The notes below the pieces were generated by a model. It was not told where the DNA came from. It made no database searches and worked only from the letters and a program-made list of their open reading frames with translations. From assembly GCF_003634015.1 (NCBI RefSeq), contig NZ_RBII01000002.1, forward strand, positions 523,597 through 587,596: a DNA stretch of 64,000 bases. The letters are read 5' to 3'. The translations under genes were made by a program, and so were the position numbers. Position 1 is the stretch's first letter. Each line of letters starts with the position of its first letter. Positions 1 through 64,000 of the stretch are shown here, piece after piece. Origin of the DNA: Litorimonas taeanensis (lineage in GTDB: Bacteria > Pseudomonadota > Alphaproteobacteria > Caulobacterales > Maricaulaceae).

Positions 1-1845
1 GCCAACACAACAAATTCCTGTATTTATACCTATCCCTATGCTTACCGTATCGGGCCAACGAATTTCTTTTTGGTCTCGATATTTTGCATTTAGGGCCGCA
101 AGTTCTAACTGCATTTGCAAGACGGCACGTGCAGCACATTTTTGATGTTCTGGAACGGCTATAGGGGCGTTCCAAAAAGCTACGATGGCGTCTCCAATAT
201 ATTTGTCTATGGTTGCGTCATGTGCCTGCAAAATATTGGTCATGGGCGTAAGAAATTTATTTAAGAAGGTGGTAATATCCTGCGGGCGCATAGATTCAGA
301 TATGCGTGAAAACGAACGAATATCTAGGAAGAGAATTGAAATCTCTTGCTCCTGACCGCCAAGCTTAAGCAAGGCAGGGTTTTCGCTGACTTGCTGTACC
401 ATCTCTGGCGATAGGTAGAGGTTAAAGGCCCCTCTTACGCGGGCTCTTTCCGATTCCGCCATATAATATGACGTTAGCATAACAAAGACATAGCACGTTA
501 ACATCGCCAACAGCGGGTAAACTGGATCTAATAAATAATGAAATTCCTTAAAGGCAAAGTTTGAACCCCAGAAAATTCCGTTACCAATCAAAAGAATGAC
601 AATCCCCCCCCTTATCGCCTTTAAACGGGGCAAGGTCAGCGTCAGAATAATTCCCAATATAACAATCAAATAAAACTCTAGTGAAGACGCATAAAAAGGG
701 CGGTAGAGATAATCGCCGGTCAATATCTGTTCTGTGGCTTGCGCGTGAACTAACACGCCAGGCTCGCCGCCTCTGAAGGGAGTTTGCACGATATCTTTTA
801 ACCCTTCTGCACCCGTACCGATGAATACGATATGCCCCATAATATTCTCCTCCCACCCAAAATCGGAAGGGCTATCAGAGAGTATCTTCCAGGCTGGAAT
901 ATACCGCTCTGGATGGGGTGGCTGTGTAAAATAGACATTCAGCGATCCATTTGCTGTTGTCGGAATTTCAAAATCTCCGACCCTAATCGCTTTCACCTCA
1001 ATATTATCGCTAGAAACGCTTTGCGCCTCATAGGAGGCATTACTGCTTCGTATTTGATACGTCGTAGCCCCTTGCACAGTGCGCAGCGCCTCTAGGGCTA
1101 GAGACGGATATATTCGATCACCTATACGGCTAATTAAAGGCGCTGTACGGACGACGCCATCACTCTTATCCGGTTGGAAAGATACACTCCCCGCGCCCTC
1201 TGCCGTTGCTTCTAAGGGCGGTATAGCGTGTAATACCCCATGAAACTCTGGCACGCTATTCACGGGACTATCGCCAATCATGGCAAATCCAGCTTGGGAT
1301 TGAGGTTCTGTTAATGTGGGGCGATTAATTAAAAACAGACCATTTACAACACGCGTTTGTTGAAAGCTTTCCGCAAAGATTTCGTCGTGACTCCGTAGAG
1401 TCAATATCTCATCAAAATGGCTTTTTGCGTCGGGATTATTTTGCAAGACAGACACCATGTTTTCAGGAGAGGTTCTGTCCGTTTCAGAGAATAAAACATC
1501 ATAAGCCACTACGGCGGCCCCAGCATCAGCCAAACGTGTATTTAACTTTGCAAGAACCGTTCTGGGCCAGGGCCATTGACCAATGCGCCTGATGGATTCA
1601 TCATCAATATCAATTATACGCACAGGAACATCTGGATTGAACTCGCGTGGATATTGTTTCTGAAAAGAATCAAAAACAAGATTACTCATTCGCATAATAG
1701 CTTGTGGCTGCACCAAATGCGCCCATGCGAAAAACAACACCGTCAGCAGACCAACCATTGTAGGAATTGCCCATTTGCGGCGGCGGCTAACGACGCCGAT
1801 ATTAAACAATGACAGTTTACCAAAAGGCATGGACGGTAATTTCAT
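1..1845 (-). CDS. CHASE2-domain adenylate/guanylate cyclase (3' end outside window)
   Basis: Membrane sensor cyclase expected to make cAMP or cGMP in response to a periplasmic signal. The reverse strand reads open from an ATG at 1845 to the window edge (615 codons) with no stop. Visible in order: a short cytoplasmic N-terminus, one membrane helix near residues 25-45, a long extracytoplasmic CHASE2 region (about 45-340), three closely spaced membrane helices, then a class III cyclase catalytic domain. The catalytic domain shows metal-binding aspartates in ISILFLDIRSFS and TIDKYIGDAIVAFWNAP, and the family's INTG..VG motif right at the edge. It lies 55 bases downstream of the FecR-domain gene on the same strand, so it is probably the last gene of a three-gene operon. 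The substrate, ATP or GTP, cannot be settled from what is visible. The family call is firm. Confidence 0.93.
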   Translation of the reverse strand, partial: MKLPSMPFGKLSLFNIGVVSRRRKWAIPTMVGLLTVLFFAWAHLVQPQAIMRMSNLVFDSFQKQYPREFNPDVPVRIIDIDDESIRRIGQWPWPRTVLAKLNTRLADAGAAVVAYDVLFSETDRTSPENMVSVLQNNPDAKSHFDEILTLRSHDEIFAESFQQTRVVNGLFLINRPTLTEPQSQAGFAMIGDSPVNSVPEFHGVLHAIPPLEATAEGAGSVSFQPDKSDGVVRTAPLISRIGDRIYPSLALEALRTVQGATTYQIRSSNASYEAQSVSSDNIEVKAIRVGDFEIPTTANGSLNVYFTQPPHPERYIPAWKILSDSPSDFGWEENIMGHIVFIGTGAEGLKDIVQTPFRGGEPGVLVHAQATEQILTGDYLYRPFYASSLEFYLIVILGIILTLTLPRLKAIRGGIVILLIGNGIFWGSNFAFKEFHYLLDPVYPLLAMLTCYVFVMLTSYYMAESERARVRGAFNLYLSPEMVQQVSENPALLKLGGQEQEISILFLDIRSFSRISESMRPQDITTFLNKFLTPMTNILQAHDATIDKYIGDAIVAFWNAPIAVPEHQKCAARAVLQMQLELAALNAKYRDQKEIRWPDTVSIGIGINTGICCVG

Positions 1846-1900
1846 GTCTTTTTCTATTTCAATATTTTCTGTCGAGTTATCATATGGGCTGAATTAAACT

Positions 1901-2812
1901 CTATCGATCAATCTCATTCAGCCCATCAATTTCGCCTAAACCTCTTGATGGCCAATCTGCTTCCTCGATAGATTGGAGCGGCGTCATAAAATCGGTCTCC
2001 TCTTCATTTAATTGTGGCAGCGGAGTAAACCAACTCTCTTCAATTTTAAACGGTCTGAAATTCCCTTCTCGCGTTGGCTGTGTGCGCAAACGGCGATTAA
2101 AATAATTAAAGAGCGAATCCGATACGATAAAAGGTTGAGAGGGCGCGTCGTGCTTACTGGTCACAAGAATAGCTGTCCCACTTTCCGTTAACGTAACTGA
2201 CTGCCCCGCAGAAACAACCTCAACCTCTCCAACACGATTAGCCGTGCTATTATTTTTACCCGGCCCTCTTAAAATTACGAGGGTCGCGCCCGCATGATCC
2301 ATTTGAATATCACCGGCCAATAAGCCCTCTTTTTCAGCACATAGAAATGCTTCTGGCCCCACCAAAACTTCCACCATAGTCCCGCGGATTCCCATAGTCG
2401 CTGTAGGGGTATATATTTTTATTTCATCCGGATTTGTTTTCGAAACTTTACCCGAGGTAAATCGAAACATACCTTTTCGGACTTTAGCGGAGAGAGAGTT
2501 GTTGTTCTTTTTGGGATCATAAACAAATTTATCTATAACCATATCGCATTGCGGGCCAACTGTGAAAGTACTATTATCTTTCAACAAAACTTGAAGGCTA
2601 GAACCAATGCGTGAGTTCACATTATCACCGAGGAAAACGGGTTCTTTTACAATGGCTTGGCGCTTTTCGGCTTCACCCGTACTTTGAATTTCTACAGTCC
2701 CCTTGACCGCTGAATTGCGGCCAACTTCGATAGTGTCTGCCATTGCTGTGGTTAAAAAAAGACTGCTTAGCCCCGTTACAACGCCTATAGTTGATTTAAT
2801 TACGCCCTTCAT
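1901..2812 (-). CDS. FecR-domain periplasmic protein
   Basis: Secreted protein of 303 residues with a FecR domain. Residues 1-25 form a signal peptide (MKGVIKSTIG... ending near TAMA). Residues about 30-155 carry the FecR pattern: a VKGTVEI start, a 'GDNVNSRIGSSLQVLLKD' strand pair, 'STFTVGP', and a MGIRGT turn near 145. The remaining 150 residues have no family I recognise and end in an acidic stretch. Unlike the anti-sigma factor FecR there is no cytoplasmic N-terminal anti-sigma region, and no sigma factor gene is adjacent. The neighbours are a TPR/beta-barrel gene 19 bases upstream and a CHASE2 cyclase downstream. An envelope role linking an outer membrane protein to the cyclase is an inference from that order. 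Confidence 0.88.
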   Translation of the reverse strand: MKGVIKSTIGVVTGLSSLFLTTAMADTIEVGRNSAVKGTVEIQSTGEAEKRQAIVKEPVFLGDNVNSRIGSSLQVLLKDNSTFTVGPQCDMVIDKFVYDPKKNNNSLSAKVRKGMFRFTSGKVSKTNPDEIKIYTPTATMGIRGTMVEVLVGPEAFLCAEKEGLLAGDIQMDHAGATLVILRGPGKNNSTANRVGEVEVVSAGQSVTLTESGTAILVTSKHDAPSQPFIVSDSLFNYFNRRLRTQPTREGNFRPFKIEESWFTPLPQLNEEETDFMTPLQSIEEADWPSRGLGEIDGLNEIDR

Positions 2813-2831
2813 GCTTCACCCCCAATGTGAA

Positions 2832-4226
2832 CTAGAAACTCACTGATAATTTTACATCCGCACCCAAATTATTAAAATCATTTATATCTATATTAGATTC
2901 CCGAAGCGTATAATTTAAACCGAGTTCTAATACGGGTTTATTTAATTCAACATTCGCCGCCTTTGACCCGAGCTGAATGGCCATCGCCGTTCGGGCGCTG
3001 ACCCGTAAATCTGAACGGTCACCACTTAGGCCAATTAAGTTCTCTTTATATCCAAGCTGCCTTGCGCGTAGATAGGATTTTGATGTCAAAGTTTCATTTA
3101 TTACATGTTCATAGCTCATGGCGGCAACTGGACCTGAATAAGCAAAGGCCTGCAAATCAGCTGATTTAGTTTCATATCCCACAGCCGCTGAAAACTTATG
3201 TCTATCTTTTATTTTCTGTAAAAGACCAAACTGCAAACTTGTTTTTAGTCCGTCTCTTTCATCTTCTCTGGAAGCAAAGCTAAGGGGCTTATAATCCTGA
3301 CTATATACCGATAGACTCACAACAGCACGGCTGTCATCTGTAATGGCTTGGCTAAAAGAGGCGCGCGGACCGATTTGATTCAAATAAGTTTCTCCGCTTA
3401 CTTTGACCTGCCTTGCATTCACATCAACGGCCATAACCCCGCCTGCTGGACGATAAGTTAGGCCCGCCCGTGCCTCGTATACGTCATAATCAGCTTGGTC
3501 ATATGTATCATGACGGCGAATATGCCCAACAGCGCCAAGACGCGCCATTACTTTCCTGTCATCAGTTAAAGGCAGGTTCGCTTCGGCCCGCGCTTCTAAT
3601 GTTACTGAAACATCACCGCGTTCATCAAAGCCAAAACTTTCATCTGTCAGAGCATTGCCCGCATTATCATCGGCTCGAAATCCCACCGTAACTTGAGCGC
3701 TTATATCATCTGGAGCGGCATAATTAACCTGTGCTTTTACTGGGTTATAAACCGACCCGGCAGAGGCAATCTCTGGAAAGCTCTTTCGCGGCGGAATAGC
3801 AAATGCCTGTTTATATTGCGTATACGTTTCGGTTTGGTCGGGATTTAACGCTTTACCCTCTAGGAGAGCCAATTCCCTTAAGGCGGCTTTTTGGTCATCC
3901 AGTCGATATAATACCGCCGCATAAAGCAAACGCACAGAATGCCAGTTTGGATTGGCATAAAGCATACGCTCTAAGGCCGCCCCTGCATTTAACATTTCGC
4001 CTTTTTTAATTTGCTGTTTGGCATAGCGAAGGCTGAGGTCGAGATCGTCAAGATTGTCATAGACCTCTTCTTCTGAAATCTGTGGCCCAGTACCCAATGC
4101 GCCTATTTGCGCTTTGGCTTGGTATGGAATAATGCAAAGCAGGCAGAGGATTACGCAATACCATATGAGCCGACCAACGCTGAATTGCGTCTGAAAACTA
4201 TCCTGCGATATATTTAATTGCCCCAT
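2832..4226 (-). CDS. TPR-containing outer-membrane beta-barrel protein (Slam-like architecture)
   Basis: Predicted outer membrane protein: a periplasmic TPR-like helical region followed by a barrel. The reading frame is open from 4307. I prefer the ATG at 4226 because a GGGG tract lies just upstream and the protein then starts close to a hydrophobic signal segment (LIWYCVILCLLC... ending QAKA). About 85 helical residues follow with a tetratricopeptide feel (ALERMLYANPNWHSVRLLYAAVL). The last 320 residues are alternating amphipathic strands ending in LSVSF, a terminal aromatic residue typical of barrel proteins. TPR plus C-terminal barrel is the layout of surface lipoprotein assembly modifiers (Slam, DUF560), but I cannot confirm homology. 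First gene of the FecR/CHASE2 cassette. Confidence 0.7.
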   Translation of the reverse strand: MGQLNISQDSFQTQFSVGRLIWYCVILCLLCIIPYQAKAQIGALGTGPQISEEEVYDNLDDLDLSLRYAKQQIKKGEMLNAGAALERMLYANPNWHSVRLLYAAVLYRLDDQKAALRELALLEGKALNPDQTETYTQYKQAFAIPPRKSFPEIASAGSVYNPVKAQVNYAAPDDISAQVTVGFRADDNAGNALTDESFGFDERGDVSVTLEARAEANLPLTDDRKVMARLGAVGHIRRHDTYDQADYDVYEARAGLTYRPAGGVMAVDVNARQVKVSGETYLNQIGPRASFSQAITDDSRAVVSLSVYSQDYKPLSFASREDERDGLKTSLQFGLLQKIKDRHKFSAAVGYETKSADLQAFAYSGPVAAMSYEHVINETLTSKSYLRARQLGYKENLIGLSGDRSDLRVSARTAMAIQLGSKAANVELNKPVLELGLNYTLRESNIDINDFNNLGADVKLSVSF

Positions 4227-4402
4227 TTTGCCCCACATGAATTCAAGGCAAAATAGAATAACTCCGCCCCTACGCTCATTATGCCTCACCTTAGACCCAA
4301 ACATCATTAAGGAACAATGAAAATCTTACCCCTTGCCCCAAGGCAGCTTAAAGCCTCAATGCCTAGCAGGCTGCACGCTTATAATAGATATAACACTCTT
4401 TG

Positions 4403-4427
4403 AGGCGCATTTAAATTACTTGCGCCT
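4403..4427. repeat. 7-bp inverted repeat downstream of tRNA-Leu
   Basis: AGGCGCA at 4403-4409 pairs with TGCGCCT at 4421-4427 around an 11-base AT-rich loop. It lies about 110 bases beyond the 3' end of the minus-strand tRNA gene and upstream of the TPR/barrel gene. There is no T-run on either side, so I do not call it an intrinsic terminator. Confidence 0.35.
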
Positions 4428-4538
4428 TTCAGGGGAACCTAATCCGTCACCCTCTTCAATCTCATGAATCAGAAAATAACTGCGATATAGTGAAGGCGCA
4501 GTGAAACCTCAAATAGGTCCCTATTAAGTGAGAGAGAA

Positions 4539-4622
4539 TGGTACGGCTGGTCGGAATCGAACCGACACTCCAAAGGAACGGGATTTTGAATCCCGCGCGT
4601 CTACCAATTCCGCCACAGCCGC
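4539..4622 (-). tRNA. tRNA-Leu (anticodon CAA)
   Basis: Reverse strand folds as a class II tRNA of 84 nt with encoded CCA. The acceptor GCGGCTG pairs with CAGCCGT (G1-T72 wobble). The D-arm is of leucine type (GGCGGAATTGGTAGACGCG). The anticodon stem CGGGA/TCCCG carries loop TTCAAAA, giving anticodon CAA, which reads UUG. A variable arm follows, then the T-arm with GGTTCGAATCC. The leucine-type D-arm and the long variable region agree with the anticodon. Confidence 0.95.
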
Positions 4623-4742
4623 CTGTTTCAGACCCAACATAAGGGGGTCTTTGGTAAGGCGCGCAACATAGCTTCGATTTTTTGGACGTCAACTGTTTTG
4701 GCCATATACTTTCCCTTAATATATCGTCTATAGCACGCAGCT

Positions 4743-5348
4743 ATGAAGGGTCATTTTGCTTTCCTTGAACGCTGGTATGAAAATACGAAAGCTTTGGCTC
4801 GCCATCGGCGCGCTATGCCAGCTTTGGCAATGGTCTCTTTTGCCGAAAGTTCATTCTTTCCTATTCCCGTTGACGTGATGGTCATTCCCATGGTGCAAGC
4901 CGCGCCCGAAAAATGGTGGAAAATTGCGGGCGTCGCGGCCTTCTTTTCTGTCTTAGGCGGGATATTCGGATATATGATAGGCATGATGTTTTATGAGGCC
5001 CTCGCTCAGCCTCTTTTAGAGGCTTTAGGGAAAACCGAATATGTTGAGCGGTTTCGTGAAAGCATCAATGAAAACGGGCCATTATGGGTGTTCGGGGCTG
5101 GTTTAACCCCGTTTCCTTATAAAGTGATAACAATCATGAGCGGCGCTGTTCCTGTGCCTTTTTCTGCTTTTTTAATGGCCTCTATCTTGGCGCGGTCATT
5201 ACGGTTTTTCGGCGTTGCGGGGGTTGTACGGCTTTTAGGCCCACAAGCCGAAAAGTTCATGAAAGAACGGTTTGGTCTTTTCACTATTTTGCTTTTTATT
5301 GGACTGGCCGCGGCATGGTTTGCCTATAAGGCGCTTTCTGGACATTAA
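4743..5348 (+). CDS. YqaA/DedA-like (VTT-domain) membrane protein
   Basis: Inner membrane protein of 201 residues of the YqaA branch of the DedA/SNARE-associated (VTT) superfamily, whose members are linked to lipid scrambling or transport. An N-terminal amphipathic part precedes the re-entrant motif AESSFFPIPVDVMVIPMV (about residues 34-51). A glycine-rich helix (FFSVLGGIFGYMIGM), the second re-entrant region GAGLTPFPYKVITIMSGA and two C-terminal helices follow. Paired proline-containing re-entrant loops are the family hallmark. The gene stands alone and convergent with murI, with 7 bases between the stops. The exact substrate is unknown. Confidence 0.85.
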   Translation: MKGHFAFLERWYENTKALARHRRAMPALAMVSFAESSFFPIPVDVMVIPMVQAAPEKWWKIAGVAAFFSVLGGIFGYMIGMMFYEALAQPLLEALGKTEYVERFRESINENGPLWVFGAGLTPFPYKVITIMSGAVPVPFSAFLMASILARSLRFFGVAGVVRLLGPQAEKFMKERFGLFTILLFIGLAAAWFAYKALSGH

Positions 5349-5355
5349 GCGACTA

Positions 5356-6177
5356 TCAGGGCAGTAGCCCTATCACGCGTTTAAATCCAAAAGACTGAAA
5401 CGCTTTAACGCGCGCCGCGCCCGCATTAGGCCCCATAAGAAACGCAATATCTTCACGGGTTTCACAGGGATGTTTGTCAATCTGCCTCAAGACAACCTCC
5501 ACCCGCTTGGCAATGGCCGCGCCGCTATCTATCCAATGAATTGACTGACGAACGGATTGCTTCAATTCATGCGCTAAAAGCGGAAAATGCGTACACGCCA
5601 ATACAACAACATCAATATCCGCGCCGCGGCGGCCTTCGAATAGAGGCGCTAATTCTCGTTGAAAATACTCTATCGACAAGGATTCTCCAGCAAGTTTGCC
5701 TTCGGCCCATTCCACCAGATTAACTGATCCTTGCAAGACCACCTGGCAATCCCCCGCAAATTGAGTGATTAAACTATCAACATATTTTCGACGCACCGTC
5801 CCCGGAGTGCCCAAAACTCCGATCGTCCGTGTTTTAGAGAGCTCAGAGGCCGGTTTTATTGCAGGCACAACACCAATAACGGGCGTTTCTACTACCTCAC
5901 GGATAGCTTCTAATGCAGTCACAGAGGCCGTATTACAGGCAATGACTATCGCATCAGGCTTCGTCATGATGTCTAAACTTGCCAACAACCCCGGCAACCG
6001 GGCCATTAAAGCGTCTGCAGATTTTTCTCCGTAGGGGCGGAAGGCATCATCGGCAACATAATCCAGACATAAATTCGGCAAGCGTTTGCGAATTTCGCCA
6101 ACGACAGACAACCCCCCAACGCCAGAATCAAAGACCAAAACTCGGCCTTGCGGATTAATTTGCGGTACTTCCGCCAT
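5356..6177 (-). CDS. murI: Glutamate racemase
   Basis: Converts L-glutamate to D-glutamate for peptidoglycan precursor synthesis in the cytoplasm. The protein has 273 residues, normal for the family. It shows the N-terminal DSGVGG motif (Asp17, Ser18), the first catalytic cysteine in ACNTAS (Cys81), and the second in ACTHFPLL (Cys195, His197), so both acid/base thiols of the cofactor-independent racemase are present. GTPG near 123 and the Glu-rich C-terminal half are also in place. The start ATG is preceded by AGAGG. No cell-wall genes are adjacent. Confidence 0.97.
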   Translation of the reverse strand: MAEVPQINPQGRVLVFDSGVGGLSVVGEIRKRLPNLCLDYVADDAFRPYGEKSADALMARLPGLLASLDIMTKPDAIVIACNTASVTALEAIREVVETPVIGVVPAIKPASELSKTRTIGVLGTPGTVRRKYVDSLITQFAGDCQVVLQGSVNLVEWAEGKLAGESLSIEYFQRELAPLFEGRRGADIDVVVLACTHFPLLAHELKQSVRQSIHWIDSGAAIAKRVEVVLRQIDKHPCETREDIAFLMGPNAGAARVKAFQSFGFKRVIGLLP

Positions 6178-6308
6178 TTTACCTCTTAAATTTACGTTCT
6201 GCTTGTGTCCTTGTGACGCCCCCGCGTCAATAAAACCTTATAAAACCAAGAAAGACTGTAAGATAAAGTGAGTTTCTTTTAGGGCGGAATAACGGCATAG
6301 CAAAGACT

Positions 6309-7790
6309 ATGTCCGTGGTTCAAAATAAATCTGTCAATTACACTAAAATATTACTGGCCATTATTGGACTCACCCTTGTTTTTCGCTGGGTCTTGATGGC
6401 GGGATTGCCATTGGGTTTACATGGAGATGAAGCCCAATATTGGTCATGGTCTCGTGATTTAGACTGGGGATATTATTCCAAACCTCCATTAATTGCATGG
6501 ATTATTGCTGGGTTTACCTCTGTCTTGGGACATGCAGAATGGGCTATCCGGCTCCCATCCGCCTTATTTCACAGCTTAACTGCTTGGTTTATCTTTTTAA
6601 CCGCCAAACAAGCCTTTGATATTCGCATTGGTTTTTGGACCGCTTGCACATATTTGTTCATGCCAGCTGTATGGCTATCATCAACCTTAATCAGCACAGA
6701 TGTCCCGCTACTTTTATGTTGGGTTTTAGCCCTCAATGCCTGGGTGGCCCTAAGGGAAAACGCCTCTTGGTTTCGAGCAGCACAGCTAGGGTTTGCGATC
6801 GGATTTGGGCTTTTGGCGAAATATGCCATGCTCTTTTTTCTGCCTGTAATCGGACTGGCGGTGATGTTCGATAAACAAACGCGTCAATCTCTTTTGGGCG
6901 TAAAAGGTTTATTCGTTATAGTGCTCATAATCGCCCTCTTTGCGCCGAATATCCTCTGGAATTTAAACCATGATTTCGCCACGCTTTCTCATACTGCCGA
7001 TAATGCAAATCTTTCTGGCCCCCTTTTTAATATTTCAGAGCTACTGACATTTTGGGGGGATCAATTTGGGGTGTTTGGCCTTATATCCCTGCCGCTTTTT
7101 TGCCTCGCCTTGCTTAAAATTAAGACCTTGCCTAAATTCTCTTTCTGGTTGGCTTTGCTCGCCACTTTACCTTTATTCGTTATTTCCTTCCAAGCTTTCG
7201 TCTCTAGGGCCAATGCCAATTGGGCTGTCACAGCTTATATTGCCGCGCCAATTTTGGTCGCCATTTATGCGGTTACCCGTCCGAAAGCCTTGGCCGTTTT
7301 GAAATATGGTTTGATAGGGCAAAGCGTAATTATGATAGCCGCAGCGCTCATTTTACTAAGCCCAGCTTTGACGCAAAAAACGGGATTAGATAGGTCTGTA
7401 AAACGGATGCAAGCTTGGCCCGAAACCGTAGAAGCGGTAGAGGCCCTCTATAAAGCGGGCCATAACGGACAGGATTACGAGGCAGTGGCGACAGATAATC
7501 GCCTCGTTTATTATGACTTACAATATTACGGCCTAGCTGAATTAGCGCCGCTTTATGTGTGGTCACCTAATATAGTCCCAAATAATCATGCAGAAATGAC
7601 AGCGCCTCTACCGAAATCGGACGGCCCTATTCTTTTGTTGAATTATTACAACAATTATGAATCCTATTTCGAAGAAAGCTTTGATCGCCTTCTGCCGCAA
7701 CCTCCGCTCGAAATAGATTTAGGCGGAGGAAGAAAGCGCGTTTTAAAGGTTTGGGTCGGGTATAATCATATCCCAGCAAAAGATAGTTAG
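6309..7790 (+). CDS. Glycosyltransferase family 39-like membrane protein (ArnT/PMT type)
   Basis: Polytopic membrane protein of 493 residues resembling lipid-linked sugar transferases of the GT39/ArnT/PMT_2 group. These move a sugar from a polyprenyl phosphate to a lipid or protein on the periplasmic side. The first periplasmic loop has the characteristic acidic motif HGDEAQYWSW near residue 38 followed by YYSKPPLIAWI, the signature of PMT_2 proteins. About ten hydrophobic helices follow, then a soluble C-terminal domain of about 120 residues. It is isolated between murI and msrA with no polysaccharide genes nearby, so the acceptor cannot be inferred. Confidence 0.85.
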   Translation: MSVVQNKSVNYTKILLAIIGLTLVFRWVLMAGLPLGLHGDEAQYWSWSRDLDWGYYSKPPLIAWIIAGFTSVLGHAEWAIRLPSALFHSLTAWFIFLTAKQAFDIRIGFWTACTYLFMPAVWLSSTLISTDVPLLLCWVLALNAWVALRENASWFRAAQLGFAIGFGLLAKYAMLFFLPVIGLAVMFDKQTRQSLLGVKGLFVIVLIIALFAPNILWNLNHDFATLSHTADNANLSGPLFNISELLTFWGDQFGVFGLISLPLFCLALLKIKTLPKFSFWLALLATLPLFVISFQAFVSRANANWAVTAYIAAPILVAIYAVTRPKALAVLKYGLIGQSVIMIAAALILLSPALTQKTGLDRSVKRMQAWPETVEAVEALYKAGHNGQDYEAVATDNRLVYYDLQYYGLAELAPLYVWSPNIVPNNHAEMTAPLPKSDGPILLLNYYNNYESYFEESFDRLLPQPPLEIDLGGGRKRVLKVWVGYNHIPAKDS

Positions 7791-7805
7791 CCCTATTTTT
7801 ATCGT

Positions 7806-8447
7806 TTAATCTTGTGAGCCCCAGAGTTGTTTTAATCGCCCATCGCGACCACAACTTGTTCTATAATATTTATATCGTAAGGGTTTCTTTTTATAATAGT
7901 CTTGATGATACGCCTCTGCATCATAAAATGGTGACGCAGGTAAAACAGGGGTTACAATTGGCGCTGAAAAAGGCTTAGCCTGTTTAATCTCTTCCAAGGA
8001 AGCTTGGGCCATTTCGATTTGGTCAGGGCGCGCAAAAATCGCGGTTCTGTAGCTGTCGCCTTTATCACAAAATTGACCTGTATCATCCGTTGGGTCAACT
8101 GACTTCCAATAGATATCTAGCAAGCTTTCATAAGATATTACCGTGGGATCAAATGTGATTTTCGCGGCTTCATAATGGCCCGTATCTTTATAAGACACCT
8201 GCTCATATGTCGGATTTTTCGTGCGCCCTCCCGTATAGCCTGACACGGCTTCAATTACGCCGTCTATCTTTTCAAAGTCTGATTCGACGCACCAAAAACA
8301 TCCACCCGCCACAATCATTGTGTCCAACGTTGCTGATTTCACATCCTGACTATCAGGCCCCATTACATCCTGTGAGACAGTTTGGCTTTCTGCGGCGCTA
8401 CACCCTGCAATAAGAATGCCCGCACTTAAGAGTATAAATTTTTTCAT
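7806..8447 (-). CDS. msrA: Peptide-methionine (S)-S-oxide reductase MsrA, lipoprotein form
   Basis: Repairs methionine-S-sulfoxide in oxidised proteins. The core motif GCFWCVE places the catalytic cysteine at residue 50; Cys53 and later cysteines (FCDKGDSYR region and RTSCGRDG near the C-terminus) could act in resolving. Family residues GYTGG and a GHYEA-like segment are present. The N-terminus is MKKFILLSAG followed by the lipobox LIAGC (Cys16), so this MsrA is predicted to be exported and lipid-anchored, unlike the cytoplasmic enzyme. It converges on the GT39 gene with 15 bases between the stops and no obvious terminator. Confidence 0.95.
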   Translation of the reverse strand: MKKFILLSAGILIAGCSAAESQTVSQDVMGPDSQDVKSATLDTMIVAGGCFWCVESDFEKIDGVIEAVSGYTGGRTKNPTYEQVSYKDTGHYEAAKITFDPTVISYESLLDIYWKSVDPTDDTGQFCDKGDSYRTAIFARPDQIEMAQASLEEIKQAKPFSAPIVTPVLPASPFYDAEAYHQDYYKKKPLRYKYYRTSCGRDGRLKQLWGSQD

Positions 8448-8516
8448 AATTCATTTTCCCATAGCCCAAGCTCACACACCAATCACGTCAGTGTTATGCG
8501 CTGTATTTATAAGGCT

Positions 8517-8538
8517 ACGTCTCTAAAGGCAGAGACGT
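8517..8538. repeat. 8-bp inverted repeat between msrA and ubiE
   Basis: ACGTCTCT (8517-8524) and AGAGACGT (8531-8538) form a perfect hairpin with a 6-base loop AAAGGC. It sits 38 bases past the ubiE stop on the minus strand. It lacks a following T-tract in either direction, so it may stabilise the ubiE mRNA 3' end rather than terminate. The role is inferred. Confidence 0.4.
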
Positions 8539-8575
8539 TGCACGACAAAATAAAAAAAATGAAGAAACCCGAAGC

Positions 8576-9340
8576 TTATACTTTCCAACCCGTGTGGAGC
8601 GCAGCGATACCGCCGCTATAATCATCCCACCCTACGCGAGAAAATCCAGCCTCCTCGACTAATTTTGCGAATTGGGCTTGTTTTGGAAAACGCCGGATAG
8701 ACTCAACCAAATATTGATAGCTATCGCGATCATTGGCTAAAAGCTGCCCCATTGGCGGTATAACAGCAAAAGAGTAGCTATCGTAAAATTTACGCAACCA
8801 TTGCGTTGGGGGCGTCGAAAACTCAAGAACCGCCAAACGTCCACCCGGTTTTAAAACGCGATAAAATTCTCGCAAAGCCAATGACCTATCAGTTACATTC
8901 CGAATGCCAAAAGCTATCGTGACAACATCAAAACTTTCATCTGGAAAAGGCAAAGCCTGAGCATCGCCGCAAATGCGCGATAAATTAAGCCCTGCATCTT
9001 TACTGGCATTGACCCCTGCCAAGAGCATTTCAGCATTTATATCACAAATTACAGATTGGGCCGGCTCACCTCCGCGCCGTAGACGCACATCATCTGCCGC
9101 GCGGATAAATCGACGCGCTAAATCTCCTGTGCCTCCTGCCACATCCAAATGTCGCTCCCCTGGCTGCGGGTTCAGCTTGGCCATTGTCATATTCTTCCAG
9201 ACGCGGTGAATGCCAAGGCTCATCGCGTCATTCATCAAGTCATAATTCTTGGCTACGGAGTCAAATACACCGCGCACTCGGGAGGCCTTCTGGCTTTCCG
9301 GAATATTTTCAAAGCCGAAATCAATGGTTTTCTCTGTCAT
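8576..9340 (-). CDS. ubiE: Ubiquinone/menaquinone biosynthesis C-methyltransferase UbiE
   Basis: SAM-dependent C-methyltransferase of quinone biosynthesis, 254 residues. The N-terminal region VRGVFDSVAKNYDLMNDAMS is the family signature. SAM-binding motif I reads DVAGGTGDLARRF near residue 65. Motifs LPFPDESFDVVTIAFGIRN and RVLKPGGRLAVLEFS follow in order. The C-terminus GGIAALHTGWKV matches the usual UbiE ending. It precedes no other ubiquinone gene here; alphaproteobacteria commonly pair it with ubiB, which is absent. A LysR gene lies 37 bases upstream on the same strand. Confidence 0.97.
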   Translation of the reverse strand: MTEKTIDFGFENIPESQKASRVRGVFDSVAKNYDLMNDAMSLGIHRVWKNMTMAKLNPQPGERHLDVAGGTGDLARRFIRAADDVRLRRGGEPAQSVICDINAEMLLAGVNASKDAGLNLSRICGDAQALPFPDESFDVVTIAFGIRNVTDRSLALREFYRVLKPGGRLAVLEFSTPPTQWLRKFYDSYSFAVIPPMGQLLANDRDSYQYLVESIRRFPKQAQFAKLVEEAGFSRVGWDDYSGGIAALHTGWKV

Positions 9341-9377
9341 GGATACGACTCTATCAGTCAGAAATAGAAACCGCTAG

Positions 9378-10343
9378 CTATTCCGCCACATCTAAGAAAT
9401 CGATGGGTTCTGGTAGACCTGTACGGAATGCAGATTGTCCCCCATTGAGGAAGAAATCCTGATCTTGTTTAAAGGCCTTAACGAGGAAATCGAAAACTGC
9501 CCTTATCCGGGTGGACCGTCTTAGATCTTGGTGAGCCACTAAATATAGCTCTTCTGTCACCGTGACATCTGGCAATATGCGTACCAGTTGATTTTTTTGT
9601 TTTTTCCTCGCGCCCCGCGTAATCGGCTGCATCCCAATACCGTAGCCATGCTCCATAGCTTCATCAAAGGCCCAAATAGAGTTTGTCTGGAATGTTATGC
9701 GCTTAGGAGAATGAATCATCACGTCTCCATCGCGTACCCAAAGCTGTTTGCCGTCCATAATATTGGCAATGACGCCGTCATGATCTGACATATCATCCAA
9801 AGTTTCAGGAGAACCCATTCGTTTAACATATTCTGGAGCCGCATAGAACCCAAATGAAACCGTCGCAATCTTACGACCAATCAATGAATTTTGCTCGCCC
9901 GGGCCTTCCCAGCGCAGTGCTATATCGGCCTCTCTTTGCGCCAAGTTAAAGTCTCTGAAGCCAATGCCCAAATCAATCAGAATATCGGGATGAGTTTTCC
10001 GAAAAACCTGCATCACACCTGGCAACCAAGCCGTTCCGATGCCCTCTGTCGCAGAGAGACGAACGACACCTGACAAACTATCCTCTAAGGTCGCAGAACT
10101 ACGGTCAATCGCCGCGGCTTCATCTTGCATACGCTGGATATGATCGAGCATAGATTGACCAAACCGTGTCGGAACAAGAACCCCGTCTTCTCTTCGCAAT
10201 AAAGGCGTTTTAAAATGGTCTTCCAGAGCTCTTATCCGACGGCCTACCGTGGGCTGGCTCATACCGAGCTTTTTGCCGGCGGCTGTTAAGCTACCGACCT
10301 CTGCGACTGCCAAAAATATAGGGTAATCCGACCAATTTTTCAT
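9378..10343 (-). CDS. LysR-family transcriptional regulator
   Basis: DNA-binding regulator of 321 residues. The N-terminal winged HTH occupies residues 1-60 (FLAVAEVGSLTAAGKKLGMSQPTVGRRIRALE). A LysR substrate-binding domain spans about 90-300 (RLSATEGIGTAWLPG..., FRKTHPDILIDLG, ADIALRWEGP). It is of the subgroup usually annotated near GcvA/DsdC. The ligand is unknown. It is divergent from the DUF983 gene, which may be its target, and lies just upstream of ubiE on the same strand. The start ATG has AGGGGTG ahead of it. Confidence 0.92.
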   Translation of the reverse strand: MKNWSDYPIFLAVAEVGSLTAAGKKLGMSQPTVGRRIRALEDHFKTPLLRREDGVLVPTRFGQSMLDHIQRMQDEAAAIDRSSATLEDSLSGVVRLSATEGIGTAWLPGVMQVFRKTHPDILIDLGIGFRDFNLAQREADIALRWEGPGEQNSLIGRKIATVSFGFYAAPEYVKRMGSPETLDDMSDHDGVIANIMDGKQLWVRDGDVMIHSPKRITFQTNSIWAFDEAMEHGYGIGMQPITRGARKKQKNQLVRILPDVTVTEELYLVAHQDLRRSTRIRAVFDFLVKAFKQDQDFFLNGGQSAFRTGLPEPIDFLDVAE

Positions 10344-10449
10344 AGAACACCCCTAACAGATATGAACGCATAATGTCAATTTCATTCAGTTTTATATGAC
10401 AAAAAGTTTACACTTCATAAGCCTTGCCTCCGCAAGAGGGGCTAAGAGG

Positions 10450-10466
10450 CGCGGCGCAACGCCGCG
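10450..10466. repeat. Perfect 7-bp hairpin in the LysR/DUF983 intergenic region
   Basis: CGCGGCG (10450-10456), loop CAA, CGCCGCG (10460-10466): a tight GC hairpin 50 bases upstream of the preferred DUF983 start. There is no T-run, so it is not a terminator. It could affect translation or mark a regulator site. Confidence 0.4.
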
Positions 10467-10516
10467 ATATGCAGACGGGCTTTGTCAGAACGGGTCATTC
10501 CGATTACCATCTCTAC

Positions 10517-10906
10517 ATGTCGACACTTTTAGAACCCGCTACACTTCCGCATAATATCTGGGCCGCTATTCGGCGCGGTATCAGATTAAAATGCCCTCGC
10601 TGCGGGCAAGAAAAACTCTTTAGATCCTATTTAAAGCCCGTTTCAACGTGTCCAAATTGTCAAAAAGACTGGGAAAATGTACGCGCAGATTTGGCACCAG
10701 CTTGGGCCGCCATGACATTCTCGGCGCATTTCATTATACCCCTTTATCACTTCTTTATATTTGACGGCCCCTTACCCAATTGGGCGGCAACCTTGCTCAT
10801 GATAATTATTGCCACTTCTATTTGTCTGGTCACTCTACCTTCTTTCAAAGGTTTATTTATGACCATTGTTTGGTGGCATAAAATGGAAAAAGAGCAACAA
10901 AGCTAA
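10517..10906 (+). CDS. DUF983 family protein
   Basis: Small membrane protein with a zinc-ribbon-like N-terminus. The frame is open from 10424, but the ATG at 10517 (MSTLLEP, 129 residues) fits the family better, since the upstream extension covers the GC hairpin and reads as non-protein-like sequence. Two CxxC pairs, LKCPRCGQ and STCPNC, precede two membrane helices (WAAMTFSAHFIIPLYHFF and WAATLLMIIIATSICLV). The DUF983 family is widespread in alphaproteobacteria with no established biochemical role. It is transcribed away from the LysR gene. Confidence 0.8.
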   Translation: MSTLLEPATLPHNIWAAIRRGIRLKCPRCGQEKLFRSYLKPVSTCPNCQKDWENVRADLAPAWAAMTFSAHFIIPLYHFFIFDGPLPNWAATLLMIIIATSICLVTLPSFKGLFMTIVWWHKMEKEQQS

Positions 10907-10971
10907 GCCGAAGCGCAAAGCGCGCTTCAAAAGCCTTGACGCCAACAACTTAGGCAAGCATATCGCTATTA

Positions 10972-11092
10972 CTCATTAAGACCGGTGGAGGGACAGGCCC
11001 TAGGTTTTTATTGCGCAGACGGCACAATGGAAACGAGATACCGGGGCAACCCAGATGGTGCCAAATCCTGCGACGTTAGTCGGAAAATGAGG
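10972..11092 (+). promoter_or_regulatory. SAM-I (S-box) riboswitch upstream of metX-like gene
   Basis: Cis-acting aptamer that senses S-adenosylmethionine. The conserved S-box blocks are all present in order: GGTGGAGGGACAGGCCC starting at 10984, GGGGCAACCC with core GCAACC at 11046-11051, and GGTGCCAAATCC at 11057-11068. The closing helix P1 is CTCATT (10972-10977) with AATGAG (11086-11091). The expression platform lies between 11092 and the ATG at 11168. An AGGC/GCCT stem followed by a T-rich tract (about 11090-11120) could be a terminator, and a CCGA/TCGG stem lies near the start codon; I cannot decide between transcriptional and translational control. The downstream genes belong to methionine synthesis, as expected. 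Confidence 0.93.
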
Positions 11093-11167
11093 CAAAGGGC
11101 AAAAGCCTGTGTTTGTTTTCCGTAAAACCGTTCGTATTTTTGGCCCGACAAATGTAAGATCGGCATT

Positions 11168-12139
11168 ATGTCGCAAGATGGAATAAAAGACATTACCTTA
11201 GAGCGTGGCTCCGTTGCACTTGAGCGCGGGTGTGACATTGCCAATGATACGGTGCGTGGCCGACTTTATGGCAATATGGACGGCCCTTTATTAATTGTCT
11301 TGGGCGGCATTTCCGCCACGCGCTTTGTCGCGGATGGCGGGAAACTGAATCGCGGATGGTGGTCACGTCTGGTGCGTAAAGGCGGCCCCATTGATCTGAA
11401 TAAATTCAAAGTTTTAAGTGTTGATTTCGCGCCTGAAAAGGGCGGCATTGACTGCCCTGACACCATAACAACAGCAGACCAAGCGAAGCGTATTGTAGAT
11501 TTGCTTCAAGCTGAAAATCTAGGCCCCGCACGAGCTATGATTGGGTCATCTTATGGCGGCATGTGTTCACTGGCCCTCGCCCAAAATCACTCAGAATGGG
11601 TTGAGAATCTTTGTATAATCGGTGCAGCCCATCGACCCTATCCGATTGGCGTAGGCTGGCGCGGTATTCAAAGACGCATTGTCCGTTTAGGAATAGACGC
11701 CGGGCAGCCCGAAACAGGGTTAAGATTAGCTCGAGAGCTCGCTATGACGACCTATCGAACGCCCGAAGAATTTGCGGATAGATTTGCGCTAAACGAGACC
11801 AGCACAAACCCCTTCAGTTTTGATATATGCGATTATCTGGGATCACGCGGAGATGTTTTCGCAAAATCTATGGACGCTCAACGTTTTCTGGCCCTCTCAG
11901 AATCAGTAGATTTGCACCGCGTGGAACCTGAGAATATTACGACGCCAACATTATTAATGACAGCGATATCTGATCAGCTCGCTCCCTTACCTGATATGCG
12001 TGAACTGCGTGATCGGTTAGCGGGGCCTAGCGAGCTCTTCACATTTACCAGCCTTTATGGTCATGATGCGTTTTTAAAAGAATATGACGCTATGAGTCCA
12101 AGGCTTGAATCATTTTGCAAGGGTTTACACACAAGGTGA
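11168..12139 (+). CDS. metX: Homoserine O-acyltransferase-like alpha/beta hydrolase (MetX family)
   Basis: Probably acylates homoserine (acetyl or succinyl donor), the first committed step of methionine synthesis. The protein has 323 residues with an alpha/beta-hydrolase fold. The nucleophile elbow is GSSYGGM (Ser128), followed by Asp269 (TAISDQLAP) and His299 (YGHDAFLKE) in the correct triad order. IGAAHRPYP after the nucleophile is similar to the substrate-binding segment of MetX. It is shorter than classical MetX (about 370), so the acyl donor is uncertain and the symbol is tentative. It sits directly under a SAM riboswitch and 81 bases ahead of a MetB-like gene, which strongly supports a methionine role. 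Confidence 0.83.
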   Translation: MSQDGIKDITLERGSVALERGCDIANDTVRGRLYGNMDGPLLIVLGGISATRFVADGGKLNRGWWSRLVRKGGPIDLNKFKVLSVDFAPEKGGIDCPDTITTADQAKRIVDLLQAENLGPARAMIGSSYGGMCSLALAQNHSEWVENLCIIGAAHRPYPIGVGWRGIQRRIVRLGIDAGQPETGLRLARELAMTTYRTPEEFADRFALNETSTNPFSFDICDYLGSRGDVFAKSMDAQRFLALSESVDLHRVEPENITTPTLLMTAISDQLAPLPDMRELRDRLAGPSELFTFTSLYGHDAFLKEYDAMSPRLESFCKGLHTR

Positions 12140-12220
12140 TAGTCTGGCCTTACAAGCACAGTTTTGTCGCATTTGTTATTTTGGCCCTATCGTTTTTGAA
12201 GGTTATTTGAAAATAAAATC

Positions 12221-13366
12221 ATGACAGACAAACCTCATATACAAACACAAATCGTCCAAGCTGAAATTGGATCTGACCCTGCTTTTGGCGCCGTGGCCCC
12301 GCCATTATATACATCCTCAACATATCTTTGGCCCAGTGTAGAAGAAAAAGGACCTTATGATTATGGCCGCACTGCCAACCCTAATCGCGCCGGACTCAGT
12401 AAGGCCTTATCCATATTAGAAGGCGGTTCTAGCACCGTAATTACTTCATCAGGAATGAGCGCAATCGACCTTTGCCTAAACCTTATTAAGGCTGACGACC
12501 TTATTATTGCCCCGCATGATTGCTATGGCGGCACGCATCGCTTGCTAACGCACCGCGCAGCACAAGGCCGCGTTCGCGTATTATTTATTGATCAATCAGA
12601 CCCTGAAGCACTTCACGAAGCGCTAGACGAAAAACCTGCAATGGTTTTAATAGAAACCCCATCCAACCCGCTCATGCGCCTTGTTGATATTTCTAAAATC
12701 GCAAAACTATCCAAGGCTTGCGGCGCCATCGTCGTGGCTGATAATACATTCTTGTCTCCTGTACGTCAGCAGCCGCTCTCACTAGGGTGCGATATCGTAG
12801 TACACTCAACAACCAAATATCTGAACGGCCACAGCGATGTTGTGGGCGGCGCCGTTATCGCAAAATCGGCTGAGCACGGCGAAACACTCGCTTGGTGGGC
12901 TAATTGCGCAGGTGTAACAGGGTCCCCCTTTGACGCGTGGCAAACTTTGCGCGGCCTAAGAACTTTATCAGCGCGAATGGACATTCAAGAAAGTAATGCC
13001 GAAGCGATTGCTAAATATTTGAAAAAACACAAAGCTGTCACCAAGGTTTACTACCCTGGTCTACGCTCTGACCCTGGGTATAAATTGATGAAAGCGCAAC
13101 AGTCAGGCCCCGGCGCAATGCTGTCCTTTGAACTCGAAACGCCTGCCCTTGCCGCTAAAGCCCTTAATTCAATTGAAATCTTTCAACTTGCAGCCTCGCT
13201 AGGCGGCGTAGAAAGTCTCATCTGTCAACCGTCTACTATGACCCATAGAGGTATGGCTGAGTCAGCTCGACTGGAAGCCGGCATAACAGATAATTTATTG
13301 CGGTTATCCGTTGGAATGGAGACTGAAAACGACTTAATCAAGGCCTTAGACAAAGCGCTAAGCTAA
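12221..13366 (+). CDS. metB: Cys/Met metabolism PLP-dependent enzyme (cystathionine gamma-synthase/lyase family)
   Basis: PLP enzyme of the trans-sulfuration family, 381 residues. The PLP lysine is Lys199 in VHSTTKYLNGHSDVVGG; Asp174 in ADNTFLSP binds the pyridine nitrogen, and SSGMSAIDL (from 76) and the YDYGRTANPNR loop contact the phosphate. All catalytic features are intact. Co-transcription with the MetX-like gene under a SAM riboswitch points to cystathionine gamma-synthase or O-acylhomoserine sulfhydrylase activity. Cystathionine beta/gamma-lyase activity cannot be excluded, so the symbol is provisional. Confidence 0.85.
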   Translation: MTDKPHIQTQIVQAEIGSDPAFGAVAPPLYTSSTYLWPSVEEKGPYDYGRTANPNRAGLSKALSILEGGSSTVITSSGMSAIDLCLNLIKADDLIIAPHDCYGGTHRLLTHRAAQGRVRVLFIDQSDPEALHEALDEKPAMVLIETPSNPLMRLVDISKIAKLSKACGAIVVADNTFLSPVRQQPLSLGCDIVVHSTTKYLNGHSDVVGGAVIAKSAEHGETLAWWANCAGVTGSPFDAWQTLRGLRTLSARMDIQESNAEAIAKYLKKHKAVTKVYYPGLRSDPGYKLMKAQQSGPGAMLSFELETPALAAKALNSIEIFQLAASLGGVESLICQPSTMTHRGMAESARLEAGITDNLLRLSVGMETENDLIKALDKALS

Positions 13367-13520
13367 GAACAAGCCTTTAAAAAGGATGTTTTTGCCTTTT
13401 GCGATATCAGTAGGACAAAAATTACCTATTATTTGCTGAAAAAGTTATAGTGAGGAGCAAAATTTCCTCTTGAGGAGTCTCTCGCAATAACCTAAAGAAA
13501 GAATTCGAGGAAAAGGTATT

Positions 13521-13664
13521 ATGCATCCATTTCAGAAACAAGACGAAGTCCAAGCAAAAGTTGCGGCGAAATCCGTGACTGTTGAAGACTTGCCGTCTGT
13601 GGCTGTGATGCTTGTGCTGATTCTGGCTGTGCTACTGATTAGCGGAGTCGCGAGCGGGATTTAG
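13521..13664 (+). CDS. 47-residue Val/Leu/Ile-rich reading frame, probable ilv leader peptide
   Basis: A reading frame too short for standard gene calling. It starts at ATG 13521 with a strong RBS (GAGGAAAAGG) and ends with TAG at 13662-13664. Residues 1-26 are polar (MHPFQKQDEVQAK...). Residues 27-40 are almost all branched-chain: V A V M L V L I L A V L L I, 11 of 14 being Val, Leu or Ile. It ends 26 bases before the intrinsic terminator that precedes ilvD. Together these suggest a ribosome-sensed leader peptide like E. coli IlvL, although 47 residues is long for one. The alternative is a small single-pass membrane protein, since the same stretch would make a membrane helix. Confidence 0.7.
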   Translation: MHPFQKQDEVQAKVAAKSVTVEDLPSVAVMLVLILAVLLISGVASGI

Positions 13665-13717
13665 GATAAAGATAACAAGCCTAATATTCACCCGCTCCAA
13701 CCAGAGCGGGTTTTTTA
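13652..13717 (+). promoter_or_regulatory. Putative branched-chain amino acid attenuator (antiterminator plus terminator)
   Basis: The terminator stem is CCCGCTC (13691-13697) with GAGCGGG (13704-13710), loop CAACCA, then TTTTTT. An identical GAGCGGG lies at 13652-13658, inside the last codons of the leader frame. It could pair with the same CCCGCTC arm, forming a mutually exclusive antiterminator. A ribosome stalled on the Val/Leu/Ile codons at 13599-13640 would leave the upstream copy free, whereas one reaching the stop at 13664 would cover it. The geometry matches classical attenuation ahead of ilvD at 13744. The mechanism is inferred; the sequence elements are exact. Confidence 0.75.
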
Positions 13718-13743
13718 TTGGGTTTAATTTTGTGAATTAAACG

Positions 13744-15435
13744 ATGACAAAACCAAAGAGCACCCCACAAGCAAAGCGTAGTGACGCGATTGTTAAAGGC
13801 CCGAGCCGCGCCGCTGCGCGCGCCATGCTTCGTGCCGCAGGTATGGATGATGACAATTTTGAAGGCCCAATGATTGCGGTCTTCAATACGTGGACCAATA
13901 TGGGGCCCTGCAATATGGACCTTGATAAGTTGGCCGTACCCGTGCGCGCCGGCATTCGCGCCGCTGGTGGCACACCTGTTGATTTCAACTCTATCGCTGT
14001 TTCAGATGGCATTACGATGGGAAGCGAAGGCATGCGGGCCAGCTTAATGTCCCGCGAAGTTATTGCAGACTCAATCGAACTCGCCGTCAAAGGTCATAGC
14101 CTTGACGGCGTTATTATTTTGGTGGGTTGTGATAAAACAATTCCCGCGGCAGGTATGGCTCTGGCGCGCATGAATGTACCCGGCGTTGTGCTTTATGGCG
14201 GCTCCATCATGCCCGGCAATCACAAGGGTAAAGACCTGTCAGTCCAAGACGTGTTCGAAGCTGTAGGCGCGTGTGCGGCCGGCATTATTGACGAAGACGA
14301 ATTGAAAGACATCGAAAAAGCAGCTTGTCCCGGAGCCGGGGCTTGTGGTGGTCAGTTCACAGCAAATTCAATGGCTATGGCCATGACCTTTTTAGGGCTG
14401 TCTCCAATGGGCGTTAATGATGTTCCTGCGGTTGACGAAGAAAAGAACAAAGCGGCCTATCGCGCAGGACAAATTGTTGTCGACTGCGTAAAAGACAATC
14501 GTCTGCCTCGGGAAATGATAACCCAGCAAGCCTTGATGAACGCAGCAATTGCCCTTTCGGCAACAGCGGCCTCCACGAATGCTATTTTGCATTTGCTCGC
14601 TATTGCTACAGAGGCAGAAGTGGAAGGCTTTGACATCGATGCTTTTGATACGATTTCGCGCACGACGCCCGTTATTGGTGACTTGAAACCAGGCGGGAAA
14701 TATATGGCGTTTAATTTATATGAAGCCGGCGGCTCGGCGCTTATTGGCAAACGCCTCGTTGAGGATGGGCGTATCAAAGACAGCCCAACGGTAACAGGTC
14801 GCAGTCTTTTTGAAGAGATTAACGACGCCAAAGAATCAGAAGGACAAGATGTTGTCCGTACCTTCAATGACCCTGTTAAGTCTCGCGGCGGTTATGGTAT
14901 TGTCTATGGCGACCTAGCCCCTGAAGGCTGCGTCGTGAAACTTGCGGGACATGGCGCTTTATTTTTTGAAGGCAAGGCCCGCGTCTTTGAATCAGAAGAA
15001 GCGTGTTTCGAAGTTGTTCAAAGAAATGAAATCAAAAAAGGCGATGTGATTATCATCCGTAATGAAGGCCCCGCAGGCGGCCCAGGGATGCGCGAAATGC
15101 TTGCGGTTACTGCGGCTCTTGTTGGACAAGAGATCATCGATGACGTTGCTCTTATAACTGATGGCCGTTTTTCAGGGGCGTCATATGGTTTTGTGATTGG
15201 CCATGTCGCACCAGAGGCCGCACATGGCGGACCTATTGCCTTTGTACAAGACGGAGACACTGTCACGATTGATGTAGAAGCTCGAACAATTAATGTCGAC
15301 GCTGACCTCGTGGCTCGTTCAAAAGATTGGACGCCGCCGAAACCTAAATATCCAAATGGCGCCTATGCTAAATTCGCAAAGCTTGTTGGCAGTGCCTCAA
15401 AAGGCGCCGTAACCTCTTTCCCATTTGACACCTAA
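13744..15435 (+). CDS. ilvD: Dihydroxy-acid dehydratase
   Basis: Dehydrates 2,3-dihydroxy-isovalerate and -methylvalerate to the 2-keto acids of valine and isoleucine synthesis. The protein has 563 residues, normal for the shorter IlvD type. The three iron-sulfur cysteines are visible: Cys56 (GPCNMDLD), Cys129 (VGCDKTIPA) and Cys201 in [16 protein letters not shown]. The C-terminal [12 protein letters not shown] motif is intact. It is the first enzyme gene of a nine-gene ilv-leu operon and starts 27 bases after the attenuator terminator. No frame problems seen. Confidence 0.98.
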
Positions 15436-15467
15436 TTAAAAGACTCTTTTGAAAACCTAGAACTTAA

Positions 15468-16508
<1,041 letters not shown>

Positions 16509-16523
16509 ACGCCCGACTTAAGC

Positions 16524-16553
16524 TCTGCCGCTTTTCTCCTTTAGAGCGGCAGA
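16524..16553 (+). other. Intercistronic 9-bp hairpin between ilvC and ilvB
   Basis: TCTGCCGCT (16524-16532) and AGCGGCAGA (16545-16553) form a perfect stem with a 12-base pyrimidine-rich loop, 16 bases after the ilvC stop. There is no T-run after it, so it should not terminate. It may protect the ilvDC part of the mRNA or mark a processing site, giving unequal expression within the operon. Confidence 0.55.
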
Positions 16554-16580
16554 TCAAAGCGGCGCGATAGGAACATAACG

Positions 16581-18317
16581 ATGACCACAGCGAAACAATT
16601 TAACCGTCAACAGACGGAAATATTGGAAGACAGAGCCCCAAAATCTGGGTCTCAGCTCTTGCTTGAATCTATAGCCGCTCAGGGCGTGGATTTAATCTTT
16701 GGTTATCCAGGCGGCGCCATCATGCCCGTTTATGACGTCCTGCCGAGCATTCCACAGCTCCGCCACATTCTTTGTCGCCATGAACAAGCCTGCGGCATGG
16801 CGGCCATTGGTTATGCCCGCGCTACGGGTAAGGTCGGCACAGCCTTTGCAACATCTGGTCCAGGGGCGACCAACCTCGTTACCGCGATTGCCGATGCTTA
16901 TTTAGATTCCGTGCCTGTTGTCTTCGTCACGGGGCAAGTGCCTACGAATTTGATGGGAACGGATGCATTTCAAGAAGTCGACATTTTCGGCATAACCCTG
17001 CCCATAGTTAAACATAGCTATATTGTACGCGATCCGGCTGACCTTCCAGGTATGATCGCCGAAGCCTATTTCATCGCCGCAGAAGGGCGGCCAGGCCCCG
17101 TCTTAATCGACCTTCCAAAGGACGTTGCCAATGCGGTGACAACGGAGCGCCATAAATGGCGCCCTTACCCTAAAGTTAAACCTGAAATGGGTAAAAGTTC
17201 TGAAATAGAAAAGGCCGAGCAGTTAATTCGAGAGGCCAAAAAACCTCTCTTTTACATTGGCGGCGGCATAGCTCAGGGTGACGGGGTAAAAGAGTTACGT
17301 GACCTCGTTGAGCGCACACAGATACCTGTCGTTTCAACGCTTAAGGGGCTTGGCTCACTTCCTTCTGATCACCCAAATTACCTAGGCATGCTCGGTATGC
17401 ATGGTTTGAAAGCCGCCAATTACGCGGTGCAGGAATGTGATTTATTAATTGTCGCTGGTGCGCGTTTTGATGACCGCGCCACAGGCAAGCTAGATACGTT
17501 CGCCCCGCATGCAAAAGTTATCCATATGGATATTGATATTGCTGAAATTAATAAACTACGCCGCGTGAATGTTGGTCTTGATGGGTCATTGAAGAAGAAC
17601 CTCGCCGCTCTGGACCCTTTTGACGGCGGCGCAGCAACAGGCATTAATGATTGGCTAGAACTTTGTTATTCTCGTCGCGCTATGCATGAATGGGATTATG
17701 AAGGCGCGCAAGAAACAGCCTCTCCCGGCGTTTACGCCCCTAAATTATTACATGATCTCTCTCGACGCGCAGATGATAGCGCAATTTTCACCTGCGATGT
17801 AGGACAACATCAAATGTGGGTCGCACAGCATTGTTATTTCGACGATCCCAAAGACCACATTACATCAGGCGGCTTGGGAACAATGGGCTTTGGCCTTCCG
17901 GCGGGGCTTGGTGCAAAGCTTGGCGCGCCTGAACGCACCGTCATTACTGTGTCAGGTGACGGTTCAATCATGATGAACATTCAAGAACTCGCCACATTAA
18001 ACCGCTATGGTATTCCGCTGAAAATTGTACTGTTAGACAATTCGGTTTTGGGCATGGTGCGCCAGTGGCAAGAAGTATTCTTTGACAAAAATTATTCGGA
18101 AACAAATTTGGATGACAACCCAGATTTCGCGGAAGTTGCCAGAGCCTTTCAAATTGAGGCTTTCACCGTGAACACAGCGGATGAAATGGATGCTGGCATT
18201 GACCGTCTTCTTTCAACAGACGGCCCTGTCCTTATGCATGTAAAAATTGACCCCAATGAAAATGTTTGGCCACTCGTCCCGCCAGGGCGCAGCAATGCCG
18301 ACATGATGGAGCGTTAA
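16581..18317 (+). CDS. ilvB: Acetolactate synthase, large (catalytic) subunit
   Basis: TPP-dependent condensation of pyruvate with pyruvate or 2-ketobutyrate. The protein has 578 residues. GYPGGAIMPVYD and the activating Glu68 (RHEQACGMAA) are N-terminal. The TPP/Mg motif GDGSIMMNIQELATLNRYG and VLLDNSVLGMVRQWQ lie in the C-terminal domain, followed by HVKIDP and PLVPPG at the end. A biosynthetic (anabolic) enzyme is indicated by the operon context and the adjacent ACT-domain subunit that starts 1 base after this stop. Confidence 0.97.
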   Translation: MTTAKQFNRQQTEILEDRAPKSGSQLLLESIAAQGVDLIFGYPGGAIMPVYDVLPSIPQLRHILCRHEQACGMAAIGYARATGKVGTAFATSGPGATNLVTAIADAYLDSVPVVFVTGQVPTNLMGTDAFQEVDIFGITLPIVKHSYIVRDPADLPGMIAEAYFIAAEGRPGPVLIDLPKDVANAVTTERHKWRPYPKVKPEMGKSSEIEKAEQLIREAKKPLFYIGGGIAQGDGVKELRDLVERTQIPVVSTLKGLGSLPSDHPNYLGMLGMHGLKAANYAVQECDLLIVAGARFDDRATGKLDTFAPHAKVIHMDIDIAEINKLRRVNVGLDGSLKKNLAALDPFDGGAATGINDWLELCYSRRAMHEWDYEGAQETASPGVYAPKLLHDLSRRADDSAIFTCDVGQHQMWVAQHCYFDDPKDHITSGGLGTMGFGLPAGLGAKLGAPERTVITVSGDGSIMMNIQELATLNRYGIPLKIVLLDNSVLGMVRQWQEVFFDKNYSETNLDDNPDFAEVARAFQIEAFTVNTADEMDAGIDRLLSTDGPVLMHVKIDPNENVWPLVPPGRSNADMMER

Positions 18318-18318
18318 A

Positions 18319-18624
18319 ATGACTGAACTACAACGTGATAAAATCTTTGAACCCTCTGGCGTTCAAGGCAAATTAAAAGTCGTCCTGCACGATGTGTCTG
18401 GCACATTGTTACGCGCTCTTGGCACAATAGAACGCCGCGGTTATGACTACCGGGATGTACACTGTACACAACGCGTCGATGGCGATTTTGACTTGCTTGT
18501 ACATGTTGAAGATACAGGCGGCCCGAATGATTTGCACACTCTCTGCCTCCAACTGGAGCGACTGTATAATGTCGTCTCCGCCGAGCGCGTTGGACGACGG
18601 ACAAGAGCTGAGCACGCAGGGTAA
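18319..18624 (+). CDS. Short ACT-domain protein, IlvM-like regulatory subunit of acetolactate synthase
   Basis: Likely small subunit partner of the preceding IlvB. Only 101 residues, with a single ACT-like fold: KLKVVLHDVSGTLLRALGTIERRGYDYRDVHC, then FDLLVHVE, then LCLQLERLYNVVSAE. The L-x-R-x-L-G-x-IERRGY pattern and the closing 'QLERLYNV' match small subunits. Typical alphaproteobacterial IlvH/IlvN subunits are about 160-180 residues, with a second domain after the ACT domain. This resembles the compact E. coli IlvM (about 87) instead. The start overlaps ilvB translation (ATG 1 base after TAA, GGAG inside ilvB). It is not a frameshifted longer gene as far as I can see: the sequence after the stop is the 25-base gap to leuA. 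Confidence 0.8.
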   Translation: MTELQRDKIFEPSGVQGKLKVVLHDVSGTLLRALGTIERRGYDYRDVHCTQRVDGDFDLLVHVEDTGGPNDLHTLCLQLERLYNVVSAERVGRRTRAEHAG

Positions 18625-18649
18625 ATCATTTAATTTAACAGACATCATT

Positions 18650-20209
18650 ATGACCAATCACGTCAAAATTTTCGACACAACTTTACGCGACGGCGAACAA
18701 GCGCCAGGCTTTTCTATGACTTCAGGCCAAAAACTGAAGATGGCGAAAGCGCTCGAAGGTCTGGGCGTCGATATTATGGAAGCAGGGTTTGCGGCAGCAT
18801 CTCCCGGTGATTTTGAGGCCATTAAAACCATCGCTACAGAAGTCAAAGACTCCATCGTTTGCTCTCTCGCCCGATGTAATGAGGGCGATATTCGCGCAAG
18901 CGGCGAAGCCATCAAACCTGCAGCAAAATCAGGGCGCGGCGGACGTATTCATACCTTTATTGCAACCTCTCCGCTCCACAGAGAATTTAAGCTTAAAATG
19001 TCTATGGACGAGATCGTGCGCCGCGCCACTGCCGGCATTGAGCTCGCCCGGCAATATACTGATGATGTTGAATTTTCTTGTGAGGACGCGATCCGAACGG
19101 AACGAGATTATCTTAAACGTGTTGTCGAGGCCGCTATTAAAGCCGGCGCGACAACGATCAACATACCCGACACGGTCGGTTATACAACGCCAGAAGAAAT
19201 CCAGAGCCTGTTTGAATTTTTGGCGTCTGACATTGAGGGTGCGGACAGCGTAACCTTCTCAGCCCATTGCCATGACGACCTTGGCCTCGCCGTTGCGAAC
19301 TCTCTCGCCGCCGTGCGCGGCGGCGCGCGGCAAGTCGAATGTGCCCTTAACGGCATTGGTGAACGCGCAGGTAATTGTGCCCTCGAAGAAGTTGCCATGG
19401 CACTTCGCACGCGGAAAGATTTCTTTGGTTTATCAACACAGTTAAAAACTGAGGGCCTTTATGGGGCGTCAAAACTTCTAGCGACCATAACCGGCAACCC
19501 TGTTCCACGTAATAAAGCCATCGTCGGCAAGAACGCCTTTGCCCATGAATCGGGTATCCACCAACACGGCGTTTTGGCGAACCGTGAAACTTATGAAATT
19601 ATGAAACCCGAAGATGTCGGAGTGAGCACCGACAACCTTGTTCTCGGGAAGCATTCAGGACGTGCTGCGCTTAAAAATCGAGCGGAAACATTGGGTTTTG
19701 AATTGGGTGACAATCAGCTTCAATCACTTTTCGTTAAATTCAAACATTTGGCCGATGAAAAAAAAGAAGTCTTCGATGCTGATATCGAAGCCTTGATATT
19801 GGGCGAGGCTGTTGGTGAAATTGGGCCTTGGGCTTTGGAAAGTCTATATGTTTCGGCAGGGTCAGATGACGGGAAACGCCCCGTCGCCACGGTCAGACTT
19901 CACCATGAAGATGGTCGCAAAGAGACATGGAGCCAAGAAGCGGCAGGGCCTGTAAACGCAACCTTCCTCGCCATTTCACATATTACCGGCCAACCATTAC
20001 ACCTTGATAGTTTCTCTGTTCAATCTGTCACAGAGGGCGAAGACGCTATGGCCGAAGCCTCGGTAATGGTCAGCACTGAGTTTTCTAGCTATCATGGTCG
20101 CGGTACGAGCACAGATACAGTCCTCGCAGGAGCCCGTGCTTATCTTGATGTAATCAACCGTATCGAACGGCGCGCAGACAGACAAAAATCCATTGCTGCG
20201 CAACATTAG
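18650..20209 (+). CDS. leuA: 2-isopropylmalate synthase
   Basis: Condenses acetyl-CoA with 2-ketoisovalerate, the first leucine-specific step. The frame is open from 18443, but the correct start is the ATG at 18650 ([21 protein letters not shown]), giving 519 residues; the longer form would overlap the IlvM-like gene. The metal-binding motif [10 protein letters not shown], the [17 protein letters not shown] motif with metal His residues and NGIGERAGN are present. The C-terminal third is the leucine-sensing regulatory domain, ending after a Gly-rich [16 protein letters not shown] segment. It continues the ilv operon. Confidence 0.97.
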
Positions 20210-20217
20210 GGTGATTT

Positions 20218-21612
20218 ATGACACAAACTCTCTTTGATAAAGTTTGGAACAGAAACGTTGTTGTTCCAGAAAGCGATACGCAGCCCGCTACACTTTATAT
20301 CGGGCTTCACCTGATCCACGAAGTGACATCACCGCAAGCCTTTACGGTTCTGCGCGAACGTGGCCTAAAAGTCCGGCGTCCTGATCGTACTTTGGCAACC
20401 ATAGATCACTCTACGCCGACTCTCATTAATCCTGACGGCTCTCGGCCATACGTCACCGAACAGGCGGAAAAACAAGTCCAAACACTCCTCGCCAACGCTA
20501 AGGAATACGGCATTGAAACACATGGGTGGGATAGCGATAATCGCGGCATTGTACATGTCATGGGGCCAGAGCTTGGCGCCACGCAGCCCGGCATGACAAT
20601 TGTTTGCGGAGATAGCCATACATCTACCCATGGCGCCTTTGGTGCAATTGCTTTTGGAATCGGGACGACACAGGTCGGCCATGTCTTAGCCAATCAATGT
20701 ATCCTGATGCGAAAACCCAAAACAATGGCTATCCATGTAAACGGAACGCTTCAAGACGGCGTTACGCCCAAGGATGTTATCCTCGCTATTATTGCGAAGA
20801 TTGGCGTCGGTGGCGGCACAGGTTACGCGCTGGAGTATTGCGGTAATGTGTTCCGCGAAATGAGCATGGACGGCCGTATGACGGTTTGTAACATGTCTAT
20901 CGAAGCGGGCGCACGGTGCGGCATGATCGCCCCTGATGAGACCACATTTGCATATTTAAAGGGCCGGAAATTTGTTCCCGAAAACTATGCGGCCGCCTGT
21001 AAAGATTGGGCCTCTTTGGCGACAGATGAGGGGGCGGTATATGATAAAGAAGTTCATTTACGTGCCGAAGACATCAAACCCATGGTAACATATGGCACCC
21101 ATCCTGGCATGGGCATTTCAATTGATTCTCTTGTTCCTGCGGCCGCAGATGATGCTGATGAAAGCGCTTTACGTTATATGCAATTAAAGGCGGGGCAAAC
21201 TATAGCCGGCACTAAGGTTGATAAGGTCTTTATCGGGTCTTGTACTAATTCACGAATGGAAGACCTTCGCGCCGCTGCAAATATTTTCAAAGACCGCCGA
21301 GTCGCTGAAAATGTCACCGTTATTATTGTACCGGGATCCGTCTTGGTAAAAGCACGTGCCGAAGAAGAAGGCCTTGATAAAATTTTCATCGCAGCGGGTG
21401 CTCAATGGCGAGAGGCTGGATGTTCTATGTGTCTAGGCATGAACGGCGATATTGGGCAACCCGGAGATTTGATCGTATCGACATCAAACCGCAATTTTGC
21501 GGGCCGCCAAGGCCCGGGCGTTCGAACGGTTCTTGCCTCCCCGGAAACGGCGGCGGCCGCAGCGGTGACGGGCGTTATCACTGACCACAGAACATTAGGA
21601 GCGGCAGCATGA
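20218..21612 (+). CDS. leuC: 3-isopropylmalate dehydratase, large subunit
   Basis: Aconitase-family enzyme isomerising 2- to 3-isopropylmalate with LeuD. The protein has 464 residues. [21 protein letters not shown] is near residue 130. The [4Fe-4S] cysteines lie in GSCTNSR and CSMCLGMN, in normal spacing. It begins 8 bases after leuA and its last 4 bases overlap the leuD start (ATGA), indicating translational coupling of the two subunits. Confidence 0.98.
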
Positions 21613-22193
21613 GCTTCAAACCTATGACCGTCGTCACATCGAAAACAGTCGTATTACCTGCGGCCAATATCGATACAGATCAAATTATGCCTGCCCGTTT
21701 TTTAACGATGACAACCAAGTCTGGGCTCGGCAAACACCTTTTCAACGATTGGCGCTACGATGAGGACGGCTCAGAAACCGATCATAAATTAAATAGCGAA
21801 GCAGCAAAAGCCTGCGAAATTCTTGTCGGCGGTCACAATTTTGGCTGTGGCTCTTCACGTGAGCATGCGCCTTGGGCCTTGACGGATTACGGATTTAGAG
21901 TCGTCATCAGTTCAGAAATTGCGGATATATTTCGAGGTAACTCATTAAAGAATGGCCTGCTGCCAATTGTGATTGATAAACGCGCACATGCATGGTTACT
22001 GGAAAACCCCAGTGCAGAGGTCACTGTTGACCTAGAGAACTGCGAAGTAAGGCTGCCCCGCAATGGCGGCACCTATAGTTTCGAGATTGATAGTTTTTCA
22101 CGGCATTGCCTGATGGAAGGCGTCGATGAAATGGGCTTTCTTCAAACACAAGGTGACGCCATTACGGCTCATGAAGAAAAAATAAGTAATTAA
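21609..22193 (+). CDS. leuD: 3-isopropylmalate dehydratase, small subunit
   Basis: Swivel-domain partner of LeuC, 194 residues. Motifs [14 protein letters not shown] at the N-terminus and [17 protein letters not shown] (about residues 74-90) are diagnostic of the bacterial LeuD1 type. It overlaps leuC by 4 bases and is followed by leuB after 2 bases. No anomalies. Confidence 0.98.
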
Positions 22194-22195
22194 AT

Positions 22196-23251
22196 ATGAC
22201 CACTTTGAATTTTACTTACCTACCAGGTGACGGGATAGGCCCCGAAGTAGGGGATGCCGCTATTGCTGTATTACGGGCGATTTCCGATAAATTTGGCCAT
22301 ACGTTATTACCTGAGTTTCACCTGATTGGCGGCGCCGCGATTGACGCTGTAGGCCAACCTCTACCCGCAGAAACTTTTGAATCTTGCGAGCGTACAGGTG
22401 CCATTTTATTGGGCGCCGTTGGCGGCCCGAAGTGGGACCATTTAAAAGGGGCAGACCGACCCGAACTTGGTTCGCTTTTGCCACTCCGCAAAGAGCTCAA
22501 CCTTTATGCAAATATTCGTCCCTGCGCACCTTTTCCTGCGTTGATTGATAATGCGCCCTTGAAACGTGAAAGGCTCGAAGGCGTGGACTTTGTTGTTATG
22601 CGAGAGCTCACGGGCGGGATATATTTTGGTCAAAAAGGCCGTGATGTAAATGGGGCTTATGATGAGTGCCGTTACTCTGAAGCTGAAATTCGGCGCATTG
22701 CTATCAAAGCTTTTGATTTGGCTGCAACGCGTAAGAAAAAAGTAACTTCAGTCGATAAATCTAATGTGCTTGAGACGTCACGCCTTTGGCGCGAAACCGT
22801 CATTGATGTGGCGACAAACTACCCTGATGTTGAACTTGAACATTTACTCGTCGATGCCATGACGATGCACATGCTTACCCACGCGCAAGATTATGATGTA
22901 ATTTTGACTGAGAATATGTTCGGCGATATTTTAACAGATGAAGCTTCTGTCTTATGCGGATCAATGGGCGTCATACCTTCTGCGTCTTTATCTGATGGCA
23001 AAACAGGCATGTATGAGCCTATTCACGGCAGCGCCCCAGACATAGCAGGTGAAGGAAAAGCCAACCCTATTGCCATGATATTATCCGCCGCATGGATGCT
23101 CCGTTTATCCTTTGGTTTAGACAAGGAGGCCGCCCTTATCGAAGCCGCTGTAGAGGCCGCTTTGGAACAAGGGCAAACCACAGGTGACCTTGGCGGCACA
23201 CTGACGACCGCGCAAGTGGGCGACTGGATAGCGAGTCATGTCAGCCAATAA
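22196..23251 (+). CDS. leuB: 3-isopropylmalate dehydrogenase
   Basis: NAD-dependent oxidative decarboxylation of 3-isopropylmalate to 2-ketoisocaproate. The protein has 351 residues. LPGDGIGPEV opens the protein; MRELTGGIYFGQKG carries substrate-binding Arg/Tyr; the TENMFGDILTDEAS motif holds metal-binding aspartates; GMYEPIHGSAPDIAG is the NAD-binding loop. The C-terminus overlaps the ilvA start by 14 bases, so ilvA is likely translated by coupling. Confidence 0.98.
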   Translation: MTTLNFTYLPGDGIGPEVGDAAIAVLRAISDKFGHTLLPEFHLIGGAAIDAVGQPLPAETFESCERTGAILLGAVGGPKWDHLKGADRPELGSLLPLRKELNLYANIRPCAPFPALIDNAPLKRERLEGVDFVVMRELTGGIYFGQKGRDVNGAYDECRYSEAEIRRIAIKAFDLAATRKKKVTSVDKSNVLETSRLWRETVIDVATNYPDVELEHLLVDAMTMHMLTHAQDYDVILTENMFGDILTDEASVLCGSMGVIPSASLSDGKTGMYEPIHGSAPDIAGEGKANPIAMILSAAWMLRLSFGLDKEAALIEAAVEAALEQGQTTGDLGGTLTTAQVGDWIASHVSQ

Positions 23252-24776
23252 ACCGCTCATTGACCTGCATGAATTAAAGGCCCGTATTGAATCCGCTAAT
23301 GTTTACGCATTGGCCAAACGGACGGGCTGTGAACTTGCGCCCAAATTAAGCCTCGAACTTGGACGCAATGTTTGGCTGAAGCGAGAAGACCTACAAGATG
23401 TCTTTAGCTTTAAAATACGCGGTGCGACGAACCGCATAGCCGAGCTCACAGATGAAGAACGCGCCTGCGGGGTCTGTGCTGCGAGTGCAGGAAATCACGC
23501 ACAAGGTATCGCAACCGCCGCCGCTTATTATAATACCAAAGCCATCATCTTTATGCCCGTCACAACGCCGGCCATCAAAGTCGCTGCCGTACAAAGCCAT
23601 GGCGCCGAAACACGGCTGGTCGGCGATAGCTATGATGCGGCATGTGAAGCCGCGATTACCTATGCGCAAATGTCGGGCGCCGTTTTCATTCACCCTTTTG
23701 ATGAGATTTCAGTTATCGCAGGACAAGGCACTGTTGGCCGCGAAATATTAGAGCAAATGCCCCGCACACCAGATGCCGTGTATATCCCCGTTGGCGGCGG
23801 TGGTTTAATATCGGGCGTGGGGGCTTGGGTTAAATCTGTCTCGCCCAACACCAAAATCATCGCTGTTGAGCCCGAAGGCGCGCCGACACTGCTGACCTCA
23901 CTTGAGGCCGGTCAACCCACCACACTTGAAAGCGTAGATAGTTTTGCGGACGGCGTAGCGGTCAAGCGTATTGGTACGCATACATTTGATGTCGCACAGC
24001 GCCTCGTTGATGAAGTAATATGCGTTTCGAATGATGAAATTTGCGCCGCCGTAAAAGATGTTTTCGAAGCCACCCGAACTGTTGTTGAACCCGCAGGGGC
24101 TCTCGCCCTCGCGGGATTGATTAAACACACACGTTTGGGACAGGCGCCCGAAGGGGATAGCGTTGTAATTTTATCTGGGGCGAATGTAAATTTTGACCGT
24201 ATTGGTCATATCGTCGAACGCGCTGAACTTGGGGCTGGAGAGGAAATGCTCTTCGCTGCTGCCATTCCAGAAAAGCCCGGCGCTTTTCTGAATTTCTGTA
24301 ATGCCTTAGGGCGCCGCGCAGTAACAGAGTTTAATTATCGCTACACTGAGAGCGACACGGCACATGTATTAGTCGGTATCAAAACGCGTGATTTACAAGA
24401 CAGAGAGCAAGTCACTGCTGACATGGCCACACATAATATCTCTATCACGGATTTATCTAATGACCGCCTCGCCAAACGGCATTTAAGACATATGGTCGGG
24501 GGCCGCACAAGCACGTCCATTGCAGAGGTCATATATCGGTTTGAATTTCCAGAACGCCCCGGCGCGCTCACTGATTTTTTAATAGCATTAGACGATCGAT
24601 GGAATATTAGCCTCTTCCATTACAGAAATCACGGCAACACAACTGGCCATGTTCTTTGCGGCTTTCAAGTCCCCAAAGGAGATATGGAAGCTTTGGAAGA
24701 AAGCTTATCAAAAACTGGCTATCCAATGTCTGAGGAAACAGACAGCAAAGCCTATGAATATTTTTTAAGAGCTTGA
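23238..24776 (+). CDS. ilvA: Threonine deaminase (biosynthetic, two-ACT-domain form)
   Basis: PLP enzyme converting threonine to 2-ketobutyrate, the first isoleucine step. The protein has 512 residues, the long allosteric type like E. coli IlvA. The PLP lysine is Lys59 in VFSFKIRGA; SAGNHAQG and the phosphate loop PVGGGGLISG follow. The C-terminal about 180 residues hold two ACT-like modules, each starting with an E-[KR]-PG[AS] segment (IPEKPGAFLNFC and FPERPGALTDFL), expected to bind isoleucine and valine. Last gene of the operon. Its product chemistry releases 2-aminoacrylate, which RidA (2.2 kb downstream) would hydrolyse. Confidence 0.97.
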   Translation: MSANKPLIDLHELKARIESANVYALAKRTGCELAPKLSLELGRNVWLKREDLQDVFSFKIRGATNRIAELTDEERACGVCAASAGNHAQGIATAAAYYNTKAIIFMPVTTPAIKVAAVQSHGAETRLVGDSYDAACEAAITYAQMSGAVFIHPFDEISVIAGQGTVGREILEQMPRTPDAVYIPVGGGGLISGVGAWVKSVSPNTKIIAVEPEGAPTLLTSLEAGQPTTLESVDSFADGVAVKRIGTHTFDVAQRLVDEVICVSNDEICAAVKDVFEATRTVVEPAGALALAGLIKHTRLGQAPEGDSVVILSGANVNFDRIGHIVERAELGAGEEMLFAAAIPEKPGAFLNFCNALGRRAVTEFNYRYTESDTAHVLVGIKTRDLQDREQVTADMATHNISITDLSNDRLAKRHLRHMVGGRTSTSIAEVIYRFEFPERPGALTDFLIALDDRWNISLFHYRNHGNTTGHVLCGFQVPKGDMEALEESLSKTGYPMSEETDSKAYEYFLRA

Positions 24777-24782
24777 ATATGA

Positions 24783-25889
24783 TTAAGCGGGTATAACACC
24801 GCGCCGCGTTTTATAAGTGAATTGCCCCGCATCATTTCGGCGACGACTCAGCAAACCTCGCCCTTTTAGGCAATTTAAATGCGCGATGCTTTCGCCCACG
24901 GCCATGATGCGATTGCCATCCGTTATTTCACGTCGAAACAATACCGAATACACGCCCGTAGCCAATCGCGGCGTTTGGCAGTGTTCCAGCAAACGCAAAA
25001 GCGCTTTTTCATGATGTTCAATTAATTTATCGAGCCGTTTATGCGCGCCGCGGAACGGAATACCATGGGCGGGCCCGATTAAAACGTTCTCGGGCAATTG
25101 CGCTTTTAAGACATGACAGGATGTAATCCAATCTTCCAACGGGTTACCCTCGGGTTCCGTTGGCCACACGCTAACATTTGAACTTATATTCGGTAAAAGC
25201 TGGTCACCAGTTAGGCACAAATTGAGCTCAGGGCAGTAAAGACAAGCGTGTTCGGGCGAATGACCAGCGCCAATAATAACGCGCCATTCACGGCCCCCTA
25301 TTTTGCCTAACTCTCCATCAACCAAGCGGTCATAACTTTGCGGCAATTCAGTAATGGCTTTACCAAACCCGCCAAAACGCTGTTTATAAAGTTCAATCTG
25401 ACCGTCCGTAAAGCCCGCCTTTTTATAAAACCGTAAACTTTCTGGTGGGGCTGCGCGGCCTGTATCTGCGGCCATAAGGCGGCAGAGAAAATACTCCCCC
25501 CGCGTCATTAAGAGCGGCGCGCCGAAATGGCGACAAATCCATCCTGCCAACCCTGTGTGGTCTGGGTGTAAATGCGTGCAAATAACGCGGTTCACCGGGC
25601 GGCCACCCATCAGATGTTTAAAGTGCTTCTTCCAAATTTCTTTACTTTCCCGATTGCCAATACCTGTGTCGACAATGACCCAACCATCGCCATCACGAAG
25701 CGCCCAAAGGTTGATGTGATCAAGGCCCGACATAGGCAAGCCGAAACGCAGCCAAAAAACTCCATCCGCTATTTCTTGCACATTACCCGGCTGAGGTTTT
25801 TCTTCTGTTATAAAATCTAATTTTAAACCAGATGTACTCCCTGGAACCAGAGATTGGTCTTGTGGGGTGTTTTTAGGGACTTGGTTCAT
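24783..25889 (-). CDS. MBL-fold metallo-hydrolase
   Basis: Metallo-beta-lactamase superfamily hydrolase of 368 residues. The metal site THLHPDHTG gives His106, His108, Asp110 and His111. Later ligands are in GAGHSPEHACLY and LTGDQLLPN, and GPAHGIPFRG supplies the last His. A C-terminal winged-helix-like extension of about 80 residues (HEKALLRLLEHC... SIAHLNCLKGRGLL) is typical of the glyoxalase-II-like/LACTB2-type subgroup. The substrate is not predictable. It converges on ilvA with 6 bases between the stops and has no operon partner. Confidence 0.88.
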   Translation of the reverse strand: MNQVPKNTPQDQSLVPGSTSGLKLDFITEEKPQPGNVQEIADGVFWLRFGLPMSGLDHINLWALRDGDGWVIVDTGIGNRESKEIWKKHFKHLMGGRPVNRVICTHLHPDHTGLAGWICRHFGAPLLMTRGEYFLCRLMAADTGRAAPPESLRFYKKAGFTDGQIELYKQRFGGFGKAITELPQSYDRLVDGELGKIGGREWRVIIGAGHSPEHACLYCPELNLCLTGDQLLPNISSNVSVWPTEPEGNPLEDWITSCHVLKAQLPENVLIGPAHGIPFRGAHKRLDKLIEHHEKALLRLLEHCQTPRLATGVYSVLFRREITDGNRIMAVGESIAHLNCLKGRGLLSRRRNDAGQFTYKTRRGVIPA

Positions 25890-25971
25890 ACGTCTTCTTA
25901 AGCGGAAAAGATTGAGATATCTATATCACATTCTGAATTTCAGATATTCAACTGACGAATTGGGAGTTGTG

Positions 25972-26008
25972 GCTTCCGGTCACACGGGGCGCAATGGTGA
26001 CCGGAAGC
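25972..26008. repeat. 12-bp perfect inverted repeat in intergenic region
   Basis: GCTTCCGGTCAC (25972-25983) and GTGACCGGAAGC (25997-26008) enclose a 13-base loop. The segment is visibly more GC-rich than the flanking intergenic DNA. There is no T-tract, so it is not an intrinsic terminator. It sits between the MBL gene start (25889) and the nitroreductase stop (26143). I cannot tie it to a gene; a remnant of a mobile element or a protein-binding site are possibilities. Confidence 0.6.
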
Positions 26009-26142
26009 AAGGTCGCGATCCGGAGACCGTCAACATATCGGCTATAGGGCTGTTCTATTTCATTGTCACCATTCAAGACTGCAGACTCACTATTTTGTGA
26101 TGGTTTTATTGCAGTACTGCGCCCTAAACCCCACAGTTTTAT

Positions 26143-26754
26143 TCATGAACGCCAATGCGTCACTTTAGATTCAACGTCAGGTCGCGCACGTTCTGTCGAA
26201 GGCAATTCAGGCGTGCCAATATAAATATAACCCGCCAGCTGTTCCGAATCATTTAGACCCAAAGCACGGTTCACACCCGCATCATAAGCGTACCATTCAG
26301 TGAGCCATTGCGCCCCAAATCCAAAGGCCTGAGCCGCAAGACATAAATTGAAACACGCCGCGCCAGCTGATAATTGCTGTTCCCACTTCGGCGTCCCGCG
26401 TGGGCACTCTACTGGCGAGGAAATGACGGCCACAACAAGGGGCGCGCGCATCAATCTTTGTCCCTCAAAAACCGTTCTGTCCAAAGGCGCCTCAGGATTA
26501 TCTCGCATAAACGCGGCGGCAATATGCTGTCCAAAATCAGCTCTGGCTTTGCCCTGAAAAACGACAAAACGCCAAGGCGCTAACTTTCGGTGATCGGGCA
26601 CACGGGCTGCGATCTCTAAGAGCGCGTTTAACACTTCTTCCTTTGGCCCTGGTTCAGCCATAACTTTCGCCAAATTTGACCGCCGAGTTTGCAAGAAGTC
26701 TAGAACATCCGTGCTTTTTGACGGCAAAGGGTAAGTTTTCAATGTTTCTGTCAT
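26143..26754 (-). CDS. Nitroreductase family protein
   Basis: FMN-dependent NAD(P)H oxidoreductase fold, 203 residues. The FMN-contacting N-terminal motif is QTRRSNLAKV; then AARVPDHRKLAPWRFVVFQG, of the YdjA/small nitroreductase subgroup; then AAGAACFNLCLAAQAFGFGAQWLTEWYAY. The C-terminal GYIYIGTPE is also standard. YdjA-like proteins have no firmly known physiological substrate. It is monocistronic and divergent from ridA with a 254-base gap. Confidence 0.9.
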   Translation of the reverse strand: MTETLKTYPLPSKSTDVLDFLQTRRSNLAKVMAEPGPKEEVLNALLEIAARVPDHRKLAPWRFVVFQGKARADFGQHIAAAFMRDNPEAPLDRTVFEGQRLMRAPLVVAVISSPVECPRGTPKWEQQLSAGAACFNLCLAAQAFGFGAQWLTEWYAYDAGVNRALGLNDSEQLAGYIYIGTPELPSTERARPDVESKVTHWRS

Positions 26755-27008
26755 GGAAGGTCTCTAAACAAACTAATTAGGCCAATATACTTTCTGCTCT
26801 GTATCACCTTAAAGGATTAATGTCATTCAAACCTCTGGCAAAGCTTGTCTTTGTTCACAGTCAAAACACCATATAAGATTCCTCTGCATGATATCCGAGC
26901 ATTGAAAATTTATCGGTAGGTCTATTATCTAACTTGACGTTGCGGGCCCTGTGCAGAAGATATAACCCTCCGAACAAATGCGTATTCATCATTTAAGGTA
27001 AAGCGATT

Positions 27009-27476
27009 ATGACAGCTGAAGATAAATTAAAGTCCCTTGGTCTTTCACTGCCCGAAGCAGCGGCGCCTGTCGCTAATTATGTCCCCTATGTTATCAGTGG
27101 GAATTTAGTATTTATCTCAGGCCAAATTTCAAAAATCGGCGATGAGGCTATTGGCGGGCGTTTAGGCGAAGACCTAGATATAGAACGCGGGCAATATGCC
27201 GCCAAACTTTCAGCGCTGAATTTAATCGCCCAAATGAAGGCCGCCTGCGGCGGGGATTTAAATCGCGTCAAACGCATCGTGAAACTGGGCGGCTTTGTTC
27301 AAGCAACACCTCAAGCCACCCAAGCCGATATCCCGAAAGTAATCAATGGATGCTCGGATCTGATGGTTGAAGTTTTTGGCGATGCAGGGCGACACGCGCG
27401 GTTTGCCGTCAGTGCGCCAAGCTTACCTTTAGATGTCGCTGTCGAAATAGATGCGGTAATCGAGATTACAGAGTGA
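27009..27476 (+). CDS. RidA family (YjgF/YER057c/UK114) protein
   Basis: Probable enamine/imine deaminase of 155 residues. The VISGNLVFISGQISK strand, a central cluster with LNLIAQMKAACGGDLNRVKRIVKLGGFV, and the C-terminal DAGRHARFAVSAPSLPLDVAVEIDAVIEI are diagnostic. It belongs to the longer subfamily (about 150 residues), not the classical 128-residue RidA, and its A-R-F-A-V segment holds the expected arginine. It is close to the ilv operon whose IlvA makes 2-aminoacrylate, but in its own unit. Confidence 0.9.
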   Translation: MTAEDKLKSLGLSLPEAAAPVANYVPYVISGNLVFISGQISKIGDEAIGGRLGEDLDIERGQYAAKLSALNLIAQMKAACGGDLNRVKRIVKLGGFVQATPQATQADIPKVINGCSDLMVEVFGDAGRHARFAVSAPSLPLDVAVEIDAVIEITE

Positions 27477-27504
27477 AGACCTAAATTTAAAATTATAAAA
27501 AATG

Positions 27505-27526
27505 AGAGGCCTAAAATTAGGCCTCT
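27505..27526 (-). terminator. Intrinsic terminator for lysC
   Basis: AGAGGCCTAA and TTAGGCCTCT form a perfect 10-bp stem with a 2-base loop. Read on the minus strand it is followed by CATTTTTTATAATTTT, fitting termination of lysC, whose stop is 34 bases before. On the plus strand no T-run follows, so it is weak for ridA. Confidence 0.8.
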
Positions 27527-27559
27527 AAATTGTAACTCTTCACTATCGGCCAAAATGAA

Positions 27560-28831
27560 TTAAGGCGCAGACACTTTAGGCGGCGCCGCTTTATCAAGCT
27601 CAAACGCAGAATGCAGGGCGCGAACGGCGAGTTCTGTATATTCTGCATCAATCAAGACTGAAATTTTAATCTCTGACGTTGCAATAACTTTAACGTTAAT
27701 ATTCCGCTCGGCCAAAGCCTCAAACATTGTTTGCGCAACCCCTGTATGTGACCGCATACCAATCCCTACAACAGACACTTTAGTGACATCTGAATCAGAT
27801 TTCACAGCTTCAAACCCAATAGATTGCTTCGCGGCCTCCAGTGCGGCCAAGGCTTTATCCAAATCGCGCTTACCGACTGTGAAAGTTAAGTTTGCGGCAC
27901 TATCGCTTTTTGAAATACCCTGAACAATCATGTCCACAATAACATTGGCATCTGCCATGGCCTTACAGACCTTTGCGACCATTCCGGGCTTGTCTTTTAA
28001 GCGTAGTAAAGTGATTTGCGATTCATCGCGTGAATAGGCAACGCCGCTTACAACACGTTCTTCCATGGTTTCGTCCTCATGACAAACTAAGGTCCCGGGA
28101 TTGGGGTCGCCAACTTCGGCCATGCTCGTCAGCACCCGTATTGGCAAATTATTATTCATAGCCAATTCAACAGAGCGCGTTTGTAATACTTTCGCGCCCA
28201 ATGAAGCCAGCTCTAACATTTCTTCAAAGGCGATACGGTTTAAACGCCGCGCATCTTTGGCAATTCTTGGATCTGTTGTATAAATTCCATCAACATCAGT
28301 ATAAATATCACAGCGGTCAGCTTTCAAAGCCACAGCAAGAGCAACCGCAGAAGTATCAGACCCTCCGCGCCCCAAAGTCGAAATTCGACCTTCTTCGTTA
28401 ACGCCTTGGAACCCCGCAACCACGGCAATATTGCCAGCTTTCATAGAAGGTCCAATAGCTGAACTTTCAATCTCAGCAATACGCGCTTTTGAATGCGCCA
28501 TATCGGTGCGAAGAGGTATTTGCCAACCCAACCAAGAGCGGGCTCTCAGACCTCGCCTGCGCAGGGCAATCGCCAATAAGCCAGAAGTTACTTGTTCTCC
28601 GCTGGCAACGATAGAATCATATTCATCTTCGATGGCCGTACCTTGATTGGAATCAGCGTCCAAAGCATCCACAAGGGCGACAAGCCGATTTGTTTCTCCG
28701 CTCATAGCAGAGACAACAACAGCGACCTCGTTCCCCTCTTTGGCTTCTTCAGCAACTAAAGACGCCACATGTCGGATGCGTTCTAGGTTGGCGACGGATG
28801 TGCCGCCGAATTTCATCACAATACGAGCCAT
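27560..28831 (-). CDS. lysC: Aspartate kinase
   Basis: Phosphorylates aspartate for lysine, threonine and methionine synthesis. The protein has 423 residues. N-terminal KFGGTSVANLERI, then the FQGVNEEGRISTLGRGGSDTSAVALA kinase core, and two C-terminal ACT domains (ITLLRLKDKPGMVAKVCKAMA and VSVVGIGMRSHTGVAQTMFEAL) for feedback control. The size and domain order match the monofunctional alphaproteobacterial enzyme. It is divergent from rsmB. An intrinsic terminator follows. Confidence 0.97.
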   Translation of the reverse strand: MARIVMKFGGTSVANLERIRHVASLVAEEAKEGNEVAVVVSAMSGETNRLVALVDALDADSNQGTAIEDEYDSIVASGEQVTSGLLAIALRRRGLRARSWLGWQIPLRTDMAHSKARIAEIESSAIGPSMKAGNIAVVAGFQGVNEEGRISTLGRGGSDTSAVALAVALKADRCDIYTDVDGIYTTDPRIAKDARRLNRIAFEEMLELASLGAKVLQTRSVELAMNNNLPIRVLTSMAEVGDPNPGTLVCHEDETMEERVVSGVAYSRDESQITLLRLKDKPGMVAKVCKAMADANVIVDMIVQGISKSDSAANLTFTVGKRDLDKALAALEAAKQSIGFEAVKSDSDVTKVSVVGIGMRSHTGVAQTMFEALAERNINVKVIATSEIKISVLIDAEYTELAVRALHSAFELDKAAPPKVSAP

Positions 28832-29019
28832 GAGAAGGGGTATCTACCTTAAATAAAATCAGACGCTTACATACGCGGAACAGCAGAATTTTCAACACTT
28901 TCCTACTCTAAATCTGCGGATTGCATTGTCTCTGCGGTTTTAACTTTCTTCAAGAAATGAATTATGTGCAGAGACCTCTATGATTGCTAAATTTACCCCC
29001 CTCTGCTAGGCGCGGCAGA

Positions 29020-30480
29020 ATGAATGACCGCCCACATAAACCGCGCCCTCGAAATACCTCGTCAGGCAAAGGCTTTTCGCCCCATGGGCGCAAGCGCGGA
29101 GACGATAAACGACGCGACGACAATCGAGGAAATGACCGACGTCCTGCCTTTATAGAGCGCCCCCTAAGCTCAGCACAAATGACACGGCAATGCGCGGCTT
29201 CGGCCGTTCGAAACGTTAAACAAGATGGCCTGCCCTTGGAAACTGTCTTATCCGCCCTGCCAGAATATAATGACCTTGATCCCCGCGACAGAGCTTTCGC
29301 CCGTCTAATCGCCGCGACAACCTTTCGCCGTGCAGGGCAAATAAAAGCGGCCTTGAAACCGCTTATTCGCAAAGCACCACCCGCCTTTATTCAAGCCGTC
29401 CTTGAAACGGCCGCGGCTCAAATTCTGTTTCTTGGCACGCCTGCTCATGCGGCCGTTGGGGAAACCGTAGAGCTATTGAAAGCGAAGAAAGCTACAGCTG
29501 GTTTTGCTAATATGGCGAATGCTGTCTTACGAAAAGTGGTAACAGATGGCCCGCGCCTCGCAGGTGCCGAAGCACCGCGAGCAAATATTCCGGGATGGAT
29601 CAGAGGGGCATGGGAGCGTAGCTATGGAAGGCCCGCTGTACGCAAAATCTCTCTGCAGCTTATAAAAGACCCTCCTTTGGACCTAACACTAAAAGATGAA
29701 ACAAAAGCCAACACAGACAAATGGGCCGAAACCTTAGGCGGCAAGGCTATATCTCCTGGGACGGTTCGTCTGCCAAACATTGGTAATGTCGCGGCGCTAG
29801 AAGGCTATTCCACAGGTGAATGGTGGGCCCAAGACATAGCGGCAAGCTTACCTGTTCGGTTTCTATCCGATCACCTCGAAGGCAAACTCCAAGATAAAGC
29901 CGTATTAGACCTCTGCGCAGCGCCCGGCGGTAAAACTCTTCAATTGGCTGCAATGGGCGCCAAGGTAACGGCCCTGGACAAATCTGAAACTCGGTTGGAA
30001 CGTCTTCATGAAAACCTAGAACGGACACAGCTCAAGGCCAATGTCGTTTGCGCGGATGCCCTAGAATGGGAAACGCAGGACCGTTTTGATATTATTTTAC
30101 TAGATGCGCCCTGCACAGCCACGGGCACATTCCGCCGTCACCCTGATGTGCTTTATAACCGCACGCCTAAAACTCTCAGCCAACTTGTTCGATTACAAGA
30201 CAAATTGCTGCCGAAAGCAGCAACTTTATTAAAGCCGGGCGGGCTCTTAGTGTTTGCAACCTGTTCGTTACAACCAGAAGAAGGCGAGCCGCGCGTGATT
30301 CGCTTTTTAGGAGAAAGGCCTGATTTTCGCCCTATTTCCATAGTAGCATCAAAGCGTATTGAAGCGTTGAAAGACGCAGAAATCGGGTTGGGCGTGCGAA
30401 CTTTTCCCTATTTTCAGAGTGAAAATGGCGGAATGGATGGCTTTTATATGGCAATCCTGCAGGCCTCGCTGGAAAAATGA
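29020..30480 (+). CDS. rsmB: 16S rRNA m5C methyltransferase RsmB-like
   Basis: SAM-dependent RNA (cytosine-5) methyltransferase of the NOL1/NOP2/Sun (Fmu/RsmB) group. I use ATG 29020 (MNDRPHKPRP, 486 residues); an upstream TTG at 28984 also opens the frame but has no RBS. A basic disordered N-terminus of about 45 residues precedes a NusB-like helical domain (DPRDRAFARLIAATTFRRAGQI). The catalytic domain shows VLDLCAAPGGKTLQLAA, LLDAPCTATGTFRRHPD (catalytic-release Cys) and ATCSLQPEEGE (nucleophile Cys). Its position just upstream of rpe/heparinase/purH is a conserved alphaproteobacterial order. Confidence 0.92.
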   Translation: MNDRPHKPRPRNTSSGKGFSPHGRKRGDDKRRDDNRGNDRRPAFIERPLSSAQMTRQCAASAVRNVKQDGLPLETVLSALPEYNDLDPRDRAFARLIAATTFRRAGQIKAALKPLIRKAPPAFIQAVLETAAAQILFLGTPAHAAVGETVELLKAKKATAGFANMANAVLRKVVTDGPRLAGAEAPRANIPGWIRGAWERSYGRPAVRKISLQLIKDPPLDLTLKDETKANTDKWAETLGGKAISPGTVRLPNIGNVAALEGYSTGEWWAQDIAASLPVRFLSDHLEGKLQDKAVLDLCAAPGGKTLQLAAMGAKVTALDKSETRLERLHENLERTQLKANVVCADALEWETQDRFDIILLDAPCTATGTFRRHPDVLYNRTPKTLSQLVRLQDKLLPKAATLLKPGGLLVFATCSLQPEEGEPRVIRFLGERPDFRPISIVASKRIEALKDAEIGLGVRTFPYFQSENGGMDGFYMAILQASLEK

Positions 30481-30516
30481 TGTGGAAATTTAAAAAACAC
30501 ACATTTTTTGTATAAT

Positions 30517-30546
30517 TTAGACCATGTTAATAAAAACTTGGTCTAA
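30517..30546 (+). promoter_or_regulatory. Inverted repeat overlapping promoter region of 30593 gene
   Basis: TTAGACCA (30517-30524) and TGGTCTAA (30539-30546) are a perfect 8-bp inverted repeat with a 14-base AT-rich spacer. A TATAAT box precedes it at 30511-30516 and the right arm overlaps the -24 half of a sigma-54-like promoter. This could be an activator or repressor site, or a hairpin in a longer sigma-70 transcript. Confidence 0.5.
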
Positions 30547-30554
30547 CCTTTGCA
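30539..30554 (+). promoter_or_regulatory. Putative sigma-54 (-24/-12) promoter
   Basis: TTGGTCTAACCTTTGCA: GG at 30540-30541 and GC at 30552-30553 are separated by exactly 10 bases, the invariant spacing of sigma-54 promoters, with TTGG and TTGCA flanks close to consensus. It sits 38 bases before the ATG of the secreted repeat protein. Confidence 0.6.
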
Positions 30555-30592
30555 GGAATGCCTTGGTGATGTTTCAAAATGGGAGGCTCAAA

Positions 30593-31453
30593 ATGAGCAC
30601 GCAAACTTATTTACGCGCTTCAGCGATTACCGCGTTAAGCACTTTGGCTTTTGCCGCAACGGTTTCAACCGCAAGTGCTCAATCTAGCCGCTATGGCGAT
30701 GTCTACAGCTATGAGAGCGCTCAAAACTGTGGCACTACATGTACACAGACACCTCATAACGTCGAGCGTTATGAATCTTCACGTTACGGTCACTTAGCCA
30801 CGGCACCGGTTGTGCAACACGGCCCGATGATCGGTAATGCAGGTTACGTTGATTGCGGTTACGCATCACCTGTCGCAGTTGCGCCAGTTGGATGTGCGGC
30901 GCCGGCGCCTGTCTATGCACAGCCAGTTCAGACATATACTGGGCCAACAACAACTTATACCGAATCTTATGCGCAATATGGTTCTGAGCCTGCAAATTGC
31001 CCTGCAGGTACTTCGCTGCAAGCGGATGGTACATGTCTTCAAGGTTCAAGCTCTTACAGCTCAACAACCACTTACTCAGCGCCTGTAACATCGACTTATA
31101 CAGCGCCGACTACGACATATTCTACAACAACTTCAGCCGCTGATTGCCCTGCTGGCACAACAATGCAAGGCGACGGTACATGTATGCAGCACAGCTCAAG
31201 CTATTCATCTGGGACGACATACTCTAGCGGAACAACCTACACAGGAAGCACCTCTAGCTATAGTTCTGGATACAGCGCTTCAAACGTATCTTGCCCAGCT
31301 GGTACAACACAGCAAGCTGACGGAACCTGCCTACAAAGCGGAAGCACATATACAAGCAGCTCAACGACAACCTATTCAGGTGATGCTGGCGCAACTTATG
31401 GCTATTCTACTGGGAGCTATAGCTCATCAGATTACCGTCCAATCCGTAAATAA
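30593..31453 (+). CDS. Secreted Ser/Thr/Tyr-rich protein with three CPAGT..DGTC repeats
   Basis: Unrecognised exported protein of 286 residues. The frame is open from 30524, but the ATG at 30593 has GGGAGG upstream and starts a clean signal peptide (MSTQTYLRAS... ending TASA). The mature part begins QSSRYGDVYSYESAQNCGTTC. It then has three spaced copies of a CPAGT-x-x-QxDGTC unit near residues 136, 186 and 238, each followed by a Ser/Thr/Tyr-rich stretch (SSYSSTTTYS type). The paired cysteines per unit suggest small disulfide loops in a low-complexity, probably surface or extracellular, protein. SSRYG motifs also occur in the protein at 60248. A sigma-54-like promoter precedes it. Confidence 0.8.
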   Translation: MSTQTYLRASAITALSTLAFAATVSTASAQSSRYGDVYSYESAQNCGTTCTQTPHNVERYESSRYGHLATAPVVQHGPMIGNAGYVDCGYASPVAVAPVGCAAPAPVYAQPVQTYTGPTTTYTESYAQYGSEPANCPAGTSLQADGTCLQGSSSYSSTTTYSAPVTSTYTAPTTTYSTTTSAADCPAGTTMQGDGTCMQHSSSYSSGTTYSSGTTYTGSTSSYSSGYSASNVSCPAGTTQQADGTCLQSGSTYTSSSTTTYSGDAGATYGYSTGSYSSSDYRPIRK

Positions 31454-31487
31454 AATGGTTTAGCCTTTTACGAAGATTTAGAATTTT

Positions 31488-31513
31488 AGACCCGCCTTGA
31501 GCGGGTCTTTTTT
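31488..31513 (+). terminator. Intrinsic terminator after 30593 gene
   Basis: AGACCCGC (31488-31495), loop CTTGA, GCGGGTCT (31501-31508), then TTTTT. Strong plus-strand terminator 34 bases after the stop. Confidence 0.9.
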
Positions 31514-31674
31514 ATGGCCACATAGTTGTCTCTCGAGACTAAACGAAGGCACTCTTTCTTGTCGCTTTTACGCGCAGGTAAACAGAGCGATAATAACAGA
31601 GTGGCTCCACACTTATCTTGCGTGAATTTCTTGCGGCTGATAGGAAAGAATACATTTAAAAAAGAGCTGTCTTC

Positions 31675-32364
31675 ATGCCGCGTTCTCAACCTCCATTAAT
31701 TTCCCCTTCAATTCTTTCCGCTGACTTTTCAGCCCTAGGCCAGGCCGTCAAAGATATTGATATCGCAGGGGCGGATATGATCCATATTGATGTTATGGAT
31801 GGTCATTATGTGCCCAATCTTACCATTGGGCCAATGGTCGTTAAGGCCCTTCGTCCGCACACAACCAAACCTTTTGATGTTCATTTAATGATATCTCCCG
31901 TGGATACGTTGATACCTGCGTTTATCGAAGCTGGAGCTGATATCATCTCTATCCACCCCGATTCCGGCCCGCATTTGCACCGTAGTTTGCAATCCATCAA
32001 ATCTGCAGGAAAGAAAGCTGGTCTTGTACTCAATCCGGGCACGCCTGTTGATGTTGTTGACCCCGTTATAGACCTTCTCGATCTTATCTTAGTTATGAGT
32101 GTAAATCCGGGTTTTGGCGGGCAAAGTTTCATTGAATCCCAAGTCGATAAAATCAGACGCCTCCGTAAAAAAATTGACGCGACAGGCCGTGACATTATTC
32201 TAGAAGTTGACGGAGGGGTTAACCCGAAAACGGCTATAGATTGTATTGAGGCCGGTGCAACAGCACTTGTCGCAGGCAGCGCTGTATTCAACGGTAGTGG
32301 CAGTTATGCCGAAAACATTGCGGCCATTCGCGATGCAAATAGATCCACGACAAAGGTTGCTTAA
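31675..32364 (+). CDS. rpe: Ribulose-phosphate 3-epimerase
   Basis: Interconverts ribulose 5-phosphate and xylulose 5-phosphate in the pentose phosphate pathway. The protein has 229 residues, TIM barrel. [14 protein letters not shown] opens it; [19 protein letters not shown] carries metal His/Asp; [22 protein letters not shown] and [12 protein letters not shown] follow in standard order. Upstream of the heparinase-like gene by 18 bases, likely co-transcribed. Confidence 0.97.
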
Positions 32365-32382
32365 GGTAAGAGAATCGCGCCC

Positions 32383-34143
32383 GTGTCTACTGTTCGCATA
32401 TCCACGCCTCGTTTGTTTTTCAGGGCTGTTTCAGGAAAACTGAAATCTCTTCGCTCTGGGTTGACGGAACCTTTGCGGCCTATGCGCCTCAGGGCTGGCC
32501 GGCCTGGAGCCTTTCATGTCATGACACCCGGCTATCACTATGGCGACAAAAAAATCGGGCAAGATATACTCTCTGGTCAGTTTAACTATAGCGGCCAATC
32601 TGTCGATGTCGGCTCTCAAGGGGACCCTTGGACCGTCAATATGCCTTCGGTCTCTTATGCCGCTTGGCTGCATAGCTTTACATGGATGAATGACCTCCTA
32701 TCCGTAGGGCCCAAAGCTAAGGGTAAGGTCGAAGAAAAAGCTGCCGCCATTCGTCTGCGGGGTTTAGTTGATAACTGGATTACCCATTATGGGCAGTGGA
32801 ATAATTTCAACTGGGACACAGCAATATTAACGCCGCGTCTTTGGTATTGGATGGTACATTGGTCCCCTGTTTTGTCATCGGACAATGCCAGCGCAAAAGC
32901 GGCAACACGGCGCGCGATAGTTATGCGTCAGATGAAATATTTGCGCCAACATTATAAACCCCTGCCCTCATCCTTTCTCAAACTTCAAGCGGCCGCCACC
33001 CTCACATTATTTGGAGCCCGGCTAACTGAAAAGTCTGACGGTTATCTTGCCCGTGGGTTGGATTGGCTGGACGATGAAATTGAAAAGCAAATTTTACCTG
33101 ATGGCGGCCATATATCGCGCAATCCAGAGACGACCCTGAATTGCTTGGACGTCCTTTTGACCCTAGACCTTTTATTGGCGGATAGAGGCGTCGAAGGCTC
33201 CCGCACTCTCAGCCGTGCAATCGATAGAATGGTGCCAATGGTAGCCTTTTTCTGTCATGGGGACGGCGCTTTAGCCTGTTTTCAAGGAGGCGGGCCCAAT
33301 GATGCGAACCGCATTTCAACCATTTTACAAGCTGCCCCGGGTGAGGCGAAACCCTTTGCATATGGGCATCATACAAAATATCAACGCTTGGCGGCAGGGC
33401 AAACCATACTCATTCTTGATGGGGGAACAACGCCGCCCGTAGGTTATGATACAGAAGCTCACCTAGCGCCTTTAGCCTTAGAAATATCAACAGACCTTGG
33501 GCGTTTACTCGTCAATTGCGGGTGGAATGAAAGCCAAGCTCTAGGTTGGCGCAGACCTATCCGCTCATCCGCAGCGCACTCTACCTTAACGCTTGATTCA
33601 AGCTCCCCTGGACAGTTACTTCCGAAAAACTGGATGAGTAAATATTGGGGGGAAGCTGTGCTAAAAGAAGCCGGCCCCGTTAAAGCCCAACACAAAGAAC
33701 AAGAGGCAGGCATCTGGGTTGAAAGCACCCATAGCGGTTATGTGCCTAGCACGGGCCTAGCGCATCGGCGGCGGCTCTTTATGTCTACGGATGGCATGGA
33801 TATTCGCGGTGAAGATAGTCTTTATGTTCCGCTCGGTCATTCACCGCTTTCACGAGAAGAACGCCCCTTTGACATACGGTTTCATTTTCATCCAGATGTA
33901 CGCGTCAGCTTAAGCCAAGATCAATCTAGCGCCCTTATCGTCCATAAAGGTCAGGCAGGTTGGCGGTTTCGAACGGATGGCGGCCCTCTTACCTTAGAGG
34001 ACTCCGTTTATCTGGGCGAGGGCCATAAGCCCGTTAAATGCCAACAACTTGTTATCTCAGGGCGAGCCCTTTCTGATAATGACGGCGAAGGCCGTACCAA
34101 TCGTGTACGCTGGTCTTTCCGGCGGCTCGAAAATAGGCATTAA
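32383..34143 (+). CDS. Heparinase II/III family protein
   Basis: Predicted polysaccharide-lyase-like protein of 586 residues. The N-terminal half is an alpha/alpha toroid (SYAAWLHSFTWMNDLLSVG, YGQWNNFNWDTAILTPRLWYWMVHWSP). The C-terminal half is a beta-sandwich with the family pattern: FAYGHHTKYQRLAAGQTILILDGG, LGRLLVNCGWN and RRLFMSTDGMDIRGEDSL. No signal peptide is visible. The start is GTG 32383 (MSTVRIS), 18 bases after rpe. In alphaproteobacteria this gene sits conservedly between rsmB/rpe and purH; its role there is not established and cytoplasmic location argues against simple polysaccharide degradation. Confidence 0.88.
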   Translation: MSTVRISTPRLFFRAVSGKLKSLRSGLTEPLRPMRLRAGRPGAFHVMTPGYHYGDKKIGQDILSGQFNYSGQSVDVGSQGDPWTVNMPSVSYAAWLHSFTWMNDLLSVGPKAKGKVEEKAAAIRLRGLVDNWITHYGQWNNFNWDTAILTPRLWYWMVHWSPVLSSDNASAKAATRRAIVMRQMKYLRQHYKPLPSSFLKLQAAATLTLFGARLTEKSDGYLARGLDWLDDEIEKQILPDGGHISRNPETTLNCLDVLLTLDLLLADRGVEGSRTLSRAIDRMVPMVAFFCHGDGALACFQGGGPNDANRISTILQAAPGEAKPFAYGHHTKYQRLAAGQTILILDGGTTPPVGYDTEAHLAPLALEISTDLGRLLVNCGWNESQALGWRRPIRSSAAHSTLTLDSSSPGQLLPKNWMSKYWGEAVLKEAGPVKAQHKEQEAGIWVESTHSGYVPSTGLAHRRRLFMSTDGMDIRGEDSLYVPLGHSPLSREERPFDIRFHFHPDVRVSLSQDQSSALIVHKGQAGWRFRTDGGPLTLEDSVYLGEGHKPVKCQQLVISGRALSDNDGEGRTNRVRWSFRRLENRH

Positions 34144-34274
34144 AGCGCTTAATACGCTTAGAATTACCCCCTATTCCAATTGTCTAGATGCGAAAGGGTT
34201 TCCCTTTATCACACGCCATGTTAGGGGCGCGGGTAAATTCATAGCCGCTTCGGTTTCGTTATAAAGGTTGAGCC

Positions 34275-35906
34275 ATGCCAAGCCCAAATCCTGACCTCCC
34301 CGATTTTGACCCTGCTCGCCTCTCCGCTGTCAAAAGGGCCCTGATTTCAGTCTCGGACAAATCCCGTCTCATTGATCAAGCCAAAGCTTTGCATGAACGC
34401 GGCGTAAAACTAGTCTCTACAGGTGGCACACACAAAGCCATTCTGGCCGCAGGCATTCCCGTTAAAGACGTTTCAGAATTAACAAAATTTCCAGAAATGA
34501 TGGATGGCCGCGTCAAGACATTGCACCCTATGGTGCATGGCGGGCTTCTTGGTGATCGGGATCTAGAATCTCATAAGGACGCAATGCACACGCATGGTAT
34601 TCTTTCTATCGACCTCTTGATTGTTAATCTCTACCCATTTGAAAAGGCCGTGGCTTCGGGCGGGTCTTATGAAATGTGTGTAGAAAATATTGACATTGGC
34701 GGGCCAGCAATGATCCGCGCCGCGGCCAAGAACCATGCTCACGTCGCTGTTTGTACAGATGCGGATGATGTTGACGCCGTTTTATCTGACATGGACGCAA
34801 ATGATGGAATGACCACAGGGACCCTGCGCCAAAAACTCGCCGCCAAAACCTATGCACGCTCTGCGGCCTATGACGCCGCCATTGCTAATTGGTTTGCTTC
34901 ACAGCTTAGCGGAACGCCAGCTTTTAGCGCCCAAGGTGGCACGTTGAAACAAGAGCTTCGTTATGGGGAAAACCCACATCAAACTGCGGCCTTTTATACA
35001 GATGGATCAAACCGGCCCGGAGTGGCCACAGCCACCCAGTTTCAGGGCAAAGCTTTATCTTATAACAATATCAATGATACAGATGCCGCCTATGAACTCG
35101 TCGCCGAGTTTGGCCGCGCCGATGCAGGCGATAAACCCGCTGTGGCCATTATCAAACATGCTAACCCTTGCGGCGTCGCCGTAGCGAACAGCTTTGTCGA
35201 AGCCTATAAAAACGCCCTGGCCTGTGACCCCGTTTCCGCTTTTGGTGGTATTGTGGCTTTGAACGGCCGCCTTGACAAAGACACCGCAAAAGAAATCTTA
35301 AAAGTCTTTACCGAAGTCGTCATTGCGCCAAGTGCAGATGATGATGCTATTGCCCTATTTGCAAAAAAGAAAAACTTACGCCTCTTAATAGTAGGAGATC
35401 TCCCCGACCCGAAAGCGCCCTCTATGACGCAGCGTAATGTCGGCGGCGGTATTTTGGTTCAAGACCGGGACAATGGTTATGTGGCCGATGAAGATTTAAA
35501 AGTTGTCACCAAACGGGCCCCAACCGAGACGGAAATGGCAGATCTTCGTATGGCTTGGAAAGTGGCGAAACACGTAAAATCTAATGCTATTATTTATGTC
35601 AAAGACGGGTCAACGGCGGGCATCGGAGCCGGCCAAATGAGCCGTATCGATTCCGCTCGTATTGCGGCGCGCAAAGCAGTTGACGCGCAAGAATCGGCAG
35701 GATGGGAAACTCCGCATACGCATGGCTGTGCCTGTGCATCCGATGCATTCTTTCCTTTCGCGGATGGTATGCTCGCCGCCGCAGCGGCAGGGGCAACGGC
35801 CATTATTCAACCCGGTGGGTCAATTCGTGATGACGAAGTCATCAAAGCCGCTGATGAGAATAATATCGCTATGGTCTTTACGGGAATGCGCCATTTCAGG
35901 CATTAA
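34275..35906 (+). CDS. purH: Bifunctional AICAR transformylase/IMP cyclohydrolase
   Basis: Catalyses the last two steps of IMP synthesis. The protein has 543 residues. The N-terminal cyclohydrolase domain shows [27 protein letters not shown] and [15 protein letters not shown]. The C-terminal transformylase has [14 protein letters not shown], the catalytic [11 protein letters not shown] motif and the C-terminal [15 protein letters not shown] ending in FTGMRHFRH. All typical. Preceded by a 131-base gap in which I see no regulatory RNA. Confidence 0.98.
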
Positions 35907-35995
35907 ACACACTTTAGAATTACCGCGTCTAAAATTTGGGAACTAAATTAGGTAGCAGCCGTTAATCTTTCACATAACAAGGAAGGAATTCTGCT

Positions 35996-36361
35996 ATGTC
36001 TAATATTAAGGTTATTTCGGCTCTTACAGCCCTCTCACTTTTGGCCGCACCCAATGCCTTTGCCGGTGATAAGGCTGCTAAAGACTCACAAGCATTGAAA
36101 GCTGAGTCGCAATCTTCTGCGCAAGAAGACCAACGCGCGAGCGTTACATATATTGAAATGGACAAAAAGTCCGAAGTGTTAGGCGCGATTGCCACGGGTG
36201 ATATGATCCGCGTCACAGACGAAAATGGTAATGTTTATATCAATCAAACCATTCCTGTTGAGGCTTTGCCTGACCCCACATTGAACGTGACAACCCTCAA
36301 CACGGAAACATATCAATATAAAGGCCGGGTTTATACTAATAAAACCGTCCAAGTGAATTAA
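35996..36361 (+). CDS. Small secreted protein of unknown function
   Basis: Exported protein of 121 residues. The signal peptide MSNIKVISALTALSLLAAP ends near AFA. The mature part is hydrophilic, with a Lys/Gln/Ser-rich start (KAAKDSQALKAESQSS) and a compact beta-rich remainder (VLGAIATGDMIRVTDENGNVYINQTI). It has no cysteines. The RBS AAGGAAGGA precedes the ATG. I do not recognise a family; it may be a PRC-barrel-like or small periplasmic protein, but that is a guess. Confidence 0.75.
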   Translation: MSNIKVISALTALSLLAAPNAFAGDKAAKDSQALKAESQSSAQEDQRASVTYIEMDKKSEVLGAIATGDMIRVTDENGNVYINQTIPVEALPDPTLNVTTLNTETYQYKGRVYTNKTVQVN

Positions 36362-36394
36362 GCGCTAGCTCTCTTCACATAATTATCTATTTGA

Positions 36395-36432
36395 GCCTCA
36401 ACCCCTTTATTGGTTGGGGCTTTAATATTTTT
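36395..36432 (+). terminator. Intrinsic terminator
   Basis: GCCTCAACC (36395-36403) pairs with GGTTGGGGC (36412-36420) with one G-T pair; the T-rich TTTAATATTTTT follows. Ends the 35996 gene's unit. Confidence 0.8.
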
Positions 36433-36506
36433 GCTTGGCTTTGCTTAGCTCTCTCTTTTAATTGCCCCACTTTCAAATTGAGGTGAAATAGCTTATATAT
36501 AGCTTC

Positions 36507-36881
36507 ATGAGCGATTACCCATTCGAGCGTACAAACACTGTCTATCCAGCAGGCACCCTTTTACAGGTGAGGGCTTATGGCTTTATTCGGCATTATGGAA
36601 TTGCAACAGGCTACGGCACAGTCATACATTCCTCAGCGCGTTTTGGCCGCGTAGAAGAAACAGATATGCAAGATTTTTCTAATGGGAATAAGGTCTTTCC
36701 TATTAGTGGCCAGGCAAATATAGATGGCGCAGAATTAGTGGCGCGCGCACGCCTTAGAAAAGGGCAGCGCTATAATGCGCTCTTTAATAACTGCCAGCAT
36801 TTTGTGACATGGGTCATAGAAGGAAAAAGCCGAAGTGAGCAGCTCGGTCCTTTAGATGCTCGGCGACTCTCTCGTGAATAA
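36507..36881 (+). CDS. LRAT-like (NlpC/P60-superfamily) protein
   Basis: Small cytoplasmic protein of 124 residues with the lecithin:retinol acyltransferase-like fold. Conserved residues are in place: His29 (IRHYGIATG), His41 (VIHSSA) 12 residues later, and the catalytic cysteine Cys96 in NNCQHFVTW. The His-12-His spacing and the NCxHF block are the diagnostic features of LRAT/HRASLS proteins, which are thiol acyltransferases or phospholipases. Bacterial members are mostly uncharacterised. It has no signal peptide or membrane helix. The DUF3703 gene follows after 9 bases, probably in the same transcript. Confidence 0.8.
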   Translation: MSDYPFERTNTVYPAGTLLQVRAYGFIRHYGIATGYGTVIHSSARFGRVEETDMQDFSNGNKVFPISGQANIDGAELVARARLRKGQRYNALFNNCQHFVTWVIEGKSRSEQLGPLDARRLSRE

Positions 36882-36890
36882 TATAGTGCC

Positions 36891-37235
36891 ATGCAGCCTA
36901 TCCTAAAAGCGGGGTTCCACTCGGAAATGACGGCCGCGCGTCAAGCTTATGAAAACCATGCATGGAAGACGGCCTTTTATCATTTAGAGCGCGCTCATAT
37001 TTTGGGTCAGCGCTATTTCTGGCCACACTTACAAACCCACCTTTGGATGTTTCGCTTTGGATTGAAACGCCGAGACGTCAAAGAAATCACCGGTCAAAGC
37101 CTCCGGATATTAGCCGTGTTTCCAGCGGCGCTATTTAATTGGGTGCCAGAAGGCAATACTGGCGGCGCGAATATATCAGCGATTAAAACCCTGCCTATTC
37201 CAACAGATTTACAAAAGTTACTTGATTCTGAATAA
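36891..37235 (+). CDS. DUF3703 family protein
   Basis: Protein of 114 residues matching the DUF3703 pattern: an N-terminal helix with YENHAWKTAFYHLERAHILGQRY, then HLQTHLWMFRFGLKRRDVKEITGQ, then the segment NWVPEGNTGGANISAIKTLPIP. The YENHAWKTAFYHLERAHILGQ helix pair is repeat-like (TPR-like). No enzymatic motif is visible. Function is unknown; it shares a likely operon with the LRAT-like gene 9 bases upstream. Confidence 0.8.
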   Translation: MQPILKAGFHSEMTAARQAYENHAWKTAFYHLERAHILGQRYFWPHLQTHLWMFRFGLKRRDVKEITGQSLRILAVFPAALFNWVPEGNTGGANISAIKTLPIPTDLQKLLDSE

Positions 37236-37305
37236 AAAACACGCCGCATCTAAGATACAGCGTGCAAGTTTCATCAGAAATTAAATAAAGTCAGATCAAG
37301 AAAGG

Positions 37306-37635
37306 TTATGACTTTGAGTTGGCCGCCATAAGCTTAACTTCGCCGTTACCCGCATTGAGTGAGATAACTTTTGTACGCTTTAAGGTACAGGTCACATCCA
37401 AAGCTTCTGTGCGGTCATGCGGGATAGCCGTAAAATGAATGGTTTTTGTACGTTTGCCTTCCTCGCGTTCATAACGAAGACGGTATTGAGACATGTCGAG
37501 ATCACCGCTTTCTGTAAAGGCTGTGCGGCACTTTTGAACCTCTTTGTTAGAGGCTGCGAATGCAGGTGTGGCGATAAGGGCTGCAGATGCAATAGCCGAC
37601 AAAAGAACGGTCTTAGAAATTTTAATATAAGTCAT
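37306..37635 (-). CDS. Small secreted protein of unknown function
   Basis: Exported protein of 109 residues. The frame runs from 37740, but the ATG at 37635 has GGAG upstream and gives a clean signal peptide (MTYIKISKTVLLSAIASAAL... ending AFA). The mature part has two cysteines (VQKCRTAF and DVTCTLK) likely disulfide-bonded, and a short beta-rich body (YRLRYEREEGKRTKTIHFTAIP). No family recognised. It converges with the DUF3703 gene. Confidence 0.75.
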   Translation of the reverse strand: MTYIKISKTVLLSAIASAALIATPAFAASNKEVQKCRTAFTESGDLDMSQYRLRYEREEGKRTKTIHFTAIPHDRTEALDVTCTLKRTKVISLNAGNGEVKLMAANSKS

Positions 37636-37803
37636 TTTGACACTCCATTTAGGCTCGGGAACGGAGCCAGAAACCACCGCAATATTACGGCTATAATTTG
37701 TGTGAATAGATACTAGGTCAGAGAGGAGATATCTTATCAATGTTGAAAATTTACAGTCGATTTTAAAATCAATCAGACCTTTTCAGTTTCAATCAGTCAG
37801 GGC

Positions 37804-38874
37804 TTATGGGGCGGCGGTTTCGTTCTGTAACCGTTGTTGCCGATAGGCCGTTGGCGTCATGCCCTCAATCGCCCGAAAAGCGCGATTAAAGGGCGCTAAT
37901 GAGTTATATCCAACATCCATTGCCAAAGTCAGAATAGGAATACGGAGCTTATCTGGGTCGCTTAACTGGTCTTTCACGGCCTCAATTCTATAACTGTTTA
38001 GAAAGGCCGAAAAATTACGGTAGCCGAGGCCTTGGTTAATTAAGCTACGCAGACGATGTTCAGGCGTATTTAAATGTTCCGCAAGTTCCCGGATCGTTAA
38101 ACCGGCCTCACGGTATATTTTCTCGACTTCCATCGCCGATCGCAGCTCCGTTAAAAGCTGAGTATCTCGCGGGTCAATCGGCGTCTCAACGGCTTCAATT
38201 TCGGCTTCCGTCTCAAAACTGAGATTCTCAAGATTTAATTGGCTCAGCCATAAATTAAACCAGAGCGCCAGAGGGAAAACACTAAAGGACTTAATGATGC
38301 GGGCTTCCTCAATTGAAATAGGAAACCAGCCTTGCGCCGCCCCTTGGCTCGTCATCGAAGAAATGATGACAGAGGCTAAAAGCGCCCCAATAAAATAAGC
38401 CCGCGAATCCCGCCTCGTCGTCACCAAATCATCGCGGCCTTCGCGGATAATCGCGACAGCCAAATGCACCATCATACCCAAAACGACGACTTCGCACAAA
38501 ATGGCCAGAATAGGGGGATAACTAATCACATCAGATAATTGCGTTATATTCTGCGGCAATCTGAGACCGACCGTGACGGCGAGTATCACCCAATGCGGCC
38601 ATTTTAATTCAAATCCATCACGAAATAAGGCAAGTCCGAACCACCAAATAAAAACAACGCTCGCTGATTCAACGATGAGAGCAGGCCATAATACTGCTAA
38701 AGGCGGCATTAAAGCCTCGGGCGCGGATGCTATCAACATGGCTGACACGCTGATGGCGACAAGCACGATATAGATAGCGGGCCGCCACGTCAGGCGGTCG
38801 CGCACCGACAAAATAGCGGACATAGAGAGGAGCATAATCGCGCCAATCCGCAAAAATGCATCAAGCCATAACAT
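37804..38874 (-). CDS. AraC-family regulator with N-terminal membrane domain
   Basis: Protein of 356 residues combining about six or seven membrane helices (residues 5-215) with a C-terminal AraC/XylS DNA-binding domain (about 245-350). The DNA-binding part shows LTIRELAEHLNTPEHRLRSLINQGLGYRNFSAFLNSYR and ILTLAMDVGYNSLAPFNRAFRAIEGMTPTAYR, both HTH motifs intact. Membrane-anchored AraC regulators of this layout are common in marine alphaproteobacteria and sphingomonads; their signals are unknown. Adjacent to the metallopeptidase gene 109 bases upstream on the same strand, a possible target. Confidence 0.9.
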   Translation of the reverse strand: MLWLDAFLRIGAIMLLSMSAILSVRDRLTWRPAIYIVLVAISVSAMLIASAPEALMPPLAVLWPALIVESASVVFIWWFGLALFRDGFELKWPHWVILAVTVGLRLPQNITQLSDVISYPPILAILCEVVVLGMMVHLAVAIIREGRDDLVTTRRDSRAYFIGALLASVIISSMTSQGAAQGWFPISIEEARIIKSFSVFPLALWFNLWLSQLNLENLSFETEAEIEAVETPIDPRDTQLLTELRSAMEVEKIYREAGLTIRELAEHLNTPEHRLRSLINQGLGYRNFSAFLNSYRIEAVKDQLSDPDKLRIPILTLAMDVGYNSLAPFNRAFRAIEGMTPTAYRQQRLQNETAAP

Positions 38875-38983
38875 CTGGGTAACAAGCCTTTTTAAAGCGG
38901 TTTCGTCAAGTCACAAAGCCGTCGCACCCTGCATAGCAGCTGTACAAAACTTATAGCTGAGCCGGCACCTTTGCGCCCGCCTC

Positions 38984-40771
38984 TTATTCTCCGAGAGCCT
39001 CGTAGGTCACGAGACGAAAGCGTGATGTTTCAGAGGCTTTCATCGCCGCCCCTATAACGCCATGTAAATCTTTATCCCACGCTGTCCACTCATCCACGAA
39101 AGCCGCCGCGGCCTCTCGATTACCTTGATATTGAAGGTTTAAAACCTCAGTCAAAAGCGATTCCACGGCCGCAGGGTATTTATCATAATGAATACTGAGC
39201 TTACCCTCATCAAACGTCAAAACGCCTTTATCCAAAAACCAATTCCATTGAACCAGCTGCATGGTGCCATAGGCCTGCTCGCGGCGCGGTCTATTTTTAT
39301 TCAGGACCCGTAATATTCCGCCCGCATAAATAGAGCGAAGTTGCGCCTCTGTATAATTCCCTGCTTTATATAGTTTCAGCGCCGAGAACAGAGAGACTAA
39401 ATCCGCTTTCATCTCTTCGATCAGATCAGCATTGTCTTGTAAGGCCGCATCAATGTCCTCGCCAATCTTTGTCTGGTCTGGCCCCATATAATGTCCAATT
39501 TCGTGCCAAAGCGTTCGGTAGAAATTCCCATTTATCCCCAAATCATCGTGATGATTTGCTGAGGTTGCTGCGCGAAACGCAGAGAGAGATTCTTCAAATA
39601 TCTCTTCATTTCGCAACACCGTCGAACGGATCAGTATAGTCCGTCCGAATTGACGCGATAAATGCCCCTCATTTGGTAAAATTGTCGCTGTATTCGTTCC
39701 CCTAGCCTGTCCGAAGTCCGCAATGATATTATAGACGCTCACCGGAATATTTGAACGTACCGTTTTATTCGCGGCATAGGGCAAGCTGTCTTCAATCTCT
39801 TGAATATCCCCAATGCTAGAGGCCAGCTCCTCACTCTTTTCTTTGTCCCGCTGAAGCAATGACAGGCTGAAAAAACTTTTCACCCCATAAAGCGCATCGT
39901 CATAAGTTTCGTAGCTGCCAATTTGCGCATTAAGATTGCCCGTAAAATTACCCGTCACCCATGTCGCATCGCCGCCATCATAATCATCAGCCAAGAGATC
40001 GCGTGCCCTTAGGCGTAGGAAACGCGCAAATGACACATCATCATTTTCAATAGCTGACGCCGCAGCCATCAAGCGGTCATAAACAAAGAGAATATCTTCG
40101 GCATAGGCCACGGAATATGGCAAAGCAAAATACCCTTCAGCCTGTTTAATTGTCTCGATCAGACCTGGATGTAGAACCTCTAATGCGGGGTGCGCGTCTA
40201 ATGTTGCCAAGGCTTCGGCTTTATTCGCGTCATTGGCATTTTTCACAACGGAGCGTAGATGTAATAAATCACTCTTTTTTTCGGGATGCGCCGCGATGAA
40301 AGCATCCAACGCCTCGCGGCTACTGTCCGAAGGGTAGACATTGCGCGGCGTCGTCGAGGCTGCAACATTTAAAAAAGGTTCCCGCGTGTTCTCTAATGTC
40401 GTCGCAATCGGGCCCTTCATCATACGGAAAAGATCTTTTAAATCTTGTCTGTCAGTTCCCGCCATCGCCGCCTCTACGGCGCGTGACTGCGGATGCACTT
40501 GGTCAAGATATAATGAATGTAATCGTGCACCCGCCGCCAATAATTCTTTGACAGCCTCTTGTTCACCGGCGCTAAGCAAGGACGCGTCATAAGGAAATCT
40601 CAAACGCATAGTCTTATCAAGAAGAGGCCCAGTTTGCTGAGGCGTCCAAGCGCCTTCAAAATAATCTATCGTTTGCGCCATATCTATCGGCGCGGCGGCC
40701 TGTTTTTCAGAACTGGCAGGCTGGCATGCCATTAAGAGTGCAGCCGCACTGATACCTATAAGACGTTTCAC
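38984..40771 (-). CDS. M49-like (dipeptidyl-peptidase III-related) zinc metallopeptidase lipoprotein
   Basis: Exported protein of 595 residues. The N-terminus MKRLIGISAAALLMAC is a lipoprotein signal with Cys16. The zinc site is HEIGHYMG (His423, Glu424, His427), followed by a second helix with NADLIEEMKADLVSLF, supplying Glu452/453 as probable third ligand, a gluzincin arrangement. The protein resembles the DPP III-like family often mis-annotated as Nudix or dihydrofolate reductase. Classical DPP III has HExxxH (HELLGH); here the spacing is HExxH, so it is a relative rather than DPP III itself. An exported peptide- or peptidoglycan-associated hydrolase is plausible; the substrate is unknown. 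Confidence 0.8.
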   Translation of the reverse strand: MKRLIGISAAALLMACQPASSEKQAAAPIDMAQTIDYFEGAWTPQQTGPLLDKTMRLRFPYDASLLSAGEQEAVKELLAAGARLHSLYLDQVHPQSRAVEAAMAGTDRQDLKDLFRMMKGPIATTLENTREPFLNVAASTTPRNVYPSDSSREALDAFIAAHPEKKSDLLHLRSVVKNANDANKAEALATLDAHPALEVLHPGLIETIKQAEGYFALPYSVAYAEDILFVYDRLMAAASAIENDDVSFARFLRLRARDLLADDYDGGDATWVTGNFTGNLNAQIGSYETYDDALYGVKSFFSLSLLQRDKEKSEELASSIGDIQEIEDSLPYAANKTVRSNIPVSVYNIIADFGQARGTNTATILPNEGHLSRQFGRTILIRSTVLRNEEIFEESLSAFRAATSANHHDDLGINGNFYRTLWHEIGHYMGPDQTKIGEDIDAALQDNADLIEEMKADLVSLFSALKLYKAGNYTEAQLRSIYAGGILRVLNKNRPRREQAYGTMQLVQWNWFLDKGVLTFDEGKLSIHYDKYPAAVESLLTEVLNLQYQGNREAAAAFVDEWTAWDKDLHGVIGAAMKASETSRFRLVTYEALGE

Positions 40772-40880
40772 GTTACCTCCAAATCAGAGCAAAATTCTCG
40801 CTTTGCTAAATCGGGGAACCCATGATGTCTATAGGTCATACAAAGCCGGGGTGCAGGATAGAGACTGTTTTATAACTAAG

Positions 40881-40989
40881 ATAGGCTGGACAGGTGAATA
40901 CCCTCGCTCGCCATCCAGGGTCGAGCTCATTAGGGAAACCTGATAAAGAGGACATCTCCGCGGGACGGTCACCTGACCAGAGACCTATA
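40881..40989 (+). ncRNA. Candidate structured RNA, unassigned
   Basis: A 327-base gap holds a segment that folds strongly. A closing helix pairs 40881-40897 with 40969-40988: ATAGG/CCTAT, CTGG/CCAG and CAGGTGA/TCACCTG, 16 pairs in all with one 3-base bulge and one A-A mismatch. Inside are a hairpin at 40929-40944 with a GAAA (GNRA) tetraloop and one T-G pair, a small GGA/TCC hairpin (40950-40959), and alternative pairings at 40900-40925. The GNRA loop and wobble favour the plus strand. TATAAC at 40871-40876 is well placed as a -10 box, but I see no good -35 or terminator. It could alternatively be a minus-strand leader of the metallopeptidase gene. No known RNA family recognised. Confidence 0.5.
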
Positions 40990-41032
40990 CATACGAACGA
41001 CACGAAGCGTAGCGAAATTAGTGAGGATGCTA

Positions 41033-41061
41033 ATAAAAAAGCGGCCCCAAAGAGCCGCTTT
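41033..41061 (-). terminator. Intrinsic terminator for mdh
   Basis: On the minus strand AAAGCGGC pairs with GCCGCTTT around CTTTGGGG-type loop bases, then TTTTTTATT. It lies about 40 bases after the mdh stop. Confidence 0.85.
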
Positions 41062-41098
41062 CATCATTCAAAATTAAATGTTTTGCCTCTTATAGGCA

Positions 41099-42154
<1,056 letters not shown>

Positions 42155-42189
42155 TCAATTTTGTATAATATCGCCTGTGTTCATTCGGT

Positions 42190-43293
42190 TTATTCTGACG
42201 TCCCGAGAACCCGTCTCTCGGCTAAATATTCTGTGCTTCGCATCTCAACCAATCGGCTGACAGTGCGTTCAAATTCAAAAGCGCCGTCGCCTGCAGGATA
42301 GAGATCTTGGGGCTCGGTTGCGGCGCTCATCACTAATTTTGTGCGAGTTTCATAAAGGGCGTCAACAAGCGTGACGAAACGTTTGGCTTGGTTACGGCTA
42401 TCGGGGCCCATTTTGGGGACGTTTTCTAATATCAGTGTTTGAAAAGCTTGAGCGAGGCGCAGATAATCCGCCGCGCCGAGATTATTATCACAGAGCCGAG
42501 CAAAGCCCGCCCGCGCCGTACCCGCCGCCGTTCGGCGTAAAATCAGCTCTCGCCCCTGTACGGTCAAGACCGTCTCTCGCGGTGTAGCTCCGCCAATCAA
42601 CCTTTGCCACGCCGCTTCGACACCTGCGTCTGCCGTCTTGCCAAGCGGGGTATAATAAACTGGCGCGGATTGCAGCTGTCGCAGGCGGTGGTCTGTCTCG
42701 CCTGCAAATTCATGTATGACTAAATATGTCGGCATCCGCGCTATGAACGGTTCGAAAAGGGCACGGTTCAGGCCATTTTTATACAGGTCTTCGGGTGGGC
42801 GGTTGGATGTCGCGACGACAATAACGCCTTCGGCCCATAGCGCATCAAACAAGCGCGAGAGTATCATCGCGTCGGCGATGTCCGTTACATGGAACTCATC
42901 AAAGCATAACAGCTCGGCTGCTTTGGCGATATCTTTCGCGACAGGGACAATCGGGTCGCCGTCATTGTCTTTGGATTTACGCCGCGCATTTATTCGCGTG
43001 TGAACATCCAGCATAAAGGCATGGAAGTGAACGCGCTGTTTCGCCTCTATCGAAGCCTTATCAAAAAACCAATCCATCAACATGGATTTACCGCGGCCGA
43101 CGCCGCCCCAAAGATACAACCCTTTTATCACATCAGCCCGCCCGCCAAATAGCTTACCAAAGAAACCCGGGCGCGGCTTCGTCTCTAAACGAGTCAATAA
43201 ATCATCCAGCGCGCTGGCCGCAGAAAGCTGCGCAGGGTCTCGTTCTAATTGACCTTGGTGAATACAGTCTTCCAGTTGCACGCGAACGGACAT
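42190..43293 (-). CDS. zapE: Cell division protein ZapE/AFG1-like ATPase
   Basis: AFG1-family P-loop ATPase, 367 residues. Walker A is GGVGRGKS (residues 63-70), followed by MLMDWFF; Walker B is ELLCFDEFHVTDIADAMIL; sensor ATSNRPPEDLYKNGLNR. In E. coli ZapE acts at the division ring under stress, and the mitochondrial homologue AFG1 handles misfolded proteins; which applies here is unknown. Common alphaproteobacterial neighbour of mdh. The 31-codon small ORF ends 5 bases before this ATG. Confidence 0.94.
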   Translation of the reverse strand: MSVRVQLEDCIHQGQLERDPAQLSAASALDDLLTRLETKPRPGFFGKLFGGRADVIKGLYLWGGVGRGKSMLMDWFFDKASIEAKQRVHFHAFMLDVHTRINARRKSKDNDGDPIVPVAKDIAKAAELLCFDEFHVTDIADAMILSRLFDALWAEGVIVVATSNRPPEDLYKNGLNRALFEPFIARMPTYLVIHEFAGETDHRLRQLQSAPVYYTPLGKTADAGVEAAWQRLIGGATPRETVLTVQGRELILRRTAAGTARAGFARLCDNNLGAADYLRLAQAFQTLILENVPKMGPDSRNQAKRFVTLVDALYETRTKLVMSAATEPQDLYPAGDGAFEFERTVSRLVEMRSTEYLAERRVLGTSE

Positions 43294-43298
43294 AGTTA

Positions 43299-43394
43299 CT
43301 ACTTAATTGTGATGAGGATAATCGCCAAAGCCAAGACGCCAAAAGACAAGGCACAAAGCCCATAGAAAAGCGGTTTGTTACGGATAGGAGCCAT
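43299..43394 (-). CDS. Possible 31-residue single-pass membrane protein
   Basis: Small minus-strand reading frame starting at ATG 43394, MAPIRNKPLF then YGLCALSFGVLALAIILITIK, stop TAG at 43299-43301. A positively charged N-terminus followed by one hydrophobic helix is typical of real small membrane proteins. It ends 5 bases before the zapE ATG, suggesting translational coupling. Too short to prove by sequence alone; no family known to me. Confidence 0.5.
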   Translation of the reverse strand: MAPIRNKPLFYGLCALSFGVLALAIILITIK

Positions 43395-43525
43395 AATGGC
43401 GTCTTTGCCTAAGCTTTTTGCAGGGTCAAGCCTCTATAAAGCCTGCGCACGCCTCGTCGGCACCGAGATTTTCAAAAAAAGAGAAGAAAACGCAGTCTTT
43501 GCCAAACTCAACCCGTGATTTTACC

Positions 43526-43540
43526 TTAAATTATTGTTAA
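43526..43540. promoter_or_regulatory. CtrA-like site, TTAA-N7-TTAA
   Basis: TTAA at 43526-43529 and TTAA at 43537-43540, 7 bases apart; with flanks this is the perfect inverted repeat CCTTAA-N7-TTAAGG. The full CtrA consensus TTAAC-N6-TTAA(C) is met by TTAAC on the minus strand. It lies between the divergent zapE unit and the channel-like gene at 43636. CtrA binding is inferred. Confidence 0.4.
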
Positions 43541-43584
43541 GGTAACGTTCAGGCGCGAACTTCGATAAGGCGCGTATCTTTATC

Positions 43585-43604
43585 ATTCCCAGTCTTTTGG
43601 GAAT
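43585..43604 (+). other. 5' UTR hairpin before 43636 gene
   Basis: ATTCCCA (43585-43591) and TGGGAAT (43598-43604), loop GTCTTT, a perfect 7-bp stem 17 bases ahead of the GGAGGGAG ribosome binding site. No T-run; may tune translation or stability. Confidence 0.45.
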
Positions 43605-43635
43605 CTGAACCTATTATCCTTGGAGGGAGAAAATT

Positions 43636-44865
43636 ATGGATCAATTTAACGCCATGTTTGAGAACATGCCGCTGGGCAACTATGTTGCCGCCGCTGTCAT
43701 TTTGATAGTCGGCATCGTTGTCGCTTATGTATTAAAAGGCCTTGTTGCAGGCGGTATCAACCGCACAAGCTTTGGTAAAAATGCTCAGACAACAGGGGGT
43801 AATATCGGGAATTCAATCGGCAAAGCCATCTTCTGGCTAGCTATTCTTTATACGCTTTATCTGGCTCTCTCACGCCTAAGCATGGGCGCCTATCTAGAGC
43901 CCGTCGAAACTTTGTTCCGTAATATTGCGGACATTATTCCAAAGCTTATTGGATTTGGTTTCACACTGTTCATTGGTTACATTATTGCAAAAGTTGCCAA
44001 GAACGCGACGACTTCAACTTTGGAAGCCGCGCAAGTTGATACGCTTATGTCGAAAACTGGCGTTGCGAATGCCTCTGGTTCAACGGGGTCTTTGGCAAAA
44101 GCTTTGGGAACTTTGGTATTCGTTCTTATTATCGTGCCTGTTATCGTGGCTGCGCTTGGTATTTTGGATTTCGAAGAAGTCTCTATTCCGCTTTCAAATA
44201 TGCTTGAAGGCTTCTTAGGGTACATTCCACAACTCGTCGCTGCGTCGCTTGTTTTGGCAGCCTCTATCTTTATTGGTAAGTTTGTTTCCAATTTCTTGGC
44301 CAGCTTCTTGCCAAGCCTTGGTTTTGATAACTCTGTCAACCAAGTCATGATGCTCGACGATGGTGAAGGTCTTAAGACGTCACCCTCTAAAACAGCAGGC
44401 TATGTCGCTTTCCTTATCATCTTGGTCATCGGCGTCTCTGCCGCTGTGAACATTCTCGGTAATGACAGCTTATCTCGCGCCTTTGGTGCTGTGCAAGAAT
44501 TTGGTGGTGAACTTCTACAAGCCGCTATCCTCATCGTTATCGGTGTATTCTTGGCAAACTTCATCAGCCGTTTCATGGCGTCAATCATCAGCCCGAAAAT
44601 CGCGACTTTGGTAAAATATGTTTTCATGCTGATCTTTATCTTCCTTGGTTTGTCTAGCCTTGACCCGAATGGCGATATCATCCCAATGGCCTTTGGTGCT
44701 TTGGTTATCGGCTCTGCTGTTGCTGGCGCTATTGCTTTTGGTATTGGCGGTCGCGACTGGGCAGGAAAAGTGCTAAACAACGCTTTCCCGCCTGCAAATG
44801 TTAAGCCTATCGGCAAGACAACTGCGGCAAAGAAAGCACCTGCAAAACGAGCGACACGTAAATAG
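43636..44865 (+). CDS. Conserved TM-helix repeat membrane protein (mechanosensitive channel-like)
   Basis: Inner membrane protein of 409 residues with about ten hydrophobic helices in repeated units, each close to the 'conserved TM helix' (TM_helix) pattern found in mechanosensitive channel relatives. It has repeated segments such as NYVAAAVILIVGIVVAYVLKGLV, IIPKLIGFGFTLFIGYIIAKVAKN, YIPQLVAASLVLAASIFIGKFV and LLQAAILIVIGVFLANFISRFM. The last residues are a Lys/Ala/Thr-rich tail (KTTAAKKAPAKRATRK). A pore or stretch-sensing function is an inference; no MscS beta domain is present. A strong RBS (GGAGGGAG) precedes the start. Confidence 0.82.
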   Translation: MDQFNAMFENMPLGNYVAAAVILIVGIVVAYVLKGLVAGGINRTSFGKNAQTTGGNIGNSIGKAIFWLAILYTLYLALSRLSMGAYLEPVETLFRNIADIIPKLIGFGFTLFIGYIIAKVAKNATTSTLEAAQVDTLMSKTGVANASGSTGSLAKALGTLVFVLIIVPVIVAALGILDFEEVSIPLSNMLEGFLGYIPQLVAASLVLAASIFIGKFVSNFLASFLPSLGFDNSVNQVMMLDDGEGLKTSPSKTAGYVAFLIILVIGVSAAVNILGNDSLSRAFGAVQEFGGELLQAAILIVIGVFLANFISRFMASIISPKIATLVKYVFMLIFIFLGLSSLDPNGDIIPMAFGALVIGSAVAGAIAFGIGGRDWAGKVLNNAFPPANVKPIGKTTAAKKAPAKRATRK

Positions 44866-44888
44866 TCACTGCGTTAAATAAATTTTTG

Positions 44889-44918
44889 AAAGCCGCTCTT
44901 TTAGGGCGGCTTTTTTTA
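44889..44918 (+). terminator. Intrinsic terminator
   Basis: AAAGCCGC (44889-44896) and GCGGCTTT (44906-44913) with a 9-base loop and a run of T to 44917. Ends the 43636 gene. Confidence 0.92.
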
Positions 44919-44979
44919 TGGCCGCTAAAGACTCAAATTAAACATTCATCGTCTTAAGATAATTAAGTAAACTGATTAT

Positions 44980-46002
44980 ATGTCCAAGAGATTCAACCCT
45001 AAATTTACAAGTCATCCTGCGGGATATGTAGTGTGGCGATTAGGGTTAATATTTTTATGCCTCTTGGCCGTCGCTCTAGGTTTGTATGCATTATCCGGCG
45101 TTGCCCGCGGATGGTCAGCCTTAGCCAGTTCTCTGACGGTTCTTATTGCCATTCCTTATACTATTGGAGCGTGGGGTGTCTTTCTAATCGACCCCAAAGG
45201 CACAAAATTACGGCAAGGACACACCAAGCTCTACATTACCGCGCCAACACTATTCATGCTTGCCGTGCTTTTTCTTGGTAGCCTTATACTGGGTGAAGGC
45301 GTTATCTGTATGGTCATGCTGAGCCCCATATGGCTGCTGAGTGCCATTGCAGGCGGCTTAACGGTTCGCAGCCTTCATAAGAAATTTATCAATCAGTCTA
45401 CTTTTCTTTGCTCAAGCCTTATGCTCATGCCTATTTTGGCCCTCATTATTGACAGCACCACCCCGCTTTCAACCGATTATCGCCAGGTCAAAAGAGCCAT
45501 TATAATTGACGCGCCCACGGAAGCCGTTTGGAGCTATATACATCACATAGACAATATAACTGCCGAGGAAGGCCGTTGGAATCTTTCCCAAGATGTTATT
45601 GGCCTGCCTCGGCCGGACGCGGCGCGCATGGTCGGTCATGGCATCGGCGCGATACGGACGAGTTATTGGGGCGAGAGTATTACGTTTGAAGAACATATCA
45701 CGCGTTCCGATTTTCAAAAAACGTTGGAATGGAATTTTGTGTTTCCTAATGACAGCCTGCAACACCACACAGACCGCCATATTTCACCGGATGGCGAGGT
45801 ATTAAAAATACAAAGCGGTGGTTATAAACTCGTAGCTTTGGCCGAAAACAAAGTGCAATTAGTTCTTCATACAGAGTATAAAATGACGACACCCCTTAAT
45901 GGATATAGTGCGCTATGGGGCGAATTATTTTTAGGCGATATTCAAAATAATATTTTACAGGTCATCAAATCCCGATCTGAAACCTTACCCCATAAAAATT
46001 AG
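44980..46002 (+). CDS. Membrane protein with C-terminal SRPBCC (START-like) domain
   Basis: Protein of 340 residues. The N-terminal half has four or five membrane helices (LGLIFLCLLAVALGLYALSGV, ALASSLTVLIAIPYTIGAWGVF, LFMLAVLFLGSLIL, ICMVMLSPIWLLSAIAGGL). Residues about 175-340 form a soluble SRPBCC-like fold beginning VKRAIIIDAPTEAVWSYIHHID, with GIGAIRTSYWGESITFEEHIT and a C-terminal helix (LGDIQNNILQVIKSR). SRPBCC domains bind hydrophobic ligands. No direct functional clue; the downstream acyltransferase suggests lipid-related context. Confidence 0.8.
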   Translation: MSKRFNPKFTSHPAGYVVWRLGLIFLCLLAVALGLYALSGVARGWSALASSLTVLIAIPYTIGAWGVFLIDPKGTKLRQGHTKLYITAPTLFMLAVLFLGSLILGEGVICMVMLSPIWLLSAIAGGLTVRSLHKKFINQSTFLCSSLMLMPILALIIDSTTPLSTDYRQVKRAIIIDAPTEAVWSYIHHIDNITAEEGRWNLSQDVIGLPRPDAARMVGHGIGAIRTSYWGESITFEEHITRSDFQKTLEWNFVFPNDSLQHHTDRHISPDGEVLKIQSGGYKLVALAENKVQLVLHTEYKMTTPLNGYSALWGELFLGDIQNNILQVIKSRSETLPHKN

Positions 46003-46040
46003 CCTTTTAATTTTCTAACGCTTAGGCTTTATACCTCCCT

Positions 46041-46835
46041 ATGCATATTGTCGAAGAATTGATAGCCGAACGCGCGCCCAAATTAATGGCGCGCCCCCGC
46101 CTGTTTAAGGTCGTTCGCCCAGCCCTTTACCGAATGCTCGCCTATGATGCAGCCGTGTTCTTAGCTGATTCCATAAGAAACCTGACTGGCTATCAAGCTT
46201 TTAAACGCGTGGCGGATCACATCAGCCCCCGTACCGCTGTTAAAGGATTGAGTCATTTACCAAGCTCTGGGCGCTGCATCATTATCGCCAATCATCCAAC
46301 CGGCCTGGCTGATGGGTTAGCCGTGTTTCAAGCCATTAGCGATCGCCGTCCAGAACATTGCTACTTGGCCAATGCTGATGCCCTGCGCGTTATCCCCAAA
46401 GGGCACGATATCATCATCCCAGTAGAATGGGTCAAAGATAAACGCAGTCATGCCAAGGCCCGGCAAACCCTAGTAGATATGAAAAAGGCCCTAGAGGCCC
46501 AGCGCTGCGTCGTCATTTTCCCATCGGGCCGACTGGCGCAAATGACGTGGCATGGGCTCGAAGAAAAGCCGTGGGAAAGCTCCGCGGCCATGATCGCAAA
46601 GAAGTATAACGCGCCGATTATCCCACTTAATATCAAAGCGAGAAATTCAAGCCTCTATTATCTTTTTTCTCGGCTGAATCCTGAACTTCGTGATATCACC
46701 CTATTCCACGAACTTTTAAATAAGAAAGGTAAGACCTTTCGCCTGACTTTCGGGGAGCCTATTCATCCGCAAAGCCTGCCGAAAAATGCGGATATAGCGA
46801 TAGCAGATATCCGCCAAAAAGTGATGAACCTATAA
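46041..46835 (+). CDS. Lysophospholipid acyltransferase-like (PlsC superfamily) protein
   Basis: Membrane-associated acyltransferase of 264 residues. The acyltransferase motif I is NHPTGLADG (His, Asp at NHx5D), a GlpAT-like variant of the usual NHxSxxD. Motif III-type VVIFPSGRLAQMTWHGLEEKPWESSAAMIAKKYNAPIIPLNIKARNS follows. The YHLANAD-like segment CYLANADALRVIPKG lies between. It probably acylates a lyso-lipid or amine, substrate unassigned. Starts 39 bases after the SRPBCC gene. Confidence 0.85.
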   Translation: MHIVEELIAERAPKLMARPRLFKVVRPALYRMLAYDAAVFLADSIRNLTGYQAFKRVADHISPRTAVKGLSHLPSSGRCIIIANHPTGLADGLAVFQAISDRRPEHCYLANADALRVIPKGHDIIIPVEWVKDKRSHAKARQTLVDMKKALEAQRCVVIFPSGRLAQMTWHGLEEKPWESSAAMIAKKYNAPIIPLNIKARNSSLYYLFSRLNPELRDITLFHELLNKKGKTFRLTFGEPIHPQSLPKNADIAIADIRQKVMNL

Positions 46836-46925
46836 TTCATACTATAGCCCCACCGCCATTTAGGGCCGCTTGCGTTATAAAACTCTTGCTTGACGACAAG
46901 AAGATGTTTTGCAACTGTGAACATA

Positions 46926-47048
46926 CGCGAAGGGAAGCGTCCGAAAAAGAGTGCAACAAATAGCATTGGGGCGGACGGCCAACTTCATTACTCGCGAGGG
47001 GAAGCGTGTCGCCACATAAAAAACAAGGCGACACGGCCAACTTCATAA
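46926..47048 (+). promoter_or_regulatory. Two tandem copies of a structured riboswitch-like motif upstream of hppA
   Basis: The 303-base gap before hppA holds two near-identical units. Copy 1: CGCGAAGGGAAG (46926-46937), stem CGTCCG/CGGACG (46938-46943 with 46972-46977), then GCCAACTTCATTA. Copy 2: CGCGAGGGGAAG (46993-47004), stem CGTGTCGCC/GGCGACACG (47005-47013 with 47027-47035), then GCCAACTTCATAA. The stem sequences differ completely but keep pairing (covariation), while the flanking blocks are conserved: the signature of an RNA aptamer. A GAAG/CTTC outer helix is possible in both. A third CGCGAGGG occurs at 47084-47091. Orientation and position point to hppA. I cannot name the Rfam family; ion-responsive classes such as nhaA-I or DUF1646 would be sensible to test. 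Confidence 0.78.
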
Positions 47049-47138
47049 CATAGCCGGAGACGTCTTTGCGACCATCAGAATGTCGCGAGGGTAAATCCGT
47101 ATAATGACGCCCGGCGTAAAGCATAGGGAAGAGCTGTT

Positions 47139-49280
47139 ATGAACACTCTATATTTAATTATCGCAGCGGGCTTGCTCGCTGTGGTGTACGGGATTGTCAC
47201 CCGTGCGGGCCTGATGAAAGCCTCCACGGGCAATGAACGTATGAATGAAATTGCTGGCGCTATTCAAGAAGGCGCAAAAGCTTATCTAAACAAACAATAT
47301 AAAACGATTGCGATAGTCGGGGTGTTTGTCACCATCCTACTTTTCATTCTCTTTAGAAATGCCATTGCCCCTGTTGGCTTTGTCTTGGGTGCATTTTTGT
47401 CTGGTATTGCGGGCTATGTCGGCATGCTTGTTTCCGTACAAGCGAATGTGCGGACAACTGAAGCCTCGCGTAAAAGCTTAGGCGCTGGTTTGAATGTGGC
47501 CTTTAAAGCAGGCGCCATTACTGGCATGCTTGTGGCCGGTCTCGCGCTGTTGGGTCTTGCCGTTTATTATATGATTTTGACGGGGCCGATGGGCGCGGAT
47601 AATCGCGGCGTTATTGACGGTCTTGTTTCGCTGTCTTTGGGCGCGTCATTGATTTCTGTTTTTGCTCGTCTCGGCGGCGGCATCTTTACAAAAGGCGCTG
47701 ATGTTGGCGGAGACCTTGTTGGTAAAGTCGAAGCTGGAATTCCCGAAGATGACCCCCGCAACCCCGCCACGATTGCCGATAATGTCGGTGATAATGTCGG
47801 GGATTGCGCTGGTATGGCGGCAGACTTATTTGAAACCTATGTTGTGACCATTGCGGCCACAATGGTTTTAGGGTCTATCCTATTCCCATCAGCAATTGAT
47901 CTTATGCTATATCCAATGGCGATTGGCGCGGCTTGTATTGTGACCTCTATCATTGGGACCTTCTTTGTCCGCCTTAGCAAAGGTTCAGACAATGTTATGG
48001 GCGCTTTATATAAAGGCCTTATCGCAACGGGGGTTTTATCGGTTGGCGCTATTTATCTCGTCACTCTGTTTGTGCTTGATAATGGCATGAATGCCATTGA
48101 TGAAGCCGGACGAATTACCGCATCAGGCGCAGGCGACACCTTTACAGGGATGGAATTATTCCTCTGCTCAGTTGTGGGTCTCGTGATTACCTTTTTGATT
48201 GTTATGGTCACAGAATATTACACGGGCACGAAATATCGTCCTGTGCGTTCTGTTGCCGAAGCTTCTGAGTCAGGTCACGGCACTAATGTTATCCAGGGTC
48301 TTGCAGTGTCTATGGAAGCCACAGCCCTCCCTGCCCTTATCATTGTTGCAGGCATTATCATTACTTTTAGCCTCGCCGGTCTTTATGGCATCGCAATTGC
48401 TGTGACAGCCATGCTTGGCGTTGCGGGTATGATTGTAGCGCTCGACGCCTTTGGCCCTGTCACTGATAATGCCGGCGGCATTGCTGAGATGGCAGAACTT
48501 GACCCAGAAGTCCGTAATACAACGGATGCTTTGGATGCTGTGGGCAATACAACCAAAGCTGTGACCAAAGGCTATGCCATTGGTTCTGCAGGTTTAGGGG
48601 CCTTGGTGCTCTTTGCAGCCTATTACCAAGACATTCTGTACTTCTCTAATCAACCCGATAATCCTTTATCTGGCGTCTTGGTCGATTTCAGCCTGACAAA
48701 TCCTTATGTCATTGTAGGGTTATTTGTGGGTGGGTTATTGCCTTACCTCTTTGGCGCTTGGGCGATGCAGTCCGTCGGACGCGCGGCGAGTTCTATCGTC
48801 GAAGAAGTGCGCCGCCAATTCAAAGCCGACCCTGGTATTATGAAAGGTACATCTCGCCCAGATTATGCAAAGGCCGTTGATCTTTTGACAGGCGCAGCCA
48901 TCAAAGAAATGATTAAGCCTTCGCTTCTACCGATTTTGGCGCCTATCGTTTTATATTTCACTATCTATTTCGTCACAGGCGGCGGTAAGATTGGGACAAG
49001 CTATGCCCTCTCTGCACTCGGTGCGATGTTAATGGGCGTGATTGTTACTGGTCTGTTCCTTGCCCTCTCAATGACAGCCGGCGGCGGTGCTTGGGATAAT
49101 GCCAAGAAATATATCGAAGACGGTCATCATGGCGGTAAAGGCTCTGAAGCCCATAAAGCCTCGGTCACAGGTGATACAGTGGGTGATCCTTATAAGGATA
49201 CAGCGGGTCCAGCCGTGAACCCAATGATTAAGATCACAAACATCATTGCGCTCTTATTATTGGCCGTTCTGGCGCATTAA
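47139..49280 (+). CDS. hppA: K+-independent H+-translocating membrane pyrophosphatase
   Basis: Couples PPi hydrolysis to proton pumping across the membrane. The protein has 713 residues, about 16 helices. The active site includes [31 protein letters not shown] (about 179-209), [19 protein letters not shown] (214-232) and later [13 protein letters not shown] and the C-terminal [10 protein letters not shown] / [17 protein letters not shown]. The key determinant Lys473 in [10 protein letters not shown] (Ala in the K+-dependent class) marks the K+-independent type. Preceded by the tandem RNA motif; an intrinsic terminator follows. Confidence 0.97.
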
Positions 49281-49305
49281 ATACACCATGCATTAAAGTC
49301 CCAGG

Positions 49306-49333
49306 GCCTCGCAAAATTTGCGGGGCTTTTTTT
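49306..49333 (+). terminator. Intrinsic terminator for hppA
   Basis: GCCTCGCAA (49306-49314) pairs with TTGCGGGGC (49318-49326), with one G-T pair, followed by seven T. Placed 25 bases after the stop. Confidence 0.92.
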
Positions 49334-49465
49334 ATCTTCTGATTTCTCATCATACCCTTTCTGTGATAAGCCTTAACCATACGCTGCGGCGTATTGGGGT
49401 AGGGGCGCAACTATTTCCATTTTTGAAGACCTTAACAGCTTTGCGCAGAGCTATATGAGGGACAT

Positions 49466-50290
49466 ATGATTTTACTAAAAAGAACACTGAAATGCATGGC
49501 TTTACCGCTAGCCACTATCATTATGGGGTTTGGGGCAACGGCACAGGCACAGAGCTATAATAAAACCCCCAATGCCGCGATATCTGGTCATAACAAAGCC
49601 AAGATAAAAGGCTCGGTTTTAGATTGTCAAACGGCCTGTAACAGTCGGACAGATTTTGTCTGTACGTCATTTGATTACAATAAAGCCGATCAAAGCTGTG
49701 ACCTCTCTGATCAGAATACAGAGTCAGTCAAGCTGAAAACAGATTATAAGAACCATCCTTATGACTATTATGAGAAAGCCCAGGTCATGCCGGATTTAAC
49801 GACGGCTTGGGACTCATCAGAAGGACTTATATATTGGCTGGGCGGGTACTATCAAACGCCCGACAAAACATTGAAAGGGACATTGGAGCGCCACAAGGCT
49901 GGTTATAAATTCGTCGGCAAATGGGGTCGCATGGATTCTCAACGCGGCATTGTGCCTAAAGGAGATGTGACTTTAGTCTTTTCTGAAAAAGGTAAGTCCT
50001 TTACCGGGACATATGAAAAGGAATCGGGCGCGCTTGGTAATTGGACAGGCAGTTATAAGTCAAATGCCCCATATTCCCTCGGTGTCGTTCCGCCCCATGC
50101 TTCACAAAACAGCCAATATAACGCCCAGTTGGCTTTCCAAATAAAAGCCAGTGACTCTGATAATGGCGTTGAATTTGAAACCTATGAGCAATCCATTAGT
50201 CCCACTAACCGCTGTGATGCAGAGATGATTGCCTTTTTTAAGAAACAAGGTTTGTCAAATCCATCCATTACAAAGGTTTGCCGAAATTAA
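49466..50290 (+). CDS. Secreted protein with PAN/Apple domain
   Basis: Exported protein of 274 residues. The signal peptide is MILLKRTLKCMALPLATIIM... ending near QAQ. Residues about 45-105 form a PAN/Apple-like module with four cysteines (LDCQTACNSRTDFVCTSFDYNKADQSCDLSD), usually a protein- or sugar-binding unit with paired disulfides. A second beta-rich region (about 110-215) has repeats of W/G-rich strands (GGYYQTPDKTLKGTLERH, GNWTGSYKSN) and the C-terminus has a two-cysteine segment. Function unknown. Confidence 0.8.
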   Translation: MILLKRTLKCMALPLATIIMGFGATAQAQSYNKTPNAAISGHNKAKIKGSVLDCQTACNSRTDFVCTSFDYNKADQSCDLSDQNTESVKLKTDYKNHPYDYYEKAQVMPDLTTAWDSSEGLIYWLGGYYQTPDKTLKGTLERHKAGYKFVGKWGRMDSQRGIVPKGDVTLVFSEKGKSFTGTYEKESGALGNWTGSYKSNAPYSLGVVPPHASQNSQYNAQLAFQIKASDSDNGVEFETYEQSISPTNRCDAEMIAFFKKQGLSNPSITKVCRN

Positions 50291-50384
50291 CCGATAAGTT
50301 TTCCATTTAATTTTTATCTTGGCAGAGCCAAAGTTCTGATTTAGTAAAATTAGTACAAAGTCTCGCATAGACGAGGGGAGAGCG

Positions 50385-50417
50385 CCCCGCCTTTGAAAAA
50401 AGGCGGGGTTTATTTAT
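50385..50417 (+). terminator. Intrinsic terminator
   Basis: CCCCGCCTTT (50385-50394), loop GAAA, AAAGGCGGGG (50399-50408), then TTTATTTA. Strong stem 94 bases after the PAN-domain gene. Confidence 0.85.
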
Positions 50418-50517
50418 GCGCTCTCCCTATCTTGCCCCGCCTTAAGCTTTTATAACTTGACCCATTAAGGAAGCGGCCTAAGCCTTTCCTTGCATCTGAT
50501 TTTATAAAGGCAGTTTT

Positions 50518-51444
50518 ATGGCAGGTCATAAACTCTCAATTGGTTTCCTCTCTGTCAGCATGCTCCTGCTTTCGACATGTCAGGAATCGACCCCTATCTC
50601 CCAGCCCGTTGATGACCCCGAAATCACAGCGCCACAGCCTGTTATATGGTCTGTGACGGATGAAGATAGCGAGGTCATACTTTATCCGACCTTTCATATC
50701 CTGCCCCAAAATATAAAATGGCAAAGCCCAATCTTAATGGCCGCCCTCACCCGAGCCGATGAAATTTGGTATGAAGTCCCTGCGGATACGGGCCGCGACC
50801 CAGCCTTTAAACAGCAGACAATGGCACTTGGGCTAAGCCCAGACCGCCCTCTCTCTTCAGTTTTGCCTGACGCCACCTATGCTAAGCTGTCAAATGTTAT
50901 GCGCGAATTGGGCATGCCAGAAAACAGTCTCGACCCGATGCGGCCTTGGATGGCGAGCATGGCTATCCCCCTCATTCAAATGTCAAAATCTGGTTACGAT
51001 CCTGAACTTGGCGTTGAATCAGTTCTTCAGCAGATCGTCACAAATAAGCCCGTAAGATCATTTGAAACGGGGCTACAACAATTACAGTTTCTGGCTGATA
51101 TTCCTGAGGCTGAACAAATCGCCATGCTCGATGCGACCCTTGATGATATCAATGAAGGTCAATCCATGATTGATAGTATGGCCAAAGCATGGGCAACCGG
51201 AGATTTAGAGTTTCTACAATCTGAAATCTTGGACGAGATGAAAGCGGAATCCCCTGAAGTTTACAACATCATGATTAAGAAGCGTAATCAGGCGTGGCTA
51301 GATATTTTAGTCAATGAAATGCAAGGAGCTGGCGTGGATTTTGTAGCTGTCGGCGCAGGGCATTTAATCGGTGAAGACGGATTACCTGAACAGCTATTAC
51401 AAAAAGGCTATAACGTAAAAATAATAACTCCGCCCTCACCCTAA
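50518..51444 (+). CDS. TraB/GumN family lipoprotein
   Basis: Exported protein of 308 residues. The signal peptide ends with a lipobox-like LSTC (about residue 21), so likely lipid-anchored. The TraB/GumN (Tiki-like) fold is seen in SEVILYPTFHILPQNIKWQSP, ALTRADEIWYEVP, the middle GYDPELGVESVLQQI and SFETGLQQLQFLADIP, and the C-terminal VDFVAVGAGHLIGEDGLPEQLLQKGY. The conserved Glu and His residues suggest a metallo-hydrolase. Bacterial members are uncharacterised. Confidence 0.87.
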   Translation: MAGHKLSIGFLSVSMLLLSTCQESTPISQPVDDPEITAPQPVIWSVTDEDSEVILYPTFHILPQNIKWQSPILMAALTRADEIWYEVPADTGRDPAFKQQTMALGLSPDRPLSSVLPDATYAKLSNVMRELGMPENSLDPMRPWMASMAIPLIQMSKSGYDPELGVESVLQQIVTNKPVRSFETGLQQLQFLADIPEAEQIAMLDATLDDINEGQSMIDSMAKAWATGDLEFLQSEILDEMKAESPEVYNIMIKKRNQAWLDILVNEMQGAGVDFVAVGAGHLIGEDGLPEQLLQKGYNVKIITPPSP

Positions 51445-51470
51445 CTATTGCCGCTACTGTGCGATATGAA

Positions 51471-52199
51471 TTATTTTGCCATATCGAAATATATGAATTC
51501 GGCATCTCTTCCATTTTCAAACACAATTTGACCGCCTCTCCCAATGGCTAGGCCGTCTCCGTGTCGTAAAGTTTGTCCATTTACTGTGACATGCCCTTTT
51601 ACCATTTGCACCCAAGCTATGCGGTCATGACCAAGCTTTGTTTCTATGGTTTGGCCCTGTACCAATGTGGCGGCATAAATATCACTATCAGCCTTAATAT
51701 GCAGAGAGTCTCCACGCCCATCCGAAGATAGAAACAAAGCTAGCGTCCCATCTTTGTCTTGGGCTGAGATTTCCACAGCATTATATCGCGGGGCCTCATC
51801 CTGTATATTTGGCAATAGCCAAATTTGTAGCAGCCTTACGGGCGAGGTTTCACTGGGGTTAAATTCGGAATGACGCACGCCCGTTCCGGCGCTCATATAT
51901 TGGACGCCGCCTGCACTCACCACAGATCCATTTCCCATAGAATCTTTGTGCTCTAATTGTCCTTCTACGACATAGGAAAATATTTCGTAATTATCATGCG
52001 GGTGCATGGGAAAGCCGCCACCGGCATCAATCCAATCATCATTAATGACGCGTAGTGGGCCATAATGCATATGTTTGGCGTCATAATAATTGGCAAAAGA
52101 AAAACTATGCGCGGATTTCAGCCAGCCATGATCGGCCACGCCTCTGGCCTCTGCGGGACGAAGAGTTAAATCACTTGCCATATTAACTGTTTGGGTCAT
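51471..52199 (-). CDS. Pirin family protein (quercetinase-like)
   Basis: Bicupin protein of 242 residues from ATG 52199 (MTQTVNMASDLTL); the frame continues upstream to 52292 but overlaps azoR, so I choose the ATG with GGAG nearby. The N-terminal cupin shows GGGFPMHPHDNYEIFSYVVEGQLEHKDS and GTGVRHSEFNP, with metal His and Glu residues. The C-terminal cupin is degenerate. Pirin-like proteins such as YhhW/YhaK oxidise quercetin or act as redox sensors. It follows azoR in the same transcript. Confidence 0.9.
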   Translation of the reverse strand: MTQTVNMASDLTLRPAEARGVADHGWLKSAHSFSFANYYDAKHMHYGPLRVINDDWIDAGGGFPMHPHDNYEIFSYVVEGQLEHKDSMGNGSVVSAGGVQYMSAGTGVRHSEFNPSETSPVRLLQIWLLPNIQDEAPRYNAVEISAQDKDGTLALFLSSDGRGDSLHIKADSDIYAATLVQGQTIETKLGHDRIAWVQMVKGHVTVNGQTLRHGDGLAIGRGGQIVFENGRDAEFIYFDMAK

Positions 52200-52227
52200 T
52201 TGGCCCTCCGTCTCACTGTCTTTGTGG

Positions 52228-52818
52228 TTATAGGCTTTCAATCGCCTCAAACGCCAATTGGATTTTGGCTTCGGCTTGCTGTGCCAAAGCATCTGCTGCT
52301 ATGAAAGTCACATCGCTTATGCCAATAAAACCTAGAGCATGCCGCAAATATGGCGTCGCAAAATCTATTTCGCTACCGAGCTGCGTGCCGCCAGAGGCCA
52401 CGAGCACAATAGCACGCTTATTTTTCAATAAACCTTGTGGACCCGTTTCTGTATAGGCAAAAGTCTTTCCCACGCGGGCCACCATATCAATCCAAGACTT
52501 GAGAGAAGCAGGGATAGAAAAGTTATATATAGGTGTGCCAATCAAGAGCGTGTCCGCCTGTTCGAGCTCTGAAACCAAAGTATCAGATTCAATCAACGCC
52601 TGATGTTGCGCTTCGTCGCGAGCTTCAGCTGGCGTAAAGTTCGCGCCAATCCAGCCTTCATTCACAAAGTTCAGACCCTCTGACAGGTCGCGATTGATAA
52701 TCTTTACTGGCCCTTTAGCTGACATACTATCAATTGCCTTTTGGGTTAACCGTCTGGAAATTGAATCCGTTTTACGCGGGCTAACGTCCAAGCGTAGTAT
52801 TGTATTTATATCTTTCAT
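52228..52818 (-). CDS. azoR: FMN-dependent NADH:quinone oxidoreductase/azoreductase
   Basis: Flavodoxin-like reductase of 196 residues. The start ATG 52818 (MKDINTILRLDVSPRKTDSISRRL) has an upstream GGAGACAC. The FMN-binding loop SPRKTDSISR is near the N-terminus; LLIGTPIYNFSIPASLKSWIDMVARVGKTFAYTETGPQGLLKNKRAIVLVASGGT is the classic AzoR core. It detoxifies quinones and azo compounds in the family. Divergent from a LysR gene that likely regulates it. Confidence 0.93.
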   Translation of the reverse strand: MKDINTILRLDVSPRKTDSISRRLTQKAIDSMSAKGPVKIINRDLSEGLNFVNEGWIGANFTPAEARDEAQHQALIESDTLVSELEQADTLLIGTPIYNFSIPASLKSWIDMVARVGKTFAYTETGPQGLLKNKRAIVLVASGGTQLGSEIDFATPYLRHALGFIGISDVTFIAADALAQQAEAKIQLAFEAIESL

Positions 52819-52922
52819 GTGTGTCTCCATACCGTCAGTTGAGTTGAGCATTAAACTTAGAGTGTTTCGTCACGCCAGATTAGAGGGTTGATAAACAACT
52901 GATTGTTGCGCATTGTGCAACA

Positions 52923-53852
52923 ATGAACCGTTATGAAGAGATTGAAGCCTTTGTACGCACCATTGAGGCGGGCTCTTTTACCCATGCCGCGAAACAATTG
53001 GGCGTGACCAAATCCGCAGTCAGTCGTCGGCTCTCTGATTTAGAAACGCGCCTTGGTACGCAATTAATAATGCGTACAACGCGTTCGCTTTCTTTGACCG
53101 AAGCTGGCCAAGCACTGTTTGAACGCGCCATAGGATTGCTCGCTGACTGGAATGAAGCTGAAACGGTAAGCATGTCCCAAACCACCGCCCTATCGGGCCG
53201 TATCCGCATGGCGGCCCCATTAACCTTTGGCGTTAAATATCTGGGCCCCGCCATTATTGATTTTCTGGCCCTACATCCAGATATTGTTTTTGATATTGAT
53301 TATAATGACCGAAAAATAGATCTTATCTCTGAAGGTGTCGATGTTGCGATACGGATAGGCGAGTTGACGGATTCCGGGCTCATCGCTCGCAAACTGGCCC
53401 CCATCACTATGTTGGCCTGCGCCGCCCCCGCCTATCTCGAAAAACATGGCCACCCTAAAACTGCCCAAGACTTAAAACATATGAAGAAACTCAGCTATGC
53501 AAATCGGTCTAAGCAATCCTGGCATTATACAGACAACCAAGGGAAACGCGGTGAAGTGACTATCCCTTCAGCCCTACGTTCCAACAATGGTGATTTTTTG
53601 AAAAACGCGGCTATAGCCGGTCTTGGTATTATACTTCATCCCAGCTTTATCGTCTGTGATGCGTTGCAAGACGGATCGCTTAAGGTCATTCTCAAAGACC
53701 ATAATTTCGCCTCTATTTCCGCTTATGCTATATATCCACCCACCCGGCACCTATCATTGCGCGTCAGAACTTGGGTTGATTTTCTTGTTGAACGCTTCAA
53801 GGACATTCCCCCATGGGAGATGCATATACATTTGTCGAAACAAAAGAACTAA
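52923..53852 (+). CDS. LysR-family transcriptional regulator
   Basis: Regulator of 309 residues. N-terminal HTH: FVRTIEAGSFTHAAKQLGVTKSAVSRRLSDLETRLG. Effector domain RIRMAAPLTFGVKYLGPAIIDFLALHPDIVFDIDYNDRKIDLISEGVDVAIRIGELTDSGL, typical of the quinone/redox-responsive LysR group. Divergent from azoR-pirin across 104 bases, so the usual autoregulator/target arrangement. Ligand unknown. Confidence 0.92.
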   Translation: MNRYEEIEAFVRTIEAGSFTHAAKQLGVTKSAVSRRLSDLETRLGTQLIMRTTRSLSLTEAGQALFERAIGLLADWNEAETVSMSQTTALSGRIRMAAPLTFGVKYLGPAIIDFLALHPDIVFDIDYNDRKIDLISEGVDVAIRIGELTDSGLIARKLAPITMLACAAPAYLEKHGHPKTAQDLKHMKKLSYANRSKQSWHYTDNQGKRGEVTIPSALRSNNGDFLKNAAIAGLGIILHPSFIVCDALQDGSLKVILKDHNFASISAYAIYPPTRHLSLRVRTWVDFLVERFKDIPPWEMHIHLSKQKN

Positions 53853-53918
53853 TGCATAGTAAGCTTATTTCGCCGACAGTCCTTTGCTTTTAACAGCATT
53901 ATTTTCGATGGTTTTCTA

Positions 53919-54389
53919 ATGGAAACAGAACCCCTTAGTCCAATTGCACCGCCGCATAAAACCGCTGCCACGCCTGCCAAAGGTCGGTTGGCCGATTTAC
54001 TGGCTTGCGGTTTAGCAATCTTGGCAGCAATCCTCAGTGCCTTTACAGCGCTTCGGTTCTTTCTGGGGTTTGCAGCCAATGACACGCATTTAGCAGGATT
54101 AAGTTCGGCTTTCATCTTTTCTATATTCTTAGGCGTGTTTGCGGTGGGGCCCGCCATAATAATTGCCCGTCTGGCTTTTCTTGGCTGGAAATCAGGATTG
54201 GTTTTAAAACAGGCCCTTTGGGTCTTATGCCTTGGCATGCCATGGGTGGTTTTGTCCGTGTTAATTATCAAGCACACACCCTTACCAATATATGCGGGAT
54301 GGACAGCATTCACGCTGTCGAGTTTGCTCTGTCTGTGGGCCGCCATTTCAATTTATTTATCTCACAGCGGAACACAAAGTCGTCAATAA
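53919..54389 (+). CDS. Hypothetical four-helix membrane protein
   Basis: Protein of 156 residues. A proline-rich N-terminus (METEPLSPIAPPHKTAATPAKG) precedes four hydrophobic helices (LLACGLAILAAILSAFTALRFFLG, AFIFSIFLGVFAVGPAIIIARLAFLGW, ALWVLCLGMPWVVLSVLII, AFTLSSLLCLWAAISIYLS). No family recognised. A long minus-strand frame overlaps it but reads as a shadow. Confidence 0.65.
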   Translation: METEPLSPIAPPHKTAATPAKGRLADLLACGLAILAAILSAFTALRFFLGFAANDTHLAGLSSAFIFSIFLGVFAVGPAIIIARLAFLGWKSGLVLKQALWVLCLGMPWVVLSVLIIKHTPLPIYAGWTAFTLSSLLCLWAAISIYLSHSGTQSRQ

Positions 54390-54503
54390 CCGTTAGTTTA
54401 GTTGTGCATGGATATGATTATAACTATGTTTCAGTAAGCGTTCAGGGACGGTGCGCTATAAATGTATAACGCTACAGACGTTAATGAGTAAGGAGCCCCC
54501 GAC

Positions 54504-55121
54504 ATGACATCTCTTAGAAACCTCTTAATATGCGGCGCTACGGCCGCCATTCTGACGGCTTGCGCCACATCTACTCCCTATCAACCCGCTTCTAAGCCGG
54601 GGGGATTTGATGGGTTTTCACAAACCATGATTGAAAACGACCGCGCGCGTATTACTTTTGGTGGAAATTCCCTGACAAAACGTGAGACCGTTGAAAATTC
54701 GCTCTTATACCGCGCGGCAGAGATGGCTGTTGAACGCGGATTTGATTATTTCACTCTTGCCGAACGTGAAGTCGAAGCCAACAAACGTGTAAATGTCTCA
54801 CCGTCATCTCGCTTTGGTCTTTACGATCCATATTTCAATTATAGCTTCTATCGACCGCGTTATGGCTGGAGTCAGAACTACCGCTATTCTCGTTTTGGAG
54901 GATTTTATCGTGGCCGTGGATTTGGCTATCGCGGATTTTACGATCCCTTTTACGACCCTTTCTTTGATGATTTTAATGTACGAGAAATCACCAAGTATCG
55001 TGCAACCGCAGAAGTCTTATTCGGCAAAGGCCCCAAGCCCGTTAATCGTGATAATGCGTTTAATGCCCGCGAAGTTTTACAAAACCTATCTGACGTAATT
55101 GAGTTTCCTGAAGAAAACTAA
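54504..55121 (+). CDS. CC0125/CC1285 family lipoprotein
   Basis: Exported lipoprotein of 205 residues with N-terminus MTSLRNLLICGATAAILTAC, lipobox LTAC. STPYQPASKPGGFDGFSQTMIENDRARITFGGNSLTKRE is the family signature known from Caulobacter CC0125/CC1285. The C-terminal half has a Tyr/Phe/Gly/Arg-rich stretch (YDPYFNYSFYRPRYGWSQNY). Function unknown. Good RBS (AAGGAGCC). Confidence 0.87.
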   Translation: MTSLRNLLICGATAAILTACATSTPYQPASKPGGFDGFSQTMIENDRARITFGGNSLTKRETVENSLLYRAAEMAVERGFDYFTLAEREVEANKRVNVSPSSRFGLYDPYFNYSFYRPRYGWSQNYRYSRFGGFYRGRGFGYRGFYDPFYDPFFDDFNVREITKYRATAEVLFGKGPKPVNRDNAFNAREVLQNLSDVIEFPEEN

Positions 55122-55182
55122 ATCATCCACGCAAATAAAACTGGTTTTTTGCGCATTCGATTTTCGATCTAAAAATAAGATT

Positions 55183-55211
55183 AAGAAAACCGCCCATTGG
55201 CGGTTTTCTTA
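55183..55211 (+). terminator. Intrinsic terminator-like hairpin
   Basis: AAGAAAACCGCC (55183-55194) with GGCGGTTTTCTT (55199-55210), a 12-bp stem with a 4-base loop. The 3' arm provides TTTTCTT; the trailing T-run is short. Confidence 0.75.
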
Positions 55212-55418
55212 TGGACTAAATGTATCCAACATTGAAACACGTCCCTAACTTAACAGACTCTCTAGCTACGCCTTCCCTACTTCCCTCTTTTTCTTAACTT
55301 TACGCTTTCCAACTTTCCCTTACGAAGTTATTAGTTGCGAATGATTTTCAATTGCGTTATTGTTGAAGTATAAGCGCTTCGCAAGGGCCGAGGCGTCACA
55401 GGGGACATTGAGGGATGT

Positions 55419-55601
55419 ATGATATTACGAACACGCTCTGAGACTTTAGCTATTCTATTAGCGAAAGATGGCGGCAAATGTCCGCACCTACAGGCCGTAA
55501 GGGACGCCATTATACTGGCTCAGGCGGAAGCCGAATGTTTGCCGCAGCCTGAGAATGTCGGGAATGACCGCACTGGGTTGAAACATCAAAATCAAATTTA
55601 A
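55419..55601 (+). CDS. Small hypothetical protein, 60 residues
   Basis: MILRTRSETLAILLAKDGGK... ending HQNQI. Preceded by GAGGGATGT, a good RBS spacing for the ATG at 55419. Amino acid composition is normal, one helix-rich central region (QAVRDAIILAQAEAECL). No family known to me; the surrounding 600 bases contain no other coding signal, so it may be real or chance. The region upstream (55271-55320) is unusually pyrimidine-rich. Confidence 0.4.
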   Translation: MILRTRSETLAILLAKDGGKCPHLQAVRDAIILAQAEAECLPQPENVGNDRTGLKHQNQI

Positions 55602-55746
55602 ACGTTGTTTTGGTCGCTCTATCGCGCGAAAGCCTTTGCGACATTACCATTTTTACAGTGATTAGGGTTGATTTCTAAGAAAAACCCGACGATATAGCGC
55701 GCATTCTGAATTCCCAGACATGTTGAATGCGAGATAATTGAATCCT

Positions 55747-56088
55747 ATGAGCTTCCCCGGACAGCAAAATTTTAATGACCGATTAAAGGCCCAACGCGAA
55801 GCCAAATTGGCAATGCTAGAGCGCGCCAAAGAAAAGCAACTTGACCCCAAAGAAAAAGAGCGTCTTTTAAAAGAGCGAGCAGAGCGCAATAAGCGTCGTG
55901 AAGAACGTGAAGCGAAAAAAGAAGCTGAACGCAAAGCAAAAGAAGCCTTAATTGCTGAAGAAAAAGCAGAAAAAGAACGTAAAGCTAAGATTGCAAAAGA
56001 AGCCGCAATTAAAGCACAAGAAGAATTAAAACGCGCTCAAAAAGCGCGCCGCGATGCCAAATATGCCGCGCGGAAAAATCGCCGCTAG
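55747..56088 (+). CDS. DUF6481-like charged helical protein
   Basis: Protein of 113 residues from ATG 55747 (MSFPGQQNFNDRLKAQREAK); the TTG three codons upstream is a weaker start. Composition is extreme: Lys, Glu, Ala and Arg make up most of residues 30-110, forming a continuous charged coiled coil (KEREERNKRREE-type repeats). FNDRLKAQREAKLAMLERAKEK matches the DUF6481 type. Function unknown; possibly nucleic acid- or ribosome-associated. An intrinsic terminator follows. Confidence 0.75.
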   Translation: MSFPGQQNFNDRLKAQREAKLAMLERAKEKQLDPKEKERLLKERAERNKRREEREAKKEAERKAKEALIAEEKAEKERKAKIAKEAAIKAQEELKRAQKARRDAKYAARKNRR

Positions 56089-56110
56089 GCGCTCTTTTAT
56101 CTTCATAAAT

Positions 56111-56135
56111 AAGCCCGCCTCTGGCGGGTTTTTTT
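56111..56135 (+). terminator. Intrinsic terminator
   Basis: CCCGCC (56114-56119), loop TCT, GGCGGG (56123-56128), then seven T. Ends the DUF6481-like gene. Confidence 0.9.
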
Positions 56136-56149
56136 ATACGTTGAAGTTT

Positions 56150-56866
56150 TTAGGGCGCTTCTGTCTTTGGTCGATAGGCACATATTTGCGCAATAGCGCA
56201 ATTATAACATTTCGGCTTTCGTGCCACGCAGGTATATCGGCCGTGTAAAATGAGCCAATGATGCGCCCCTAAAGCATATTCATCAGGTGTCACGCGTAAG
56301 AGGTTTAACTCCACGATATAGGGATCTTTACCCGGGGCCATACCCGTTCGGTTGGCCACGCGGAAAATATGAGTATCGACGGCCATGGTGGGTTGACCAA
56401 AGGCTTCATTCATCACGACATTCGCCGTTTTGCGGCCTACGCCCGGGAGTTTAACAAGCGCGTCTCTGTCTTGGGGAACGACCGAGTTAAAATCATCAAT
56501 CAACATTTGTGAGAGCTTTATCACATTCTTGGCTTTGTTCCGATATAACCCAATTGTGTTTATATGATTACGAACTACGTCTTCCCCCAGTGCGACCATT
56601 TTTTCAGGCGTGTCTGCCTTGGCAAAAAGATCTTTGGTGGCTTTATTAACGCCAACATCCGTTGACTGCGCCGACAAGGCGACAGCGACAACCAAAGTGT
56701 AAGGGTTTGAATAATTCAGTTCAGTTTTTGGATCGGGATTTAAAGTCTTTAAATGGGCATAAATTTGACCAATTTGATGACGATTTAATTTTGGTCGCGG
56801 AAGATTTTTATACAGCCGCTCTTTCGGGGGCGTATGCTTTACACTTCCTTTTGACGACTCCGCCAC
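56150..56866 (-). CDS. nth: Endonuclease III
   Basis: Base-excision DNA glycosylase/AP lyase for oxidised pyrimidines, 238 residues with GTG start at 56866. The HhH motif LPGVGRKTANVV contains the catalytic Lys146; Asp164 is in AVDTHIFRVANR. The [4Fe-4S] loop is Cys213-x6-Cys220-x2-Cys223-x5-Cys229, complete. A basic N-terminal extension of about 20 residues is present. Starts 3 bases after the stop of the FMN-reductase gene, so translationally linked. Confidence 0.96.
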   Translation of the reverse strand: MAESSKGSVKHTPPKERLYKNLPRPKLNRHQIGQIYAHLKTLNPDPKTELNYSNPYTLVVAVALSAQSTDVGVNKATKDLFAKADTPEKMVALGEDVVRNHINTIGLYRNKAKNVIKLSQMLIDDFNSVVPQDRDALVKLPGVGRKTANVVMNEAFGQPTMAVDTHIFRVANRTGMAPGKDPYIVELNLLRVTPDEYALGAHHWLILHGRYTCVARKPKCYNCAIAQICAYRPKTEAP

Positions 56867-56869
56867 GGG

Positions 56870-57421
56870 TTAAGCCGATTTTTGCTCAATACGTTTTATC
56901 ATCGCGGCAATCATTTTATCCGCCAAGTCCAATGAGCGGCCCTCGACTAAATGCCCGTCTTCATCAAACGCCACAGCCGCATTCCCCACACCGACTTGCA
57001 CAGGCAGGACCTCGGCGCCAAGACGCATCAAAATATAGTTAATCTGGCGCATACACATTATCCCGCTCATTGCGCCCGGGGTACAAGACGCAATACCATA
57101 AACGGGTTGAGTGAAATGTTGGGTTCCAAATGTTGAAGTCCAATCAATCGTGTTCTTAAGTAAAGGTGGTAAGCCTCCATTATATTCAGGACTCACAATC
57201 ACGAGCCCATCAAATTCTAGCAGGGTCATGACAAGGTTTTTCACCGTTGCCGGCAATTCGATATCACCGTGAAACAAAGGCAGTTCATATTCTGCCAAAT
57301 CAATAATTGATGTAGAAACCCCTGCCGCTTTAAACCGTTGACGGAGCGCGTTTTCTAAACACTTATTAATCGAGTCCTTGCGTAAAGACGCGCAGATAAA
57401 TCCAATTTTTGGGGTCGTCAT
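56870..57421 (-). CDS. NADPH-dependent FMN reductase-like protein
   Basis: Flavodoxin-fold reductase of 183 residues. ATG 57421 (MTTPKIGFICASLRKDSINKCLE) is chosen over the longer frame. The nucleotide loop SLRKDSINK and the central VIVSPEYNGGLPPLLKNTIDW and GAMSGIMCMRQINYIL are family motifs. The role may be quinone/chromate reduction. Sits upstream of nth. Confidence 0.9.
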   Translation of the reverse strand: MTTPKIGFICASLRKDSINKCLENALRQRFKAAGVSTSIIDLAEYELPLFHGDIELPATVKNLVMTLLEFDGLVIVSPEYNGGLPPLLKNTIDWTSTFGTQHFTQPVYGIASCTPGAMSGIMCMRQINYILMRLGAEVLPVQVGVGNAAVAFDEDGHLVEGRSLDLADKMIAAMIKRIEQKSA

Positions 57422-57546
57422 TGGCTCACTTCCTATAGGGCAGCTATATATTCTGCCATTACGAAATCCTGCGATAACAGGATAGGGAATAATTTCAAGG
57501 CAGCGCCGCACGAGAACATCTTGCGCGGCAGAGCGTCCTCGCCCAT

Positions 57547-58047
57547 ATGAAGTTTATGCCAACGATATACGGACTTTCACCTTATTGGTTTTTTCTTATC
57601 CCAACCCTGATAATCGGCTTTTATGGCCTCAGGGCTTTTTTGGGATATCGGAGCGTCGCCCGTGATGCCTCGGCCGATTATCGCTATCGGAAAGAGAATA
57701 ACACAGTTCCTGCCGGACTGAGCGAAGCGGGCTATATCGCGGCATTTCGGCGGTTCCATAACCCACGCGGCCCACTCTATGTGGCCCTTACACTGGCGGC
57801 AATTTTGCTGTTAACCCCCGTCGCTATGCTCATTATCCAGTTCTTATTAGAACAACTTTATCAAGTCACAGGGCGTTCGCGAGTTTTTGAGCCAGGTTAT
57901 TTGGTATGGGGTTTTTCTATATTTTTTATGATGATCGCCAGTTGGGCTCTCATTGCCTATTTAGGGGCGAGGCGCTTTTATCGGCGTGCGCCGGGCACAT
58001 TTGCCCAAGAGCTCGAGAAAGAAATCGAAAAAGAAGACAAAATTTAG
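57547..58047 (+). CDS. Hypothetical membrane protein
   Basis: Protein of 166 residues with three membrane helices (FFLIPTLIIGFYGLRAFLGY, LYVALTLAAILLLTPVAMLIIQFLL and LVWGFSIFFMMIASWALIAYLGA) and charged ends (QELEKEIEKEDKI). The central loop with RYRKENNTVPAGLSEAGYIAAFRRFHNPR looks conserved in character. No family recognised. It converges on dapB with 9 bases between the stops. Confidence 0.7.
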   Translation: MKFMPTIYGLSPYWFFLIPTLIIGFYGLRAFLGYRSVARDASADYRYRKENNTVPAGLSEAGYIAAFRRFHNPRGPLYVALTLAAILLLTPVAMLIIQFLLEQLYQVTGRSRVFEPGYLVWGFSIFFMMIASWALIAYLGARRFYRRAPGTFAQELEKEIEKEDKI

Positions 58048-58056
58048 GGTACCGCG

Positions 58057-58878
58057 CTAAAGCCCCAAAACATCTTTCATATTATAATGGCCGGGGCTTT
58101 GTTTCACAGCCCAGAGCGCCGCGTTAACGGCGCCATCTGCAAAAACAGAACGATCAAACGCGGAATGAGACAGCGTTATCTTTTCAAGCTCTGAAGCAAT
58201 AATCACAGAATGATCGCCAATAACGCCGCCGCCGCGTAACGTCGCAAAACCAATATCGCCTTCTTGCCGCGCACCTGTTTGCCCCTCTCTGGATAAAACT
58301 TGTACATCGCCCAATTTGACATCACGCCCCGCGGCTGCCGCTTCGCCCAGCATAAGCGCTGTCCCCGACGGCGCGTCGACTTTGCGCTTATGGTGCATTT
58401 CCAATACTTCTATATCCCAGCCTTGCCGCAGTTTGGACGTCGCTAATTCAACAAGGGCCTCAAGCATATTCACGCCCATAGAAAAATTGCCTGATTGTAA
58501 GAACACCAAATCAGATATCGCCCCGTCCAAACTTTTTTGCTGGGCGGCATTAAACCCCGTTGTTCCAGAGATTACAGCTTTAACGGCGGAGCCTTTTATT
58601 GCATCGACTAAATCCAGTGTCGCTTGGGGCGCAGAGAAATCAATAACGACATCGCTTTGGCCTGCCTGTGATAAATCATCGGTCAAATTTACAATGGACT
58701 GTCCAGCGCCAGACATAACGCCAGCTAGCGCCAAAGCATCTTTTCCTAAATGTGGACTTTGCGAATGCGTAAGGGCGGTGTTTATGGATACACCGTCTAT
58801 AGACGTTGCCGCCTTTATAATCGCTTGGCCCATTCGGCCATCTGCACCCAATATCGCGAATTTTATTTTTTCAGCCAT
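58057..58878 (-). CDS. dapB: 4-hydroxy-tetrahydrodipicolinate reductase
   Basis: Lysine/diaminopimelate pathway step, 273 residues. GADGRMGQAI is the nucleotide loop; SGTTGFN and NFSMGVNMLEALVELA follow; the catalytic motif EVLEMHHKRKVDAPSGTALML holds His162/163 and Lys166. C-terminal GVIGDHSVIIASE and LSHSAFDRSVFADGAVNAALW are normal. Near nth, a common alphaproteobacterial arrangement. Confidence 0.96.
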   Translation of the reverse strand: MAEKIKFAILGADGRMGQAIIKAATSIDGVSINTALTHSQSPHLGKDALALAGVMSGAGQSIVNLTDDLSQAGQSDVVIDFSAPQATLDLVDAIKGSAVKAVISGTTGFNAAQQKSLDGAISDLVFLQSGNFSMGVNMLEALVELATSKLRQGWDIEVLEMHHKRKVDAPSGTALMLGEAAAAGRDVKLGDVQVLSREGQTGARQEGDIGFATLRGGGVIGDHSVIIASELEKITLSHSAFDRSVFADGAVNAALWAVKQSPGHYNMKDVLGL

Positions 58879-59123
58879 AAATCCGCATAACGAAGAGCAG
58901 CCCTTTGGGAAAGCGCTTTGTCGTAAAAAGTGGTTATAGCGCGCTAATTACGGCGTATTTAGAAGGCTTCAAGGCCCTTTCTTAACGGGCTCTTGGAAAA
59001 CATACTTAACAAGTGGCAAAGCGCTGTTTAATTAAATTTTATCGCTCTTTGTGTATCAGCTTGCCACAGGTTGGATCGGTCTTATCGGTTTGACGGGACG
59101 GCAGATTGCGCTATCTTTTGGGT

Positions 59124-59339
59124 ATGTCAGAAACACAGCCCAAAGATAATCTTTTGCAACCTACCGAAAAGAAAGTGTTAAGCCCCGCTGCTAAGCGGGC
59201 GCTTGCCGAAGCTGAACTGCGCCGCAAAGCGCGTGACGCCGAAAACACGGCCCGTCCATCAGAGAAATCCGGCCCAAAAGGCGAGGAACCCACGCGCTAT
59301 GGCGATTGGGAACGCGGCGGCATTGCCTATGACTTTTAA
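59124..59339 (+). CDS. DUF1674 protein (SDHAF4-like succinate dehydrogenase assembly factor)
   Basis: Small protein of 71 residues from ATG 59124 (MSETQPKD); an upstream TTG at 59106 is unlikely. The C-terminal block GPKGEEPTRYGDWERGGIAYDF is the DUF1674/SDHAF4 signature; eukaryotic SDHAF4 helps flavinate SdhA. The N-terminal half is helical and basic (SPAAKRALAEAELRRKARD). No sdh genes nearby; the function is by analogy. Confidence 0.8.
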   Translation: MSETQPKDNLLQPTEKKVLSPAAKRALAEAELRRKARDAENTARPSEKSGPKGEEPTRYGDWERGGIAYDF

Positions 59340-59439
59340 AAGTCAGGCCCGCTTCATCCGCGCCTAGCTGTGGGTGAGAAGGGCACAGACCCTCCCGCTC
59401 ATAAATGAAGTAGACTGGGTGAAACATTGGGAGAGGCAT

Positions 59440-60108
59440 ATGCCTATCAAATATATCGTCAGCGCCGTCAGCGCGTTGGGAATTCTAAGTTTAACAAGCG
59501 CAGCAAGTGCAGGCGGATGTGCCGGCCCAGATTGCGTGTTGGGAATGCAGTATATTCCCGGAAATGCACCGCGATTTGATTCCATGACCGTCGCAACGCC
59601 TCAGCCCATGGGTCATTTGAAATCCATTAATTTTCAGCGGGCCCCACACGTCTCTATCATGCGGGTTCATGGTCTAGGCCCTAATGTCGAGCTATCAGAT
59701 GGGCCGACAGGTTTTACAGAAGGCTGCCACCCCACATCGACGCGTTATTGCCGCCAAGATGTGAATACAACCGTTCACGCGCCAGCCCCAATTATGCATG
59801 CGCCCGCGGCGCCCGCCCCCCTTTACCGCCCAGCGCCTCCTCAAAGCTACACCCCGCAGCCTATGATGAACTCAGGCACATCCTATTCTGGTACAAGCAC
59901 GAGTGGCTATTGGGAAAAAGTCTCCGGCCCCAGAACAATTGATGGCATGATGGCGACACAAGTGATCTGCCGCCGCCCTGCCCCGCAGCCTGTTGCACAG
60001 CCGCAGACATATTACCGCGTCGTACGGCCTATTGTTCACGTGCCAGTTCCTGTGCCTACGCCCGTGCCAGCCCCTATGCCGGCTCTGCCTTATTGCGGCG
60101 GCCGATAG
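59440..60108 (+). CDS. Secreted Pro-rich protein, paralogue of 60248 gene
   Basis: Exported protein of 222 residues. The frame runs from 59374 but ATG 59440 follows GGGAGAGG and starts a signal peptide (MPIKYIVSAVSALGILSL... ending ASA). Mature sequence begins GGCAGPDCVLG; it has a VHGLGPNVEL segment, cysteine pairs (EGCHPTSTRYCR), a Pro-rich linker and a C-terminal TYYRVVRPIVHVPVPVP block. The TYYR[VI]VRPIV[HY] and GLG-N-x-x-L motifs are shared with the protein at 60248. Function unknown; probably cell-surface or extracellular. Confidence 0.78.
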   Translation: MPIKYIVSAVSALGILSLTSAASAGGCAGPDCVLGMQYIPGNAPRFDSMTVATPQPMGHLKSINFQRAPHVSIMRVHGLGPNVELSDGPTGFTEGCHPTSTRYCRQDVNTTVHAPAPIMHAPAAPAPLYRPAPPQSYTPQPMMNSGTSYSGTSTSGYWEKVSGPRTIDGMMATQVICRRPAPQPVAQPQTYYRVVRPIVHVPVPVPTPVPAPMPALPYCGGR

Positions 60109-60123
60109 TTTTATTAAAGCTTT

Positions 60124-60156
60124 GCGATGAAGGGGCCCCTCTTCATCGCTTTTTTT
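60124..60156 (+). terminator. Intrinsic terminator
   Basis: GCGATGAAG (60124-60132) pairs with CTTCATCGC (60141-60149) with inner GGG/CCC pairs, then seven T. Confidence 0.92.
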
Positions 60157-60193
60157 GGTGTTTTTATAGTAAAAAACAACCGTTCCGCGTAGT

Positions 60194-60209
60194 TGGCATG
60201 ATGATTGCT
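60194..60209 (+). promoter_or_regulatory. Putative sigma-54 (-24/-12) promoter
   Basis: TTGGCATGATGATTGCTT: GG (60195-60196) and GC (60207-60208) separated by exactly 10 bases; TGGCA and TTGCT are close to the full consensus. Located 39 bases before the ATG of the secreted protein at 60248. An expected start is near 60220. Confidence 0.72.
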
Positions 60210-60247
60210 TGTCCCTTCTTATTAAATTCACTGAGAAGGAGCGGCCA

Positions 60248-60847
60248 ATGTCTCGTATTCTTAAAACGGCCCTTATATCTGTAGCGGGGCTTACGATTAC
60301 AGCATCAGCGCAAGCCAGTTGCGGCGGAAATTTTTGTACCACAGCAAATACAGTTGTAAAATCAGCCCCACCTTGGACGGCGACACAAACGTCCAATTAT
60401 CAGGCGACATCCCATTATTCCAATAACGCAACGCGTTATTATGGCTTTGCAGGTTCACCCACAACGATTCCTGGTCTCGGTGCAAATGAGAGCCTTCGGC
60501 CAACAGTTTGCCCAGTTAATGTTTACAACCCGAATGGCGGTAAAGTTCTTGGGTGTTACAACGTTGTAAAAACTATGACCTATAAACAGGCGCCTCAAAT
60601 GACCTATTATCGTATTGTGCGCCCGATCGTTTATATTCGCTATCCAGTGCCCGTCGCTGTGCCAACATATCATCATTTCAATGCCTATAGCCAATATGGT
60701 CAATATGGACATTTCAGCCAATTTAATCGGGGCTGTGCTGGGGCGGCTTATGCATCAAGGTATCATCAATCTTCACGCTATGGCAGTTCGCGTTACGGTG
60801 GCTCGCAAAGCTCACATCATAACCATGCTGTCGGGTCTTGCGGATAA
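60248..60847 (+). CDS. Secreted Cys/Tyr/His-rich protein, paralogue of 59440 gene
   Basis: Exported protein of 199 residues. ATG 60248 with GAAGGAG gives signal peptide MSRILKTALISVAGLTI... ending QAS. The mature N-terminus is CGGNFCTT. Shared with the 59440 protein are GLGANESL and the TYYRIVRPIVYI block. The C-terminal 70 residues are His/Tyr/Ser/Gly-rich (HHFNAYSQYGQYGHFSQF, SSRYGSSRYGGS) with terminal Cys. SSRYG is also seen in the 30593 protein. Probably sigma-54 transcribed. Function unknown. Confidence 0.78.
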   Translation: MSRILKTALISVAGLTITASAQASCGGNFCTTANTVVKSAPPWTATQTSNYQATSHYSNNATRYYGFAGSPTTIPGLGANESLRPTVCPVNVYNPNGGKVLGCYNVVKTMTYKQAPQMTYYRIVRPIVYIRYPVPVAVPTYHHFNAYSQYGQYGHFSQFNRGCAGAAYASRYHQSSRYGSSRYGGSQSSHHNHAVGSCG

Positions 60848-60916
60848 AATATCTTCGCGCTTATAGCGGTGAAATTTAAAGCCGCCTGAGGCAAGACATT
60901 CAAAACTAGATTTCTG

Positions 60917-60945
60917 AAAACCTCTCAATTATGGGAGGTTTTTTT
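60917..60945. terminator. Intrinsic terminator, probably bidirectional
   Basis: AACCTCTC (60919-60926) and GGGAGGTT (60933-60940), then TTTTT on plus. The minus strand has TTTTC after the stem, so it may also serve pyrF, whose stop lies about 20 bases before. Confidence 0.85.
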
Positions 60946-60964
60946 ATGGTAATTTTAACAGGTA

Positions 60965-61657
60965 TTACCCTCGCATATTAGCGATTACATCTAGCGCCGC
61001 TTGGCGCGGTTGGGCCGCCGTTGAAATAGGACGACCAACAACCAAATGTGAAGCCCCATTATTGAGGGCGTCATATGGCGTGGCTATCCGTTTCTGATCT
61101 CCCGCATCACCGCCAGCCATGCGAACACCTGGTGTGACAATCAAAAAATCGCTCGGCACAACGGCGCGAATAGCGGCCGCCTCAAGCGGGCTGGAGACGA
61201 CGCCATCCATTCCAGCCTCAATGGCCTGCGCCACGCGGCGCATCACTAAATCCTCAGCCGTACCGGCATACCCAATAGCTTCTAGAGCGGATTTATCCAG
61301 AGACGTTAATACCGTCACACCCAAAAGCTTTAACCCGCTCTCTCCGCGCCCCGTAACGGCGCTGTGCATCACATCGGGACGTGCATGAACGGTCAATAAA
61401 TCAGCCCCTAACCCAGCAATTGACCGCGTGGCTTTTTCAACCGTTGCGCCAATGTCATGGAGCTTAAAATCATAAAAGACATTTTTTCCTTGCGCCTTTA
61501 ACCGCTGTCCAAACTCAACCCCGCCAATCGGCAGAAGCTGTAGACCTATTTTATAACTATCAACGGCATCCCCCAATGTTTCCACAAGAGCTTCAGCCTC
61601 TGCCACGCTGGGCAAATCAAGAGCCACATAAAGGCGCGGATCAGATATTTTAGTCAT
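60965..61657 (-). CDS. pyrF: Orotidine 5'-phosphate decarboxylase
   Basis: Last step of UMP synthesis, 230 residues. The catalytic K-x-x-D tetrad is visible as Asp63, Lys65 and Asp68 in FYDFKLHDIG. VTPGVRMAGGDAGDQKRIATP and VVGRPISTAAQPR (phosphate loop) are intact. Its first codons overlap the stop of the upstream SDR gene by 8 bases, so the two are co-translated. Confidence 0.96.
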   Translation of the reverse strand: MTKISDPRLYVALDLPSVAEAEALVETLGDAVDSYKIGLQLLPIGGVEFGQRLKAQGKNVFYDFKLHDIGATVEKATRSIAGLGADLLTVHARPDVMHSAVTGRGESGLKLLGVTVLTSLDKSALEAIGYAGTAEDLVMRRVAQAIEAGMDGVVSSPLEAAAIRAVVPSDFLIVTPGVRMAGGDAGDQKRIATPYDALNNGASHLVVGRPISTAAQPRQAALDVIANMRG

Positions 61658-62456
61658 TTACATTCCGAAATTTATTTGAATTTTTAGCCATAAGTTTTTG
61701 TGTAACAGAGAGCGGTAATAGCCGCCCAAGCAAAGCAATAAAATTGTTCACGCGGCCCGTAATATATACGGCGCGATTGCGCTCCAAGGCTTCATAAGCC
61801 AGTTCGGAGCAATAATCCGCATCCATCATCATATAGTCTGGCAAACGGTTCATGGCTTCTCGCGTATTATTGACGTCATGGAATTCCGTCATAGTAAAAC
61901 CGGGGCAAATAGCCGACACATGGACACCTGTGCCGTCCAATTCCATATTCAAGCTTTCTGAAAACTTTATCAGGAATGATTTTACGGCTGCATAAAGCGT
62001 ATGCCCTTTCGAGCCCGGCATATGCCCCGCAAGTGAGGCAATATTCATAATTCGGCCAAACCCTCTTTCCGCCATCATGGGGGCTAGCTTTCGGGCCAAT
62101 TCACATGGCACTGTCGCCATTAGGTGAATGAATTTCGCATGGTCTTCCCACTCGCTCTCAAGGTAAGTACCAGGATGTCCATAGCCTGCATTATTAATCA
62201 AGCCATCGACTTGAAGGCCTGCTGCGTTAATCTCATTAAGAAGCGTTTCAACGGCATTGGGTTTGAATAAGTCAGCCTCAAATATGTGACTTTTGGTGCC
62301 GTAATCTTTTTCCAAATGCGTGGCCAGCGTCTCCATCCTATCTCTGCGGCGTGCACATAAGATTAAATCCCACCCCTGAGAGGCATATTCATTTGCCAAA
62401 GCCGCTCCAAGCCCCGCAGACGCGCCAGTAATTAATATCAGAGGTTTCGTCGTCAT
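61650..62456 (-). CDS. Short-chain dehydrogenase/reductase (SDR)
   Basis: Classical SDR of 268 residues. The NAD(P) motif is TGASAGLG (residues 10-17); NNAG at 88-91; catalytic Ser141, Tyr155 and Lys159 (YAAVK). Arginine-rich CARRRDR after beta-2 suggests NADPH. The C-terminus has a hydrophobic, possibly membrane-associated helix (NFIALLGRLLPLSVTQKL), as in DltE-like or hydroxysteroid dehydrogenase-type members. Substrate unknown. Overlaps pyrF. Confidence 0.9.
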   Translation of the reverse strand: MTTKPLILITGASAGLGAALANEYASQGWDLILCARRRDRMETLATHLEKDYGTKSHIFEADLFKPNAVETLLNEINAAGLQVDGLINNAGYGHPGTYLESEWEDHAKFIHLMATVPCELARKLAPMMAERGFGRIMNIASLAGHMPGSKGHTLYAAVKSFLIKFSESLNMELDGTGVHVSAICPGFTMTEFHDVNNTREAMNRLPDYMMMDADYCSELAYEALERNRAVYITGRVNNFIALLGRLLPLSVTQKLMAKNSNKFRNVND

Positions 62457-62575
62457 AAGCCAGACTCAAAAGGTGACAAGATTGTGAGTATTAATATTTG
62501 CATTAGCTGTTAGCTTATATCCTGTGACTTTCAAGGTTCACCTCTATATTTACGAAAATCAACTTGGAGAGCGCG

Positions 62576-62875
62576 ATGCGAAACCGAATGAATACCTATC
62601 TCTTTATGATGGCTGCGCCCGCTCTTTTGCTCACGGCCTGCGCGACGCAAGCAGACCCCGAAGCCTATATGTCATATGACTGTAAGCAATTGCGCATGCT
62701 TTCCGAAAGCCGCGCACCGACAGACCCTTTCGCAGCCAATCGCGTAGGGCCCGACCCACAAGCCGGATTGTCTGGGGACCGCCAAGGTCTACGCACTCAA
62801 GATGCTGACTTAGTCGAAAAGCGCGATGACGAAACCCGATCTATCCGTGCAGCTTATCTGAAGAAAGGGTGCTAG
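62576..62875 (+). CDS. Small lipoprotein of unknown function
   Basis: Protein of 99 residues, ATG 62576 after TTGGAGAG. Lipobox LLTAC within MAAPALLLTACATQ. The mature region is acidic/hydrophilic with two cysteines (MSYDCKQLRML and KKGC at the C-terminus). No recognised domain; a short envelope lipoprotein. Confidence 0.72.
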   Translation: MRNRMNTYLFMMAAPALLLTACATQADPEAYMSYDCKQLRMLSESRAPTDPFAANRVGPDPQAGLSGDRQGLRTQDADLVEKRDDETRSIRAAYLKKGC

Positions 62876-62894
62876 CGCTTTTTGAGCCCCTGTT

Positions 62895-63686
62895 TTGGAT
62901 AAAATTGACCTCATAAGAATAGGCATTTTTCTGGGCGCCTTAATCCTGTTTTCTGCCGCAGAAGCATTGTGGCCTAAACGCCCCCGTCTTCAAAACCGCT
63001 TTCGACGCTGGATTACGAATGTCGGCTTTGTCGTCATAGGGAGCCTCAGCCTACAATTACTCGGACCGCTTATTGCTGTTGGCATCGCAGCTTGGGCATC
63101 GCTTAAAGGGTGGGGGCTTCTCAATATAATAGACGCCCCCCTCTGGCTAGAACTTACCATCGCCTTTATTGTGTTGGATTTCGCTATTTGGTGGCAGCAT
63201 GTCTTGTCTCACAAAATTCCGATTTTATGGCGACTCCATAAGGTTCATCATGCAGACCGTGATCTGGACGCAAGTTCAGGCGTTCGCTTTCATCCCATCG
63301 AAATCTTTCTATCGATGATTTATAAATGCGGCGTCGTCTGCCTCTTGGGCCCTCCTGTAATAGCCGTGGTTATCTTTGAAATCACACTCAATGCGATGGC
63401 AATTTTTAACCATGCAAATTTGGCCCTACCGCGAGGGATAGATAGCCCTCTGCGTAAAATCATAGTGACCCCCGACATGCACCGCGTCCATCATTCTGTA
63501 ATCTGGCAGGAGAGCCAAAAGAACTATGGATTTAACTTATCGATTTGGGACCGCCTGTTTAAAACCTATCAAGCCGCGCCCCAAGCGGGTCAACAAGGGA
63601 TGGCGCTGGGTTTAAGCGACGCTCAAACCAATGACCCACAATATCTGGGCTGGAGTCTGTGGCTCCCCTTTCGTAAATATAAATGA
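62895..63686 (+). CDS. Sterol desaturase/fatty acid hydroxylase family protein
   Basis: Membrane di-iron oxygenase of 263 residues. Histidine clusters are HVLSH (WWQHVLSH), HKVHHADRD, NHANL and MHRVHHS, covering the HxxxH, HxxHH and HxxHH boxes. Four or five membrane helices surround them. No in-frame ATG lies close upstream, so the start is TTG 62895 (LDKIDLIRIG). Substrate is not predictable (sterol, carotenoid or alkyl lipid). Confidence 0.85.
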   Translation: MDKIDLIRIGIFLGALILFSAAEALWPKRPRLQNRFRRWITNVGFVVIGSLSLQLLGPLIAVGIAAWASLKGWGLLNIIDAPLWLELTIAFIVLDFAIWWQHVLSHKIPILWRLHKVHHADRDLDASSGVRFHPIEIFLSMIYKCGVVCLLGPPVIAVVIFEITLNAMAIFNHANLALPRGIDSPLRKIIVTPDMHRVHHSVIWQESQKNYGFNLSIWDRLFKTYQAAPQAGQQGMALGLSDAQTNDPQYLGWSLWLPFRKYK

Positions 63687-63765
63687 CTATATTTTCGCGT
63701 TAATTTTATTATCACTTGAGAGACAACGCATCAGGGACTAGCCTATTCTTCACAAAGGGGGCGTT

Positions 63766-64000
63766 ATGCTGATTTGGACTATTCTTGCGATTTTCATAGC
63801 GCTTCTGGTCGGGGTAGCGTTGGTTTTCAACCAATTGGTTCAAGCCCGACAAATGGTCAGTAATGGCTGGGCCGACATCGCTGTACAGCTAAAACGCCGG
63901 GCTGACCTTATCCCCAATATTGTGGACACGGTTAAGGCCTATGCTCAACATGAAAGACAGCTTTTCATTGATGTCACTGAAAAGCGCAATGCGGCCCTAT
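63766..64000 (+). CDS. LemA family protein (start only)
   Basis: Begins at ATG 63766 after AAAGGGGG and continues past the right edge (78 codons visible). N-terminal membrane helix MLIWTILAIFIALLVGVALVFN followed by NGWADIAVQLKRRADLIPNIVDTVKAYAQHERQL, the LemA signature region. LemA proteins are helical envelope proteins often next to a TPM/DUF2207 or M48 gene, which would lie outside the window. Confidence 0.93.
   Translation, partial: MLIWTILAIFIALLVGVALVFNQLVQARQMVSNGWADIAVQLKRRADLIPNIVDTVKAYAQHERQLFIDVTEKRNAAL

Follow-up and report, generated by a model that had tools for sequence, protein, structure and literature searches.

A conserved leader that probably attenuates transcription of the ilv-leu operon in Litorimonas taeanensis and its relatives

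Attenuators that work through a leader peptide typically include a protector stem (1:2). In the ilvL leader of Escherichia coli, which precedes ilvGMEDA, a frame rich in Val, Leu and Ile codons is followed by a terminator ahead of the structural genes, and the best partner of the 5' arm of this terminator is found within the coding sequence, at 32 to 23 nt upstream of its stop codon. Caulobacter belongs to the same order as the organism studied here. In the excerpts of the reports used here, the ilvBN attenuator of Caulobacter crescentus is described with tandem Ile and Val codons and a rho-independent terminator (PMC4117421), and the ilvD gene of the Staphylococcus aureus ilv-leu operon with a leader peptide and a terminator ahead of it (PMC5794164). 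The ilvB-II motif of Corynebacterium is presented, in the corresponding excerpt, as an upstream open reading frame (uORF) rich in branched-chain codons with a terminator and an antiterminator (PMC10272879). A stop codon placed far downstream in region II was put forward by Elf and Ehrenberg in 2005, in the part of their article drawn on here, as a way to keep basal read-through low (PMC1183508).

The locus analyzed here lies in a stretch of 64,000 nucleotides from Litorimonas taeanensis (the window), for which an earlier note had proposed that a ribosome translating Val, Leu and Ile codons controls attenuation of an ilv-leu operon. This proposal is well supported by comparative sequence, and the element very probably acts in cis to attenuate transcription of the operon by way of the translating ribosome (Table 1). 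The genes from ilvD to ilvA are likely to form a single transcript; no ilvE was found among those genes that were tested. At E up to 1e-120 the genome holds a single large subunit of acetolactate synthase, so all three amino acids may be gated by this one attenuator.

Table 1. Coordinates in the window of the leader elements and of the operon that follows them.
Feature	Position	Strand	Evidence
Weak candidate promoter, TTGAGG, 17 nt, TAAAGA	13470-13498	+	sequence only
Ribosome-binding site GAGGAAAAGG, rated fair	13507-13516	+	sequence
Leader reading frame, 47 codons	13521-13664	+	sequence; homologous leaders in relatives
Control codons, residues 27-40, Val/Leu/Ile 11/14	13599-13640	+	sequence, window control, relatives
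Region 2, antiterminator 5' arm GAGCGGG, within the final leader codons (A-S-G)	13652-13658	+	CGGG arm in 37/37 loci
Antiterminator inner helix, TTAGG (13661-13665) with CCTAA (13680-13684); 5' strand holds the stop codon	13661-13684	+	folding against loop shuffles
Region 3, CCCGCTC, common to antiterminator and terminator	13691-13697	+	sequence, alignment, folding
Intrinsic terminator ACCCGCTC-loop-GAGCGGGT with six T	13690-13716	+	terminator scan, covariation
ilvD, first structural gene	13744-15435	+	gene search
Rest of operon	15480-24776	+	gene searches
ilvC	start 15480	+	gene search
ilvG-type acetolactate synthase	start 16581	+	gene search
ACT-domain protein (small subunit)	start 18319	+	gene search
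leuA	start 18443	+	gene search
leuC	start 20218	+	gene search
leuD	start 21609	+	gene search
leuB	start 22196	+	gene search
Threonine dehydratase (ilvA)	start 23238	+	gene search

The leader frame opens with an ATG at 13521, closes with a TAG stop at 13662-13664 and encodes the 47-residue peptide MHPFQKQDEVQAKVAAKSVTVEDLPSVAVMLVLILAVLLISGVASGI. The coordinates that had been claimed for it, with its ribosome-binding site and the 11 Val, Leu or Ile among residues 27 to 40, were verified. This run is beyond chance, because none of 20470 control stretches of fourteen residues, taken from 73 stop-to-stop frames in the window that span 120 amino acids or more, held 11 or more of these residues. As in other attenuators of this kind, the leader is a short frame with many codons for the amino acids that its operon makes. 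The 210-nt leader RNA folds with a z of -4.86, and equal stability was reached in none of 200 shuffles. Transcription may start from the weak candidate promoter, which is absent from the output of a consensus promoter scan; a CTTGA box stands near the same position in several relatives. Searches of Pfam and NCBIfam with the leader peptide gave no match, and nothing in Rfam 15 reached its gathering score on the leader of the window, where Phe_leader scored 16.1 bits (gathering 55) and Trp_leader 13.7 bits (gathering 41), both far too low.

The terminator CCCGCTC/GAGCGGG with six T that had been proposed just before ilvD was confirmed, and so was the competing GAGCGGG that overlaps the final codons of the leader. 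Both copies of GAGCGGG, the second of which (13704-13710) runs directly into the six T at 13711-13716, are complementary to the one CCCGCTC, and the two pairings are mutually exclusive. An intrinsic terminator thus stands between the leader and the first gene, and its 5' arm is shared with an antiterminator. The two structures are matched in stability in the window, at -14.9 kcal/mol for the antiterminator and -14.8 kcal/mol for the terminator. A scan of 13200-14000 found this one terminator where 0.9 are expected by chance, so that by itself the terminator of the window is weak evidence. The inner helix of the antiterminator, TTAGG/CCTAA over the leader stop codon, does not figure in the account given by the earlier note.

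According to the proposed mechanism, a ribosome would translate the leader behind the RNA polymerase and, when charged Val, Leu or Ile tRNA is short, would stall within codons 27 to 40. The first GAGCGGG would then be free to pair with CCCGCTC, aided by the inner helix, and the antiterminator so formed would preclude the terminator and let the polymerase continue into ilvD. With the arm and the inner helix covered by a ribosome, CCCGCTC would instead pair with the second GAGCGGG, and transcription would stop at the T run.

Relatives were collected by an IlvD search, which gave 44 loci. Their record titles are mostly Hellea, Robiginitomaculum, Algimonas, Litorimonas and uncultured Caulobacterales or Hyphomonadaceae, with a few Dokdonella, Chloroflexi and Actinomycetes. 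Algimonas is assigned to Robiginitomaculaceae, order Caulobacterales, in an abstract (PMC11556061). The conservation set comprised 36 relatives and the window (37 loci), 35 of which entered the alignment A1 and the stop-position and folding tests. A terminator and an upstream CGGG arm, the latter sought with a permissive CGGG pattern, lie behind a frame rich in Val, Leu and Ile in 37/37 loci. At least 9 of 14 residues are Val, Leu or Ile in 34 of the 37; the weaker runs of the remaining loci (8/14 in L044, L048 and L065) count against an attenuator. Invariant throughout A1 are positions C4-G7 of the arm (CGGG) and CCCGC. Counted from the first base of CGGG, the stop codon begins 7 nt downstream in 27 of the 35 loci and 11 nt downstream in five, where the arm is read in another frame and AGL or AGG replaces SG; the stop codon is therefore inside the antiterminator in 32/35 loci, and in the other three (L039, L049, L061) it comes before the arm. 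A comparative alignment of the leader, which the earlier note had listed as a check, thus preserved the Val, Leu and Ile codons and the pairing of arm and terminator and left the peptide looser. It makes the case for an attenuator strong, with the nucleotides of the arm conserved rather than the peptide.

The spacing of the codons agrees with what the footprint of a ribosome would predict. Counted upstream from the arm over the 35 loci, the frequency of Val, Leu and Ile per codon is 0.26, 0.20, 0.26, 0.57, 0.74, 0.94 and 0.97 from position -1 to -7 and 0.71-0.89 from -8 to -15, with the peak at -6 and -7. These codons are dense 13 to 45 nt upstream of the arm and sparse in the final 9 nt. Since a ribosome stalled on a codon in the A site shields some 12 nt beyond it, a stall at -5 or earlier would leave the arm free. 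The control codons are in this way spaced such that a stalled ribosome frees region 2.

These observations bear on whether the frame is instead a small membrane protein with a function of its own, followed by an ordinary terminator. Such a protein would account for the strongly hydrophobic C-terminal half and for the N-terminal E-P-K-V-K-V-A motif, which is mildly conserved across genera for no evident reason and is weakened in the window (13542-13570). Among the 23 of 35 leaders that were aligned for this purpose, pN/pS ranged from 0.41 to 0.57 over three N-terminal blocks, from 0.82 to 0.96 in the middle and from 0.42 to 0.48 at the end of the Val/Leu/Ile run. We nevertheless regard this explanation as extremely improbable, given that CGGG is fixed while the peptide is loose, even where the arm is out of frame or past the stop codon, that the density of Val, Leu and Ile drops in the final 9 nt, and that the peptide has no match in Pfam or NCBIfam. 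Moreover, among the best 30 loci matched by the model R1, 28 lie with ilvD and one with ilvC-ilvG, the last being a short contig piece with neither in the fetched stretch.

A third possibility is that the terminated leader (about 200 nt) or its peptide is also active in trans, besides a role in cis. There is a precedent in rnTrpL and peTrpL of the alphaproteobacterium Sinorhizobium, as described in the excerpt used (PMC7298713), and the leader is long with a somewhat conserved first half. No sign of a target was seen, and the conservation of that half is mild, with many synonymous differences (pS 0.67-0.75 in the three N-terminal blocks), which makes an additional role in trans improbable.

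Since MAFFT did not align the inner helix, the antiterminator was judged by folding against loop shuffles. Over the 35 loci it was more stable than the shuffles (mean z -1.72), with 20 loci under 10%; the combined p of 1e-14 is too small, the loci being kin. For the window by itself, 32 of 200 loop shuffles were equally good, and in L039, L044, L049 and L061 stability was no better than in the shuffles. A folding scan over the loci peaked at the antiterminator (mean z -2.35), and the inner helix recurs with other letters in folds inspected by eye (TAGAAT/ATTCTA in L024, AGAATA/TATTCT in L065). Covariation of the outer helix was within controls: its percentage paired was matched by 269 of 500 shuffles and its covariation score by 109 of 500. 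When the helix was slid, five of six versions exceeded it in covariation and none paired in more than 54%, versus 88.6% for the helix itself; its covariation is uninformative because the four core pairs show no variation. The terminator pairs in 95.4% of alignment cells, and two of its pairs are changed on both sides, which is some covariation. A pause hairpin for RNA polymerase 90 to 50 nt before the arm was considered and rejected, its mean z of -0.75 being modest for 18 windows tried on related loci; the scan windows from -150 and -140 had the opposite sign (mean z +0.36 and +0.41).

The earlier note had further suggested a weak GCTTGT/GCGAGC pairing as protector. This pairing can be drawn, yet found no support as a conserved feature in a test of limited sensitivity. 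Over 35 loci with 60 codon permutations each, the mean probability that the arm pairs upstream was 0.63 versus 0.65 for the permuted sequences, with results per locus from 2/60 to 59/60 (median fraction 0.57; window 38/60). A test of the same kind on E. coli leaders gave 0.96 versus 0.57 for ilvL (0/100), 0.63 versus 0.53 for ivbL (1/100), 0.78 versus 0.51 for hisL (6/100), 0.69 versus 0.66 for leuL (41/100) and 0.43 versus 0.46 for trpL (62/100), with the window at 0.40 versus 0.50 (88/100); region 2 was assigned by script in this comparison, and for trpL, ivbL and the window the assigned stretch is doubtful or overlong. No terminator turned up in the scan for thrL, which hence stands outside the comparison; of the five E. 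coli leaders for which one was found, two are missed by the test. A full three-hairpin attenuator of the classical type, with a protector stem 1:2, would be in keeping with the failure of trpL and leuL to show a protector here, with a weak folding signal within the 40 nt upstream of the arm (mean z -0.81) and with the loci whose arm pairs upstream more than permuted (L066, 2/60; L048, 4/60; L035, 6/60). It appears unlikely, since the loci taken together do not differ from their permutations, whereas E. coli ilvL clearly does.

The loci may represent a conserved attenuator sub-design that lacks a protector and has the leader stop codon inside the antiterminator, a reading whose probability falls somewhat short of even. 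In such a leader, arrival of the ribosome at the stop codon would be the sole barrier to formation of the antiterminator, and the position of the stop codon (+7 or +11 from the start of CGGG, or before the arm) would set basal read-through, in line with the stop-position strategy of Elf and Ehrenberg. An untranslated leader should then read through, which is an odd default. The naturally varying position of the stop codon makes it possible to test how its placement sets basal read-through.

Upstream of the leader lie metX and metB. A SAM riboswitch (RF00162, 49 bits) is located ahead of these genes at 10970-11093 of the window, and a LysR-type regulator recognized by Pfam lies near them on the minus strand (9378-10343). 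The terminator of the ilv leader may also end the met transcripts, as no other was found in the 13200-14000 scan. The metB gene was present in the fetched upstream DNA of 27 of 36 relatives and absent in L032, L049 to L052, L054, L055, L060 and L065 (for L051, in 1.2 kb of upstream DNA). Given that metB is upstream in just these 27, the element travels with the ilv operon.

The distribution of the element was explored with the model R1, using in both genome searches stricter filters that lose weak matches. Among the family's 137 genomes it matched 45 at E up to 1e-5 and 66 at 0.01; among 398 genomes of the order it matched 31 at 1e-4, all within the same family. In L095 the order is metB, element, ilvC and ilvG, so that the element heads ilvC rather than ilvD. 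None of six gene queries matched the short contig piece (L083), and ilvD was nearby in none of eight weaker R1 places. In other genera, 24 genomes searched with IlvD at 1e-150 gave 13 loci. Inspection by eye showed a diverged element in a shifted register in two of them: in L103 the arm CGGGAGCGG stands opposite CCGCTCCCG with complementarity kept, and in L102 it is likewise kept with one G-U pair. In ten others no element was recognized by scan (also by eye for L098 to L101 and L105); L099 and L101 have a terminator-like hairpin without the other parts, and L107 has frames with 6-7/12 Val, Leu or Ile without the rest.

The remaining locus, L104, which was likewise read by eye, comes from a genome (G082) of another family of the order. 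Its leader frame ends in four tandem Leu codons, R, P and a stop codon, directly followed by GGGAGCGGG and then by a CCCGCTCC/GGAGCGGG terminator, about 70-170 nt before ilvD, after which comes leuA. Its appearance is that of a leucine attenuator laid out in a similar way. At 12 acetolactate synthase loci from 17 genomes, a scan that proved too strict found no leader at 7/12 Val, Leu or Ile. When eight of the 12 upstream regions were read, L124, L125 and L126 were seen to have short frames with ALVLV, VLVI and LIV ahead of terminator-like hairpins, at most 330 nt before the acetolactate synthase gene and in other families of the order. By their sequence they resemble short ilvB attenuators such as that of Caulobacter.

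The mechanism is one already known, and the leader family itself is, as judged from the alignments, conserved and, at gathering score for the leader of the window, without a match in Rfam. Within one alphaproteobacterial family, most of the branched-chain pathway is probably under its control. Literature searches returned no account of this leader family, which is weak evidence of absence, subscription papers being mostly outside their coverage. From the described systems the locus differs in several respects. The Caulobacter attenuator precedes ilvBN and not an operon led by ilvD, and the likeness to it is one of description in the excerpt, not of sequence. In S. aureus, the excerpt describes Ile and Leu codons, a terminator 52 nt past the stop codon, an antiterminator that pairs the poly-U tail, and control by CodY as well (PMC5794164). 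The uORF of Corynebacterium ilvB-II, which is also likened by description and not by sequence, usually has 15-17 codons and precedes another gene, according to the excerpt used (PMC10272879). Compared with E. coli ilvL, the leader is longer (47 versus 32 codons). The arm of ilvL starts 32 nt before the stop codon and pairs strongly upstream, whereas in the window the stop codon lies within the antiterminator, beginning 7 nt past the start of CGGG, and a protector was not detected. The design had been called undescribed; this does not hold for an arm within the coding part, known from ilvL, or for a distal stop codon (PMC1183508), but the layout without a protector and with the stop codon inside the antiterminator may be a variant of these systems.
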